Shown: positions 1-64,000 of the stretch, piece by piece
Layout of the letters: each line of letters begins with the position of its first letter
How positions within the stretch are numbered: the stretch's first letter is position 1
Origin: an uncultured Desulfuromonadales bacterium
GTDB lineage: Bacteria > Desulfobacterota > Desulfuromonadia > Geobacterales > Pseudopelobacteraceae
Assembly: GCA_903868145.1 (NCBI GenBank)
Contig: CAIPTY010000051.1
Span: forward strand, 104,008-168,007
DNA: 64,000 bases
Direction: 5' to 3'
Made by a program: the position numbers and the translations under genes
The notes under the pieces: model-generated
Seen by the model: only the letters and a program-made list of their open reading frames with translations
Databases searched by the model: none
Told to the model about the DNA's origin: nothing

Positions 1-390
1 AACCTGAAAGGGCCGCGGATCAATAACCGCCAGCAGGCTCCCCCTGGTAACATTCTGACCCTCGCGGAAGCGAACCTCCATAAGCTGGCCGTCAACACGG
101 CTTCGCACCGTAACGTTGTTCAGGGGGGTCACCGAACCCAGACCGGTCAGGTAGAGATTCATATCACCCTTGCGTGCCGCCGCCACAAATACCGGCGTGG
201 GGAGGGATGAAGCTTTGGCGCCCCCCTTGCCGACTGCGGGTGATGAGGGGGCCTGTTGTTTTTTCCAGACGAAAAAGGCTGTGACCACAACCAGACAGAC
301 CAGTGTGATCCAGAACAACCGCTTTTTCAAGATTGCCCCCGTGGCGGACGGTGAATTCGATTCGCTTGATTCGTTGGCAGTTTCCGGCAT
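1..390 (-). CDS. RND efflux system periplasmic adaptor (MdtA-like membrane fusion protein), N-terminal part, truncated by window edge
   Basis: Reverse translation [44 protein letters not shown]...[56 protein letters not shown]; typical TM anchor and lipoyl-like MFP motif. Confidence 0.85.
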
Positions 391-469
391 GTTCGCTATC
401 CTCGATTCATAAATCTCTGCAACTTAGCAGGTGAGTCAGATGCCAATTGGAACAACAATCAGAACTTCA

Positions 470-571
470 TCACTTTCGGGTTTTAAAATACATAAACACC
501 GCGATCAAGACGGCGAAAAATACGAATGGGGCAAGTGCAAGTTTTATTGCGACCGGGTCTATGAGGTCCAT
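470..571 (-). CDS. 33-aa putative single-TM small membrane protein (not in ORF track)
   Basis: MDLIDPVAIKLALAPFVFFAVLIAVFMYFKTRK*; GGGAG-like RBS upstream; one hydrophobic segment with a positive C-terminus. Confidence 0.5.
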   Translation of the reverse strand: MDLIDPVAIKLALAPFVFFAVLIAVFMYFKTRK

Positions 572-641
572 GCTGTCTCCCTGCAACTGAAATCAGGTCG
601 CCATCTTCGCTGTCGATGGCAGAGTGTTGTTGCAGAGCGCG

Positions 642-2096
642 TTAGATCCCACCCATGCAGAGGTACTTTACTTCGATGAACTCCTCGATGCCGTATTTCG
701 ACCCTTCCCGGCCGATGCCGGATTCCTTCATGCCGCCAAAGGGAGCCACCTCCGTTGAAATCAGTCCGGTGTTGATCCCCACCATGCCGTATTCCAGAGC
801 CTCGGCGACTTTCCAGACCCGCCTGATGTCGCTGCTGTAAAAGTAGGATGCCAGGCCGAATTCGGTGTCGTTGGCCATCCTGATAGCTTCGTCATCGCTG
901 TTGAACCTGAAGACAGGCGCCAGCGGACCAAAGGTTTCTTCCTTTGCCACCAGCATCTGCGAGGTGACATCGGTTAAAATCGTCGGCTCGAAAAAACTGC
1001 CCCCCAGCGCGTGGCGCTTCCCTCCCAGGGCAACCTTGGCCCCCTTGCTCAGTGCATCGCTGACATGCTCTTCAACCTTTTCCACCGCGGACATATCGAT
1101 CAGCGGCCCCTGCTGGAAATCGCCCGTGAGCCCGTCCCCCACCTTCATCTTCGCCACTGCTGCAATCAGCTTCTCCACAAAGGCATCATGGACGCTATCC
1201 TGGACGATCAAGCGGTTGGTGCAGACGCAGGTCTGGCCGGTGTTGCGGTACTTGGAGGCGATGGCGCCCTCGACGGCGGCATCCAGATTGGCATCATCGA
1301 AGACGATAAACGGCGCATTTCCGCCCAGCTCCAGCGAGACCTTTTTGACTGTGGCCGCACACTGTGCCATCAACTGCTTGCCGATCTCGGTGGAACCGGT
1401 AAAAGTAAGTTTGCGAACAATCGGGTTGGCGCACATTTCATTGCCGATGGCAGCGGCCGAGCCGGTAATGATATTGAACACACCCGCCGGAATCCCGGCC
1501 CGCTCGCCCAGTTCTGCCAGAGCCAGCGCCGAGAATGGTGTTGCGGTGGCCGGCTTTACCACCATGGTGCAGCCGGCGGCAAGAGCGGGACCCGCTTTGC
1601 GGGTAATCATGGCAGCCGGAAAATTCCAGGGGGTGATGGCAGCGCAGACGCCGATCGGCTCCTTGATCACCACGATCCGCTTGTCTGCCGCGTGACCGGG
1701 GATGGTGTCACCGTAGATCCGCTTCCCCTCTTCGGCAAACCACTCGATAAACGAGGCGGCATAAGCGATCTCACCCTTTGATTCGGCCAGCGGTTTGCCC
1801 TGCTCGGCGGTCATGATGACCGCCAGATCCTCCTGATTCGCCATGATCAATTCAAACCAGCGGCGCAGAACCGTCGATCGCTCCCTGGCCGTTCTCGCAC
1901 GCCAGGCGGGCAGCGCATTGTTGGCGGCCTCAATGGCACGACGCGTTTCAACGGTACCCATGCGGGGGATTGTCCCCAATGTGGCACCGGTTGCCGGATT
2001 TGTCACATCGATAGTGGCGCCGGTATCGGCTGCCAGCCATTGACCATCAAGATAGCAGAGTTGCTTCAACAGGCCGGGATCTTTGAGTATGCGCAT
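642..2096 (-). CDS. gabD: NAD(P)-dependent succinate-semialdehyde dehydrogenase
   Basis: 484 aa; aldehyde dehydrogenase motifs [13 protein letters not shown] / [15 protein letters not shown] / GQTCVCTNR, GabD-like. Confidence 0.9.
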
Positions 2097-2423
2097 CGCA
2101 CAAGCCTCCTCAAACAGAGTACGGGAAACAGCAGGGCTTTCATGTTTCAGAACGTGCCGCAGTTGTTCGTGGCTCGCTGGCTATCTATCTTTACTGAAAC
2201 AATCTGAATTAACGATGCGGATAATAATGAATAAGTCACATAATAACAAGCTGTTATTTATGTATTGGCACTCTGTGCGTTACTCAGGGGGCCGCTCGTG
2301 CCATTTATTTGAGGCTTGTGCGAGTTTTTCCGTTTTGCTATAGTGCCGAAGTAGACTACTCATAAATGATTCAGCCGACAGCGTCGTCGTGGCTCAGTGC
2401 TGTATAACGACGAAAAGGAGAGC

Positions 2424-3623
2424 ATGTACATGCCACAAACTGTTGAAATAAAGCCGGGAATCCACTGGATCGGATCAGAAGATCCCGATCTGCGAACCTT
2501 CGATGATCTCTTTCCCACCGAGCACGGCACCACCTACAACGCCTATCTGGTCAAAGGGGCCGAAAAAACCGCCATCATCGACACGGTCAAGGCCAAACGT
2601 ACCGATGAATTCATGGACAAAGTCCGTTCGCTCGTTGATCCGGCCACCATCGACTACGTCGTCATCAATCACACCGAGCCGGATCATTCGGGAGCCCTGT
2701 CGTACCTTCTGGAACATTGCCCGAAGGCCACGGTGTTCCTGACCCCGGCCGCCAGGAACTTCCTCTCCAACCAGCTCCATAAACCGTTTACCTCCCAACT
2801 CGTCAAGGACGGCGACACCATCGATCTGGGCGGCAGAACCCTGCGGTTCATCATGGCTCCCTTCCTGCACTGGCCTGACACCATGTTTACCCGTCTGGAA
2901 GAGGAGAACATCCTCTTCTCCTGCGATGCCTTCGGTGCCCACTACTGCCGCCCCGGTTACATCTTCAACGATGAGGTGGATGATGTCACCCTGGCGCGCC
3001 AGTTCTATTTCGACACCATCTTCCGCCCGTTCAAGGACAAGGTGCTGAGCGCAGTGGAAAAGATCCGCCATGATGTGATCGACATGATCTGTCCCAGTCA
3101 CGGCCCGATCATCCGCAAGGATCCCTGGAAGGCCATCCAGCAGTTTGAAAACTGGAGCAAACCGACCTCGCAGGCGAAGAAGATTTTCATCCTGTACCTG
3201 TCACCCCACGGCAATACCGAGGCAATGGCCAATGCAGTGGCACAGGGAGCCTCCATCGACGGGGTCGAGGTCATCAGTTACCATACCAATCACCTGAGCA
3301 CTGCGGAACTCCGCAACCTGATGGAGGAGGCCAGCGCCTTTATCTTTGGAGTGCCGACCATTGCCCGCGACATCCCGCCCCCCATCTGGGAGCTATTCGC
3401 CTATCTCAACACCGTCAAGCTCAAGACCAATATTGCAGGTGTTTTCGGGAGTTACGGCTGGAGCGGTGAGGCCTGTAAAATGGCTGAAGACCGCCTCAAA
3501 GGCATCGGTTTCAAATTCCCGGTTCCGCCGGTTCGGGCCTGCTTCAAACCTTCAGCGGAGGCGCTGGAACAGTGCGAAGCTCTGGGAAGAGCAATTGCGG
3601 AAGAGGTCGCAAACAAAAACTGA
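2424..3623 (+). CDS. FprA family A-type flavoprotein (flavodiiron protein)
   Basis: Metallo-beta-lactamase-like HTEPDHSG plus flavodoxin domain (ILYLSPHGNTEAMANAVAQG); AAGGAG RBS before 2424. Confidence 0.9.
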   Translation: MYMPQTVEIKPGIHWIGSEDPDLRTFDDLFPTEHGTTYNAYLVKGAEKTAIIDTVKAKRTDEFMDKVRSLVDPATIDYVVINHTEPDHSGALSYLLEHCPKATVFLTPAARNFLSNQLHKPFTSQLVKDGDTIDLGGRTLRFIMAPFLHWPDTMFTRLEEENILFSCDAFGAHYCRPGYIFNDEVDDVTLARQFYFDTIFRPFKDKVLSAVEKIRHDVIDMICPSHGPIIRKDPWKAIQQFENWSKPTSQAKKIFILYLSPHGNTEAMANAVAQGASIDGVEVISYHTNHLSTAELRNLMEEASAFIFGVPTIARDIPPPIWELFAYLNTVKLKTNIAGVFGSYGWSGEACKMAEDRLKGIGFKFPVPPVRACFKPSAEALEQCEALGRAIAEEVANKN

Positions 3624-3651
3624 GCGTGATTCTGATACCTGTTTCCTCCCT

Positions 3652-3686
3652 GAAAAGGCGGCTGAAAAGCCGCCTTTTCCCTTTTT
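3652..3686 (+). terminator. Rho-independent terminator after FprA-like gene
   Basis: GAAAAGGCGGCT-GAAA-AGCCGCCTTTTC perfect 12-bp stem followed by T-rich tract. Confidence 0.85.
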
Positions 3687-3774
3687 AAACCGCCCCACAA
3701 AAAAACCAGCCACTTACCTCGACCAATAAAAAAGGCACCTACAATTCAACGTAAGTGCCTGTTTTTATTATGGC

Positions 3775-3787
3775 GAAGGTGAGATTC
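3775..3787. repeat. Distal att-like direct repeat (copy of tRNA-Ser 3' segment)
   Basis: GAAGGTGAGATTC identical to 11574-11586; preceded by TGGC as at the tRNA end, but lacking 3 nt relative to it. Confidence 0.75.
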
Positions 3788-3979
3788 TAACAGAGCTGTT
3801 AAACATTTAATATTATTATGTTTAATAATTTGTCAAGTTACTCAACACCCCCAAAAGCGCCCCTAAATGATAATCATAAAAATAAAAAGGGTTTTAGGAT
3901 ATGGCCTCGATTATAGACGGGCTTAAGGGGGAGCCAGGCCGATCAATCCCCGTTTTTTTTTGGGGGGGGTGGTCTGGCC

Positions 3980-4537
3980 TCATGCTGTCTTGGCTTCCTT
4001 CGCGATCCTGTAGACGCTTGCAACTCCGATGTTCAAGGTATCAGCAACCGCCTGTTTGGTCAAGCCCTGCTGTATCAGTTCCATAACCTTCCCGGCTTGT
4101 GCTTTGGCTGTCGCTTTTCGGCCTGTGTACTTCCCGGCCTTCTTTGCGATCTCGACACCTTCCTTTTGACGTTCAAGCATCATCTCTCTTTCAAACTGAC
4201 CGATTGCCGCAAGCATGGAGAGCATGAGCTTGCCTGTAGGTGTTGACGTGTTCAGGTTGATATTCAAGACCTTGAAGGCAACACCCTTCTTTTCCAGGCT
4301 GTCAACGATGGTCAACAGGTGCGCCGTACTCCGTGCGATCCTGTCCAGCTTACAGACAGTCACAGTGTCACCTTCCCGGCAATAGTCAAGCATGGCTGCA
4401 AGTTCGGGACGGTCAACCTTAACGCCGCTTGCCGTTTCCTGATATATCTTGTCACAGGCTGCCGACTTCAACTGTTCCAATTGTGATTCAAGATTCTGGC
4501 CTGAAGTGCTTACCCTTGCATATCCGATTGTCGCCAT
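3980..4537 (-). CDS. Serine recombinase (resolvase/invertase family)
   Basis: MATIGYARVSTSGQNLESQLEQLK...CKLDRIARSTAHLL...LNTSTPTGKLMLSMLAAIGQFEREMMLERQKEG...GRKA; canonical small serine recombinase with C-terminal HTH. Confidence 0.92.
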   Translation of the reverse strand: MATIGYARVSTSGQNLESQLEQLKSAACDKIYQETASGVKVDRPELAAMLDYCREGDTVTVCKLDRIARSTAHLLTIVDSLEKKGVAFKVLNINLNTSTPTGKLMLSMLAAIGQFEREMMLERQKEGVEIAKKAGKYTGRKATAKAQAGKVMELIQQGLTKQAVADTLNIGVASVYRIAKEAKTA

Positions 4538-4553
4538 AATTACCCCCTTTTGC

Positions 4554-4707
4554 CTATCAATAGATTTTAAGATAAGCTGATAATAAACTATCAAAACACA
4601 AAAATCAATCCTTTTGATAGATTATTTTGATAGTTTGAAAATCTATCATACAGGCATGGTCTATTGATATGATGTTTTTGATTGCTGGCTTTGAAGTTTG
4701 ACTATCA
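4554..4707. promoter_or_regulatory. Candidate res/resolvase binding region upstream of the serine recombinase
   Basis: Six copies of CTATCA/TGATAG in both orientations at 4554, 4588, 4615, 4628, 4643, 4702, immediately upstream of the resolvase start. Confidence 0.55.
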
Positions 4708-4914
4708 GAATAAAAGCAGGTGGCTTTTTGGTAGAAAAATCATTCCGTCAATTCCGCTTAATCCGGTTCGAGATTTTGACTTTTACACAAAAACAGCGAC
4801 AAGACACAGCACAGGCATAGCGTGAACTATTGCAATCATTGAGGCCACGGCGCTTTTTTTGAGTATTGAAAAAAGGTAACTAAATACTTTTTTTACACGG
4901 TCTTTCGATAAACG

Positions 4915-4942
4915 AAAAGGGGGGAGCGCAATCTCTCCCCCT
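4915..4942 (-). terminator. Probable terminator at the end of the element's minus-strand operon
   Basis: Minus strand GGGGGAG-agattgcg-CTCCCCC followed by TTTTCG. Confidence 0.5.
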
Positions 4943-5019
4943 GATTATCTGCCGGATTCATCCCCAGGCTTCCAAAATTCGTTTCTAACGGGCTTTCTCG
5001 ATACCGTCAATGGCACAGG

Positions 5020-5181
5020 CTATGCCACTTTGTTTTTCAGCTCGTTTTCCCCCTTCAGCTCTTTGATTTTGTCCTGATCCCGTTCAAGACGTTCCTGAAG
5101 CATCGCAATCATTTTTTCAATACCGTCAACCCTGCCGGTTAAGAAAATGATCTTTGCGGCAATTTGGCTTTTGTTGTTCAT
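5020..5181 (-). CDS. 53-aa coiled-coil-like small protein (not in ORF track)
   Basis: MNNKSQIAAKIIFLTGRVDGIEKMIAMLQERLERDQDKIKELKGENELKNKVA*; GGAAAGG-like RBS. Confidence 0.5.
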   Translation of the reverse strand: MNNKSQIAAKIIFLTGRVDGIEKMIAMLQERLERDQDKIKELKGENELKNKVA

Positions 5182-5284
5182 GTGCAATCATCCTTTCCCC
5201 CAAAGTGAACTGCCGGAGGTTGATTGTGTTCTTATCTGTGCTTCAAAATTTTCTGCAAGTTTGGTCATAACTTGCTTTGCAAGG

Positions 5285-5557
5285 TTATCTGCATAGCCTA
5301 AGCAGCATGGCCTGCTCTTCACGGATTTGATCCTTTGCAAAACGTGTTGCAATAGCACTAAGCCGCGCCCGTGGTATCAGTTCGTAATAGCGCCCGTCAA
5401 CTTGGATTTCCAGCACGGGCACCTTGCCTTTGCAATTTTTGGATTTCTGGACATTCTGCAAGCTTTGAATAATTTTATCAGGCACAGCCAGGGAAACCCT
5501 TTCAGCGTAGAAATAGTCACTGTCACGGGCAAACACTGGTGATTTGTATTTACTCAT
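5285..5557 (-). CDS. Hypothetical protein (90 aa)
   Basis: Overlaps the upstream CDS by 8 nt, consistent with translational coupling; coding-like composition. Confidence 0.6.
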   Translation of the reverse strand: MSKYKSPVFARDSDYFYAERVSLAVPDKIIQSLQNVQKSKNCKGKVPVLEIQVDGRYYELIPRARLSAIATRFAKDQIREEQAMLLRLCR

Positions 5558-5906
5558 CGTTTTTCCCTTCCATCAGCCACAGAATTTCAGCCATTGTCCT
5601 TTGTGCTACAGCCGGGTCAAACTGCACTTGAATTTTGAGAGTAGCCCCCAGGTAGTAGATGAAATCACGGACAAGGATAGACTTGCTCAATGCCCCCAGT
5701 TTTTCATTCTTCAGGTTTTTGTACTGTGGATAGCCAGTACGGACACGGTTGATGGTTTCCTCGGCTTTTTCTTCCTCGGCCTGCAAACGTTGCTCTTCAA
5801 GAATTTCTGCCTGTAGCTTTTCAATCCTCTTTGCCCTGCCTGACTTTCCAGCCGGTTCAACTTGGCTGCCAACCGATAAAACGAATGGATCAACGTTTCT
5901 CATCAT
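5550..5906 (-). CDS. Hypothetical protein with charged coiled-coil region (118 aa)
   Basis: EKLQAEILEEQRLQAEEEKAEETINRV; RBS-like GGAG upstream; coupled to 5285..5557. Confidence 0.6.
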   Translation of the reverse strand: MMRNVDPFVLSVGSQVEPAGKSGRAKRIEKLQAEILEEQRLQAEEEKAEETINRVRTGYPQYKNLKNEKLGALSKSILVRDFIYYLGATLKIQVQFDPAVAQRTMAEILWLMEGKNDE

Positions 5907-6122
5907 CTGATTTTCTCCTTTTGATTGTTAGGTGTGCCCCCTAAACTCAGGATTCGTCATCTCGCAAGGGGTCTTTTCATCCTTGAATGCGTCGCACAAA
6001 CACACAGGAATCTTGCCGCCGATATAGCCCCCCGCTGAAAATTCCCTTGAAAAGAGCTGATTTTCAAGGCTCCCCAGGGCAAGGGGCAAATTGTTTGTGC
6101 GCCCCAGGGAGTTGCAACATTT

Positions 6123-6416
6123 TTAAGGAATCAATGGATTTTCTTTTGCTCCCTTCTCCAGTGCCGGAATCAAAGGTTCATCTTCCGGCAATAGCGGATT
6201 CTTGCCGCTGTCACTGACAGCCCGCTGCAGTTCAAGGGTTTTCTGCGTCTTTCCCTCTTCCGGCAATATCCCGGTGAAACTGTCTTTTCTGAAAACTTTC
6301 ATGCTGTTGTTCCTTTCTTGTGGTTTGGTGTTTGCCCGTTCATCAATACCCCGCTTCAATCTGCCGAAGCGTGAAGCATCACGGACTTTGAACTTAAAAA
6401 CAAAGTTGCCTGCCAT
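6123..6416 (-). CDS. Hypothetical protein (97 aa)
   Basis: ORF between DnaB-like helicase and downstream small genes, same strand. Confidence 0.5.
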   Translation of the reverse strand: MAGNFVFKFKVRDASRFGRLKRGIDERANTKPQERNNSMKVFRKDSFTGILPEEGKTQKTLELQRAVSDSGKNPLLPEDEPLIPALEKGAKENPLIP

Positions 6417-6437
6417 TCTTTCCCCCTGACAGAATCC

Positions 6438-7739
6438 TTAAAATGGTAAGTCCGGTTCGCCTTTGCCGGCCTTGCGTTCATACGGTTTGCACTCCCCAAA
6501 CCGCAGGCAAGAGCGGTCAAGTGCAATCTCGAAAATGTTACCCGCAGGCCCGTTGCGGTTTTTCAGAATTTTCAGCAAAAGCCGCCGATCTTCTGACTGC
6601 CAAAGCCCCAGCATGAAATCCGCCGCCGCTTCAATATCTCCCGATCCCTTTGCTGCATCGGCTTCCATTTCCCGCTTATTGCCGGGAGCGTATGCCCTCG
6701 AAGTCTGGGAAAGCAGGACAACAGGAACATTCAGGGACTTGGCAAGATTCTTTGTCTCAATGGCGGTGTGCTGTATCCGTTCGTATGGATCTCTGCCAAC
6801 AGCCGCCACAAGCCCCAGGTAATCAATTCCTATGCCGCCGATCTCCCCGTATTTAAGCCGTGCCTGTTCCACAAAAGCGCCGATCTTTTCTAGGGAAAGC
6901 CGGGAGCGGTCAACTACAATCAATTTTTTTGCCGCTTCATGTTCAACGAGCGCCCGCCCGTCACGGTAAGCCCGCTCTACCTGCCTGCCGGTCAAGCCGG
7001 TTGTCTGCATGGTTTCTCGTTCAAACAGTTTTGCCGCTGACATTTCCAAACTGAAAAAGATGTAGTACAGCCCCGTTTCCATTGCGTTCTGTAGCAGCAT
7101 CCAGTACAGGAGCGCCGTCTTGAAGGTGCCGCTATAAGCTGCCAGGGTAATAACCTCCCCAGGCGCACAGCCGCGCAGGTGTTCGTCAACAGGGGGAAAT
7201 TTTGTAAGGAAACGCAGGCGGTCAATGTCTTTGATGTAATCGGAATAACGCCGCTGTCGTTCCTGCCAGGTAAGCAGCTCCCCGGCCTTTGTGTTCATCA
7301 CTTCCCCGGCTAGGCCAACAGCCGCCGCCCTCAACTCATCGCAGGTATCGGCAAGCGGTTTTTCCATATCCCAGAAACCGCCGACAATTTTTCTAAAATG
7401 CATGATCCCCGGTTGTCGCCGCAGGTATGCATCACGGACACGACCAATGTAATAATTTGCGTTTGCAGCCGTTGGCACGTAGTCAACCAATTCAGCCAGG
7501 TACGCCGCCCCGCCACACTGGTCAAGCTCTCCCCGGTTCTTCAACAAGCCGGAAACTGAAACAAGGTCAATCGGTTCTTTGCGGTGTGCCAGGTCTTTCA
7601 TAGCGGCATCAATCAGCCGGTGCGCCTCTTTGTAGAAAGCCTCTGGGGGAAGGTCGCACGTTTTGATAACGGCATCGTCAATAAACCTCGCCCCCAGCAC
7701 AGCCTTTTCAGCATCATTGTCATCAGGAAGGGGTTTCAT
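6438..7739 (-). CDS. DnaB-like replicative helicase of the element
   Basis: DAEKAVLGARFIDD N-terminal DnaB domain; Walker A-like AAYSGTFKTALLYW; YYIFFSLEMSAAKLFERE; GIGIDYLGLV; LLSQTSR; start taken at MKPLPDDND. Confidence 0.85.
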   Translation of the reverse strand: MKPLPDDNDAEKAVLGARFIDDAVIKTCDLPPEAFYKEAHRLIDAAMKDLAHRKEPIDLVSVSGLLKNRGELDQCGGAAYLAELVDYVPTAANANYYIGRVRDAYLRRQPGIMHFRKIVGGFWDMEKPLADTCDELRAAAVGLAGEVMNTKAGELLTWQERQRRYSDYIKDIDRLRFLTKFPPVDEHLRGCAPGEVITLAAYSGTFKTALLYWMLLQNAMETGLYYIFFSLEMSAAKLFERETMQTTGLTGRQVERAYRDGRALVEHEAAKKLIVVDRSRLSLEKIGAFVEQARLKYGEIGGIGIDYLGLVAAVGRDPYERIQHTAIETKNLAKSLNVPVVLLSQTSRAYAPGNKREMEADAAKGSGDIEAAADFMLGLWQSEDRRLLLKILKNRNGPAGNIFEIALDRSCLRFGECKPYERKAGKGEPDLPF

Positions 7740-8592
7740 CAGCCTGTTCCTTCCAAGGTGTCCAATCTTCCAACATGATCCCTTCAGGCGGTAATAAGCC
7801 GCGTTGCCGGAAATCATCAAGTTTCCCGTTTATGTGTGCGGGGTAATCATTCAACTTCGCAGACAACATCCCCAGGGAAGGACGTTTGCTTTTCGGAAAA
7901 TTAATGTCTGTGAACATGCCGCAAGCCTTTGCAACAAGCTCCTTGACGGGCACACGGGAAAGAAGCGCCTTCAGAATATTCCCGTCTTTTGCCCCTTCAA
8001 CCCGGTAACGATCCCCCTGACTTTCTCTGAAGGCATAGCAAAACCAATTCAGGAAAAGCTGCCGTTCCACCGCCTTTAAGGGGTCAACTGATTTCTTGGC
8101 TGTCGGTTTCCGTGGTTTTTTTACGGAAACTGGCAGAGATTCTTTAGAATCTCTTTCTTCTATTCCGTCTCCTATTCCTATTCCTATTCCTATTCCGTAT
8201 AGGCGGTCATCTGACAACACGTGTTGACATGAGTTGTCATGTGTCAGCAGACTTGCCCCGGTGGTATCCATGCCAGGGTAACGCGGTGCCTTTGCCCGTA
8301 GGCGGTTATGACGTTCCCAATTTGCAATCTGAAAATAGCGCCGCCCCTCGACTTCGTAGAGGTTCAACAGTTTTTCTGCCTGTAATTCCCGCAGTCTGAC
8401 TTCAATGATTTCTGCCGTTATTTCAGGCCGCAAAGGGAAACAGCGCCCTTTGATTATTTCCGGTTTTGCGAGTGCCCGCCCAAAATCATCAGTTGCCGTC
8501 AACAAAAACATCCAAAAAGCGACTGTCTCCATTGGTAGCAGGTTCAAATTTTCAGACGTGCAAATACTCTCTTTCAAGATTCGGTTCGGCAT
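7723..8592 (-). CDS. Putative replication initiator/helicase-loader-like protein (phage replication protein O/DnaD-like)
   Basis: MPNRILKESICTSENLNLLPMETVAFWMFLLTATDDFGRALAKPEIIKGRCFP wHTH-like N-terminus; overlaps dnaB-like gene. Confidence 0.6.
   Translation of the reverse strand: MPNRILKESICTSENLNLLPMETVAFWMFLLTATDDFGRALAKPEIIKGRCFPLRPEITAEIIEVRLRELQAEKLLNLYEVEGRRYFQIANWERHNRLRAKAPRYPGMDTTGASLLTHDNSCQHVLSDDRLYGIGIGIGIGDGIEERDSKESLPVSVKKPRKPTAKKSVDPLKAVERQLFLNWFCYAFRESQGDRYRVEGAKDGNILKALLSRVPVKELVAKACGMFTDINFPKSKRPSLGMLSAKLNDYPAHINGKLDDFRQRGLLPPEGIMLEDWTPWKEQADETPS
8171..8194. repeat. Hexanucleotide tandem repeat (CCTATT)4
   Basis: CCTATTCCTATTCCTATTCCTATT, encodes GIGIGIGIG in the replication protein. 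Confidence 0.95.
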
Positions 8593-8810
8593 GGTGCCCC
8601 CGCCTGTATAGCACCCGCTTCACTTAAGCGGATTTCGGATTCATGCAGTTCCGTTGCGATCTGTCGCAGCAGGTAATACAGCCCGTTTTGCCCTGAAGTA
8701 GAAAACTCGAAATCATCACAGGCCATTGCCTCAGCAATAAAATCAATTTTCTGGTGAGCATGGCTTATTACGTCAAGGGGGTGCGGTTTGTAATTGGTAT
8801 CGTTACTCAT
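8574..8810 (-). CDS. Hypothetical protein (DUF3077-like size and position; family not assigned)
   Basis: MSNDTNYKPHPLDVISHAHQKIDFIAEAMACDDFEFSTSGQNGLYYLLRQIATELHESE; ATGA overlap with upstream CDS. Confidence 0.55.
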   Translation of the reverse strand: MSNDTNYKPHPLDVISHAHQKIDFIAEAMACDDFEFSTSGQNGLYYLLRQIATELHESEIRLSEAGAIQAGAPCRTES

Positions 8811-9112
8811 TGTCTCCCCCTCCACGGTTCCGCGTTTTCGATGATTTCCATAATGTCACGGTAACGCCAGCATACAGTTCTACCCAGGCGCACGGGAGCC
8901 GGATAAATACCCGCTCGCACTCTTTCCCAGAAAACAGTTTTTCCAATCGGCAAGAGCGCCGGAATACCCATCTTCTTGTTGCCGATGATCTGCCACAGCC
9001 GCAGCAAAGCATCACCGTTGCACTTGCGGTTAAGGCGTTCAAGGGTGTCCAGGTATTCGTCATCAGGGGGAGCGGGTTTGCTGTCTGGTTTGTCTGTGTT
9101 GTCTGTAATCAT
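8807..9112 (-). CDS. AlpA-family excisionase/transcriptional activator-like protein
   Basis: GIPALLPIGKTVFWERVRAGIYPAPVRLGRTVCWRYRDIMEIIE AlpA signature; AGGAGG RBS upstream. Confidence 0.8.
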   Translation of the reverse strand: MITDNTDKPDSKPAPPDDEYLDTLERLNRKCNGDALLRLWQIIGNKKMGIPALLPIGKTVFWERVRAGIYPAPVRLGRTVCWRYRDIMEIIENAEPWRGRQ

Positions 9113-9221
9113 GTCAATTGCCTCCTTTGAATGACACAATACGGACGGGAGCGGAAAAAGTGATTAACGAAATCGCGCAACATCTCGAAGGTGAAAAAAA
9201 GTTTGTAGGGAGGTGAAAAAA

Positions 9222-9884
9222 TTAAACGTTAAGGAAGGTATGACAGCAGGTGAAGGGGTGAACAGATGCTTTGCAGACAGGGCACACGGGCTTTTCGTCC
9301 CGTATCTGTGCCGTGTAGGAATCGGTTGAAAGGTCGGATGAAACCCGGTAGTTCAAGGCGGGGACTTCTTCAACGGTAAGGCCGGGAATCAGGAATTTAG
9401 GCTTGCAGCAGGTGCCGCAAAGAATTTTTTGCAGGTCATTCTTTACCCTGTTCCAATGTTTCACGTTGCCGGTCTGGTTGAAACTTGCCAGGCGATAGCG
9501 TGAGTACCAATCGGCAACGACACTTTTCAGGGCAAGAACATTGCGGTGAGAATACGAATCAGAACTGAATAGGCTTCTGATAACAGGGAAATCCGGCTCT
9601 TTCAGCAGCTTGTCCAGGGTGCGCCGACTTATCCAAAGATATTCAGCTATCTTTTCGCCGCTCCACAGCATTTCAGAATAAAGGTGGCAAATATCATCCT
9701 TACTCATGGCTGATTGAATTTGTCGGGGTTTTAAAGGGTTTCGTACCTTGTGAATGGGGAGGGGAAAGCGTTTTTTCAGGTCAAGCAGGAGCTTCACGGG
9801 TTCTTTTTGCAGGTCAAACAGCCCCAGGGATTCAGCAATAGCCTCATTTGTGTATGTCAGCCGGTTGTCAATGTGCCGGATCAT
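9222..9884 (-). CDS. Hypothetical protein with C-terminal Cys-rich zinc-ribbon-like region
   Basis: HTH-like AEYLWISRRTLDKLLKEPDFPV; CGTCCKPK and CPVCKASVHPFTCCH. Confidence 0.55.
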   Translation of the reverse strand: MIRHIDNRLTYTNEAIAESLGLFDLQKEPVKLLLDLKKRFPLPIHKVRNPLKPRQIQSAMSKDDICHLYSEMLWSGEKIAEYLWISRRTLDKLLKEPDFPVIRSLFSSDSYSHRNVLALKSVVADWYSRYRLASFNQTGNVKHWNRVKNDLQKILCGTCCKPKFLIPGLTVEEVPALNYRVSSDLSTDSYTAQIRDEKPVCPVCKASVHPFTCCHTFLNV

Positions 9885-9885
9885 A

Positions 9886-10155
9886 TCATTTCCCGTGTAA
9901 GATTCGTCGTATCTGCCGGATTTTCAGCCCGTGGCGTTCGGCAAGCTCTACATGGTTGAATCCAGAAAATTCCCTAATGATTCGAGCATTGCGCTTGTTC
10001 CTGTCCAGGTCTTTCATGCTGGGAAACGTCAATCGCATTCCGCCGATAGTTTCAGCCATTGCCTGAATGATCTTTTCTGAAAGCGGTTTCCCAAAATCAG
10101 CCCGCAACCGGTTTAAAAGTGTCTCAATTGCCGCCGCATTTTCTTGCCGATTCAT
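9886..10155 (-). CDS. Mor-family-like transcriptional activator
   Basis: IIREFSGFNHVELAERHGLKIRQIRRILHGK resembles Mor C-terminal HTH. Confidence 0.65.
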   Translation of the reverse strand: MNRQENAAAIETLLNRLRADFGKPLSEKIIQAMAETIGGMRLTFPSMKDLDRNKRNARIIREFSGFNHVELAERHGLKIRQIRRILHGK

Positions 10156-11387
10156 GCCGCCGCCTTCTTGAACGGAATGACTTTAGCCCCTGCCTTCAAG
10201 CCGTCCAGATAATCAGCCCAGGTCTGCATCATCTTCTTGCGTTCGATAAGGTGCGACGTCCGGTTGTATGCCCTGCCGTTCGGGTCTCTGACTGCATGTG
10301 CAAGCTGGTGTTCAATGAAATCAGGCCGGAATTGCAGCACTTCGTCAAGAATCGTTCGCGCCATTGCCCGGAATCCGTGGCCGGTCATGGTCTCCTTGTC
10401 AAATCCCATGTACCGGAGCGCCGCGTTTATGGTGTTGTCACTCATAGGCCGGGCACTGGTTCGACCGGGAAACAGATATTTTCCAGCGCCGGTAAGCGCC
10501 TGCAAGGATTTCAGGATTTCAACCGCCTGCCGTGAAAGTGGTACAAGGTGCGGTTCCTTCATCTTCATCCGATCTGCCGAAATGTTCCATTGTGCTTCTT
10601 CAAGGTCAAACTCTGACCATTCGGCCTTCTGTAGCTCCCCAGGACGGACAAAAACAAGCGGTGCAAGCCGCAAGGCGCACTTGACGGCAAAAGAGCCTTG
10701 ATATTCATCTATCGCACGGAGAAGGGGGGGGAGTTCTTTCGGGTCTGTAATGGCGGCATGGTGCTTGACTTGTCGCTTTTCAAGGCAGTCACGCGGGCGT
10801 ATGGGTGCGGAAACATCGGTGTCAATAAGTCCGGTAACAACGGCATAGCGGAAAACCTGCCCGAAAATGATCTTGATTCGTAGAGCGGTGTCAAGCGCCC
10901 CCCGCGCCTCGACTTTCCGCAGGATTGCCAAAACCTCCCCGGTCTTGATCTTGGAAATGGCAACGGATCCGATCACGGGGAAAACATCACGTTCCAGGCG
11001 ACTTATTACGGTGTCAGCGTGCCCTTTTGACCATGCCGCAAGCTGTTTGCCGTACCATTCCCGCGCAACCGTCTCAAAGGTAATTTCTTGCCGCGCCCGT
11101 TCCGCTGCCTCTTCCTTCTTTGCCGCTGCCGGATCAATACCGTTCGCAAGCAGCTTGCGGGCATCAAGCCGCCGCTGTCTGGCATCAGCCAAGCTGATTT
11201 CAGGATAAGCCCCCAGGTAAAGCGTTTTCTCCCTGCCGTCAAAGCGGTATTTGAAGCGCCACAGCTTGCCGCCTGTAGGAGTGACAAGCAGAAACAACCC
11301 GCCGCCGTCAAAAAGCTTCACGTCTTTTGTCTGGGGTTTCGCTTTGTGTACCTGTAAATCAGTAAGCGGTAGAATCCTTTTCGGCAT
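10152..11387 (-). CDS. P4-type tyrosine recombinase/integrase
   Basis: MPKRILPLTDLQVHKAKPQTKDVKLFDGGGLFLLVTPTGGKLWRFKYRFDGREKTLYLGAYPEISLADAR (DUF4102 N-terminus); MTGHGFRAMARTIL; RAYNRTSHLIERKKMMQTWADYL. Confidence 0.93.
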   Translation of the reverse strand: MPKRILPLTDLQVHKAKPQTKDVKLFDGGGLFLLVTPTGGKLWRFKYRFDGREKTLYLGAYPEISLADARQRRLDARKLLANGIDPAAAKKEEAAERARQEITFETVAREWYGKQLAAWSKGHADTVISRLERDVFPVIGSVAISKIKTGEVLAILRKVEARGALDTALRIKIIFGQVFRYAVVTGLIDTDVSAPIRPRDCLEKRQVKHHAAITDPKELPPLLRAIDEYQGSFAVKCALRLAPLVFVRPGELQKAEWSEFDLEEAQWNISADRMKMKEPHLVPLSRQAVEILKSLQALTGAGKYLFPGRTSARPMSDNTINAALRYMGFDKETMTGHGFRAMARTILDEVLQFRPDFIEHQLAHAVRDPNGRAYNRTSHLIERKKMMQTWADYLDGLKAGAKVIPFKKAAA

Positions 11388-11397
11388 GGGGTTTTCC

Positions 11398-11458
11398 TCC
11401 TTTTGGGGGTGCCTCATTTTTTGGTTTTGGGGGTGCCCTTGATATACACCCCCAAAAC
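11398..11458. promoter_or_regulatory. Candidate integrase arm-type binding sites and int operator
   Basis: TTTTGGGGGTG at 11401-11411 and 11425-11435, inverted copy CACCCCCAAAA at 11447-11457. Confidence 0.55.
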
Positions 11459-11504
11459 AACCGATTTCAAACGTATCAGAACGGACGGCAACGGACAAGC
11501 AAAA

Positions 11505-11542
11505 AGAAAAAGCCCCTGATTTCTCAAGGGCTTTTTTGCTTA
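11505..11542. terminator. Bidirectional terminator-like hairpin downstream of tRNA-Ser
   Basis: AAAAGCCC...GGGCTTTTTT stem with T tracts on both strands. Confidence 0.6.
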
Positions 11543-11566
11543 ACCGGACTGTGCCGGATTATGTTT

Positions 11567-11654
11567 TGGCGGAGAAGGTGAGATTCGAACTCACGGAGGT
11601 GTTACCCTCGGCGGTTTTCAAGACCGCTGCCTTAAACCACTCGGCCACCTCTCC
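11567..11654 (-). tRNA. tRNA-Ser (anticodon TGA), encoded CCA
   Basis: GGAGAGGTGGCCGAGTGGTTTAAGGCAGCGGTCTTGAAAACCGCCGAGGGTAACACCTCCGTGAGTTCGAATCTCACCTTCTCCGCCA; long variable arm. Confidence 0.95.
11574..11586. repeat. tRNA-proximal att-like direct repeat
   Basis: GAAGGTGAGATTC within tRNA-Ser 3' end. Confidence 0.75.
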
Positions 11655-11701
11655 AGAACTGGTTACTTCTATAGCATACCAATTATAAAAGTTCAAAGGT
11701 T

Positions 11702-12988
<1,287 letters not shown>

Positions 12989-13058
12989 TTATTTTTGATG
13001 GGTAAGCGTGTATGTACTAGCACTGGAAATACCCTCCCGTCAATCCAAAAGAGCCATT

Positions 13059-14081
13059 ATGAAACTGACTGCAACCACTTTCATGCTCATCTCAGCGCTC
13101 CTCAGCCTGCCATTGCCCCTGCTGGCGGAGGAAATCATCATCAACGCCGTCGGCGATGTCATGCTGGCCGGCCGCTGGGCCGCCACAATCAGGAAAAGCG
13201 GCTACGACTTCCCTTTCCGGGCAGTTTCAGCGGAGCTGAAAAAGGGTGACATCACCCTCGCCAATCTGGAAACCCCCATTGCCCGCAGTGGAATTGAATT
13301 CACCGAGAAGAAGTTCCGTTTCCGGGCCGAACCGGCCATAGCCCCGGCTCTCAAGCTGGCGGGCATCAATCTGGTCACACTTGCCAACAACCACAGCATG
13401 GATTTTGGCGGGACGGCTCTGACTGAAACACTCCAGTACCTGGAAGCCTCCGGTATAGCGTGGATCGGTGCCGGAAAAAACCTGAGTGAAGCCCGCAGGG
13501 CGGCTTTTTACACCATAAAAGGTAAGAAGTTCGCCTTCCTGGGGTACTCGCTGACCCAACCCACCGAGTTTTTCGCCGGCACCTCCCGTCCCGGAACAGC
13601 GCCGGGTTACGAAAAAATATTCGGCGAAGACATCGCCAATGCCCGCAAACTGGTCGATCATGTCATCGTCAGCTTCCACTGGGGAACGGAAGGCAAAACA
13701 TCCGTTCAGGCCTATCAGCGCGTTATCGCCCACAAGGCCGTCGATGCCGGTGCTGATGTGATAATCGGCCACCATCCCCATGTTTTGCGGGGTGTGGAGC
13801 GCTACAAAAACGGCATCATCTTCTACAGCCTGGGCAACTTCACCTTTGCCAGCAAGAGCAGGACAGCCGACAGCAGCGCGATCATCCGCCTGCGGTTTAA
13901 TAACGGAAAGCAGGAAGCCGAGCTGCTTCCGCTCGACATTCTCTACCGCCGGGTGGGATTCCAGCCACAGCTTCTTTCAGGCAAACCGGCGGCCGACGTC
14001 ATCGCGCGCCTGAACAAGCTGTCACAACCGTTCAAGACAGAAATCCGGATTCTTGATGGCCGCTGCATGGTGCCCTTCTGA
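13059..14081 (+). CDS. CapA family (poly-gamma-glutamate synthesis-type) secreted protein
   Basis: VGDVMLAGRW...ITLANLETPIA...LANNHSMDFG...IIGHHPHVLRGVE. Confidence 0.88.
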   Translation: MKLTATTFMLISALLSLPLPLLAEEIIINAVGDVMLAGRWAATIRKSGYDFPFRAVSAELKKGDITLANLETPIARSGIEFTEKKFRFRAEPAIAPALKLAGINLVTLANNHSMDFGGTALTETLQYLEASGIAWIGAGKNLSEARRAAFYTIKGKKFAFLGYSLTQPTEFFAGTSRPGTAPGYEKIFGEDIANARKLVDHVIVSFHWGTEGKTSVQAYQRVIAHKAVDAGADVIIGHHPHVLRGVERYKNGIIFYSLGNFTFASKSRTADSSAIIRLRFNNGKQEAELLPLDILYRRVGFQPQLLSGKPAADVIARLNKLSQPFKTEIRILDGRCMVPF

Positions 14082-14082
14082 T

Positions 14083-15789
14083 ATGCGTATCCTGCTGGCA
14101 ACTCTCCACGCAAAGTTCGCCCACTCATCCCTGGCGCTTCCCTGTCTGGCAGCCTATTGCAGCGATCTGACAGGGGTTTCAGTCATTATCCGCGAATACA
14201 CCATCAACGAGCCTCACGATCAGCTTGTCCGTCAGATCATGTCCGAGCAGCCCGACCTGCTGGCCCTCTCCTGCTATATCTGGAACATAGAGAAAACCCT
14301 CCGCATCATCTCGGACATAAGAAAGATCGCCCCGAAAACCATGATCGTGCTGGGCGGTCCGGAGGTTTCCTTCGGCATCTTCGAGCTGATGCATGCCAAT
14401 CCGGCCATAGACTTTGTCATCCGAGGCGAAGGCGAACTTGTATTCCGCAGGCTGGCCGAAGCCTTGTCGGTCAGCCCCGCGGACCCTTTACCCGCAGCGG
14501 TTCTTGAAAAAATCGACAACCTGTTCTTCCGCGCCGACAGCGACATCATCGCCGGACCGCATACCACGGAACCTCTGCCGCTCGACAGCATGCCGTCCCC
14601 CTTCGAGTCCGGTCTGGCAGACCTGAGTAAACCGCTGGTCTACTACGAAACATCCCGCGGCTGCCCCTTTTCCTGCGCCTTCTGCCTCTCATCGGTCGAA
14701 GGGCGGGTTCGCTCCTTCTCACCGGGCCGAATCGAGCAGGACCTGATGACCCTGATGCAGCAGGGGGTGACGAAGGTAAAGTTGGTGGATCGCACCTTCA
14801 ACTACGACGCGAAACGGGCCGAAAGAATCTGGCAATTCATTCTGGGCAACAACCGCCGGAGTCACTTCCATTTCGAGATTGCCGCCGACCTGCTGACTGA
14901 ATCCTGTATCGAGCTGCTGAGGCGAGTGCCGGAACAGACCTTTCGCTTTGAAATCGGCATCCAGTCCGCATCGCAGGAAACCCTGGCACAGGTCAACCGG
15001 AGAGCCGATCTGGGGAGGATTTACTACGTCATCCGGCGCCTGCGGGCGGAAACACACATCGAACTGCACCTCGACCTGGTGGCAGGGCTGCCGGGAGAAG
15101 ATTATCAGGGTTTTCTCGCCTCGCTTCAGAGTGTTGCCAGCCTCCATCCCCATCAGATCCAGGTGGAGCCGCTCAAGGTGCTCAAGGGTTCACCCATGAG
15201 GGAGATCGCCGACCGCCGGGATTACCGGTTTTCATCATTTCCCCCCTATACCATTCTGCGCAATTCCTGGCTTTCTTTCGACGATATCGGCCGTATCGAA
15301 ACCATCGGACGACTGCTGGATCTGTTTTACAATCAGGGCGGATTTACCACGGCGCTGGACTTCATGTGTGAGAGGTTCACCGTTGCACGCATATACGACG
15401 GGATGGCGCGGCAGGCCGGGATAGAAAACCTTTCCGGGCGCACCACGCTCCGCCGTTACGAACTCTTCGCCCGTCTGGCGGTGCCGTTGCTGGATGAATC
15501 GGATCGCCATCTGCTGCATGACGTGCTCTTCTTTGATTACTGCAGCAGCGAGATGCCGCTGATGGGTAAAATGCCGACATTCATGGCACACCGGCACCAG
15601 CAGTGTGCCTGGCCCGGCCGTTCAGAGTTGCCGAACGAACTGAGCCTGCCGGGCGGAAGCCGGGTCAGGTCATTCCGGTATACATTCGAGAGGGACTACC
15701 GGGATGCCGTGCGGCAGGGGGGCTCCGCAGAGATCACGTTCGTGTATGTTTCCGGCGAAGGAAAGGGTTTACAGGTGATTGTTGTATAA
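14083..15789 (+). CDS. B12-binding domain radical SAM protein
   Basis: YETSRGCPFSCAFCLSS CxxxCxxC motif after B12-binding-like domain; DUF4080-type C-terminus likely. Confidence 0.9.
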   Translation: MRILLATLHAKFAHSSLALPCLAAYCSDLTGVSVIIREYTINEPHDQLVRQIMSEQPDLLALSCYIWNIEKTLRIISDIRKIAPKTMIVLGGPEVSFGIFELMHANPAIDFVIRGEGELVFRRLAEALSVSPADPLPAAVLEKIDNLFFRADSDIIAGPHTTEPLPLDSMPSPFESGLADLSKPLVYYETSRGCPFSCAFCLSSVEGRVRSFSPGRIEQDLMTLMQQGVTKVKLVDRTFNYDAKRAERIWQFILGNNRRSHFHFEIAADLLTESCIELLRRVPEQTFRFEIGIQSASQETLAQVNRRADLGRIYYVIRRLRAETHIELHLDLVAGLPGEDYQGFLASLQSVASLHPHQIQVEPLKVLKGSPMREIADRRDYRFSSFPPYTILRNSWLSFDDIGRIETIGRLLDLFYNQGGFTTALDFMCERFTVARIYDGMARQAGIENLSGRTTLRRYELFARLAVPLLDESDRHLLHDVLFFDYCSSEMPLMGKMPTFMAHRHQQCAWPGRSELPNELSLPGGSRVRSFRYTFERDYRDAVRQGGSAEITFVYVSGEGKGLQVIVV

Positions 15790-15897
15790 TTCCCGGGTAG
15801 CAGGGCCCTGAGGATATTTACTCTATCTGACTCTTTGACGCAGGAATTGTAACCTTTGTCAACTCTTCACAGAACACATCATTACAGGAGCTTCAAC

Positions 15898-16752
15898 GTG
15901 ATTAATCCAGGTACCAGGCAGCTGACCATCATGTTCGCAGTTTCGTTCTTTCTGATCATCTGGATGACATCAGCTGCAGACGCCTCTGAAAAACCGGACG
16001 AGCATCAGCACCACGCTGCGCCTGCCGCGCAAGGTGGTTCCACGGAAATCGGTCTGGACGAACATCTCGGATCCCGTATTCCACTGGAAACCGTTTTCAG
16101 AGATGAAAACGGGACCAGTGTGAGACTGGGCGATCTGGTCACCGGTCCGACCATCATCCTGCCGGTTTATTACAGCTGCACCAATGTCTGCAATTATATG
16201 CAGGGGGGATTGGCCAGGGTTATGAATACGGTGAAAGGAAAAGCGGACAGCGACTACCGGGTCATCTCCATCAGCTTCAATCCGGACGAGACGCCGGAAC
16301 AGGCAGCAAGAACCAGAAAGATGTATCTCGCCGCCATAGATTCTCCGTTTCCTGCCAATGGATGGCGCTTTCTGACCGGCGACCGGAATAACATCCATCG
16401 TTTCACAGACTCCATCGGGTATCGTTTCAAGCAGCAGGGACGGGATTACATCCATCCCGTTGCCAGCGTGATCGTTTCCGGCGACGGCAAAATTGTACGC
16501 TACCTGTACGGCACGTCATTCCTTGCGAAAGATCTGAGTCTGGCCCTGCTTGAAGCCCGAGATGGGAAGGTAGGCACCACCATCCGCAAGATGGTGGATT
16601 TCTGTTTCACGTTTGACCCGGCAGGAAAAACGTATGTGTTCAACATTCTCAGGGTGAGCGCAACCGTTGTAATCCTGACAACCGGGTGCTTCCTGCTGTT
16701 TCTGCTGCTGACCGGAAAAAAACGCACCATTCAAAAAATGGAGGATCTATGA
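15898..16752 (+). CDS. SCO1/SenC family copper chaperone with C-terminal TM
   Basis: VYYSCTNVCNYM CxxxC; RFLTGDRNNIHRFTDSIGYRFKQQGRDYIHPVA; GTG start with CAGGAG RBS. Confidence 0.88.
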   Translation: MINPGTRQLTIMFAVSFFLIIWMTSAADASEKPDEHQHHAAPAAQGGSTEIGLDEHLGSRIPLETVFRDENGTSVRLGDLVTGPTIILPVYYSCTNVCNYMQGGLARVMNTVKGKADSDYRVISISFNPDETPEQAARTRKMYLAAIDSPFPANGWRFLTGDRNNIHRFTDSIGYRFKQQGRDYIHPVASVIVSGDGKIVRYLYGTSFLAKDLSLALLEARDGKVGTTIRKMVDFCFTFDPAGKTYVFNILRVSATVVILTTGCFLLFLLLTGKKRTIQKMEDL

Positions 16753-18413
16753 GTACCGCTGAAGATGGACGCCTCATGGCGGAACGGGGTTTCTGGACTG
16801 ACACCGGAAAAACCGGTATCGGCGCCTGGATTTTCTCCACCGACCATAAACGGATCGGGCTGCTGTATTTCTACTCGGTGCTCTTCTTTTTTCTGGTCGG
16901 TGTAATACTCGGCCTTTTGATGAGGATCGAACTGATGGCACCGGGACGGGATATCATGGGACCCCAGACCTACAACGCGCTGTTTACCCTCCACGGCGTA
17001 GTGATGATTTTTCTTTTCATCATTCCGGGCATTCCAGGCGCCTTCGGCAACATGGTCATGCCGATCCAGATCGGTGCGCCGGATGTCTCCTTTCCCCGCC
17101 TTAATCTCTTCTCCTGGTGGCTCTACGCCATCGGAGCCGTGCTGGTGCTGACATCGCTGTTCACAGGGGGCGGGGCGCCTGATACCGGCTGGACATTCTA
17201 TGTCCCCTTCAGTGCAAAATCGGCCACAAACGTCTCTCTGGCACTGTTTGGCGTCTTTGTGCTCGGCTTCTCCTCCATCCTGACCGGCCTCAACTTCGTC
17301 ACCACCATACACCGCCTGAGAGCCGTGGGGATGACCTGGAGCCGTATCCCGCTCTTCACCTGGTCGCTCTATGCCACCGCCTGGGTGCAGATTCTGGCGA
17401 CACCGATCCTGGGCATCACGCTGGTGCTGGTTATTGCCGAGCGGATGCTGGGCACCGGACTGTTTGACGCCGCCCGTGGAGGTGACCCGATCATGTTCCA
17501 GCATCTCTTCTGGATCTATTCGCACCCGGCGGTCTACATCATGATCCTGCCGGCAATGGGGATCATCTCGGATATCATCCCGGTATTCTCCCGCAAGCCG
17601 ATCTTCGGCTACAAGATGATCGCCTTCTCGAGCCTGGCGATTGCCGCCGCCGGTTCACTGGTCTGGGGACACCATATGTTTACCAGCGGCATGAGCGACA
17701 CCGCTGTGCTGGTCTTCTCTTTCCTGACCTTCATCGTGGCTATACCATCCGCCATCAAGGTCTTCAACTGGGTCTCAACCCTCTATCGCGGCTCCATCTC
17801 CCTCGACCCGCCGATGCTGTTCGCCCTGGCCTTCATTCTGCTCTTCTCCATCGGCGGCCTGACCGGCCTGATACTCGGCGCACCGGCCACGGACGTTCAC
17901 GTCCATGACACCCATTTTGTGGTGGGTCATTTCCACTACGTCATGTTTGGCGGAACCGGCTTTGCGTTCTTTGCCGCCATGCACTACTGGCTCCCCAAGT
18001 TCTACGGCAGGATGTACCGGAAACGGCCGGCGGTGATCGCCTGGTGTTTGATGTTCATCGGCTTCAACGTGCTCTATATGTCGATGAAGGTGCTGGGGAT
18101 GCGGGGAATGCCGCGCCGTTATTACGATTATCTTCCGGAATTCGCGCAACTGAACCTGGTGGCAACGGTGGGAAGCTGGATACTGGCCGCAGGCCTGGCA
18201 ATAATGCTGGTAAATCTTTTCAGGGGGTTATTCCGGGGGGAGGCATTCACCGGTAATCCCTGGGGCGGCGCCACACTGGAATGGAGCACCACCACGCCGC
18301 CGCCGACGCTCAATTTCATCAAAGAACCGGTTGTTACTCATGGCCCATACGATTTCAAGGCCTTGGCAGATGATTCTCCAGACGGCATGCCTGGCGACGG
18401 GAGGAATCAATGA
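16749..18413 (+). CDS. ctaD: Cytochrome c oxidase subunit I (caa3-type)
   Basis: STDHKRIGLLYFY...FWIYSHPAVYIMILPAMG...HDTHFVVGHFHYVMFGG; RBS GAGG upstream of 16749. Confidence 0.95.
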   Translation: MSTAEDGRLMAERGFWTDTGKTGIGAWIFSTDHKRIGLLYFYSVLFFFLVGVILGLLMRIELMAPGRDIMGPQTYNALFTLHGVVMIFLFIIPGIPGAFGNMVMPIQIGAPDVSFPRLNLFSWWLYAIGAVLVLTSLFTGGGAPDTGWTFYVPFSAKSATNVSLALFGVFVLGFSSILTGLNFVTTIHRLRAVGMTWSRIPLFTWSLYATAWVQILATPILGITLVLVIAERMLGTGLFDAARGGDPIMFQHLFWIYSHPAVYIMILPAMGIISDIIPVFSRKPIFGYKMIAFSSLAIAAAGSLVWGHHMFTSGMSDTAVLVFSFLTFIVAIPSAIKVFNWVSTLYRGSISLDPPMLFALAFILLFSIGGLTGLILGAPATDVHVHDTHFVVGHFHYVMFGGTGFAFFAAMHYWLPKFYGRMYRKRPAVIAWCLMFIGFNVLYMSMKVLGMRGMPRRYYDYLPEFAQLNLVATVGSWILAAGLAIMLVNLFRGLFRGEAFTGNPWGGATLEWSTTTPPPTLNFIKEPVVTHGPYDFKALADDSPDGMPGDGRNQ

Positions 18414-19012
18414 GCCACGCAGTTCACAAGGATTACGCCGGAGCCAAGCTCGGCATGTGGCTGTTTTTATTTACAGAAATTCTGTTGTTCGGGGGGCTGT
18501 TTATTCTGTATGCGGTTTATCTGGCCCGCTATCCGCAGGATTTTTCCAGCGGCGGTCATCAACTGAATGTCGTTCTGGGGGGTACCAACACCTTCCTGCT
18601 GGTTACCAGCAGCCTGTTCGCCGCCATGGCGCTGACAGCTATACAGCAGGACAAGAGGCTCCTGACATTGCGTCTGATCGGGGGAACGATCCTCTGTGCG
18701 GCCGGTTTCATGGTGATCAAGTACATCGAATGGAGCTCCAAAATCCACCACGGCATCTATCCCGGTTCTGCCAGCATTGTCAAAGGCCCTCCCGGAGAAT
18801 CGGTGTTCTTCAGCCTCTATTATCTCAGCACCGGCATCCACGGTCTGCATGTTCTGATCGGCGCCACGCTGCTGGGTGTTGTTGCGTTGCGCGTAAAAAA
18901 CGGAACCATCAACAGCACCGATTACGTCATACTGGAGAACGGGGTGCTCTACTGGCATCTGGTGGATCTGGTCTGGATTTTTATTTTTCCGCTGTACTAT
19001 CTCATGCTGTAG
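18410..19012 (+). CDS. ctaE: Cytochrome c oxidase subunit III
   Basis: KLGMWLFLFTEILLFGGLF...STGIHGLHVLIG...YWHLVDLVWIFIFPLYYL. Confidence 0.93.
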   Translation: MSHAVHKDYAGAKLGMWLFLFTEILLFGGLFILYAVYLARYPQDFSSGGHQLNVVLGGTNTFLLVTSSLFAAMALTAIQQDKRLLTLRLIGGTILCAAGFMVIKYIEWSSKIHHGIYPGSASIVKGPPGESVFFSLYYLSTGIHGLHVLIGATLLGVVALRVKNGTINSTDYVILENGVLYWHLVDLVWIFIFPLYYLML

Positions 19013-19022
19013 GGAGAGTCTC

Positions 19023-19313
19023 GTGACTGCACAGCCCCACGAACATAACATCATAAGCTTCAGGAAACTGGCCGCCGTCTGGGCCACGCTGCTGGTTCTG
19101 ACAGCAGCGACAATAGCAGTCACCCGTTTCGACCTGGGTGGGCTCAAGGTCATAGGCGCGCTTACGATCGCCTGTACAAAAGCAGGGTTGGTGATCGCCT
19201 TCTTCATGCATATGAAATACGAGAACCGGCTGTTGCAGATTCTGCTGTTCGTCGCCGTGGTGACCCTGGCGATATTCATCGGGCTCACTTTCTTTGATGT
19301 GCTCTACCGCTGA
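19023..19313 (+). CDS. Cytochrome c oxidase subunit IV-like (caa3 CtaF type)
   Basis: Small three-TM protein: KLAAVWATLLVLTAATIAVTRFDLG...AFFMHMKYENR; operon position. Confidence 0.85.
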   Translation: MTAQPHEHNIISFRKLAAVWATLLVLTAATIAVTRFDLGGLKVIGALTIACTKAGLVIAFFMHMKYENRLLQILLFVAVVTLAIFIGLTFFDVLYR

Positions 19314-19322
19314 GGAGTTATC

Positions 19323-20225
19323 GTGAAAACAATTCTGATGTCCACAAACGAAGTCATAGACCCGGTATTCATCTTTATCTTCGGGGTAAGCCTGATCCTG
19401 CTGCTGGGCATAACAGCCGTCATGATCTGGTTTGTATTCCGCTACCACCGTTCCCGTTCGCCGCACGCCACCTCCACCGCTGACGGCAACCTTACGCTGG
19501 AGGTTGTCTGGATCGTCCTTCCCACCCTTCTGGTACTTGCCATGTTCTATTACGGCTGGGCCGGGTATCTGTCGCTGCGCAACGTGCCGGCAGGGGCCAT
19601 GGAGGTCAACGCTACCGCCCGCATGTGGTCATGGAACTTCTCCTACCCCGGCGGTCGCAGCAGTGCAAAGCTCTACGTACCGGCCGGGAAGCCGGTCAAG
19701 GTCAACCTGGCCTCTGCAGATGTCCTGCACGGCTTCTACATTCCGGCTTTCCGGGTCAAACGGGATGTTGTGCCGGGAATGAAAAACCACGTCTGGTTTG
19801 TAGCCAACAAGCCGGGTTCATACGATATTTTCTGGTCCTCCTACTGCGGCACGGGGCATTCGCAGATGATCACCACGGTTGAGGCATTGCCGGAGGCCCA
19901 TTTTGCCGCATGGCTGAATGAGCAGGCAACTCCCGGCACGCCACACCTCGGCCTGGTGCTGCTTGAAAAACTTGGCTGCCTCGGTTGCCACTCCACGGAT
20001 GGAACACCCAAAATAGGCCCGACATTCAAAGGACTCTGGGGCAGAACATCCTTGGTCCTGACCGGCGGGACTGAAAGAAGCATCACGGTGGACGAGGCCT
20101 ATCTGAAAAGATCCATCGCCGAGCCGAACGCCGATATTGTGAAAGGATTTGCTCCGATCATGCCCCCCTTTCAACTGAAAGAGGACGAGCTGAAAACCCT
20201 GATCGACTATTTTAAAAGGAACTGA
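19323..20225 (+). CDS. ctaC: Cytochrome c oxidase subunit II with fused C-terminal cytochrome c domain
   Basis: CuA region YDIFWSSYCGTGHSQM; C-terminal CLGCHS heme-binding motif. Confidence 0.93.
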   Translation: MKTILMSTNEVIDPVFIFIFGVSLILLLGITAVMIWFVFRYHRSRSPHATSTADGNLTLEVVWIVLPTLLVLAMFYYGWAGYLSLRNVPAGAMEVNATARMWSWNFSYPGGRSSAKLYVPAGKPVKVNLASADVLHGFYIPAFRVKRDVVPGMKNHVWFVANKPGSYDIFWSSYCGTGHSQMITTVEALPEAHFAAWLNEQATPGTPHLGLVLLEKLGCLGCHSTDGTPKIGPTFKGLWGRTSLVLTGGTERSITVDEAYLKRSIAEPNADIVKGFAPIMPPFQLKEDELKTLIDYFKRN

Positions 20226-20226
20226 A

Positions 20227-21033
20227 GTGACCGTTTTAACTCTTCTGCGCTGGCGTCTTGCGCTCATGAACGGAGTATCTGCCCTCGGGGGGTATCTGCT
20301 TTTTCCCGCTGCAATTGAGCTTTCGCGGGTATTGGCCGCCTTTGGCGGAACCGCGCTTCTGGCCGCAGGATGTTCCGCAATCAACCAGGTGCTGGAACGG
20401 GATCTGGATTGCCTGATGGAACGCACCAAAGGGCGGCCACTGCCGACCGGTGCCATGTCTGTTGCCACGGCTGCCGGCATCGGGAGCGCCTGCCTGCTCG
20501 CCGGTCTGATCTGGATGGGTTTCGCAGGAAGCCTTGTCACCGCACTTCTGGGCACAGCAGCGCTGTTCTGGTATCTGGCGGTTTATACTCCACTCAAGCG
20601 CCTCACCAGCATGTCGCTTCCCATAGGCGCTCTCTGCGGTGCCTTTTCGCCGCTCATCGGATGGGCACTGGCCGGGGGAAAGCTTTCCCATCATCGCATC
20701 CTGCTCGTTGCCGGGGTCATGTTCCTGTGGCAGATTCCCCATTTCTGGCTGCTGCAGCGCCGCTACCGCACCGATTACCGCGCGGCCGGGATTCCACTCT
20801 GTGAAGACGCGACCGGTAACAGTCGGACACCGCTTTTTGCGCTTTGGATCACAGCTCTGGTGGCGGGAGCCATGCTGCTGCCGGTTTTGGGAATCATCCC
20901 GCAGCAACGCGCCTTCTGGTACGCACTGTTTCTGCTCCCGATATTCCTGTCGGCATTCCTCCCTTCCGAGAAGTTCCGCTTTGCCTGCCTTAATCTCTTC
21001 CCGCTCCTGCTTACTCTGTCAATCTGGCTGTAA
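20227..21033 (+). CDS. ctaB: Protoheme IX farnesyltransferase
   Basis: NQVLERDLDCLMERTKGRPLPTG; LWQIPHFW; DYRAAGIPL. Confidence 0.95.
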   Translation: MTVLTLLRWRLALMNGVSALGGYLLFPAAIELSRVLAAFGGTALLAAGCSAINQVLERDLDCLMERTKGRPLPTGAMSVATAAGIGSACLLAGLIWMGFAGSLVTALLGTAALFWYLAVYTPLKRLTSMSLPIGALCGAFSPLIGWALAGGKLSHHRILLVAGVMFLWQIPHFWLLQRRYRTDYRAAGIPLCEDATGNSRTPLFALWITALVAGAMLLPVLGIIPQQRAFWYALFLLPIFLSAFLPSEKFRFACLNLFPLLLTLSIWL

Positions 21034-21092
21034 TACGTAACGGTGCCTGCAATTTAACAATGTAGTCACCAGGTGTTAATGATCGATTGATT

Positions 21093-21323
21093 TTACCTGA
21101 TGAGCCGCATGCAGTGGCTCAGATACATTTCCTGCACCTTTGCCCGGGCTCAAGGGGTCTTTCTGAGAAACTGCAGACTGGATCTGATGCCCGGATTATT
21201 CGTGAAACAGCGGATATCAATGGTGCTGCCCATTTTCTCCCAGCCATACTGTTCCACCAGTCGGGTCAGCATCATTTCCAGCGTGACACCGTGGAGATGG
21301 TCGTTTGTGTTTTGTTCCGCCAT
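21093..21323 (-). pseudogene. VF530-family DNA-binding protein with in-frame TGA stop at a conserved Trp position
   Basis: MAEQNTNDHLHGVTLEMMLTRLVEQYGWEKMGSTIDIRCFTNNPGIRSSLQFLRKTP*ARAKVQEMYLSHCMRLIR; TGA at 21150-21152. Confidence 0.7.
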
Positions 21324-21345
21324 GTCGGCACCTTTTCAGCCATAT

Positions 21346-22671
21346 TCAATACAACAGATATTTCTCCCGCAGCCTTCTGAAAAGCTCCACTCCCTCTGCC
21401 CAGCGACCTGCCACGGCATCCGGGCTGATTCCCCTGAGCGTCAGCAGTTCCCACGCATCCCTGTCTCCGACCTCGGTGGCAAATCCCCCGTATCGTTTAA
21501 ACTGCCGTGGATGCGCCTGATGGAAGGCCTGCACCAGGTGGAGCCCTGCCAGGATCGGATCGAGTTTTTCCCGATCCGTGATAACCACACTGATCCCAGA
21601 ACAGTTCTTGCCGCGATAGGGATGCCCTGCGGCAGTCGGAACAAATTCAGTTGCCGCAAAGGTGACACCGGGGATCGTTCGTGACCTCAAAATCTTCAAA
21701 ACTTCTTCAGCATTCACCCATGGAGCACCGTAGACCTCGAAGGGGCGGGCGGTTCCGCGTCCCACCGACAGGTTGGTGGTTTCAAGAATACCAAAGCCGG
21801 GATAGAGCAGGGCGGCAGGGAGGCTCTTCATGTTGGGGGATGGATTGACCCAGGTAAGGGCGGTTTGGTCGTAGTACAGGGAGCGCTGCCACCCCTGCAT
21901 CGGAATCACGGTCAGGGCGCACCCGATACCGTATTCTTCGTTGAAGAGACGTGCCAGTTCCCCCATGGTCATACCATGCCGGGTGGGGATGGAGTGGATT
22001 GACGTGATGGAGCCGCAGCCGCTCTTTCGTTCGGGCATCATGGTTGTTGGAATGGCGCCCTGCACCGCATCCCCGCCGATCGGGTTGGGTCTGTCAAGAA
22101 CCACAAAGGGAATATTGGCTCCTTTAGCCGCCCGCATGGCCAGTGAGAGGGTACCGATATAGGTATAGAAACGGGTTCCGATATCCTGAATATCGAACAC
22201 CAGTACGTCGATACCTGTGAGCATCTCAGGCGTCGGGCGGCAGGTGGCACCGTACAGGCTATGTATGGGCAGACCGGTCCGCTCATCGATACCGGAAGAA
22301 ACTGTGTCGTCCGACTCACCCCGAATGCCGTGTTCCGGGCTGAAAAGTGCCGCCAGACTCACCCCCGGCGCACGATGGAGCAGATCAATGGTGCTTTCGC
22401 CGGAAGCGGATCGACCGGTGTGATTGGTAATCAGGCCGACCCGTTTGTTCTGGAGGATCTGAAAATTCTGTTGTGAGAGGACATCGATTCCGGGCAGGAC
22501 AGCGGCGCAAATGTAGGAAGGGCAGAACATGGTAAAGAGGAGTATCAGCAAAAAGAATATGTGATGAAGCCCTGAACCACGGAGACACGGAGACACGGAA
22601 GAAGGAAAGAATTTGTTCTTATACCCTCTACAGATTACAAACGTAAGGCGCACGTATGTAGAATAACTCAT
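21346..22671 (-). CDS. DUF1343/NamZ-like exo-beta-N-acetylmuramidase (true start probably about 22500-22560)
   Basis: GLITNHTGRS...FSPEHGIRG...VFDIQDIGTRFYTYI...LDRPNPIGG...GRGTARPFEVYGAPW. Confidence 0.88.
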   Translation of the reverse strand: MSYSTYVRLTFVICRGYKNKFFPSSVSPCLRGSGLHHIFFLLILLFTMFCPSYICAAVLPGIDVLSQQNFQILQNKRVGLITNHTGRSASGESTIDLLHRAPGVSLAALFSPEHGIRGESDDTVSSGIDERTGLPIHSLYGATCRPTPEMLTGIDVLVFDIQDIGTRFYTYIGTLSLAMRAAKGANIPFVVLDRPNPIGGDAVQGAIPTTMMPERKSGCGSITSIHSIPTRHGMTMGELARLFNEEYGIGCALTVIPMQGWQRSLYYDQTALTWVNPSPNMKSLPAALLYPGFGILETTNLSVGRGTARPFEVYGAPWVNAEEVLKILRSRTIPGVTFAATEFVPTAAGHPYRGKNCSGISVVITDREKLDPILAGLHLVQAFHQAHPRQFKRYGGFATEVGDRDAWELLTLRGISPDAVAGRWAEGVELFRRLREKYLLY

Positions 22672-22704
22672 TGCAGGCTCCGTGTCTCCGTGCCTCTGTG
22701 GTGA
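22577..22704. repeat. Paired inverted CACGGAGACACGG-type intergenic repeat
   Basis: CCACGGAGACACGGAGACACGG ... CTCCGTGTCTCCGTGCCTCTGTGG. Confidence 0.85.
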
Positions 22705-22718
22705 ATGTTTTTGCCTGG

Positions 22719-22946
22719 TTAAAATGCCGGCGTTTCATTCCACTCCGCCGGTTCCATCGCCACCTTCTTGCCGAGTTCAGCCAGAAGCTCATCCATCTCC
22801 TTCTCAAATCCCTCCATGATGGCAATCCGGATGATGCCGCCCACGTTGTCCACGGTACTCATGACGTTCATCCCCTCGTATGCCTCCAGGATAAATTTGA
22901 GGAAAACCATGTCATGGTGCCTTACCTTGAAATATCTGAATATCAC
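22719..22946 (-). CDS. DUF4911-like small protein
   Basis: IFRYFKVRHHDMVFLKFILEAYEGMNVMSTVDNVGGIIRIAIMEGFEKEMDELLAEL. Confidence 0.75.
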   Translation of the reverse strand: MIFRYFKVRHHDMVFLKFILEAYEGMNVMSTVDNVGGIIRIAIMEGFEKEMDELLAELGKKVAMEPAEWNETPAF

Positions 22947-23845
22947 AGGACTAAATCCCCTTGAACGGCCACATTGCCGGCCCGGCCGGGAATCTCTCCC
23001 ATGAAAAGTTTGCAGGCAGGAGCATTGGAGATGTCCTGCACCGCCTCTCCCAGGGTGATGCAGCGAACCCCGTCGGCCCGGAAACGCTCCAGCAGGCGCA
23101 AGAATGACTGCCGGATGGCGTTGCCTTCCAGTTCGGCATGGATTGTAAGAACATTCAAGCCATCTTTCAGATTTTCGCAGTAAAATTCATGGATATTTTC
23201 AGCGCTAACACCGTTCTCTCCCAGGATTTCATCAGCGGTCGGCAGGGTGGTCGGTATCTGCAGGGTACGGAAACGACGGCCCTCCATGACCGGATAGAAG
23301 GGGTATGTCCCGCGGCCATCACTGGAGTAGGCAAGTCCCAGGGCATCCTGAACCTCCAGCGAATCCGGCGAGACGGTCCAGCCGGGAGCTGCGGTGGTCG
23401 TAGCCCGGTGCCCAAGGATATCCTCAAACAGGGCACTGGCGCGCCCCAGTTCCATGGCGGTGAGATGCTTGGGAAACCAGGGCAGATAGTCATGCCACTT
23501 GACGTGATCCCAGCAGTGGATGCCCACCTCATGCCCCTGCCGCTCAGTGGCGCGAAGTACGTCAGGAAACGAGGAACCGATCATGGGGGCAGGCAGGAGT
23601 GTTCCGTAAAGCATGGTCTTGATGCCATAGGCCGCCGGAGCCCTGGTGCGCAGCATTTTTTTCAGGAACCCCGGACGGGTAAAGATGCGCCGGATAGCCT
23701 TGCCGGAGTTGTCGGGGCCCATGGAAAAGTAGAAGGTTGCCTGGACACCAAAGCGCGCCATATCCGCAAGCAGGTTCGGCACGCCATCCCGTGTCCCGGC
23801 GTAGGTATCGATATCGACCTTCAATGCAACGGTTTTATTCGCCAT
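22943..23845 (-). CDS. arnD: Polysaccharide deacetylase family, ArnD-like deformylase
   Basis: ALKVDIDTYAGTRDGVPNLL...ATFYFSMGPDNSG...EVGIHCWDHVKWHD...LTIHAELEG. Confidence 0.85.
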   Translation of the reverse strand: MANKTVALKVDIDTYAGTRDGVPNLLADMARFGVQATFYFSMGPDNSGKAIRRIFTRPGFLKKMLRTRAPAAYGIKTMLYGTLLPAPMIGSSFPDVLRATERQGHEVGIHCWDHVKWHDYLPWFPKHLTAMELGRASALFEDILGHRATTTAAPGWTVSPDSLEVQDALGLAYSSDGRGTYPFYPVMEGRRFRTLQIPTTLPTADEILGENGVSAENIHEFYCENLKDGLNVLTIHAELEGNAIRQSFLRLLERFRADGVRCITLGEAVQDISNAPACKLFMGEIPGRAGNVAVQGDLVL

Positions 23846-23882
23846 GAGTTACGTTTACCCCGTCAGATTGCATCGAGTGTCG

Positions 23883-24567
<685 letters not shown>

Positions 24568-24584
<17 letters not shown>

Positions 24585-25359
24585 GCGTGCCTCCCCCCAG
24601 ATAGGCTTCGATCACCGCCGGATTGGCCCGCACTTCGTGAGGCAGCCCTTCGGCGATCAGCTCGCCATGATCCAGAACGTAAATCCGGTCCGAAATGCCC
24701 ATCACCATTTTCATGTCATGTTCGATGATGACGACGGTGATGCCCTGCCGGCGGATGTTCTGGACAAGTTCCATAACGAAGCCGGTCTCGGTCGGATTCA
24801 TACCGGCCACCGGCTCGTCCAGCAGCAGGACGGAGGGTTCCAGGGCCAGCGCCCGGGCGATTTCCAGCATTTTACGTTCGCCGTAAGTCAGGTTGCGGGC
24901 CAGTTGATCCCGGCGCTGTTCCAGACCGACAAAACTCAGGAGTTCCCGGGCACGTTGTTTCTGTGCGGCCTCATCCCTGTGGAAGGCCGGTGATCGCAGG
25001 ATTGCAGCCAGCATGCCGCTTGCCATGTGGATCTCCCGGCCGACCAGGACATTTTCCAGGAGCGTCATCTCGGCAAATGGTTTCAGATTCTGAAAAGATC
25101 GTGCCAATCCCAGGCGTGCCACCTGATCCGGCCCCATGTCGGTAATCTCGCGGCCCGAGAGAAAAACCCTGCCGCCGGTAGGCGCATAGGCCCCGGTCAC
25201 GGCATTGAAGAAGGTCGTCTTTCCGGCACCGTTCGGACCGATTATCGAGAGGATTTCTCCCTGCCTGACGGAGATGGAGACACCTGCCAGCGCTTTGACT
25301 CCGCCGAAGGTGACCGAGAGCGAGTCAGTTGTCAGGATGTCACTGGCCGTCATCTTCAC
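24568..25359 (-). CDS. livG: Branched-chain amino acid ABC transporter ATPase LivG
   Basis: GPNGAGKTTFFNAVTG; LTYGERKMLEIARALA; EPVAGMNPTET. Confidence 0.95.
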
Positions 25360-26485
25360 GATCCTGTATTTCCTGCGTTATCATGCGGCTGCCAAGCAGT
25401 CCGTTGGGGCGGAATACCATGAAGGCGATCATGACCGCTCCGAAAACAAGCATCCGGTACAACGAGAATTCACGCAGAAACTCCGGCACAACAATCAGCA
25501 GTAGCGCTCCGGTTACCGAACCGATTACATTGCCGATCCCCCCCAGCACAACCATGCAGAGCACCAACACTGATTCATAAAAAGTAAATGAATCCGGAGA
25601 GATAAAACCCTGCTTGACGGCAAAGAGCGACCCGGCGATACCGCCGAAGAAGGCGGAGAGCGAAAACGATAGCAGGTGTTTCCTGAATACGTTGATACCC
25701 AACGCCCCGGCAGCCATCTCGTTCTCGCGGATCGCGACCCACGAACGGCCGTAACGTGAATTGGCCAGTCGCGAAACGATCAGGACAATCAGAGCCAGCA
25801 TGGCCAGAGAAAACCAGTAGAAGTCGCGGGGGTGATCAAGCGTAAAGAGACCGAAGGATGGGCGTTTGATGCCCAGAATGCCGTTCGGTCCGCCGGTCAG
25901 ACCGTTAAGATTGGTGAGGAAGATCCGGATAATCTCGCCGAAGCCCAGTGTTACGACCGCCAGGTAATCCCCCTTGAGGCGCAGAGCCGGTATGCCCAGC
26001 AGAACACCGCAGAGCATGGCGGCTAAACCAGAAAGCGGCAGAGCGATCCAGAATCCGCACAGGGCAAACTTGGCGGTCAGGATGCCGGTTGTGTAGGCAC
26101 CCACCCCGTAAAACCCAATAAAACCGAGCACCAGCACCCCGGTCAGCCCTACGGTGATATTGAGTGCAGTTGCCAAAATGGCGTAGAGGATGGCGGAGGT
26201 GAGTACGTCGATCAGGTAATTGGAGGATGCGAAAGGGAGCAGCAGGGCAGCGGAAAGGATCACACCCACCGCCAGGGTTTGATGCGCCACCAGGGTATTC
26301 ACTGTTTTTAGCCTGATATCTGAGAATGTCCGGCTTTCTCCGGCAAAGGCGGCGCAGCTCCGCACTCCCCAGGCCACCAGAAGCACCAGCGGTACATAGA
26401 CTGTGTGCATCTTCAGAAACGGGGCACAGATCAGCAGTATCCCCAGGTAATAGAAAAGATCGTTCCTCAGATTACGCCCGTTCAT
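25340..26485 (-). CDS. livM: Branched-chain amino acid ABC transporter permease LivM
   Basis: Multi-TM; ATALNITVGLTGVLVLGFIGFYGVGAYTTGIL; RLKGDYLAVVTLGFGEIIRI. Confidence 0.93.
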   Translation of the reverse strand: MNGRNLRNDLFYYLGILLICAPFLKMHTVYVPLVLLVAWGVRSCAAFAGESRTFSDIRLKTVNTLVAHQTLAVGVILSAALLLPFASSNYLIDVLTSAILYAILATALNITVGLTGVLVLGFIGFYGVGAYTTGILTAKFALCGFWIALPLSGLAAMLCGVLLGIPALRLKGDYLAVVTLGFGEIIRIFLTNLNGLTGGPNGILGIKRPSFGLFTLDHPRDFYWFSLAMLALIVLIVSRLANSRYGRSWVAIRENEMAAGALGINVFRKHLLSFSLSAFFGGIAGSLFAVKQGFISPDSFTFYESVLVLCMVVLGGIGNVIGSVTGALLLIVVPEFLREFSLYRMLVFGAVMIAFMVFRPNGLLGSRMITQEIQDREDDGQ

Positions 26486-27377
26486 TGACACCCTTCCCGA
26501 GCAGTCCGGCGGGACGGAAGACGAGCACCGCAATCAGGATGAAGAAGGCGTAGACATCCTTGTATTCGCTGGAGAAATAGCCTGCCCCCAGCGCCTCGAT
26601 GATGCCGAGCAGAAAACCGCCCACCATGGCCCCGGGAACGTTGCCGATCCCCCCCAGCACCGCCGCGGTAAAGGCCTTGATACCCCCCAGGTAACCGAGA
26701 GTGAAGTTGATCGAGCCGTAATAGAGGCCGATCATGACCCCGGCGCAGGCAGCCAGAAACGAGCCGGCCATGAAGGTGACCGAGATCACCGTATCGACGT
26801 TGATCCCCACCAGCGAGGCCATGTAGGGATCGGTGGAGGTGGCCTTGATGGCAACGCCGAGCCGGGTGCGGTTAATGAACCAGTAGATCAGAGCCATCAG
26901 GGCGATTGAAGAAAAGATGATCACCAGCTGCAGCAGCGTGAACGAGACGCCCCCCAGCGTAATGGTCTTCATGCCGATCGTCTGGGGGAAGATCTGATCC
27001 TTGGCGCCCATGCTGATCATGACGAAGTTCTGAAGAAAAATCGAGGCGCCCAGAGCACTGATAAGCGGGGTGAGCTTTGGGGCCCCGCGCAGCGGGCGGT
27101 AGCAGATCTTTTCAAGGTAGAAGCCATACAGCGCGCAGATGGCAGCGGCGACAATCAGGACGACCATCATCATCAGGATCACGTTCCCCTGCAGAAACGG
27201 AGGCATGGCAGGTATCAGCGAGATGAGGATGAAACCCAGGTACGCACCGATCATGTAGATCTCGCCATGGGCGAAGTTGATCAGTTTGAGCACCCCGTAG
27301 ACCAGCGTGTAGCCGAGCGCAATCAGTGCATAACTGCCGCCGATGGTGATGCCGTTGAGCAGGTGTTGAAGAAACAT
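26472..27377 (-). CDS. livH: Branched-chain amino acid ABC transporter permease LivH
   Basis: MFLQHLLNGITIGGSYALIALGYTLVYGVLKLINFAHGEIYMIGAY. Confidence 0.95.
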   Translation of the reverse strand: MFLQHLLNGITIGGSYALIALGYTLVYGVLKLINFAHGEIYMIGAYLGFILISLIPAMPPFLQGNVILMMMVVLIVAAAICALYGFYLEKICYRPLRGAPKLTPLISALGASIFLQNFVMISMGAKDQIFPQTIGMKTITLGGVSFTLLQLVIIFSSIALMALIYWFINRTRLGVAIKATSTDPYMASLVGINVDTVISVTFMAGSFLAACAGVMIGLYYGSINFTLGYLGGIKAFTAAVLGGIGNVPGAMVGGFLLGIIEALGAGYFSSEYKDVYAFFILIAVLVFRPAGLLGKGVNERA

Positions 27378-27423
27378 AGTGCTCCGGAAGGATACGTGAT
27401 TAATCAATTACAGGAACGTGGAT

Positions 27424-27520
27424 TTTTTGCACTGGCAAGGCTGTCGAGGTGTGCGCGGAGGCGTACCCGTCGGTACGCCGCACAAGTAACACCGAAGACT
27501 TACGCAGCCAGTGTGAAAAA
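27424..27520. repeat. About 97-bp imperfect palindromic intergenic repeat between livH and livK
   Basis: Outer arms TTTTTGCACTGGC / GCCAGTGTGAAAAA; core GGCGTACC-cgtc-GGTACGCC. Confidence 0.85.
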
Positions 27521-27532
27521 GCCGCGCTCCCT

Positions 27533-28639
27533 CTACTTAACCTGCTTGAATTTGTTGCTCTCTACCTTCCACACCACATACGGCGACTCTTTCACATCAC
27601 CCTTGGCATCGAATTGGATATGGCCGAGCGCACCGCTGTAGTCGATCGCGCGGATGGCAGCGATCAGTTTCTTGCCGTCGGTAGCCCCGGCATTTTTGAT
27701 CGACTGCAGCAGAATGTTGGTGGCATCGTAGGCATAGACCGAGTAAACCCCCGGCTCGCCGTACTTTTTACGATAGTTTTCGTTGAACCCCTTCGCTGAA
27801 GGAACTTCCTTGGTATCCGGCCCGAAGGTTGCGTAGGTTCCCTCGGTGGCCGGACCGCCGATCTTCAGCAACTCTTCGCTCATGATGCCGTCACCGCCGA
27901 TAAAGGGAGCGGTGCCTCCCATGGCCTTGTACTGTTTGATGAGCAGCCCCCCCTCAGTGAAGATGCCGCCGAAGAATATCAGATCCGGATTAGCCGACTT
28001 GACCTTGGTAACCACCGGGGAGTAGTCCTTTTCACCCTTGGTTATCCCTTCGAAGGCAACCACCTCAACACCTGCACCGAGATTCTTCTTGAATTCCTCG
28101 GCAAAGCCCTGACCGTAGGTGGTCTTGTCATGAATAACGGCAACCCGCTTGACCTTCAGCTTCTGAACGGCAAAGTTGCCCGCAGCCTTGCCCTGCTGGT
28201 CGTCCCTGCCGCAGACCCGGAATACGTTGTCGAAGTTCTGATCCGTCAGTTTCGGATTGGTAGACGCGTGGGATATCTGGGGAATTCCAGCTTTGTGATA
28301 GACCTCGGAAGCCGGGATGGAACAGCTGCTGTTAAAGTGGCCGACCACACCGACGACACCTTCGGCCGTAAATTTGTTTGCCACGGCAACAGCCTGACGG
28401 GGCTCGGCCTGGTCATCGCCGGGAACCAGTTCAATCTTTTTGCCCAGTACGCCCCCCTTGGCGTTCCATTCCTCTACAGCCAGCTTGACACCGTTGAGCA
28501 TGTCGGCACCGAATACCGCCTCCGGTCCGGTCAACTGACCAGCCGCACCGATCTTGATGACACCGGTCTCCTGTCCCGTTTTTTTCGAACAGGCCACCGT
28601 CGCCAGACACATCACAGCCAAAAGAATCAGCTTCTTCAT
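27533..28639 (-). CDS. livK: Branched-chain amino acid ABC transporter substrate-binding protein
   Basis: Lipoprotein signal MKKLILLAVMCLATVACSKK; KIGAAGQLTGPEAVFGADMLNGVKLAVEEWNAKGGVLGKKIELVPGDDQ. Confidence 0.95.
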   Translation of the reverse strand: MKKLILLAVMCLATVACSKKTGQETGVIKIGAAGQLTGPEAVFGADMLNGVKLAVEEWNAKGGVLGKKIELVPGDDQAEPRQAVAVANKFTAEGVVGVVGHFNSSCSIPASEVYHKAGIPQISHASTNPKLTDQNFDNVFRVCGRDDQQGKAAGNFAVQKLKVKRVAVIHDKTTYGQGFAEEFKKNLGAGVEVVAFEGITKGEKDYSPVVTKVKSANPDLIFFGGIFTEGGLLIKQYKAMGGTAPFIGGDGIMSEELLKIGGPATEGTYATFGPDTKEVPSAKGFNENYRKKYGEPGVYSVYAYDATNILLQSIKNAGATDGKKLIAAIRAIDYSGALGHIQFDAKGDVKESPYVVWKVESNKFKQVK

Positions 28640-28876
28640 GGGATCCTCCGATATTGAATGATCTGTAAAAAACAGATAGCGATGTATTTACACTATTGTT
28701 GCGATTAATCAAGAGTTTTGGCGTATTACCAACTGACATTGGCACATTTCATCCTGATACAGTCATTACATCTTTATGTTTTCTTTACCTTAGCACCCCC
28801 TATTTTGACACCTGATTTACATGTCTTTTGATAACCTCAAATCATGGAAGTTATACCAAGGTACGGAGAAAAGCTC

Positions 28877-29110
28877 ATGAAAGCCTATCTGTTCAATGCC
28901 GAAAACGGACTCTACGAGGGCGAAGCTTTTGAAGATCCAGAGATGCTTGAGTATGAAGAGGGCATCACACCTGTTCCCCCTCCGGAATATGAACAGGGTC
29001 AAGTACCGGTGTTTGATCGCCAAAATGATAACTGGAGCGTGATTCCAATCAATATTGCCAAGCAGCTGCTCAATATCAGTACGACAAAGACAACGGAGAG
29101 TACATTATGA
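28877..29110 (+). CDS. Small hypothetical protein immediately upstream of kdpA (77 aa)
   Basis: [69 protein letters not shown] overlap with kdpA start. Confidence 0.7.
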
Positions 29111-30891
29111 ATCCCTACGAATGGCTGCAAACAGTGATCTTTTTTGTCGTATTACTGGCCTTGGTGAAGCCGCTGGGCAGCTTCATGGCCAAGGTCTTCC
29201 AGGGTGAGAGAACCTTTCTATCACCACTCCTGTGCCCCTGTGAAAAGGTGATCTATCGTATGAGCGCGGTAAGGCCGGAAGATGAAATGGGGTGGCAGCG
29301 CTACGCAGGCTCCGTTATACTCTTCAACCTGGTGTTGTTCGTTGGACTCTTCTTAATGCTCTTGACCCAACACCTGCTGCCGCTCAATCCTCAGAAGGTT
29401 CCGGCATTCACGTGGCAGTTGGCGCTCAACACTGCGATCAGCTTTGCGACCAACACCAACTGGCAGGCCTATGTCGGAGAGCAGGCGGCCAGCTATTTCA
29501 CCCAGATGGTGGGGCTGGCGGTGCATAACTTTGTCTCGGCTGCCACCGGCATAGCGATCGCTGTTGCCGTGATTCGCGGGTTTGTCCGCCGCAAGACCTC
29601 CTTACTGGGCAATTTCTGGGTCGATATGACCCGCTGTACCCTCTACATTCTCCTGCCGATATCCATCATCGCTGCTACCATGCTGGTTTCCCAGGGGGTG
29701 ATCCAGAACTTCAGCGAGTACAAGACCGTGCCGTTGGTTCAGTCCACCAACTACGACAAGCCCAAGCTGGATGATAAAGGCGCTCCTCTCAAGGATGCCG
29801 CCGACAAGCCGGTGGTCGAGAACGTGATCGTCAAAGACGTAACCATCCCCATGGGGCCGGTGGCCTCCCAGGAAGCGATCAAGGAACTGGGCACCAATGG
29901 CGGCGGCTTCTTTAATGCCAACTCAGCCCATCCTTTTGAGAATCCCACACCACTTTCCAATATGCTGGAGATACTGCTGATCCTGCTGATCCCCGGCGCC
30001 CTGACCTACACCTTCGGGGTCATGGTGGGCAACACCCGCCAGGGCTGGATGCTATTGGGAGTAATGCTCTTCATCCTGATTACCACGTTTGGTGTTTTGC
30101 AATGGGCCGAGAGCAGCGGCAATCCGCTGGTTGCCAAGCTGGGCGTGCAGAGTATCAACATTGAAGGTAAGGATGTGCGTTTCGGCATGGCCGGCAGCAA
30201 CCTCTTCACCGTCGCCACAACCGGAACCTCCTGCGGCGCGGTCAACAGCATGCATGATTCGCTGACGCCAATCGGTGGCATGATGCCGCTCTCCCTGATC
30301 CTGCTGGGCGAGATTATATTCGGTGGAGTCGGCTCCGGGCTCTACACCATGCTGGCCTTTGCCATCATCGCGGTGTTTGTCTCCGGGCTGATGATCGGTC
30401 GCACGCCGGAATACCTGGGCAAAAAGATCGAGGTGCGCGAGATGTGGATGTCGATTCTCGTCATCCTGACCGCCGGGGTTACGGTACTGATCCTGTCAGG
30501 CATTGCCATGATAACGCCCCAAGCAGTAGCTTCCATGTCCAACCCCGGTGCCCACGGCCTGTCGGAAGTGCTCTATGCACTGGCTTCGATGGCTAATAAT
30601 AACGGCAGTGCCTTTGCCGGTTTGAACGCCAACGTCAATTTCTACAACCTGTTCGGTTCTCTGGCCATGACCATTGGTCGTTACGTTCCGGCCGTTGCAG
30701 TACTGGCAATGGCTGGCTCTTTGGCCGAAAAGAAGTATGTCCCGCCCAGCCTCGGCACCCTGCCGACCGACAAGGCACCCTTTGCAATCTGGCTGACGCT
30801 GGTGATTCTGATTGTTGGAGCACTGACTTTCTTTCCTGCTCTAGCTTTGGGACCGATAGTTGAACATCTGACCATGCTGGGAGGTAACTAA
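29107..30891 (+). CDS. kdpA: Potassium-transporting ATPase subunit A
   Basis: [20 protein letters not shown]...[24 protein letters not shown]. Confidence 0.97.
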
Positions 30892-30894
30892 GTC

Positions 30895-32961
30895 ATGTCA
30901 AAACCTATACAACAGCCAAAATCGGCCTTTGATGCTGAACTCATGAAGGGTGCTTTGCTTGATTCACTCAAAAAGCTTGATCCCCGTACACTCTGGCGCA
31001 ATCCGGTCATGCTCTGTGTCGAGATTGCCAGCCTTATTACCCTGGTGACCTTCGTCATGTCACTGACTGGCGCCAACAAAGAACCGGCCTGGTTTACCGG
31101 CAGTGTCTCCATCTGGCTCTGGCTGACCGTTATTTTCTCTACCTTTGCCGAGGCGCTGGCCGAGGGACGCGGTAAAGCCCGTGCCGCCAGTTTGCGCAAA
31201 AGCCGCACCGATGTAACCGCCAAAAAGGTGGAAAAGCCGGAATTTGGAGGTAACTTCACCACCGTTGGTGCCAGCCAGCTCCGCAAAGGTGATCTGATCC
31301 TGGTAGAAGCGAATGAAATGATCGCCGGTGATGGCGACGTAGTGGCCGGAGCAGCCCTGATCAACGAGTCGGCAGTTACCGGTGAGTCAGCCCCGGTGAT
31401 TCGCGAATCGGGTGGAGATCGCAGTGCCGTCACCGGTGGTACCACAGTAATTTCCAGCTCCATTATCGTCAGGATTACCGCCAATCCGGGCGAGACCTTC
31501 CTTGACAGGATGATCGGTCTGATTGAGGGTGCCAAACGGCGTAAGACCCCCAACGAGATTGCCCTGGAAGTGCTGCTGATCGCCCTGACTCTGGTTTTCC
31601 TGCTGGTCTGCGCCAACATCAGCCCGCTCTCGATCTACAGCGTCAAAGTAGCCGGTCACGGTACGCCGGTATCGTTGACTATCCTGGTGGCGCTCTTCGT
31701 CTGCCTGGCACCGACGACCATCGCTGCACTCCTGCCTGCTATCGGCATCGCCGGAATGGACAGACTGTTCCAGAAGAACGTGATCGCTCTTTCAGGACGG
31801 GCCATTGAAGCGGCAGGTGATGTCAACGTGCTACTGTTGGACAAGACCGGCACAATCACCCATGGTAATCGCCAGGCGGTGGCATTTGTACCGGTTGGCG
31901 GGCATAACGAACGGGAGCTGGCCGAGGCGGCCCTGATGGCGTCGCTGGCCGATGAAACCCCGGAAGGGCGCAGCGTAGTGCTGTTGGCAAAAGAGAAATA
32001 CAACTTGACCAAGGAAACGCCCAAGGATGCCGAGGTGGTGGAGTTCAGCGCCGACACGCGTCTCTCCGGCATAAACCTGGCTGGCAATCAGTATCGTAAG
32101 GGAGCTTCGGACTCGACTATCGCGTTTGTCAAAAAACTGGGTTGTACCGCTATTCCCGCTGACCTTGCCGAAGTTGTCGACCGTGTTGCCCGTGCCGGTG
32201 CAACGCCACTGGTGGTCTGCAAAGGGTGCGAGATTCTAGGGGTTATTAACCTGAAGGACATTGTTAAGGCAGGAATCCAGGAGCGCTTTCTGCAACTACG
32301 GAGCATGGGGATCAAAACGGTGATGATTACCGGAGATAACCCGCTGACCGCGGCGGCCATTGCTGCCGAGGCTCAGGTAGACGACTTTCTGGCCCAGGCC
32401 AAGCCCGAAGAAAAGCTGCGCCTGATCCGTGAGTACCAGGAACAGGGCTTTATGGTCGCTATGACCGGCGACGGAACCAACGATGCCCCGGCTCTGGCCC
32501 AGGCAGATGTGGCGGTAGCCATGAACACCGGTACCCAGCCGGCACGCGAGGCGGCCAATATCATAGATCTGGACAGCAACCCCACCAAACTGCTGGATAT
32601 CGTCGAGGTGGGCAAGCAGATCCTGATGACCCGTGGCAACCTGACTACCTTCAGCATCTCCAATGACATCGCCAAGTACTTCGCCATCATACCGGCAGCC
32701 CTGCTTTCAATCTACCCCCAGTTGGGCGTACTGAACGTGATGGGACTGGCCAGTCCTTTCAGCGCTATCCTGTCGGCGGTTATTTTCAACGCAATCATTA
32801 TTCCGATACTGGTGCCGCTGGCCCTCAAGGGAACCAAGTTCCGTCCCATGCCAGCTGAGAAACTATTGATCCATAATCTGCTGATCTACGGTGTCGGCGG
32901 TATCGTCGCGCCGTTTGTCGGGATCAAGGTCATCGATATGGTTATTGGTTTAATCGTGTAA
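30895..32961 (+). CDS. kdpB: Potassium-transporting ATPase ATP-binding subunit B
   Basis: P-type ATPase [29 protein letters not shown]. Confidence 0.98.
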
Positions 32962-32965
32962 AGCG

Positions 32966-33022
32966 CCCCTCACCCCGCCCCTCTCCCTGGGGGAGAGGGT
33001 GGCCGTCAGGTCGGGTGAGGGG
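32966..33022. repeat. Palindromic CCCCTCACCC...GGGTGAGGGG repeat between kdpB and kdpC
   Basis: CCCCTCACCCCGCCCCTCTCCCTGGGGGAGAGGGTGGCCGTCAGGTCGGGTGAGGGG. Confidence 0.85.
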
Positions 33023-33058
33023 GGAAATGTGGCATTTTACAAAAAAGGAGAACAAACC

Positions 33059-33625
33059 ATGAAAGACATTAGACCGGCAATACTGCTCTTCATCATTTTC
33101 ACCATTATCTGCGGCGGTATCTATCCGGCCATCGTCACCGGCGTAGCCTATGCCCTCTTTCCCAAACAGTCTGCGGGAAGTTTCATCGCCGACAAGAGCG
33201 GCAAGGAGATCGCTTCGACCCTGATTGGCCAACCCTTCTCCGATCCAAAATACTTCTGGCCGCGCCCTTCTGCTTCCGGTGATTTTGGTTACAACTCCAT
33301 GGCCTCCGGCGGCTCCAATTCCGGCCCCACCAACCCGGATTACCTCAAGACAGTGGGCGACCGGGTCAAGGCGCTCAAAGATACCGGTGTGACCGGCACT
33401 GTTCCGGCTGATCTGGTGCAGGCATCAGCCAGCGGGCTTGATCCGCATATTTCGCCTGAGTCGGCATTATTACAAGTACCGCGTGTTGCCAAAGTGCGCG
33501 GCGTATCGGAAGACATACTGATAAAAGCCGTTGCAGAGGCTACTGTAGGTCGCCAGTTGGGCTTTTTGGGAGAGCCCAGGGTAAATGTGCTAGCGTTGAA
33601 CCTGATGCTTGATAGGGTGAAATAG
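33059..33625 (+). CDS. kdpC: Potassium-transporting ATPase subunit C
   Basis: MKDIRPAILLFIIFTIICGGIYPAIVTG...FWPRPSAS...ASGLDPHISPESALLQVPRVAKVRG. Confidence 0.96.
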   Translation: MKDIRPAILLFIIFTIICGGIYPAIVTGVAYALFPKQSAGSFIADKSGKEIASTLIGQPFSDPKYFWPRPSASGDFGYNSMASGGSNSGPTNPDYLKTVGDRVKALKDTGVTGTVPADLVQASASGLDPHISPESALLQVPRVAKVRGVSEDILIKAVAEATVGRQLGFLGEPRVNVLALNLMLDRVK

Positions 33626-33683
33626 TTGGCACTGTTTGATAAATTATGTGGTAAAAACCGAAAATTTAATATAAATTATTCGT

Positions 33684-34844
33684 ATGAATACGACAAATTC
33701 AATCAACAGAATCATTGCGGGCCAGATAAGCGCCAGGATCGGCAAAGGCAAGATTATCCTGCTGTTCGGCCCGCGCCAATCGGGCAAGACCACGCTGGTC
33801 AGGGGGATTGCTGAGGATTCCGGACTCGACACGCTCTGGCTGAGCGGAGACGAAGCCGATACCCGCGCCCTGCTTTCCAATACGACCTCCACGCGCCTGA
33901 AAGCCCTGTTTGGCTCGAAAAAGCTAGTGATCATCGACGAGGCCCAGCGGATCGCCAACATCGGCCTTACCCTCAAGCTGTGTGCCGACATGATTCCGGA
34001 CATCCAGGTCGTCGCCACCGGTTCATCGGCCTTTGAACTGGCCGATGCGACCAGTGAACCATTGACCGGCAGAAAATACGAGTACCACCTGTTTCCGTTA
34101 TCGTTTGGCGAGATGGTGACACATCATGGCGTAATGGTTGAAAAGCGACTGCTGGAACATAGGCTGATTTACGGCTGTTATCCCGAAGTCGTGACATCCC
34201 CCGGAGAAGAGCGGGAACTGCTTTCCCTGCTAGTCGACAGCTATCTGTACAAGGATGTTTTCAGCCTGGGATTGACCAAGAAGCCAGCGCTTCTGGAGCG
34301 GATCGTTCAGGCGCTGGCACTGCAAATCGGCTCTGAAGTTTCATATAACGAGCTGGGGCAACTGGTGGGAGCGGACAAGGAAACGGTTGAGCGCTACATC
34401 CAGATGCTGGAAAAGTGCTACGTGGTGTTCCGGCTGACCTCGTTCAGCCGGAACCTGCGTAACGAGCTGAAGAAGAGCAGAAAGATCTATTTCTGGGACA
34501 TCGGCGTGCGCAACGCGATCATCAGGAATTTCAATCCACCACATCTCCGCCAGGACATCGGCGGTTTGTGGGAAAATTTCCTGCTGGCCGAACGATTGAA
34601 AGCCAATCATTATGGGGGGCAACCGGCGAATTACTGGTTCTGGCGCACCCACTCGCAGCAGGAAATCGATTATATCGAGGAGCAGGGTGGCGTCCTTTCC
34701 GCCTGGGAGTTTAAATGGAAAGCATCCAGACCACCACGGGTGCCAAAAAGCTTCCTTGATGCCTATCCCGGCTGCGTCACCGGTTATGTCACTCCGGAGA
34801 CAATGGAAGATTTTTTGTTGAGTGGGGAGCAGAATTTGGGATAA
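33684..34844 (+). CDS. AAA ATPase with DUF4143-type C-terminus
   Basis: LLFGPRQSGKTTLVRGIAE Walker A; VIIDEAQRI; YFWDIGVRNAIIRNF...GLWENFLLAERLKANH...FWRTHSQQEIDYIEE. Confidence 0.88.
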   Translation: MNTTNSINRIIAGQISARIGKGKIILLFGPRQSGKTTLVRGIAEDSGLDTLWLSGDEADTRALLSNTTSTRLKALFGSKKLVIIDEAQRIANIGLTLKLCADMIPDIQVVATGSSAFELADATSEPLTGRKYEYHLFPLSFGEMVTHHGVMVEKRLLEHRLIYGCYPEVVTSPGEERELLSLLVDSYLYKDVFSLGLTKKPALLERIVQALALQIGSEVSYNELGQLVGADKETVERYIQMLEKCYVVFRLTSFSRNLRNELKKSRKIYFWDIGVRNAIIRNFNPPHLRQDIGGLWENFLLAERLKANHYGGQPANYWFWRTHSQQEIDYIEEQGGVLSAWEFKWKASRPPRVPKSFLDAYPGCVTGYVTPETMEDFLLSGEQNLG

Positions 34845-34895
34845 ATAAGAGTTGAGTGAGTGACGTTTTACGAAAGCAACGAATGGAGATTTATA

Positions 34896-35768
34896 ATGAC
34901 ACGCCGATCAACTGAAGAACTCGATTACTACGCGACAATATTTAAGAAAATTCGAAATAAAAAATACGAATTCTTTGTCATTAGTAGGATTATCCATCTT
35001 CTCAACGACCGTGAACTTGAGTTCACCACACAGCAACTTATCAGGACGGAAAACAACCGATTTCTTCTGGATCTTTATTTTCCTCAACTGAAGTTTGCAA
35101 TCGAGGTAGATGAAGATCATCACGATCGCCAGGTTGATAAAGACAAAGAGCGAGACAGGGCTGTTGTAGAAAAAGCGAATGTGAAAACCGAGCGAATAAT
35201 AATCTCTGGCAAATCATTTGAAGACGTAAGCTCTAGAATTGAAGATGTGGTTTGCATCATACGGCAGATGAAAGAGGAGTTGATGATAGCCAAAAAAATC
35301 GTTCCATTCGTTTACGGACAAAAATACGAAACAAAATTTTGGTTGTCAAAAGGTACGCTTTCAGTCTCTGATGACGCTCGATTTCGGACACATGTGGATG
35401 TGGCCAAAATATTTGGAAAGAGCCTTAAAGGTCATCAGCGAGCATTAATCAAGCTAGATGACAGCAAATCCGTTTGGTTTCCAAAACTCTATGAGAATGG
35501 AGACTGGAATAACCAACTTACATCCGATGGCAAGCTAATTGAGATGGAAAAGGTAACTGGTGGAAGGTTCAATTCAGATGGCAAACTTTCCCCAAACACA
35601 ATCTACTACGTATTCGCGCATTATCGCGATGAATTAGGGCAGGTATATTACGCATTCAAGGGGGGATTCAATGTCACAAAGCAGGAAGAAAACAAAGCGA
35701 CTTTCACTCGCGTCTGCGATGCAATCGAATTTAGTGTAGTCAGTCAGGGTGCGAATGTAACTCAATAA
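34896..35768 (+). CDS. Putative nuclease, possibly AbaSI/PvuRts1I-like modification-dependent endonuclease
   Basis: MTRRSTEELDYYATIFKKIRNKKYEFFVISRIIHLL...TQQLIRTENNRFLLDLYFPQLKFAIEVDEDHHDRQVDKDKERDRAV Vsr/PD-(D/E)XK-like core; TGGAG RBS. Confidence 0.5.
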   Translation: MTRRSTEELDYYATIFKKIRNKKYEFFVISRIIHLLNDRELEFTTQQLIRTENNRFLLDLYFPQLKFAIEVDEDHHDRQVDKDKERDRAVVEKANVKTERIIISGKSFEDVSSRIEDVVCIIRQMKEELMIAKKIVPFVYGQKYETKFWLSKGTLSVSDDARFRTHVDVAKIFGKSLKGHQRALIKLDDSKSVWFPKLYENGDWNNQLTSDGKLIEMEKVTGGRFNSDGKLSPNTIYYVFAHYRDELGQVYYAFKGGFNVTKQEENKATFTRVCDAIEFSVVSQGANVTQ

Positions 35769-35886
35769 AGGGGTCAAGTCTCCAAATATCAAAATCAATG
35801 ATTTACACGCAACCAGCCCCATGGACGCCGTCCGCCCGAGAATCTGGGCGAGTGGGTCAGTGGGCACCCCGTTAAACGAGAACAAT

Positions 35887-38568
35887 ATGACCGATAACGA
35901 CGACATACGCCCTTCCCCCGAGGCAATGCTCAAACTGGCCCAGGCTGAGGAAGTGACGGCTGAGCTGGGTAAGCTGAAGATCTTCCTCGGCTATGCCGCC
36001 GGCGTCGGCAAAACCTACGCAATGCTGGAGGCGGCACGTCAGAGAAAGAAGGATGGCCGCGACGTGGTAGTCGGCTATGTCGAATCCCATGGCCGCAGTG
36101 AGACCGATGCACTGCTGGAGGGAATGGAAGCATTGCTGCGTAAGGAAGTCCACTATCTGGGAGTCGCGTTGCCGGAGATGGACCTTGATGCCATACTGGC
36201 TCGCAGGCCACAGATTGTTCTGGTGGATGAACTTGCCCATAGCAACGCCCCTGGTTCGAGACACGAGAAGCGCTGGCAGGATGTGGAGGAGATCCTGGAA
36301 ACGGGAATCGATGTTTATACCACGGTCAACATCCAGCACTTTGAAAGCCTGAACGATGTGGTGACTCAGATCACCGGCATAACCGTGCGTGAGACAATAC
36401 CTGACCGGCTGCTGGACATCGCCTTCGAGATCAAACTGATTGATATCCCCCCGGAAGACCTGATTCAGCGTTTGAACGAGGGGAAGATTTACATCCCCGA
36501 TCAGGCTGCCAAGGCCATCGAGAAGTTCTTCCGCCCCGGAAACCTGATGGCCCTGCGGGAGCTGTCACTGCGTCGCACTGCCGCCCGGGTGGACGACCAG
36601 ATGCGAGCCTACATGGAGACCCAGTCCATCGCCGGGCCCTGGCCGACGGCCGAACGCCTGCTGGTCTGCGTCAGCGGCAGCCCTTACAGCGAAAAATTGA
36701 TCCGCGCCACCTGCCGCCTGGCAGAAGAATTGAAGGCCCAGTGGTTCACGGTCTATATCGAGACGCCTGCAGGAGGTCGCTATGTTCGGGAGAACCGGGA
36801 GCGCATCTGGCAGAACCTGAGACTGGCAGAAGGCCTGGGAGCGCAGATCTCGACCATCACCGCCAACGATGTCACTGATGCGGTCATGGAGTACACCAGC
36901 AGCCACAACATTACCAAGATTGTGATGGGCAAACCCAACCGGCCCCGCTGGCGTGAAATCCTTCAGCCACCTCTCGTCGATCAGATCATCCGCAGGAGCG
37001 GGGCCGTGGATGTTGTTATCGTCAGCTTCGAACAGGAGGATTCCGCTAAAGCTGCTACCGTGCCGAAGCGCCGTCACCCGTTCGAACTACGCGGCTACGC
37101 AGCCAGTCTGACTCTGATTGCCGCGGCTACCCTTGTGTGCGAGTTGCTGCGCCCCTTCCTTGCGCCTACCAATATGGTCATGTTCTACCTGTTGGCTGTG
37201 GTCGTTGCTTCGGTTCGGCTCGGCCGCAAACCGGCCATTGCCACCGCTTTTCTCGGGGTGCTGGCATTCGACTTTTTCTTCGTACCGCCGCGGATGACCT
37301 TTGTGGTGGCCGACACCCAGTACCTGCTGACTTTCCTGGGACTGTTCGTGGTGGGTGTCGTCATAAGCACCCTGGTGGCACGTTCGCGTGAACGGGCTGA
37401 TGTCATGCGTGCCCGCGAGGTGCAAACCGCCAGCCTCTACTACCTGAGCCGGGATCTGGCAGCCTCGGTGAATATCGACGCAGTGTTGAAGGCGGTGCTC
37501 AGAAACATTGAGGAGGCGCTTAATGCCCAGGTGGTGATTCTGCTGCCGGAGGGCGAACGGCTTGACATCCTGGCCACCAGCGAGGGACTGGCGCTGGACA
37601 CCAAGGAAGAGGCCGTGGCGGACTGGGCCTTCCGTAACAACCACCCGGCCGGTCGTGCCACGGATACACTCGTATCTGCAACCCTGATCTATCTTCCCCT
37701 GCAGACCCCCGCCAGTGTCCTTGGCGTGATGGGAGTCAGACTGGAGAGTGAGCATGAATACCACACCCAGGAGAACCGCCGTCTGTTAGATGCCTTCGCC
37801 ACCCAGGCCGCCATGGCCATGGAGCGGATCCAGTTCTCGCGCCAGGCCGAGCAGTCTCTGATCCTCCAGGCACGGGAAAACCTGGAAAGGGCGTTACTCA
37901 ACTCCATATCACACGACCTGCGGTCACCCCTGTCCACGGTCACCGGAGTCCTCACCAGTCTGAAGGATGAAGGGGAACGTCTCGATGACCATGCGCGCCG
38001 GGAGCTTCTGGAGACCGCCTGCAACGAGGCAGATCGCCTGAACCGCTTCGTCGGCAATCTGCTGGACATGACCCGCATTGAGGCCGGAGCCGTCAAACTC
38101 AACCTGGAACCATGCGATGTGCAGGAGCTGGTGGGCTGTGCCCTGGCCGTTCTGGAGTCACGCAGCGATACCCGGAAGGTGTCGTTCAAGATGCTGCCGG
38201 TCATGCCGCCGGTACCCATGGACCTGGTGCTGATGACCCAGGTACTGGTCAACCTGCTGGAAAATAGTCTTAAATATTCACCACCGGGAAGCCCCATCGA
38301 GATTGTCGCTTCCACGGAGTCGTCATGGGTGCTGCTTGAAGTGAACGATAGAGGCCCGGGCGTTGCCGAGCACGACCTTAAGCGGGTCTTTGACAAGTTC
38401 TACCGTATCCCGATCCCCGAAGGGGCGGGAGGGACCGGCCTGGGTCTGTCCATCTGCAAGGGGATCGTCGAAGCGCACGGCGGCAGCATTCAGGCAGAGA
38501 ACCGAACCGGTGGAGGACTGAGCATCATCATTCGGCTGCGACATGAGAATGCTGAAGAAGAGAGCTGA
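35887..38568 (+). CDS. kdpD: Osmosensitive K+ channel histidine kinase KdpD
   Basis: GKLKIFLGYAAGVGKTYAMLEAA; USP domain; DUF4118 TMs; HATPase GGTGLGLSICKGIVEAHGG. Confidence 0.96.
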   Translation: MTDNDDIRPSPEAMLKLAQAEEVTAELGKLKIFLGYAAGVGKTYAMLEAARQRKKDGRDVVVGYVESHGRSETDALLEGMEALLRKEVHYLGVALPEMDLDAILARRPQIVLVDELAHSNAPGSRHEKRWQDVEEILETGIDVYTTVNIQHFESLNDVVTQITGITVRETIPDRLLDIAFEIKLIDIPPEDLIQRLNEGKIYIPDQAAKAIEKFFRPGNLMALRELSLRRTAARVDDQMRAYMETQSIAGPWPTAERLLVCVSGSPYSEKLIRATCRLAEELKAQWFTVYIETPAGGRYVRENRERIWQNLRLAEGLGAQISTITANDVTDAVMEYTSSHNITKIVMGKPNRPRWREILQPPLVDQIIRRSGAVDVVIVSFEQEDSAKAATVPKRRHPFELRGYAASLTLIAAATLVCELLRPFLAPTNMVMFYLLAVVVASVRLGRKPAIATAFLGVLAFDFFFVPPRMTFVVADTQYLLTFLGLFVVGVVISTLVARSRERADVMRAREVQTASLYYLSRDLAASVNIDAVLKAVLRNIEEALNAQVVILLPEGERLDILATSEGLALDTKEEAVADWAFRNNHPAGRATDTLVSATLIYLPLQTPASVLGVMGVRLESEHEYHTQENRRLLDAFATQAAMAMERIQFSRQAEQSLILQARENLERALLNSISHDLRSPLSTVTGVLTSLKDEGERLDDHARRELLETACNEADRLNRFVGNLLDMTRIEAGAVKLNLEPCDVQELVGCALAVLESRSDTRKVSFKMLPVMPPVPMDLVLMTQVLVNLLENSLKYSPPGSPIEIVASTESSWVLLEVNDRGPGVAEHDLKRVFDKFYRIPIPEGAGGTGLGLSICKGIVEAHGGSIQAENRTGGGLSIIIRLRHENAEEES

Positions 38569-38578
38569 AGGGGACAAT

Positions 38579-39286
38579 ATGACGACTGAATACAGCCCAG
38601 ACAATCTGCCTCGCATACTGGTAGTGGATGACGAACTGGCCATCAGGCGGTTTCTGAATACGGTGCTGTCCAAAGAGGATTTTTCCCTTCATGAGGCTGA
38701 AAACGGTCATGCCGGCCTGGCGGCTGCCGCCGCATGCCGACCGGATGTCATCCTGCTCGACCTGGGTCTGCCTGATCTGGACGGCATCGAGGTGATCAAG
38801 CGGATCCGCGAATGGTCATCAGTACCGATCATTGTCCTCTCGGTGCGCGACCGCGAAAATGACAAGGTGGCAGCGCTGGATGCCGGTGCCGACGACTACC
38901 TCACCAAGCCCTTTGGTGTCGGCGAACTGCTGGCACGTATCAGGGCCGCGTTGCGCCGCTCGCTGCAGGAGATCTCCGAACCGATATTTATCAGTAACGA
39001 TCTGCAGGTGGATCTGGGCAGCCGGCGGGTGACGATAAGCGGTACAGACATCTCGCTGACACCAACCGAATACGATATTCTCCGGCTATTGGTCGCTCAT
39101 GCCGGTAAAGTCATGACCCACGGGCAGATCCTGAAACAGGTTTGGGGATTGGCCTACCAGGAACAACCACATGTGCTGCGAGTAAATGTCAGTAATCTGC
39201 GGCGCAAACTGGAAAAAGACCCCTCCCGCCCTCAACATATTGTTACCGAGCCCGGAGTTGGTTATCGCCTCAAACAGCCAACCTAG
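38579..39286 (+). CDS. kdpE: Response regulator KdpE
   Basis: RILVVDDELAIRRFLNTVL...OmpR-type C-terminal domain RVNVSNLRRKLEKDPSRPQHIVTEPGVGYRL. Confidence 0.96.
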   Translation: MTTEYSPDNLPRILVVDDELAIRRFLNTVLSKEDFSLHEAENGHAGLAAAAACRPDVILLDLGLPDLDGIEVIKRIREWSSVPIIVLSVRDRENDKVAALDAGADDYLTKPFGVGELLARIRAALRRSLQEISEPIFISNDLQVDLGSRRVTISGTDISLTPTEYDILRLLVAHAGKVMTHGQILKQVWGLAYQEQPHVLRVNVSNLRRKLEKDPSRPQHIVTEPGVGYRLKQPT

Positions 39287-39349
39287 AAAGTCATTGAGAA
39301 CCTCAGCCTGCCGGTGTATAAGTAGTTTCTTTACCATCGGAGGCATTCA

Positions 39350-41167
39350 ATGAAACATGACGAAGCCGACTCCTACTGGGGTGGCATCATCAAATCCATG
39401 GGCCTGGTATTTGGCGACATAGGTACCAGCCCGATATACACCCTGACTGTTATCATTGCCCTGACAAAACCGACCCAGGAAAACGTCTTCGGGATCATCT
39501 CCCTGATCGTCTGGACCCTGATGATCCTGGTCAACATCGAGTACGCCCTGCTGGCCATGAGCCTGTCCCGCAAAGGCGAAGGCGGCACCATTGTGCTGCG
39601 CGAGATCCTGGTGCGCATGATCAAACCGGGGCGTCAGATGGTCTTTATTACCTTCCTCTCCTATCTGGGGGTTGCTCTGCTGCTGGGCGACGGCGTCATC
39701 ACCCCGGCTATTTCAATCCTGTCAGCGGTGGAGGGCATTGAACTGATTCCGGGGCTTGAGCATACCTCGCAGAATATCCTCATCCTGATCGCCGCCATTA
39801 TCGCCGTATTTCTGTTCATCTTTCAGTTCAAGGGTACGGACAAGGTCGCCAACGCCTTCGGACCGATCATGGTGGTCTGGTTTGCCGCCCTGACGCTTTC
39901 GGGCATAATCGCCCTGTTCACATTTCCCGGCATTCTTGCCGCCGTCAGCCCCCACTATGCCATCGGATTCCTGGCGAAGAACGGCATGGCAGGCTTCTTT
40001 ATCCTCTCCGAGGTCATCCTGTGTGCCACCGGCGGTGAAGCCCTGTATGCCGACATGGGGCATCTCGGTCGAAAGCCGGTCAAACGGGCCTGGAACTTTG
40101 TATTCGTAGCGCTGATTATAAATTACCTCGGCCAGGGGGCATTCATCCTGACTCACCCGGACGCGAAGAATATCCTGTTCAGCATGGTGCAGTCCCAGTC
40201 AACACTGCTCTACATTCCGTTTCTGATCCTGACGGTCATGGCCACGGTCATAGCCTCGCAGGCACTGATCAGCGGGGTTTTTTCAATAGTCTACCAGGGC
40301 ATAACCACCCGCATCCTGCCGCTCCTGAAGGTTGACTACACCTCCCGGCAGCTCAAATCGCAGATTTATATCAACGCGGTCAACTGGATTCTGCTGGCTC
40401 TGGTGATCATGATTATGCTGGTATTCAGGAAGTCGGAGAATCTGGCTGCTGCCTACGGCCTGGCAGTCACCGGAACCATGACGATCACCGGCATCATGAT
40501 GGTCATGATATTTTCCCGGACACAGAAAAAATGGAAGGTCCCGGTCGCACTGCTCGTGACGGTCGTCGACTTCGTTTTCCTGTTCTCAAATCTGTACAAA
40601 CTTCCCCATGGCGGCTACTGGTCGCTGATCCTCGCCTCCATCCCCCTGGCAGCGATCCTGATCTGGACCAAGGGACAGCGCGCGCTCTACAAGGCGCTTC
40701 GCCCGCTTGATATGGAAACTTATCTGATGAGCTATGAGCAGATCTACAAAAAGGGGCACATCGCCGGTACCGGCCTGTTTTTCGTCAAGGAGTGGAACAC
40801 CATCCCACCCTATCTGGTGCACTGCACCATCCGCAGCAATATCATCTACGAGCGCAACGTGCTGATCTCCATCATCCGCACCGACGAGCCATACGGCCTG
40901 GAGAGCAGCCTCACAACGGCCCTGGGAACCGGTCTGGATGCATTCGAGATCCACGCCGGCTACATGGAAATGTTCGATATAGAACAGTTGCTCAAGGACA
41001 ACGGCATTGTGGAGAAGGTCATTTTCTACGGCATCGAAGACATCGCCACCGGCAATCCATTCTGGAAAGTATTCTCAGCCCTCAAGAAACTGACGCCAAA
41101 CTTCGTGCAGTTCAACAAACTCCCGGCAGCCAAGCTGCAGGGGGTTGTGACTCGGGTGGAGATGTAG
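39350..41167 (+). CDS. kup: KUP-family potassium uptake protein
   Basis: SMGLVFGDIGTSPIYTLTVI...SLSRKGEGGTIVLREI...LLGDGVITPAISILSAVEGIE. Confidence 0.96.
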   Translation: MKHDEADSYWGGIIKSMGLVFGDIGTSPIYTLTVIIALTKPTQENVFGIISLIVWTLMILVNIEYALLAMSLSRKGEGGTIVLREILVRMIKPGRQMVFITFLSYLGVALLLGDGVITPAISILSAVEGIELIPGLEHTSQNILILIAAIIAVFLFIFQFKGTDKVANAFGPIMVVWFAALTLSGIIALFTFPGILAAVSPHYAIGFLAKNGMAGFFILSEVILCATGGEALYADMGHLGRKPVKRAWNFVFVALIINYLGQGAFILTHPDAKNILFSMVQSQSTLLYIPFLILTVMATVIASQALISGVFSIVYQGITTRILPLLKVDYTSRQLKSQIYINAVNWILLALVIMIMLVFRKSENLAAAYGLAVTGTMTITGIMMVMIFSRTQKKWKVPVALLVTVVDFVFLFSNLYKLPHGGYWSLILASIPLAAILIWTKGQRALYKALRPLDMETYLMSYEQIYKKGHIAGTGLFFVKEWNTIPPYLVHCTIRSNIIYERNVLISIIRTDEPYGLESSLTTALGTGLDAFEIHAGYMEMFDIEQLLKDNGIVEKVIFYGIEDIATGNPFWKVFSALKKLTPNFVQFNKLPAAKLQGVVTRVEM

Positions 41168-42183
41168 TGTTCAATTGGATTTTGCTGCTGATAGCCCTGG
41201 GAATCATCCTGCTGGGTGCGACCGTCTTTACCAACGGCCTGGAGTGGTTCGGCAAGAAGATGAAACTGTCTGACGGCGCGGTGGGCAGCATCTTTGCCGC
41301 CATCGGGACAGCCCTTCCCGAGACCCTCGTGCCGATCGTGGCCATCATGTTCGGTACGGCCGAGGCGGGACATAAAATCGGAGTCGGGGCGATCATCGGG
41401 GCCCCGTTCATGCTCGGCACGCTGGCATTTTTTATCAGCGGTCTGGCGGTGATCTGGAATCGGAAAAAACGGGACGATTATCCGGTTATGCGGGTTGATA
41501 CGATCGTCATGCGACGCGACATGGAGTATTTCATGATACTCTACGCCATTGCGATCGCCGCCTCCTTTCTGAGCGGCCATCCGGTCATCAAAACCTTCAT
41601 CGCCCTGTCACTTGTTCTGGTCTACGGCGGCTACGTGCTCAAGACGCTTCGGGGCGGCGGAGAGCCGGAGGCACACGAGATCGAGGAGTCGGAGATCGAC
41701 CCCTGCTTCTTTGCCCCCAAATCCCACGATCCGCAGATGTCCATCATCGGCTTTCAGGTGCTCAGCTCCCTGCTCCTGATCGTGTGGGGTTCCTACATCT
41801 TCGTTGAAAAGGTGCAGATTATTTCGGTTCAGATGGGCATCTCGCCCTTTATTCTGGCCATGATCATCGCGCCGATCGCAACTGAATTGCCTGAGAAATT
41901 CAACAGTGTAATCTGGATCAACAAGGGCAAGGATACCCTGGCAATCGGCAATGTAACCGGTGCCATGGTCTTCCAGGGATCGATCATCACCGCCATCGGC
42001 ATCATGATGACCGACTGGCACCTCAACGCAGCGGCCCTGCTGACCGTAGCCCTGACTTTTGGCTCGGTCGGCCTGGCTTATGTGCAGATTCGTTGGAAAA
42101 AACACCTGACACCGGGAACCCTTCTGGTTGGCGGGGCGTTCTACTTCATCTTTCTGGTGCTGATCTTTATGGGGAAAATATAG
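41167..42183 (+). CDS. Sodium/calcium exchanger (CaCA) family protein
   Basis: GTG start overlapping kup stop (TAGTG); VGSIFAAIGTALPETLVPIVAIMFG and ILAMIIAPIATELPEKFNSVIWI alpha-repeat motifs. Confidence 0.88.
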   Translation: MFNWILLLIALGIILLGATVFTNGLEWFGKKMKLSDGAVGSIFAAIGTALPETLVPIVAIMFGTAEAGHKIGVGAIIGAPFMLGTLAFFISGLAVIWNRKKRDDYPVMRVDTIVMRRDMEYFMILYAIAIAASFLSGHPVIKTFIALSLVLVYGGYVLKTLRGGGEPEAHEIEESEIDPCFFAPKSHDPQMSIIGFQVLSSLLLIVWGSYIFVEKVQIISVQMGISPFILAMIIAPIATELPEKFNSVIWINKGKDTLAIGNVTGAMVFQGSIITAIGIMMTDWHLNAAALLTVALTFGSVGLAYVQIRWKKHLTPGTLLVGGAFYFIFLVLIFMGKI

Positions 42184-42194
42184 TCAAAGACTTT

Positions 42195-42362
42195 CACCAC
42201 AGAGACACAGAGACACAGAGACACGGAGACACAGAGAAAGGCAAGAAACCCTTTCGTAGTTTCAAACCTGAACCTTATTCTTTTTTATTTTAGACCCACC
42301 TTGAAAGTTTTTACCATAGACTCCAGACGTTGCTTTTCTCCGTGTCTCTGTGCCTCCGTGGT
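42195..42362. repeat. Paired inverted CACAGAGACACAGAG-type intergenic repeat
   Basis: CACCACAGAGACACAGAGACACAGAGACACGGAG ... CTCCGTGTCTCTGTGCCTCCGTGGT. Confidence 0.88.
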
Positions 42363-43325
42363 AGATGTTTGGTTTTTTATTGAACTCCCCTGCCGCGTCC
42401 CGCGCCGCTCCATCTCGGAGTCGATCAGATTGAGCACCTCGAACTTTTTGAGCGACCATAACGGCGCCACCAGATTGTCATGACCACCGTCTCCGGTCAG
42501 GCGATGAATCAGGATGCGCGGGTCCAGCCGTTCCAGAAAATCACACACCAGACCGGCGTATTCATCTCTATCCAGAACCTGCAGCTCGCCCCGCCCGTAC
42601 ATCTCCGCCAGCCCTGTACTCTTCATGACATGCAACAGGTGCAGTTTGACACCAGCCACGCCAAGGCGGTTCAGCTCTCCGGCCATGGCCAGCATCTCAT
42701 CACGCGTTTCTCCGGGCAGCCCCAAAATGACATGGGCGCACACCCGCAAACCATGTGAAGCAGCGCGCAATACGGCATCCACCGAACAGGCATGGTCGTG
42801 GCGGCGGTTGATGAACCTCAGGCTCTTGTCATGGATGGACTGGATACCCAACTCCAGCCAGAGGTATGTTTTCTGATTGAATCTTGAAAGACAGTCAAGG
42901 ATGGGATCGGGGATACAATCGGGACGGGTCGCAACAATCAGACCGACAACATCGGGCACGCCAAGCGCCTCTGTGTACAGCTCGGCAAGGTGTTCTACCG
43001 ACGAATATGTATTTGAATATGCCTGAAAATAGGCAATGAACCTGGAAGCCCGGTATTTGCGGCGCATGACCTCTTTGCCGTCTTCGATCTGCCCGGCTAC
43101 TGAGAGATTTCGGGAGATGCCATGGGAGCCGGACCCGTGGCTGCCGCAGAAGATACACCCTTCCGTGTCCAGCCAGCCGTCACGGTTCGGACAGGTGAAG
43201 CCGGCATCGACCGAAATACGCTGAACTTTACAGCCAAAAATACGTTTCAGCTCGTCGGAGAAGGCGTTGTAGGGCTTAAGTGAGGCCAACCGATTATCTG
43301 CAAGCCGCTGGAATAGACGCTTCAC
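42285..43325 (-). CDS. TIGR01212-type radical SAM protein (YhcC-like)
   Basis: RISVDAGFTCPNRDGWLDTEGCIFCGSHGSGS; YFQAYSNTYSSVEHL; LHLLHVMKSTGLAEMY; GTG start; C-terminal TTEAQRHGE tail encoded by the repeat. Confidence 0.85.
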   Translation of the reverse strand: MKRLFQRLADNRLASLKPYNAFSDELKRIFGCKVQRISVDAGFTCPNRDGWLDTEGCIFCGSHGSGSHGISRNLSVAGQIEDGKEVMRRKYRASRFIAYFQAYSNTYSSVEHLAELYTEALGVPDVVGLIVATRPDCIPDPILDCLSRFNQKTYLWLELGIQSIHDKSLRFINRRHDHACSVDAVLRAASHGLRVCAHVILGLPGETRDEMLAMAGELNRLGVAGVKLHLLHVMKSTGLAEMYGRGELQVLDRDEYAGLVCDFLERLDPRILIHRLTGDGGHDNLVAPLWSLKKFEVLNLIDSEMERRGTRQGSSIKNQTSTTEAQRHGEKQRLESMVKTFKVGLK

Positions 43326-44106
43326 AGGGGACTTTCGTCTGGCACAGGCCACAGCCGGTTTGGGGGACACCGTACAATTCGGAGAGCTTTTCAGGTGCGG
43401 TTCCATAGACCAGTTCACGGCAGCGATACTTGTCATGGCCATTTCGCGTTATGGCGTCTACCGGACAGCGTGTTATGCAGGCGCCGCAGCTTCCGTCATG
43501 ATAATGGAGGCAGTTGGCATGATGGTCGCTGAATGTCCGTGGCGTCGGAGAGAGTGGCAGTGTTGTGACGACACTGCCGCAGCGGTGGGCGATCCCGCGG
43601 GAGGTAATGAATCCGTCGCTCAGGCTGAATGTGCCGAGCCCTGCGGCATACGCGGCATGACGTTCGGACCAGCTTGATGCGATGCCGACCGGCGTATCGC
43701 CGAATTCTTTCCAGAGCGGCGAGTACTGGGGAGCCACGGCTTGATGCCCCTGTTCTTCCAGCCATGCGACCAGATGGCGGCGCAGATCACGGTTGATGTT
43801 TTCTCCATTGGTGCGGGTCAGAGCCCATTCCCGGGACGGCAGCTCATTCTCTTTCCGGTTGCTCTCGCGCACCGTACGGTTGATGGGCACTATCCAGGTA
43901 ATAACGGACGTCGCGCCCTGCAACAACTCGCCCGGTGTCAGATGAAACGGACCGATAATCCGCTTGTAGTCGGTGAATATCTCATCTGACGCTGAAGAAA
44001 TCCCCAGCAGCGGCTCGTCAAAATACGGTGCGTCGCTTCCCGGCAATCGATTGCCGGGATGGTTGAGAATGAATACGGAAATTTCAGCACGTATCCGTTC
44101 TTCCAT
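43294..44106 (-). CDS. 4Fe-4S protein, epoxyqueuosine reductase-like
   Basis: CLHYHDGSCGACITRCPVDAI...GCGLCQTKVPCE; TSRGIAHRCGSVVT. Confidence 0.75.
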   Translation of the reverse strand: MEERIRAEISVFILNHPGNRLPGSDAPYFDEPLLGISSASDEIFTDYKRIIGPFHLTPGELLQGATSVITWIVPINRTVRESNRKENELPSREWALTRTNGENINRDLRRHLVAWLEEQGHQAVAPQYSPLWKEFGDTPVGIASSWSERHAAYAAGLGTFSLSDGFITSRGIAHRCGSVVTTLPLSPTPRTFSDHHANCLHYHDGSCGACITRCPVDAITRNGHDKYRCRELVYGTAPEKLSELYGVPQTGCGLCQTKVPCEASIPAACR

Positions 44107-44107
44107 G

Positions 44108-44650
44108 TCATTTCTCCCCTTTCGCCGAATATGGTCGCTGTATCAGGTTCTCCACTGCAAAACCCATTCGGGCGACCCGCTCACGGACACCCGCGTATAC
44201 TGCTTCATCAAGCACCCGTTGACGAGCCAGGATCCAGAGATATTTCCGGTTGGGTGATCCGATAGCCACATACTCATATTCCCGACCCAGGTCGATAATC
44301 CAGTAATCTCCCCTGAAAGGCCAGAAAAATGAGACCTTCAGCTTGGCATTGGTGCTCGCGTCAACCACCCAGGCTCGTCCAACGGCCTCGCGTTTTTTTC
44401 CATCCGCCTCATTGGTGCAGCTGTTGACAACCTTCACGTCACCATCGGAACGCATGCTGTAGGTCGCCGTGCTTCCCACGCATCCCTCCTGAAAAAATTG
44501 TTCAAACCGTGCTATCTCGTACCATGTTCCCATATAACGCGCCAGATCGACACTCGATACGGTTGGCAGTGGCGGCGCGGAGGATGCTGCCTGAGTACGC
44601 TGGGGCATCGAAAAAAGAAGAAACACAAAACAACCGGCCGTGAGGATCAT
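44108..44650 (-). CDS. Lipocalin (Blc-like)
   Basis: VDLARYMGTWYEIARFEQFFQEGCVGSTATYSMRSDGDVKVVNSC; YEYVAIGSPNRKYLWILAR. Confidence 0.92.
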   Translation of the reverse strand: MILTAGCFVFLLFSMPQRTQAASSAPPLPTVSSVDLARYMGTWYEIARFEQFFQEGCVGSTATYSMRSDGDVKVVNSCTNEADGKKREAVGRAWVVDASTNAKLKVSFFWPFRGDYWIIDLGREYEYVAIGSPNRKYLWILARQRVLDEAVYAGVRERVARMGFAVENLIQRPYSAKGEK

Positions 44651-44873
44651 TCTGATCTCAGCAGGCAGAGGGCAAATTGTATACATGAGTATCTCCCGTT
44701 CTACATGTTGTTAAATTTGTGCAGATTCTTTGAATCAGATGGAGCCTGAACTGTCTGTTCGAAACTATCACATTACGCGACGAGGTACGAAACTTTATTA
44801 CACATGCAGAATGGGATAATGTGGAACGTACTATGGTCAGAAGGATGGAGAAGTTCAATCCATCGCTGGAAGG

Positions 44874-45551
44874 CTATACTTCGAGGAATGAAAAGGTAAA
44901 ACTGGACAGGTCAACAACCAGAAAGCGATCGAGGAGTTTGGGAGCACCGCACATGATATGAAAAAGTTCATTACACATAAGACCCGCAATTATAATCACG
45001 TTGTCTGCCGAAACCGGAATTGGACCTTTCGGTTGCAGATAGCCGCCAAATATTTCATCAAGCGGTTGAGAAGTGCCTTTCATAAGGGTCAGGACCTGCC
45101 CCTGTTCGCCCTCGATACCACCATGCACGAAAAAACGCCCCGTAGGTGTAGCCTCGTGTAAGTCAAAGCGGCTGACAAAATTATCCAGGCAATCAACCAC
45201 GCTATTGACTTCCGGTGGTATGCAAAAGCCCCGGTCGATTCTGCTTTCGTGAGCAATAATATCAATACCGGAATTGATGGCCTTAAGGCGTTCTTCAGCA
45301 ACCTGCAACTTTTTCCGCCCCACATCGCACTCTCCGTAAAGGCTCTGGCGATGCAGGTCACTCCACGCCACAGCACCATCGTCAACCAGATGCAACGTGG
45401 CTACTCCTGCCCGTGCCATAATCTGGCTTACCGTGGCTCCCAGCCCCCCCAAACCTGCGATAAGCAACGTGCTCCCGGCAATCTGCCGCTGTTTTTCTTC
45501 ACCCCAGACAAGTAGCTGCCGGGAAAAGCGTTCGGAATCTGGCACCGACAT
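44874..45551 (-). CDS. ThiF/MoeB/HesA family adenylyltransferase (AorE-like position)
   Basis: RFSRQLLVWGEEKQRQIAGSTLLIAGLGGLGATVSQIMARAGVATLHLVDDG; VVDCLDNFVSRF. Confidence 0.85.
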   Translation of the reverse strand: MSVPDSERFSRQLLVWGEEKQRQIAGSTLLIAGLGGLGATVSQIMARAGVATLHLVDDGAVAWSDLHRQSLYGECDVGRKKLQVAEERLKAINSGIDIIAHESRIDRGFCIPPEVNSVVDCLDNFVSRFDLHEATPTGRFFVHGGIEGEQGQVLTLMKGTSQPLDEIFGGYLQPKGPIPVSADNVIIIAGLMCNELFHIMCGAPKLLDRFLVVDLSSFTFSFLEV

Positions 45552-45554
45552 GAC

Positions 45555-45839
45555 TTAACCTCCGGCTCCCGGGGGGAATAACGCGAGGACATCGCCGTCT
45601 CGGACCGGAGTGTCCAGTTTGTCCAGATGCAGGATGTTGCGCCGGTTCAGCAGAATGATGGTTCCGGCATGCAGGATGCCCTGTTCGCTGATCAGCTTGT
45701 GAGTAAGCGGAATCGTTTCAACCGCCTGGAACTTTTCCAGAATCCGGCCAACCGTGTCCCCTTCCTGCCACGGCAGGTCAAGGGCTTCTTTGCCGGATAG
45801 CATGAGTCGCAACAAACCGTAGAACTGGAGTCGAAGCAT
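45555..45839 (-). CDS. MoaD/ThiS-family sulfur carrier protein
   Basis: MLRLQFYGLLRLML...VRDGDVLALFPPGAGG, C-terminal GG. Confidence 0.9.
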   Translation of the reverse strand: MLRLQFYGLLRLMLSGKEALDLPWQEGDTVGRILEKFQAVETIPLTHKLISEQGILHAGTIILLNRRNILHLDKLDTPVRDGDVLALFPPGAGG

Positions 45840-45850
45840 AGTGAGCCTGC

Positions 45851-47074
45851 CTAAGCAATCTGGCGCATGAAAGCGGCGTGGCTGTTTGTCGCCTGCAGCA
45901 TCTTCATGCCGGGAAACAGTGCTCTGGCACGAATCATCTGGTAGTAGACTCCGGAATCGTTGGTTTCCCCGATCAGGGAGGCACCGATAATCCGCTGCTT
46001 TTCATCGAGGAATACTTTCCGGAAACGGCCGATAGAACGATTTCCTGCTGTCACGGTCTGCGCTGCATCATCGAAACAGTAACCGATTACCGCCACATCG
46101 AGTCCGAATACTTCAGTGATATTGTTCTTCATGCTGCCGCCGTATGCGCATTCAAGGCCTAGCATGTTCAGGGCGGCATGTTCCCCCTGTTCCACGGCAG
46201 TAATCCAGTTCCCCTGCACGTTTTTTGCACCGGTAACGTAGTCTTTTCCTTCAGCCGCGTCGCCGGCGGCAAAGATATCAGGGTGATCGGTCCGGCAGAA
46301 GTCGTCAATCAGTATGCCGTCCCCCACCGCCAGTCCGGCATCTCGAGCCAGTTTTGTGTTCGGAGTGACCCCTTTGCCGACCAGCAGGGCATCCGTGGTG
46401 AGGCGCTTGCCGGAAGCGAGAGCCAGTTCAACCCGCTCACCTTCGGTCACTTCGGTAATGTCATCCCTTTTGTGCAGCACAACACCGGCAGCGACAAAGT
46501 GTTCTTCCAGCAGTGCGGCTGACTCCCCATCGAGCAAACGGCTGAAAATCCGGTCTGAACCTACCACAAGGTGCCGCTCCACTCCGGGGGGCAGGTGGGA
46601 CAGCACCGGAACACTCACCAGTCCGGCACCGAGGGCGGTCACGCTTCGGGCCGATTTCAGCAGCGACTCAAGTTTTTCGGCATCTGCCATATGGCGCAGC
46701 GTACTTACCCGTCCCATCCCCTCCTTGAACGGGCGTGCTTCACTCCCGAGCGCCAGCAGCAGTTTGCCGAAGCCGAGTGTCGTTCCATCGGCAAGCTGAA
46801 CTTCATGCCCGGTGACGTCAAGCCTGGTCGCAGCCTGACCGAAAAAAGGGGTCACAGCCGAATCGCTGTAAAACGTATGGTCAACCAGGTAGAGATGGTC
46901 TTTCCCGGTCTTGCCACCGATATAGTGGGGGGTCAAGACCCGGGAATAGGCCGGGCACCCTTCGCGATCAATCAACGCGATGGTTGTCTGGCTGGAGTTG
47001 CGGCGAATGGTGCGGATGGCCTGCAAGCCGGCGGCACTGTTGCCAATGATGACTATGTCAAAACGTTGCGGCAT
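45851..47074 (-). CDS. FAD-dependent pyridine nucleotide oxidoreductase (AorC-like)
   Basis: MPQRFDIVIIGNSAAGLQAIRTIRR; VTALGAGLVSVPVL; DHPDIFAAGDAAEGKD. Confidence 0.87.
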   Translation of the reverse strand: MPQRFDIVIIGNSAAGLQAIRTIRRNSSQTTIALIDREGCPAYSRVLTPHYIGGKTGKDHLYLVDHTFYSDSAVTPFFGQAATRLDVTGHEVQLADGTTLGFGKLLLALGSEARPFKEGMGRVSTLRHMADAEKLESLLKSARSVTALGAGLVSVPVLSHLPPGVERHLVVGSDRIFSRLLDGESAALLEEHFVAAGVVLHKRDDITEVTEGERVELALASGKRLTTDALLVGKGVTPNTKLARDAGLAVGDGILIDDFCRTDHPDIFAAGDAAEGKDYVTGAKNVQGNWITAVEQGEHAALNMLGLECAYGGSMKNNITEVFGLDVAVIGYCFDDAAQTVTAGNRSIGRFRKVFLDEKQRIIGASLIGETNDSGVYYQMIRARALFPGMKMLQATNSHAAFMRQIA

Positions 47075-47138
47075 GACGATTCCCTCCAAAACGGGAGAAG
47101 CCCGCATGCGGGCTTCTCCTTGTTGCTGTCGGCGGCGG

Positions 47139-48944
47139 TTACGCCAGCCCCAGTGTCTGTAACTTTTCCGTTGTCGGAATCCCCTGGACATCCCAGCCTC
47201 TAACGCTGTAGTAATCCGGCAGCATCTCGGGGAGTCGGGAAACAACACCCTTCATCGGTCCGTCAGGGAGTGGTTCGCTGAGGATACGTTTCGGAAGGGT
47301 GTCCTGTGCCGGAGAAATGCCCGCCTTCAGGTTGAAGAGCCGCTCCATGTTCCAGATTCGGTCTCCCGCCACCATCATCTGGTCGTCGGAACAGGTGGAG
47401 CCGGTTATCGCATTGAGCAGCTTGGTGACTTGCGGCACCCCGATGCTGAATGTGGTGAACAGGCAGACACCGGCAGAATCAACCAGCGCCGTGACATCCT
47501 GAAATGCCTTGGCCCAGGCGGCTTTGCCCTCTATCGCCTGCGGATCAAGTTTTTCCGGCAGTCCAAGAATCTCCGGTGATACCAGATAACCACGCACGTG
47601 GCAGGCACCGCGGTTGCTCGTTGCATACTCCAGACCCATCCCCTGGATCGCACGTCCGTCATACGCCGGGAACTCCTGCTTTTTAACCGACATGGACAGT
47701 TCCGGCACGCCGTAACTGTCTGCCAGCCGGTACGAGCCGAGGCCAATTTTCTTGCCAAACCCTTCGCCTTTGCCGGTCATCTCCACCAGCTTGACCATGG
47801 CATCACTATCGCCGAAATTGAGCGGCATTCCGACTTCGGCTTCAGTGATCAGGCCCCGCTGGAACAACTCCATGGCGCATGCCACGGTTGAGCCGATTGT
47901 TATGGTGTCCATGCCGTATTCGTCGCAGAGATAGTTTGCTTTAACAATAGCCGCCATATCGGAAATGCCGCAGGTCGCGCCGAGAGACCAGAGGGTTTCA
48001 TACTCCGGGCCTTCGCCTTTGCCGGTAAAACGTGCATCAGTAAGTTTGGTCACACGTCCACAGGCAATGACGCACCCCATGCAACCCTTGTTGCGCTTGA
48101 GATAGGTCTGTACCAACCGCTCTCCGGAAATGTCCTCGGCCTTGTCAAAGGTTCCGAACTGTGAGTTGTTGGTCGGCAACGCGCCGCTCTGATTGATGAT
48201 GTTCACCAGTATTGCCGTTCCCAGAGCCGGCAGTCCTTCCCCGGTAACCGGGTGCTGCCGCAGCATTTTCAAAGTCTCGCGTGCCGCTTCACGGAACCCG
48301 GTCGGGCTGGCCGCAGTAACGCCTCCGGTACCGCGTACGGCAATCGCCTTAAGGTTTTTGCTCCCCATGACGGTGCCGACACCACTTCGCCCGGCTGCGC
48401 GATGTTTGTCGTTGATAATGCAGGCAAAGCGTACCTGGTTTTCTCCAGCAGGTCCAATACAGGCCACCTTGGCGTCACCGTGGAACTCGGCACGAATCAG
48501 GTCTTCGGTCTCATCAGTGGTTTTGCCCCACAAATGCCCGGCGTCAACCAGTTCGGCCTGCTGATTATGGATCTTCAGGTAGAGAGGTGTTGCTGCTTTC
48601 CCTTCCACGATGATCATATCAAAGCCGGAGTATTTCAGTTCGCAGGGGAAATACCCCCCCGAGTTGGAGCAGGCAACCGTGCCGGTCAGGGGGGACTTGG
48701 TCACCACCATGTAGCGGCCGTTGGCAGCGCCGTAGGTACCGGTCAGCGGACCGGTGGCGAAGATAAGTTTATTGTCGATACCCAGAGCATCGGTAGCGGG
48801 GTCGACCTCTTCGGTCAGGTATTTCGTTGCGAGGCCGCGGCCACCGATATAGGCGGCGGCCCAGTCCATGTTAAGTGCTTCAGTGGTGCAGCTCTTCTCG
48901 TTGAGATTGACTCTCAGCAGTTTTCCATGCCATCCGTTTCCCAT
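47139..48944 (-). CDS. Tungsten-containing aldehyde ferredoxin oxidoreductase (AorB-like)
   Basis: MGNGWHGKLLRVNLNEKSCTTEALNMDWAAAYIGGRGLATKYL; GSKNLKAIAVRG; GCMGCVIACGRVTKL; GPEYETLWSLGATCGI. Confidence 0.95.
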   Translation of the reverse strand: MGNGWHGKLLRVNLNEKSCTTEALNMDWAAAYIGGRGLATKYLTEEVDPATDALGIDNKLIFATGPLTGTYGAANGRYMVVTKSPLTGTVACSNSGGYFPCELKYSGFDMIIVEGKAATPLYLKIHNQQAELVDAGHLWGKTTDETEDLIRAEFHGDAKVACIGPAGENQVRFACIINDKHRAAGRSGVGTVMGSKNLKAIAVRGTGGVTAASPTGFREAARETLKMLRQHPVTGEGLPALGTAILVNIINQSGALPTNNSQFGTFDKAEDISGERLVQTYLKRNKGCMGCVIACGRVTKLTDARFTGKGEGPEYETLWSLGATCGISDMAAIVKANYLCDEYGMDTITIGSTVACAMELFQRGLITEAEVGMPLNFGDSDAMVKLVEMTGKGEGFGKKIGLGSYRLADSYGVPELSMSVKKQEFPAYDGRAIQGMGLEYATSNRGACHVRGYLVSPEILGLPEKLDPQAIEGKAAWAKAFQDVTALVDSAGVCLFTTFSIGVPQVTKLLNAITGSTCSDDQMMVAGDRIWNMERLFNLKAGISPAQDTLPKRILSEPLPDGPMKGVVSRLPEMLPDYYSVRGWDVQGIPTTEKLQTLGLA

Positions 48945-48945
48945 T

Positions 48946-49425
48946 TCACACCTCCCCCTGTCCGTCTTTCATCGTTCTGGCAAACTTCAGCACCTTCTCG
49001 CGCAATGGCAGATCTTCTTCAGAGAACTTGAGGCAATGGGTCGGGCAGAACGCCACGCATTCCGGAAAATCAGAGCCGCAGAGATTGCACTTGTCAGCTT
49101 TCCCCGTTTCCGGAAGGTATTTGATCATACCGAAGGGACAGGCGCTGACACAGGTACGGCAGCCGACACATTTCAACTCGTCAACCGTTACGATTCCGGA
49201 CTTTACATCCTTGTCGATAGCCCCCTTCGGACAGGCTTTCAGACACCACGGATCGTCGCACTGCATGCAGGTCACCGTAATAAACTGGGCATCGTCCATG
49301 AATACCTCGTTGATGATGCGGGATTTGCTGGGCGCAAACTCACCGCGGTGCCTGAAAGAACAGGCAAGCTCACAGCTCTTGCATCCAATGCACTTGGACG
49401 GTTCTATGCGAATTAACTTTTGCAT
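48946..49425 (-). CDS. Multi-cluster 4Fe-4S ferredoxin subunit (AorA-like)
   Basis: CIGCKSCELAC, CMQCDDPWCLKAC, CVGCRTCVSAC, CNLCGSDFPECVAFC: four 4Fe-4S motifs. Confidence 0.9.
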   Translation of the reverse strand: MQKLIRIEPSKCIGCKSCELACSFRHRGEFAPSKSRIINEVFMDDAQFITVTCMQCDDPWCLKACPKGAIDKDVKSGIVTVDELKCVGCRTCVSACPFGMIKYLPETGKADKCNLCGSDFPECVAFCPTHCLKFSEEDLPLREKVLKFARTMKDGQGEV

Positions 49426-49626
49426 GGCTGACCTCCCTCAAATGATATACTCGCAGTAGACTACTGCAGACTGCGGGGCGCTGCTCAACAATATCAACGT
49501 GTGACCATCTCAGCTTAACAACATAAAATTGGAACTATAAATGCTTCAAGGCAGGAAAAACAGATGCACAGAAATTGCATCCAACGCTATCATTATGCAA
49601 AAATCGCATAACGGTCAAGAAAAAAA

Positions 49627-49971
49627 TTACGTGTCTACCAGCGTGTTAAAATCCTTCAGTATCTTCTCGTAGTGCTCCAATAATTCCATACCTGTCGGGG
49701 TCAATATTGTTGAACCACCACCAACGCCGCCACGTTTTTTCTCCACCAGCAATATATTGAGGGCGTCCTCCATATCTTTCACCATAGCCCAGGCACGACG
49801 AAATGATATTCCCATTGCCTTTGCAGAAGCGTTAATCGAGTTGGTCTCCTGGATAAGACGAAACAGTTGAGCCCGCCCCTCGCCAAAAAACCTCTGACCA
49901 TTGATCTCCAGCCAAACTTTTTTTTTGACCTGAATAGAATAATTGCAATTATTCAAAAATAAATCCCGCAT
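49627..49971 (-). CDS. ModE-like winged-helix regulator (N-terminal domain only)
   Basis: VWLEINGQRFFGEGRAQLFRLIQETNSINASAKAMGISFRRAWAMVKDMEDAL...GGGSTILTPTGMELLE. Confidence 0.85.
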   Translation of the reverse strand: MRDLFLNNCNYSIQVKKKVWLEINGQRFFGEGRAQLFRLIQETNSINASAKAMGISFRRAWAMVKDMEDALNILLVEKKRGGVGGGSTILTPTGMELLEHYEKILKDFNTLVDT

Positions 49972-50122
49972 GATGCCAACGATACGACAAATCCCGTTCA
50001 ATTGAAATAGTATTTGAGATCTCCTGCTAATAGATACGCTGAATTTTTCATCGACATGCGGTGGGATTATACTGAGGAGCAAATGGGGATGCAGACAGAC
50101 AGCCTGAATTTTTGTGAGTTAC

Positions 50123-50152
50123 AAAAAAAGAGCGGCATCGCTGCCGCTCTTT
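50123..50152 (-). terminator. Rho-independent terminator downstream of atpC
   Basis: AAAGAGCGGCA-...-TGCCGCTCTTT stem with T7 on minus strand. Confidence 0.85.
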
Positions 50153-50173
50153 GCAAAAGATCTGTTTACGAGA

Positions 50174-50590
50174 CTATTTCCGCGCCGACTTGCCGGCTAC
50201 CTGCATCCGAATGATGGCCCGTTGGAGAGCCGCTTCGTAAATCTTATGCTGCTTGTCCTCGGGAGTCAGCTTTTTGAGAGCCTCTTCTGCCCGGCCGAGA
50301 GCCGCCCGGGCACGTTCGATATCAATCGCATCAGAGACTTCTGCTGTCTCAACCAGAACTACAATCCTGTCGTCCTTGATTTCGAAATAGCCCCAATTAA
50401 GAGCCAGACTCGCAGAGGCACCATTGTTTTTATACGACAGTTCGCCAATCCTCAGTGACGTAAGGAAAGGTGCATGTCCCGGAAGAACGCCAAATTCGCC
50501 CAGCTTGCCGGTCGCAGTGACCTCATCGATTTCGGTGTCTACCACTTTGTTGTAGGGAGTGAGTATTTCAAGCTTCATCTTTTCAGCCAT
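50174..50590 (-). CDS. atpC: F1 ATP synthase epsilon subunit
   Basis: MAEKMKLEILTPYNKVVDTEIDEVTATGKLGEFGVLPGHAPFLTSL. Confidence 0.95.
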   Translation of the reverse strand: MAEKMKLEILTPYNKVVDTEIDEVTATGKLGEFGVLPGHAPFLTSLRIGELSYKNNGASASLALNWGYFEIKDDRIVVLVETAEVSDAIDIERARAALGRAEEALKKLTPEDKQHKIYEAALQRAIIRMQVAGKSARK

Positions 50591-50635
50591 ATATCATTCC
50601 TTGGAAGAGCTTCAGGTACGCTCTGAAAGGTAAAT

Positions 50636-52081
<1,446 letters not shown>

Positions 52082-52106
52082 TCATATAGTGTTCGTGACG
52101 TAGTAT

Positions 52107-52973
52107 TTAACCTTTGATCGATTCAGAACCGGAGATGATCTCCATCAGCTCCGTTGTAATGGCAGCCTGGCGCGCACGGTTATACTGAAGGGTCAGCTTG
52201 CCGATCATCTCGGAGGCATTCTTGGAAGCACTGTCCATGGCCGTCATACGGGCGCCATGTTCACCGGCAACCGATTCCAGCATTGACTTGAAAATCTGAA
52301 CCTCGATATTCTTAGGCAGGATCTCCGCCAGAAGCTCATCAACCGATGGCTCGTAAATGAACTCGACCGGCGTCTCGTCTTCCACACCCTTTCCTTCCGG
52401 CACCACCGGCAACAGCGGCTGAAAGGTTATGTCCTGTGACATGACCGTGCGGAATGAGTTGTAGAGCAGTTCAACCTGATCATACTCACCAGCCACAAAA
52501 CCATCAATGATTTCCTGAGCAATCACCGCCGCAGTCTGGTAGTTTGGTTTGGCCAGAACATTGGCGTAGTTCCTGTAAATCGAATAGCGACTCCTGAAGA
52601 ATTCATTGCCTTTTCGGCCAACCGTCATGACGCTGATCTGTTCGTATGAACCGGCATTTTCCTTGATATAGCGGTCACCGGCCTTGCACAGATTGCTGTT
52701 GAATCCACCGCACAATCCACGGTCTGACGTAACCACAACCAGAAGCAGCTTCCTGGCATCACGCTTTTCAAGCAGCGGATGAAGATCCCCTTCCTGATTC
52801 AAGGACAGTGATTGCAGCACCTCTCCCAGCTTTTTCGCATAGGGGCGAGCGGCAACTACATTTTCCTGAGCCCGGCGCAACTTTGCCGCCGAGACCATTT
52901 TCATGGCCTTGGTAATTTGTCGCGTATTTTTTACGGATACAATCCGCTTCTTGATGCTTTTAAGGCTTGCCAT
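52107..52973 (-). CDS. atpG: F1 ATP synthase gamma subunit
   Basis: [37 protein letters not shown]-terminal [16 protein letters not shown]. Confidence 0.98.
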
Positions 52974-52991
52974 AACTCAAACCATCCTTGT

Positions 52992-54500
52992 TTACGCGGT
53001 GAATTCCTTCTTGAACTGTCCCATCGCTGCAATGATTCTGCCCTTCAGATCATCGTCAATGGCCTTTTTGTCACGCAGTTCAGCAACCAGCTCGGCCTGA
53101 CGGTTATCGAAGAATGCGTACAGCTCGATCTCGTACTTCTTGAGGGCGGATACCGGGTAGTCATCCAGAAAGCCGTTGTTGGCCGCAAAAATGACCAGAA
53201 CCTGCTTCTCGTTGGGAATCGGACGATACTGCGGCTGCTTGAGAATCTCGACCAGACGGACACCACGCTCCAACTGCATCTGGGTAGCCTTGTCCAGATC
53301 GGAACCGAACTGGGCAAAAGCAGCCATTTCGCGATATTGAGCCAGGTCGAGACGAAGTGTGCCGGCAACCTGCTTCATGGACTTGGTCTGGGCGGAACCG
53401 CCGACGCGCGATACCGAGAGGCCGACGTTAATGGCCGGACGCACGCCGGAGAAGAAAAGGTCTGACTCCAGATAAATCTGTCCATCAGTGATGGAGATAA
53501 CGTTGGTCGGAATATAGGCGGATACGTCGCCGGCCTGGGTTTCGATGATCGGCAGTGCAGTCAGTGACCCGGCGCCGCAGGCGTCGGAAAGCTTGCAGGC
53601 ACGCTCCAGCAGGCGGCTATGAAGATAGAAAACGTCGCCCGGATAGGCTTCGCGACCGGGCGGGCGGCGAAGCAACAGTGAGAGCTGACGGTAGGCAACT
53701 GCCTGCTTGGAAAGATCGTCATAGATGATCAGGGCGTGTTTGCCGCTGTCGCGGAAAAATTCGCCCATGGTGACGCCAGTGTAGGGAGCGATAAACTGCA
53801 GAGGCGCCGACTCGGAAGCGGTTGCAGCGACGACGATGGTATAATCCATGGCGCCGTGTTCGGTCAGTTTTGAAACAACCTGGGCAACCGTGGATCGCTT
53901 CTGACCTATGGCGACATAGATACAGACAACATCCCCACCCTTCTGGTTGATGATTGTATCGATGGCGACCGCGGTCTTGCCGGTCTGGCGGTCTCCGATG
54001 ATCAGTTCGCGCTGGCCACGTCCGATAGGAACCATGGAATCAATCGCCTTGAGGCCGGTGGCCATCGGCTGGTGAACCGATTTACGGGCAACAATTCCCG
54101 GGGCCTTGATCTCCACCTTGCTGAAGCTGCTGGTATTGATAGCGCCCTTGCCGTCGATGGGTTGCCCGATAGCGTTGACAACGCGGCCGATCAGGGCATC
54201 GCCTACCGGAACCTCGGTAATGCGACCGGTGCGCTTGACGGTGTCGCCTTCCTTGATCTCGGCAAACTCACCGAGAATGGCAGCGCCAACGTTATCTTCC
54301 TCCAGGTTGAGAACCATGCCGGAGACGCCGCCGGGAAATTCCAGCAGTTCGCCCGCCATCGCCCCAGCCAGGCCGTGAATACGGGCAATACCGTCACCGA
54401 TGGAGATGATCGTACCGGTTTCCGACACCTCAACCTCTTTGCCATACTCCTTGATCTGTTTCCTGATGATCTCGCTGATCTCTTCGGCTCTGATTTCCAT
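52992..54500 (-). CDS. atpA: F1 ATP synthase alpha subunit
   Basis: [40 protein letters not shown]. Confidence 0.99.
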
Positions 54501-54508
54501 GGAAGAAT

Positions 54509-55051
54509 TTACCCCTTCTGTAATATATCTTGGATCCGTTTAAGCTGAGTTTTTACGCTGCTGTCGAATGCGGTGTCGCCAATTTGGGTGATCACGCCCC
54601 CCAGAAGGCTCTGGTCGATGGAAACCTGCGGTATGACTTTCTTGCCGGTTTTCTTTTCGAGTGCGCTCCGGATGGCGGATACCTGGCTTTCGTCCAGCGC
54701 AAAGGCTGTCTTGATAACCGGGCGGATTACTCCGGACTGCTCATCGGCCAGCGTCTGATAAGTATGGACAATCTGATCCAGAAAAGCCACGCGGTTCTTG
54801 TCCACCAAGAGCATCAGGAAGTTGCCGACCAGTTCCGAGATTTTCACCCTGGCTATCAGATCGGTCATGATCCCTTTTTTCTGCTCCGCAGTGTAGGCGG
54901 GATTGGCAAAAGCCGCCTTGAGGCCGGGGTTGGCAGAGAAAACATGATCAATTTCCGTCAGTTCATCGCGAAAACGGTCAATCAGTCCGTCCTCTGAACC
55001 AATCTGTACCAGGGCCTTGGCGTAGCGGCGTGCGAGTGTATTGTTGATCAC
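54509..55051 (-). CDS. atpH: F1 ATP synthase delta subunit
   Basis: [13 protein letters not shown]...[30 protein letters not shown]. Confidence 0.96.
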
Positions 55052-55656
55052 TGGATCTGTACCACCTTGTCAAGGTATTCACCGACAAATCTGTCGTGGT
55101 CGGCCTTCTGGATGGCGCCTTTCAGTTTACCGGTAGCGATCTCGACCGCCAGGCGTGCAGCCTCGGCCTGCAACTCCGCACGGGCCTTGACTGTCTCCTG
55201 CTCCGCAGACTGTGCAGCCTGGGCGGCAATCTTCAGGGCCGCGGCCCGGGCTTCCGCGATGATGCGCTCTTTCTCCAGCTCAGCTTCACGGATAATGGAC
55301 GCCTGTAATTCATCAATCTCTTTGGTGGCCTGGGAGAGTTTCCCGCTGTACTCGGCCAGTTTGGCTTCGGCTGCCGCCCTGCCATCCTGTGCTTCCTTGA
55401 GATCTTTCTCTATCTGTGACTTCCGGGCTGCCAGAGAGCCTTTCACATCCGCCTTCTTGACTGCGAATACGAGTATGGCGATCAGCAGGGCAAAATTGAG
55501 TACACGCCAGCCGAAGTCCTTCATCTGGGCGCCGCTGTCAACGTGGTGCGCACCGCCGCCTTCACTGGCAAAACCGGCTGAGGCAGCCAAAACGACCGCA
55601 ACGATGTATATCAGGGAGAACGCTGTTTTTTTGCTGCGATCGGAAACAATAAACAT
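55048..55656 (-). CDS. atpF: F0 ATP synthase subunit b
   Basis: FGWRVLNFALLIAILVFAVKKADVKGSLAARKSQIEKDLKEAQ. Confidence 0.93.
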   Translation of the reverse strand: MFIVSDRSKKTAFSLIYIVAVVLAASAGFASEGGGAHHVDSGAQMKDFGWRVLNFALLIAILVFAVKKADVKGSLAARKSQIEKDLKEAQDGRAAAEAKLAEYSGKLSQATKEIDELQASIIREAELEKERIIAEARAAALKIAAQAAQSAEQETVKARAELQAEAARLAVEIATGKLKGAIQKADHDRFVGEYLDKVVQIQ

Positions 55657-55657
55657 T

Positions 55658-56083
55658 CTACGTGTTCCTCCCCAGGATTTTCTCGCAGATATCGCCGGAC
55701 AGAATCTCAGCCTGCTGTTTCAGCAGTGCCCGTGCATCTGCCGCCTCCTTGGCGACCCTATCGCGGATGGTTCCGAGCGACTCGGCTGCTTCCCTGCGAG
55801 CATTTTCCAAAAGCGAGGTTTCCTCAGCCTGAGCCTGCTTGAGAGCCTCAGCCCTGCGACCGGCAGCTTCATTTCTGGCATCACGAAGACGAGCCTCGTA
55901 CTGTGCCATCTTCGCCTGCACCTCGCCATCAACCGAAACAGCCTTGTCGCGAGCCCCGTCGATCACCTGGCGGCGATCAGCCAGCACCTTGCGAATGGGC
56001 TTGTAGAGAAAGATATTGAGGACAAGTACCAGAATCCCGAAATTGACCAATTGAAAGATAAAAGCCAAATTTAATTCAATCAC
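55658..56083 (-). CDS. atpF: F0 ATP synthase subunit b/b'
   Basis: MIELNLAFIFQLVNFGILVLVLNIFLYKPIRKVLADRRQVID. Confidence 0.92.
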   Translation of the reverse strand: MIELNLAFIFQLVNFGILVLVLNIFLYKPIRKVLADRRQVIDGARDKAVSVDGEVQAKMAQYEARLRDARNEAAGRRAEALKQAQAEETSLLENARREAAESLGTIRDRVAKEAADARALLKQQAEILSGDICEKILGRNT

Positions 56084-56234
56084 GACCTACCCCTTGCAGG
56101 TATGCTGAGTTGTATACTGTATCCAAAGATTAGTGCGTAAAACTATGGCTGGATATCATGATTACCGGTGCGGTGTCAAGCACAATTGAGATTCGAAGAC
56201 AATAATTATATTGTGTTCTACTCGCGTAAGTTCT

Positions 56235-56558
56235 CTACAAACGCGACAAGACCAGTTGATTGATCGAAACACCCTGTTCCGCGGAAAGAATTGCAAGGCC
56301 TCGATGTACATCCGGCGGCACCCGCAGCGTGATATTTCCCCGATAATGTCTGGCACCCAGGGGTTCCGGTACCACCCCTCCCTCTTCTTCAATCCACCGG
56401 ATGGACTCTGCGACCACGTCTTCGATCTCCCTGAGCGCCTTTTCCGGTGTTGCGCCATGGGCCGCCAGGGACGGAAACTCAATGCAACGGGCGATATGAA
56501 GTTGATCTTCGACCGACCACTCGATACGATAGGTATATTTATTCTGATCATGTTTCAT
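56235..56558 (-). CDS. hicB: HicB-family antitoxin
   Basis: YRIEWSVEDQLHIARCIEFPSLAAHGATPEKALREIEDVV...GNITLRVPPDVHRGLAILSAEQGVSINQLVLSRL. Confidence 0.88.
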   Translation of the reverse strand: MKHDQNKYTYRIEWSVEDQLHIARCIEFPSLAAHGATPEKALREIEDVVAESIRWIEEEGGVVPEPLGARHYRGNITLRVPPDVHRGLAILSAEQGVSINQLVLSRL

Positions 56559-56781
56559 GTGTTCTCTCCAGTTTTTCTATTGCCTTTTTTACCTGAAGCA
56601 CCTGGTAGGGCTTCGCCATCTTTCCGTCCCGCTGGAGATTGATGCGCGGATCTCCCGGCCATGGGGTTTTGAAGATATGGTGGCTTCCGGCAATTCTCGG
56701 TTCTCCAAATTTTTCGCGGCACAGCGCCAGAAGTTTCTGAAACATCACGTTGCTGGGGTTGTCAAGTATGTCGCTTTTCAT
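56548..56781 (-). CDS. hicA: HicA-family toxin
   Basis: FGEPRIAGSHHIFKTPWPGDPRINLQRDGKMAKPYQVLQV; overlaps hicB by 11 nt. Confidence 0.85.
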   Translation of the reverse strand: MKSDILDNPSNVMFQKLLALCREKFGEPRIAGSHHIFKTPWPGDPRINLQRDGKMAKPYQVLQVKKAIEKLERTHET

Positions 56782-56905
56782 GTGGGGACGATAGCATATA
56801 TGCTATCAAGATGGCAAGGACAAAGAAAATCCCCGCCGGCAGGCACCGGCGGGGCAATGGATATGATGCTACGGAAGACACAGCGATCCTTCAGGGTTAC
56901 CGGCA

Positions 56906-58330
56906 TTACCTCAACGCAATTCCCAGCCCGTAATAATCTAAAGATGTGCCATCTGAGAAGGTTTCAACAAACAGCTTCTTGTTGAGTGACATAATCCCCT
57001 CGGCTTTGTTCTTCCCGGTATATATGCCGGTTGTGCTCATTGAGCCGGAGACGGTTGATACGCTGTCCGGTTTACTCACACCATTTTCAACCGTTGCATA
57101 TTTGCTCGCAATGCCATTGCTGTTAACCACGGTCAGCGACCGTTGCCAGTAATCCTGGGTCGCGTTGATCGTGAGTGAATTGCTCCGGTGGCTGCCGACC
57201 AGGTCACTGCTGGAGAACGTGCCGCCGGTTCTGACAAGTAGATGAAGTGCGATGGTTCCATCAGCATTGGAAACAACAAAGACCGCAACATTTTTGTCCG
57301 CAGTCAAGGCACCGTAAACCGAGCCGCCCTGGGCCGTGGCCGTCACGATACCGCTGCTGTTCACGGACAGACCGAACGATTTTGTTCCGTCCAGGCTGGA
57401 ACCACCGGACGCACGCTGGGAATTGGATATTGTCATCACACCGTTGGCATCAATGGAGACATCACCCCGCTGCCATTCACGAAATGTCGAACTGGCCAGC
57501 AGACCGTGCATCTTCCATTTCCCCGCCAGGTCACTCTGCTGGAACGTGCCGCCAGCCTTGACCAGGATAAAGATGTTTGCGGCACCGTACAAACCGGCGT
57601 TCCCCACTCCAACCATCAGCGACTTGTCACGTGACATGACAAATCTGTCACCACCAGACGACAAAGTGTCTTTGACGACACCTGACGGCGTCATAACCAA
57701 TGCAGCAGTGATGGTGTTTGTCGACAAGTGACCATCGGAATAATAGACGTTGATGGCGGCCCCGGCGCCATTCGCGTCAATAGGCATTGTGCCTCGTGCA
57801 TAATAGGGATTCGATCCACCATAAAGCTGGAATCCATACCAGGTTCCGGTCAGGTCGGCCTGGGTGTACAGGTATGAACGGTTTGTCGCAACACCGTCGG
57901 GAATGGCCGTGTCTTCAACCGCACCGGTGAACTGTGCCGGGGTGGTTGCCGGGGTAGCAATGCCGTCGCCCGTGGTTGTTACAAAGCCCAGGTCACAGGT
58001 TCCGGAGGCCACGCTTACTTTATTTCCGCTCCCGATATACAGCGGGAAGACGCGCTCGTCAGATGTCCCCTCATTCTCAACCAGATAGAATTTGTACTTC
58101 TTGCCGCTCTGTACCTTGATGGTAAAAACCTTGCTGCCATTGGTCTGCACAACTGCGACTTGCCGAGCAACCACGCTACCGCTGGCTGAATCAACAGCAA
58201 CAAAGGCGGTACCCGCAACCGTACCGGTTACGGTCACATCACCGGTTCCTGTGCCTGGACTGGCGCTTGTACTGCTACTCCACAGCCAGCCATCACCAGC
58301 AACATCAGCATCACAACCAGTGCTTTCATA
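56906..58330 (-). pseudogene. Three-repeat lipoprotein with apparent frameshift between lipoprotein signal and mature region (ORF track entry begins at 58237)
   Basis: AGGAGG RBS then MKALVVMLMLLVMAGCG (58330 down) in one frame; SSSTSASPGTGTGDVTVTG... mature domain in another frame. Confidence 0.6.
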
Positions 58331-58457
58331 CGTCCCTCCTAAGGTTTTTGGATATCTTTTTATACAACCCTTAATTGGTATTTACAATAAAATTCTACCT
58401 GAGCGGTATGGAGTATTTCTACCTATGGTTGTTATCCTGCCCTGAAAGGATACGGCC

Positions 58458-58796
58458 ATGGGCAAGAGACTGGACAGCTTTGAAATAGGCAGGAGAATCA
58501 AGAAGATTCGTAAACACAAGGGGCTTTCACAGGAGAAACTTGCGGAGCTTATCAGCGTTTCTTTCCAGCAGGTACAAAAATACGAAAGTGGCATCAATCG
58601 TTTGAATACCGATAAACTTCAGGCAATAGCCCACTCCCTTGCCGTACCGGTAGCATCCTTCTTTGAAGACCAGCCCATTGAAGCGCTCCCGCTTTCCGAC
58701 CAGGAACGGACTCTGATAGAGTCGTTCCGAGCCATAAAAGACCCCAAAGTCAAAGAGTGCATACTGGAATTTTCCACCTTCGCAGGGACAAGGTAG
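58458..58796 (+). CDS. XRE-family HTH transcriptional regulator
   Basis: IGRRIKKIRKHKGLSQEKLAELISVSFQQVQKYESGINRLNTDKLQAIA. Confidence 0.93.
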   Translation: MGKRLDSFEIGRRIKKIRKHKGLSQEKLAELISVSFQQVQKYESGINRLNTDKLQAIAHSLAVPVASFFEDQPIEALPLSDQERTLIESFRAIKDPKVKECILEFSTFAGTR

Positions 58797-58842
58797 GGAC
58801 ACGCAGTGGCGAGCCAGTGAAGAACTGGTGATGAGGTGTGGT

Positions 58843-59697
58843 TCAGATATCCAGCAGATCGATGATTCGCGTCAGCTCGTCCGAATCATTGAAATGAATT
58901 TCGAGTTTGCCGCCCCGTGTTCCGACCCGACGGATGGCCACCCGCGACTGAAAGCGCTTCTGCAGCTGTTCCTCCAGCGCGCTCATCAGAAGATCGGGCT
59001 GTTGGGGGCGTTTGGCGGAACCGGTGTGCGGATTGATCTTCAACCGCCGCACCATTTCCTCGGTGGAACGCACACTTAACTGACGGTGCAGAATCTCGTG
59101 GCGAGCCTTCTCGACCAGTTCAGGATTCTCCAGAGCCAGCAATGTCCGGGCGTGTCCCATGGATAGCCGCTCTTCAATGATATCGTGCTGGATGGCCTCG
59201 GGCAGCTTGAGCAGACGCAGAGAGTTGGTGACCGTGGTGCGGTTTTTACCGACCCGGCGGCCAACATCATCCTGCGAGATGCCATACTGCTCGACCAGCG
59301 AGCGGTACGCCTGGGCCTCCTCAATGGCGTTGAGATCCTGACGTTGGATATTCTCGATCAGGGCCAGCTCCATCACCGTGGCATCGGATGCCTCGCGGAT
59401 GACAACCGGCACCTCGTGCAGACCGGCCTTCTGTGCGGCCCGCCAGCGGCGTTCTCCGGCTATGATCTCATAGTGCCCGTCTTTTTTGGTCACGACCAGT
59501 GGCTGGATGATCCCCTGTTCACGGATGGAAGCGGCCAGTTCCTCCAGTTTCTCAGGAGCAAAATGCTTGCGGGGCTGGTTCTTGTTGGGTCGGATCTGTT
59601 CAATCGGGCAGATGAAATAATCCCGCGCCGCCACGGACATCTCCGGCACCTGGAGCAGCGCCGCCATACCCTTGCCAAGGCCGCCTTTTTTAACCAT
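58843..59697 (-). CDS. parB: Chromosome partitioning protein ParB
   Basis: MVKKGGLGKGMAALL; IRPNKNQPRKHF; GERRWRAAQKAGLHEVPVVIR; HTH GISQDDVGRRVGKNRTTVTNSLRLLKLP. Confidence 0.97.
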   Translation of the reverse strand: MVKKGGLGKGMAALLQVPEMSVAARDYFICPIEQIRPNKNQPRKHFAPEKLEELAASIREQGIIQPLVVTKKDGHYEIIAGERRWRAAQKAGLHEVPVVIREASDATVMELALIENIQRQDLNAIEEAQAYRSLVEQYGISQDDVGRRVGKNRTTVTNSLRLLKLPEAIQHDIIEERLSMGHARTLLALENPELVEKARHEILHRQLSVRSTEEMVRRLKINPHTGSAKRPQQPDLLMSALEEQLQKRFQSRVAIRRVGTRGGKLEIHFNDSDELTRIIDLLDI

Positions 59698-60463
59698 TGC
59701 TCGCCTCCCTCTGAATGATCTCGCGGGCAAGCTGCAGGTAACTGGCAGCTCCTCGGGATGCAATGTCGTAATAGATGATCGGCAGACCGTGGCTGGGAGC
59801 CTCGGCAAGGCGTACATTGCGCGGCACAACCGTCTCGAATACCTGTCCCGGAAAATGGGAGCGGATCTCCTCGGCCACCTCTTTGCTCAGGTTTCCACGG
59901 GCATCGAACATCGTCAGAAGTATCCCTTCTATCTTCAGGAGTGGATTGATTCGCTTCTGAACCAGGCTGATGGTATGCAGAATCTGGGACAGCCCTTCCA
60001 TGGCGTAGTATTCGCACTGCAGAGGTATCAGAACTGAATCCGCCGCGGTCATTGCATTGACGGTCAGTAGATTGAGCGATGGCGGGCAATCTACAATAAT
60101 ATAGCGATACTTGGGAGCCAGAGGGGCGAGGGCGAACTTGAGCTTCTGTTCACGGCCGATCTCGGGCGCCAGCTCCAGCTCTGCACCGGCCAGATCGGAG
60201 TTGGCGGGAATGGCATGCAGAAACGGGTGCCCCGTATCCACAACCAGGGCCTGCGGGTCGTATTCGTTTATCAGGGCGTCATACACCGTGTGTTTAAGCC
60301 CGGCTTTATCGATACCTACACCACTGGTGGCGTTGGCCTGGGGATCAATATCGACCAGCAGTGTCGGCCTTTCAGCCGCAGCCAGGGCGGCAGCAAGGTT
60401 GACGGCAGTGGTTGTCTTGCCAACTCCACCCTTCTGGTTGGCTATGCAGATGATTCGGGACAT
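59690..60463 (-). CDS. parA: Chromosome partitioning ATPase ParA/Soj
   Basis: MSRIICIANQKGGVGKTTTAVNLAAALA; YIIVDCPPSLNLLT. Confidence 0.98.
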   Translation of the reverse strand: MSRIICIANQKGGVGKTTTAVNLAAALAAAERPTLLVDIDPQANATSGVGIDKAGLKHTVYDALINEYDPQALVVDTGHPFLHAIPANSDLAGAELELAPEIGREQKLKFALAPLAPKYRYIIVDCPPSLNLLTVNAMTAADSVLIPLQCEYYAMEGLSQILHTISLVQKRINPLLKIEGILLTMFDARGNLSKEVAEEIRSHFPGQVFETVVPRNVRLAEAPSHGLPIIYYDIASRGAASYLQLAREIIQREASNG

Positions 60464-60572
60464 GATGTGAGAATCCTGGTATCAAATTTGTGATTTTGGT
60501 GCGTGATGTGCGCCGGGGAGCAGGAAAACTAGCACAAGCTGCAGATTATTGGAAATGGTTTTTTGCCGGATG

Positions 60573-61493
60573 TCACGTGCAGCAGACAGAATAAGCGTTT
60601 AGGGGATAAACCGGTACAACGATTCCCCGTTCCCGCATGAGCTCATGAAATGCCTGATCCAGCGGAGCCTGAACAGATATGTGCGCCCCCTGCTCACTCT
60701 CAAAGGAAAGTCCGGCGCAGTGGAGCATCATCCGTGGCGCAGGCGACCCACCGTAGGTTGTATCGCCGATGATCGGCATCCCCGCCGCTTCAAGGTGAAC
60801 ACGAATCTGATGCGTGCGGCCAGTCAGCGGCCGGGCCTCGATCAGCGAACATCCGTTCCCTTCCGTCACAACCCGGAACGCCGTCCGGGCACTCCGTCCA
60901 CCCGCCATGATGCCATGGCGCGCCGATCCGACCTTGCCGATGGGGGCATCCATAATCCAGTCAGTCTGCAACGGTTTTCCACCAGCCAAAGCCAGATAGC
61001 ACTTGTCCACAAAGCCATCGTGGAAGCGCAGCGACAGGCGGGCCGCAGCACGTTTGTGTCTGGGAAACAGCATGACTCCCGAAGTACCGCGATCGAGGCG
61101 ATGAATCACCCGCGCCGGTTCGCTGCTCCCCTGCTGCCGAAAATATTCCGCAATCCAATATTCCATGGTTCCCTTGAGCTGATAGGGTGTCCGCTGGGTA
61201 TTCACCCCGGCAGGCTTGTTCACGGCCACCAGCTCGCTATCTTCGTACAGAACGGCCTCCGGCGGCAGCACCAGTTCCCGGAAACGTCCTGCCTCCATCA
61301 CGCCGATTTCAATCACATCTCCGGACTTGACGCTTCGGGATGCCACCCGCACCATGCTGCCGTTGAGTGCGCAACCACCCCGATCAATGATCCGCCGAGC
61401 CTCGGTTTTGCTGATCGTATCAAACTGCGCCGAGATCGCCTCATCCAGCCGACGACCGCCCGGATCGACTATGGCCGTGCCCCTGAGTATCAT
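60573..61493 (-). CDS. RluA-family pseudouridine synthase
   Basis: VIHRLDRGTSGVMLFPRHKRAA; RPLTGRTHQIRVHLEAAGMPIIGDTTYGG. Confidence 0.93.
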   Translation of the reverse strand: MILRGTAIVDPGGRRLDEAISAQFDTISKTEARRIIDRGGCALNGSMVRVASRSVKSGDVIEIGVMEAGRFRELVLPPEAVLYEDSELVAVNKPAGVNTQRTPYQLKGTMEYWIAEYFRQQGSSEPARVIHRLDRGTSGVMLFPRHKRAAARLSLRFHDGFVDKCYLALAGGKPLQTDWIMDAPIGKVGSARHGIMAGGRSARTAFRVVTEGNGCSLIEARPLTGRTHQIRVHLEAAGMPIIGDTTYGGSPAPRMMLHCAGLSFESEQGAHISVQAPLDQAFHELMRERGIVVPVYPLNAYSVCCT

Positions 61494-61580
61494 AACAGTG
61501 GTTACTATCCTGTTTCCGCTCTCCTATGCAAACAAATTCACTGTGGCGAAGGCGGGGTATTTCTGCTACTGTTCGTTCCC

Positions 61581-62171
61581 ATGAGCTACGGCACACCACA
61601 CGATAAACCGTTGTTGCGCGGCCCGGTTCCGCTTTCGCACCTGATTATCAGGCAGTTTGTCACAACGGGAGCCCATGTCGTCGACGCCACCTGCGGCAAC
61701 GGGCACGACACCCTGCTGCTTGCCGAACGTGCAGGCCCGACCGGCAGGGTGTGGGCCTTTGATATCCAGCCGGGAGCGATTGAAGCAACTGCCGCCAGAC
61801 TGGATGCCGCAGGGTATCGGGAGCGTGTTGACCTCGTTCAGGCTGGGCATGAATCGATGACGGAGCATTGTCCCGGGCCGGTCAGGGCGGTCGTCTTCAA
61901 CCTCGGCTATCTGCCGGGCAGTGATCGAACCGTCATAACCCGACCCGATTCAACCCTGACCGGAGTTGATCAATCCCTGTCAATCCTTGAACCGGGAGGC
62001 ATCACGGCAATCACCCTGTACCCCGGTCATGCCGGGGGGGGGCAGGAAAGCAATCTCCTTGAGGCCCGACTGGCTCAACTTTCCCCCGCCGGTTTCCACG
62101 TCTGGCGCATGGCTCAGACGAATGCTCCCGGCTCGGCCCCGTATCTCATACTCATCCAGAAAGCTTCCTGA
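61581..62171 (+). CDS. rRNA methylase-like SAM-dependent methyltransferase (YtqB/MraW_2 type)
   Basis: VVDATCGNGHDTLLLAERAGPTGRVWAFDIQ...VFNLGYLPGSDRTVITRPDSTL. Confidence 0.87.
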   Translation: MSYGTPHDKPLLRGPVPLSHLIIRQFVTTGAHVVDATCGNGHDTLLLAERAGPTGRVWAFDIQPGAIEATAARLDAAGYRERVDLVQAGHESMTEHCPGPVRAVVFNLGYLPGSDRTVITRPDSTLTGVDQSLSILEPGGITAITLYPGHAGGGQESNLLEARLAQLSPAGFHVWRMAQTNAPGSAPYLILIQKAS

Positions 62172-63316
62172 TGCTCCCCGCCTTGCTGCCGTTCATCATT
62201 GTCCTGCCTGCAACCCTTTACTGCCTCATTTCTCTGTGGTCCGCTTACAGATTCTTCAGGGGGGAGACAACCGATACCAGCATCCCCATGTCCCTCGGAG
62301 TCACCATCCTCAAACCGGTCAAGGGGATGGATGCCGGGAGCTACGATAACTTCGCCTCCTTCTGCCACCAGGAGTTTGGCGGCCCCCTCCAGATAATCTT
62401 CGCCGCAGCCTCGGCGGATGATGCGGTTATTACGGTCATTCGGATCCTGATAACGGACTCTCCCGGTACCGATATCTCGCTGGTAATCAATCCGGCCACC
62501 CATGGCCCGAACCATAAAGTGTCCAATCTGATCAACGCCTTCCCGCAGGCAAAATACGATATTATCATCGTCTGCGACAGTGACATCCGGGTTTCGCCAC
62601 ACTACCTCAACTCTGTCGTAAGTAACTTCCGCAATCCTCAGGTCGGACTGGTAACCTCGCTCTACCGCAGTTCGGAGGTTCACAACATAGCCACCGCCCT
62701 CGAAGCAACCGGCTTCACCGCCGAAATGATCCCCAACGTCATGGTGGCCAGACAGGTGGAGGGGCTCTCATTCGCGCTGGGAGCCTCAATGGCCGTCAGA
62801 CGCAAGGCACTGGCATCGATTGGCGGCTTTGAGGCGTTGGCCGACTATCTGGCTGACGACTATCAGCTCGGCAATAAAATCCATCATGCCGGCTGGCAGA
62901 TCGTCCTTGACGCCTGTTGCGTGGAAAGCATCATGAAGCCCGAGGACCTGATGTCAGTCCTATCGCGACAACTGCGCTGGGCCCGCACCATGCGGGTCAG
63001 CCGACCTGGGGGCTACCTGGCCTCCGGCATAATCCTTCCCTTTCCGGCGGCACTTGCGGCAGCCTTCATTGCGCCTTCAGCGATCATAGCCTTTGCGGCA
63101 ATAACACTTCTCTACATCGTTAGACTGACGGTATCAACTCTGTTCAGCCGCTGCTTCGTACGCGACGGTCTCCTGCCCCACTGGCTCTGGCTGATACCGC
63201 TCCGCGACATGCTGGCCTTCTTCACCTGGGCGGCATCCTTTCTGGGCAATCAGGTGGCGTGGCGCGGCAACCGCTTCCGGCTCACGAGTGGAGGAAAGCT
63301 GGAAGAAATCATCTGA
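62171..63316 (+). CDS. Ceramide glucosyltransferase-like/HpnI-like glycosyltransferase
   Basis: VTILKPVKGMDAGSYDNFASFCHQEF; DSDIRVSPHYL; RRKALASIGGFEALADYLADDYQLG; RQLRWARTMRVSRP. Confidence 0.8.
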   Translation: MLPALLPFIIVLPATLYCLISLWSAYRFFRGETTDTSIPMSLGVTILKPVKGMDAGSYDNFASFCHQEFGGPLQIIFAAASADDAVITVIRILITDSPGTDISLVINPATHGPNHKVSNLINAFPQAKYDIIIVCDSDIRVSPHYLNSVVSNFRNPQVGLVTSLYRSSEVHNIATALEATGFTAEMIPNVMVARQVEGLSFALGASMAVRRKALASIGGFEALADYLADDYQLGNKIHHAGWQIVLDACCVESIMKPEDLMSVLSRQLRWARTMRVSRPGGYLASGIILPFPAALAAAFIAPSAIIAFAAITLLYIVRLTVSTLFSRCFVRDGLLPHWLWLIPLRDMLAFFTWAASFLGNQVAWRGNRFRLTSGGKLEEII

Positions 63317-63431
63317 CCCCACGTCCGTCAAAACTTTTTTTCCCGTCACTGAAACGACCATTCTATTCTTCCTTTACATTTTTAAACCACTTGTTGTATA
63401 AGTTTTTTTCTATTTTTTACGAGGTAGTTGC

Positions 63432-64000
63432 GTGTCAGTGGTTATTCAGGCAATAGGAAGATCGACAATCGGCCACGTGCGGGAACTGGGAAGGCTCGGA
63501 TGGTTTCTGGTCTACTCTCTCTACATGATCGTGCGGAAACCCGGTAGTCCACTCCATATTCTCAAACAGGTCAGTTTCATCGGTGCGAAGTCGCTGTTCG
63601 TCATCTGCCTGACCGCCGCTTTTACCGGTATGGTGCTCGGGCTTCAGGGTTATTACACGCTTGCCAAGTTTGGCTCTGAGGGGATGCTGGGCACGGCGGT
63701 TGCGCTCTCTCTGGTACGCGAACTGGGGCCTGTACTGACGGCTCTGATGGTAACCGGGCGAGCTGGCAGCGCCATCACCGCTGAAATCGGGATCATGCGC
63801 ATTACTGAGCAGATAGACGCACTTGAGACCATGGCGCTTGATCCGTTCAAGTACCTGATTACTCCCAAGTTTATCGCTGCCATGCTCACCCTGCCGCTTT
63901 TATGCGCAATCTTTGACGTCGTCGGAATCTACGGCGGCTGGCTGGTTGGGGTCAAGCTGCTGGGGGTCAACCCCGGCGCGTATTTTTATGAAATGGAAAA
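63432..64000 (+). CDS. MlaE/YrbE family ABC transporter permease, 3'-truncated by window edge (not in ORF track)
   Basis: GTG start; GLQGYYTLAKFGSEGMLGTAVALSLVRELGPVLTALMVTGRAGSAITAEIGIMRITEQIDALETMALDPFKYL. Confidence 0.95.
   Translation, partial: MSVVIQAIGRSTIGHVRELGRLGWFLVYSLYMIVRKPGSPLHILKQVSFIGAKSLFVICLTAAFTGMVLGLQGYYTLAKFGSEGMLGTAVALSLVRELGPVLTALMVTGRAGSAITAEIGIMRITEQIDALETMALDPFKYLITPKFIAAMLTLPLLCAIFDVVGIYGGWLVGVKLLGVNPGAYFYEME

Follow-up and report, generated by a model that had tools for sequence, protein, structure and literature searches.

A probable phage satellite integrated at tRNA-Ser in a Geobacter-type bacterium, with three links to a family of Mu-like-head phages

Main finding

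The window analysed here, a stretch of 64,000 nucleotides from an uncultured Desulfuromonadales bacterium, contains an integrated element (about 3775-11590) that is probably a phage satellite of Geobacter-type bacteria. This reading is based on three links between the element and one phage family: a DNA site, a Mor-family activator and a C-terminal tail shared with the protease/scaffold protein of the phages. The earlier note had considered a phage satellite and an integrative plasmid as alternatives, and the three links favour the first. Well-studied satellites are known from enterobacteria, staphylococci and vibrios. None is reported from Geobacter-type bacteria in the open-licence literature searched.

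Integration site and gene content

The element is integrated at tRNA-Ser(TGA) (11567-11654, minus strand), the sole tRNA found in the window by ARAGORN. A 17-bp direct repeat with one mismatch, GAAGGTGAGATTCkAAC, constitutes the att copies: the left copy, GAAGGTGAGATTCTAAC, is found at 3775-3791 and the right copy is the 3' part of the tRNA gene at 11574-11590. The synteny of serS, tRNA-Ser and the PGA_cap gene is kept in relatives. In the congener G002 (L196) a short terminator hairpin, AAAAAGGCACC..AAGTGCCT.TTTTTATTATGGCG, is located directly after tRNA-Ser, whereas in the window the same terminator (about 3727-3771) flanks the left att copy, 7.8 kb from the tRNA. The native terminator has thus been separated from the tRNA by the full length of the element, and the congener shows the empty site; the insertion is therefore real and about 7.8 kb long. 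The repeat and the empty site bear out the proposal that this is a tRNA-Ser integrative element. It is present in one copy in the source genome, whose relatives place the host in the Geobacteraceae/Desulfuromonadales.

All genes of the element are on the minus strand in the order integrase, Mor, Cys-rich HTH protein, AlpA-like protein, s83, Rep, DnaB, s97, s118, s90, s55 and resolvase. The P4-type tyrosine integrase (10152-11387; PF13356, PF22022 and PF00589) is 60-65% identical to relatives starting with MPKRI. Its start is probably at 11387 and that of the resolvase at 4537, rather than at the longest-ORF starts. The gene for the Mor-family late transcription activator (9886-10155; PF08765, 3e-13) overlaps int by ATGA. 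The Cys-rich HTH protein (9222-9884) has a weak match to phrog_4996 (6e-4), and its AlphaFold model, with a pLDDT of 37, is not usable. The AlpA-like protein (8807-9112), a predicted regulator or excisionase, is 45-48% identical to homologues in relatives; it has no Pfam match of its own and is assigned only by way of these homologues, one of which (L117, 45% identical) matches PF05930 at 4.9e-5, above the curated cut-off.

The small ORF s83 (8574-8810) has no family match of note. It is followed by a replication initiator, Rep (7723-8592; phrog_1408, 1e-12), in which mid-gene GGAATA repeats and palindromes may constitute an origin, and by a DnaB-like replicative helicase (6438-7739; PF03796, 8e-28; PF00772, 5e-25) with 44% and 42% identity to the helicases of L013 and L015. 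Scans for DnaB in genome and viral collections returned mainly host DnaB. Downstream of s97, which is treated below, the 118-aa s118 (5550-5906) shows weak similarity to ORFs of L112 and L248 (shuffle z 5.5 and 4.4) and no match by BLASTP. The 90-aa s90 (5285-5557) and the 55-aa s55 (5020-5187) are both found in the compact element L112, with 47% identity over 75 aa (E 2e-20) and 45% over 44 aa (E 4e-9), respectively; s90 was not found in a scan of viral contigs and its similarity to a 93-aa ORF of L248 is not significant. The last gene encodes a serine resolvase of 185 aa from ATG 4537 (3980-4537; PF00239, 3e-45), with an inverted repeat, AATAAACTATCAAAA/TTTTGATAGATTATT (4582-4626), upstream that may be a res site or operator.

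The genes predicted from the sequence by the earlier note are thus present according to family matches, AlpA via its homologue. Pfam and phrog profiles gave no virion, terminase, portal, capsid, tail or relaxase family among the element proteins, in agreement with the predicted absence of virion and conjugation genes, and no defence family was found among the genes of the element.

A DNA site shared with phages

The first link is a site at 3883-3916 (minus strand) consisting of a C-tract, the core CTATAATCGAGGCCATATCCTAAAACCCTTTTTA and then G-tracts, where 34 bp match phage L169 just upstream of xerC (blastn, E 0.003). At the same place, L141, L163, L168, L244, L245, L246 and L247 have similar sites, again with a frame of one C-tract and two G-tracts. 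When all 127,934 window positions were scored with a position weight matrix built without L169, the phage that revealed the site, the element site came first; automatic picking had put two of the training sites in the wrong place, which adds noise to this matrix. After correction of the sites, the score of the element is 35.4, compared with 24.7-43.5 for true sites and 17.1 for the highest-scoring other sequence across all loci. When 2.9 million viral contigs (IMG/VR) were scanned with a degenerate pattern, 13 matched, and eight of these have genes for primase, XerC or Mor that belong to the same phage family. Because this pattern had been designed to cover the element, the scan is a test of how specific the site is and not of the match of the element. 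The site of L266 differs from that of the element at about three of 36 positions.

The site is a candidate for packaging (cos/pac) or recombination, and we infer the former. Its C-tract/G-tract frame and the contig L268, which ends exactly at the G-run of the site, hint at a cut, though poly-G can also break assemblies. A role as recombination site for the XerC-like recombinase of the phages, or as an origin or regulatory site, is possible but somewhat doubtful, and the element would still be a satellite. The conserved site of about 35 bp is just upstream of xerC in every phage checked and close to repeats resembling iterons, which would suit such a role. However, the element keeps the site yet has no XerC gene, and the hint of a cut also argues against recombination. 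Moreover, the prophage of G203 appears to have a separate integrase where it borders on host DNA, which puts the site in the interior of the prophage rather than at its att; the XerC-like protein is probably not the prophage integrase.

The candidate helper and its activator

The phages that share the site form a Mu-like-head prophage and phage family of Desulfuromonadia, which is the candidate helper. The genes are ordered as large primase, site, XerC-like recombinase, Mor, putative TerS, putative TerL, portal, protease and capsid protein, the last being Phage_cap_E; the names TerS and TerL rest mainly on position, with weak family matches (phrog_9 only 0.08). Mor is the second link. The element protein is 44-51% identical to the closer Mor proteins of this family, in which mor adjoins xerC just before the late genes. 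Among 277 genomes of the class, five with prophages have both Mor and the protease. No prophage of the family was found in the source genome, a draft with 97% completeness.

A 43-bp palindromic block, likely the Mor target and a putative late promoter, precedes both the terminase-like and the protease genes in L141, L161 and L169 and one of these two genes in L163, L165 and L179. A search of the element for this block gave nothing above background. In L112 a weaker copy, which scores above the window background, is located 80 bp upstream of alpA. If Mor acts on the block, it would do so on the helper in trans, or else the Mor of the element would have other targets.

A protein tail shared with the protease/scaffold protein

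The third link is the small ORF s97 (6123-6416, minus strand), of 97 aa or 59 aa from ATG 6302, a candidate scaffold-tail mimic. Its C-terminus, ...NPLLPEDEPLIPALEKGAKENPLIP, contains NPLLP, EPLIP and NPLIP in succession. The three motifs were reached in none of 200,000 shuffles of the 59-aa form, a figure weakened by the shortness of NPLIP and by its having been picked out only in hindsight. The corresponding helper protein is a protease/scaffold (phrog_16951) with a weak match to the Mu-like I-protein (PF10123, residues 200-321). It ends with NPLIP or NPLVP in L121/L161, L141, L143/L170, L144, L178 and L180 and with the close variants NPLIV, NPLVV, NPLTP or NPLNP in L179, L181, L142 and L145, and the tail is absent in L169 and L182.

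In its own genome s97 is the only ORF where NPLIP is followed by a stop. The frequency of NPLIP-stop and NPLIPK-stop in 141 genomes of the order is close to chance expectation and the NPLIP-stop hits are mostly out-of-frame or very short chance matches; the only convincing ORFs with either ending are s97 and p263 of L112. No full-length homologue of s97 was found. The small genes at 5.0-6.4 kb had been suggested as candidates for helper hijacking, and among them the shared tail supports the ORF at 6123-6416.

Related elements and rival explanations

The nearest relative of the backbone is found in the same genus, at tRNA-Leu (L013/L018, G001:C95, JAENWA010000095.1). It resembles the element in its tRNA target, integrase (60% identity), DnaB (44%), resolvase (41%) and Rep (29%) but differs in its length of 14 kb and in having its own Terminase_2, RadC and a 1725-aa protein. 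The Terminase_2 small subunit (PF03592, 1.9e-16) is encoded directly before Rep; some PICIs also carry TerS. Mor, an NPLIP protein and the site were not found in L013/L018. The Rep-DnaB pair is also present in a Trichlorobacter MAG (L015/L019). A shared backbone with differing cargo suggests a mobile family with exchangeable hijacking cargo. The relatives are patchy and the nearest is at a tRNA gene, which does not agree with a gene block fixed in the chromosome at non-tRNA positions, which was part of what the earlier note held would refute its reading.

Two further elements share other parts. L112 (G037:C381, 7.1 kb) has s90, s55 and resolvase (59% identity) in common with the element and also AlpA-like, DUF3987 and CHC2 primase genes. 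Its 263-aa protein p263 is a prohead-protease homologue, 24.5% identical to a phage 'major head and protease protein' and up to 54% identical to a protein of viral contig L140, and it contains NPLIP twice near the N-terminus and once at the C-terminus. The genome G037 combines L112 with a terminase-like gene of the helper family. The DNA site is absent from L112, a contig that is maybe incomplete. L248 (G161:C25) has a Mor gene (51% identity) 140 bp from a tRNA-Arg, and the site occurs in it three times. It also encodes a connector-like protein, the ORF weakly similar to s118 and a protein of 107 aa in which NPLLP and NPLIV are found. The contig is short, so that L248 could be either a satellite or what is left of a prophage.

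It is improbable that the element itself is a degenerate prophage of the helper family that has lost its virion genes and kept Mor and the site, the two features it has in common with the phages. The phages rely on a large primase and the XerC-like recombinase, whereas the element has an integrase, Rep and DnaB different from theirs, and its ORFs are all intact and compactly ordered, with ribosome-binding sites. Furthermore, a congener (G001) has an element with the same backbone but different cargo, including a terminase small subunit, and s90, s55 and the resolvase recur together in L112.

An equally improbable explanation is an integrative plasmid or helper-independent element that replicates with Rep and DnaB after excision, resolves multimers at the possible res site and uses Mor to regulate its own genes, the ATGA overlap of mor and int having a parallel in the overlap of int with iolg, which is essential for excision, in PICMI (PMC10803314); the helper-phage site and the NPLIP tail would then have no role, no relaxase family was found, and the small proteins matched no plasmid record, which led to the rejection of this candidate. 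They also gave zero matches in related phage records. A plasmid lifestyle does not follow from the resolvase, previously regarded as a plasmid trait; related resolvases are found in the compact elements L112 and L013.

Proposed mechanism

If the element is a satellite, induction of the helper or infection by it would lead to excision by Int and AlpA, and the excised element would be copied by Rep and DnaB, with the resolvase resolving multimers. The Mor of the element would act on the late promoters of the helper, as Delta does in P4. The packaging machinery of the helper (or XerC) would act on 3883-3916 and bring satellite DNA into helper particles. Through the NPLIP tail that it has in common with the protease/scaffold, s97 might dock on the helper procapsid and there either compete with the scaffold, giving small capsids, or ride in with it. 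The roles in packaging, transactivation and the capsid are deduced from sequence comparisons.

We see about an even chance that the element represents a new satellite family of Desulfuromonadia with three levers on Mu-like-head phages, namely a copy of Mor, a decoy of the protease/scaffold tail and the cos-like site of the helper. If so, scaffold mimicry of the SaPI CpmB type would have had an independent origin. If NPLIP serves as a signal for docking on the capsid, it would add a second example of scaffold-tail mimicry, unrelated to the first, and offer a way into the study of procapsid assembly in phages of the helper family. Since one particular phage family is singled out as candidate helper, the pairing of satellite and helper can be tested in lysogens such as relatives of G037 or G068.

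Comparison with known satellite systems

Phage satellites hijack the virions of helper phages by means of mechanisms or DNA signals (PMC11389934). The element has an integrase, replication and regulation genes, no complete virion set and a DNA signal in common with the helper phage, for which a packaging role is the probable one, and in these features it agrees with the general description of a satellite.

P4-like satellites are defined by Psu, Delta (PF04606), Sid, epsilon and alpha (PMC8628076). None of the members covered by Pfam was found in the element by Pfam scan, which places it outside this definition. Like the P4-like satellites of P2, however, it has an integrase of the same family, an AlpA-like protein and its own replication genes. 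The activator of P4 is homologous to the late activator of the helper (Delta and Ogr), a precedent for the model of Mor (PMC8628076), although the activator of the element belongs to an unrelated family and its candidate helper is not related to P2.

PICMI are defined by int, alpA and a DUF3987/DUF5906 primase next to fis (PMC10803314). Those of Vibrio resemble the element in their minimal size, in alpA and in the ATGA overlap of int with the next gene but have a different helper family, and the element is located at tRNA-Ser without such a primase. An integrative mobilizable element would have a relaxase, a family not found among the element proteins. The Gram-negative PICI EcCICFT073 has int, an AlpA-like protein and a replication module, as the element does, and some Gram-negative PICIs use the cos site of the helper rather than TerS. 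AlpA is near int in the element (order int-Mor-Cys-AlpA), as judged only through the chain of homologues, but Rep and DnaB are found instead of Pri-Rep (gene list in PMC6092414), and Mor, the resolvase and the NPLIP protein set it apart. The cfPICI have their own capsid and packaging set; the element has no capsid, portal or terminase family.

The closest parallel to the tail of s97 is SaPI1, a PICI of phage 80alpha, where the small protein CpmB and the scaffold protein have a common C-terminal motif (RIIK) that binds the capsid protein (PMC5644958). The sequences are unrelated, and no Stl-type repressor or TerS was identified in the element. It thus falls outside the definitions of P4, PICI, cfPICI and PICMI, and our verdict is a phage satellite of a type previously unreported in the open literature searched.

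Related elements and candidate helper phages

In the middle of the rep gene of the element, GGAATA hexamer repeats and palindromes (TGACAACACGTGTTGTCA) are found at window positions 8180-8290 and could be the replication origin. The rep gene of a 14-kb sister element at tRNA-Leu in the same genus (L013, 129-13282; G001:C95, contig JAENWA010000095.1) contains iteron-like TGGAACG repeats. The cargo of this sister element includes Terminase_2, RadC and a 1725-aa protein with no match in phage or Pfam families. A Rep-DnaB pair of the same type as that of the element adjoins type I restriction-modification genes in a Trichlorobacter MAG (L015, G072:C304). Several further P4-type integrase-like sequences, with 65-79% DNA identity, were found in contigs C18, C40, C83, C86 and C95 of the window's own genome, which suggests that other tRNA islands are present there.

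A 43-bp palindromic block recurs ahead of terminase-like and protease genes in three helper-family phage loci, L141 (1505 and 6210), L161 (14647 and 19495) and L169, and is a candidate for the Mor-dependent late promoter of this family. The helper prophage seems to encode a pair of tyrosine recombinases (L254 5047-6093; L244 6354-7325), of which one, an integrase, would sit at the junction with host DNA and the other, XerC-like, would lie within the prophage beside the conserved site.

This helper site is present as three tandem copies in L248 (2208-6783; G161:C25), a possible further satellite at tRNA-Arg on a contig that stops early. Another compact element, L112 (7.1 kb, G037:C381), encodes a truncated prohead protease with three NPLIP motifs together with AlpA, a DUF3987 helicase and an XerC-like recombinase that is related to that of the helper phages.
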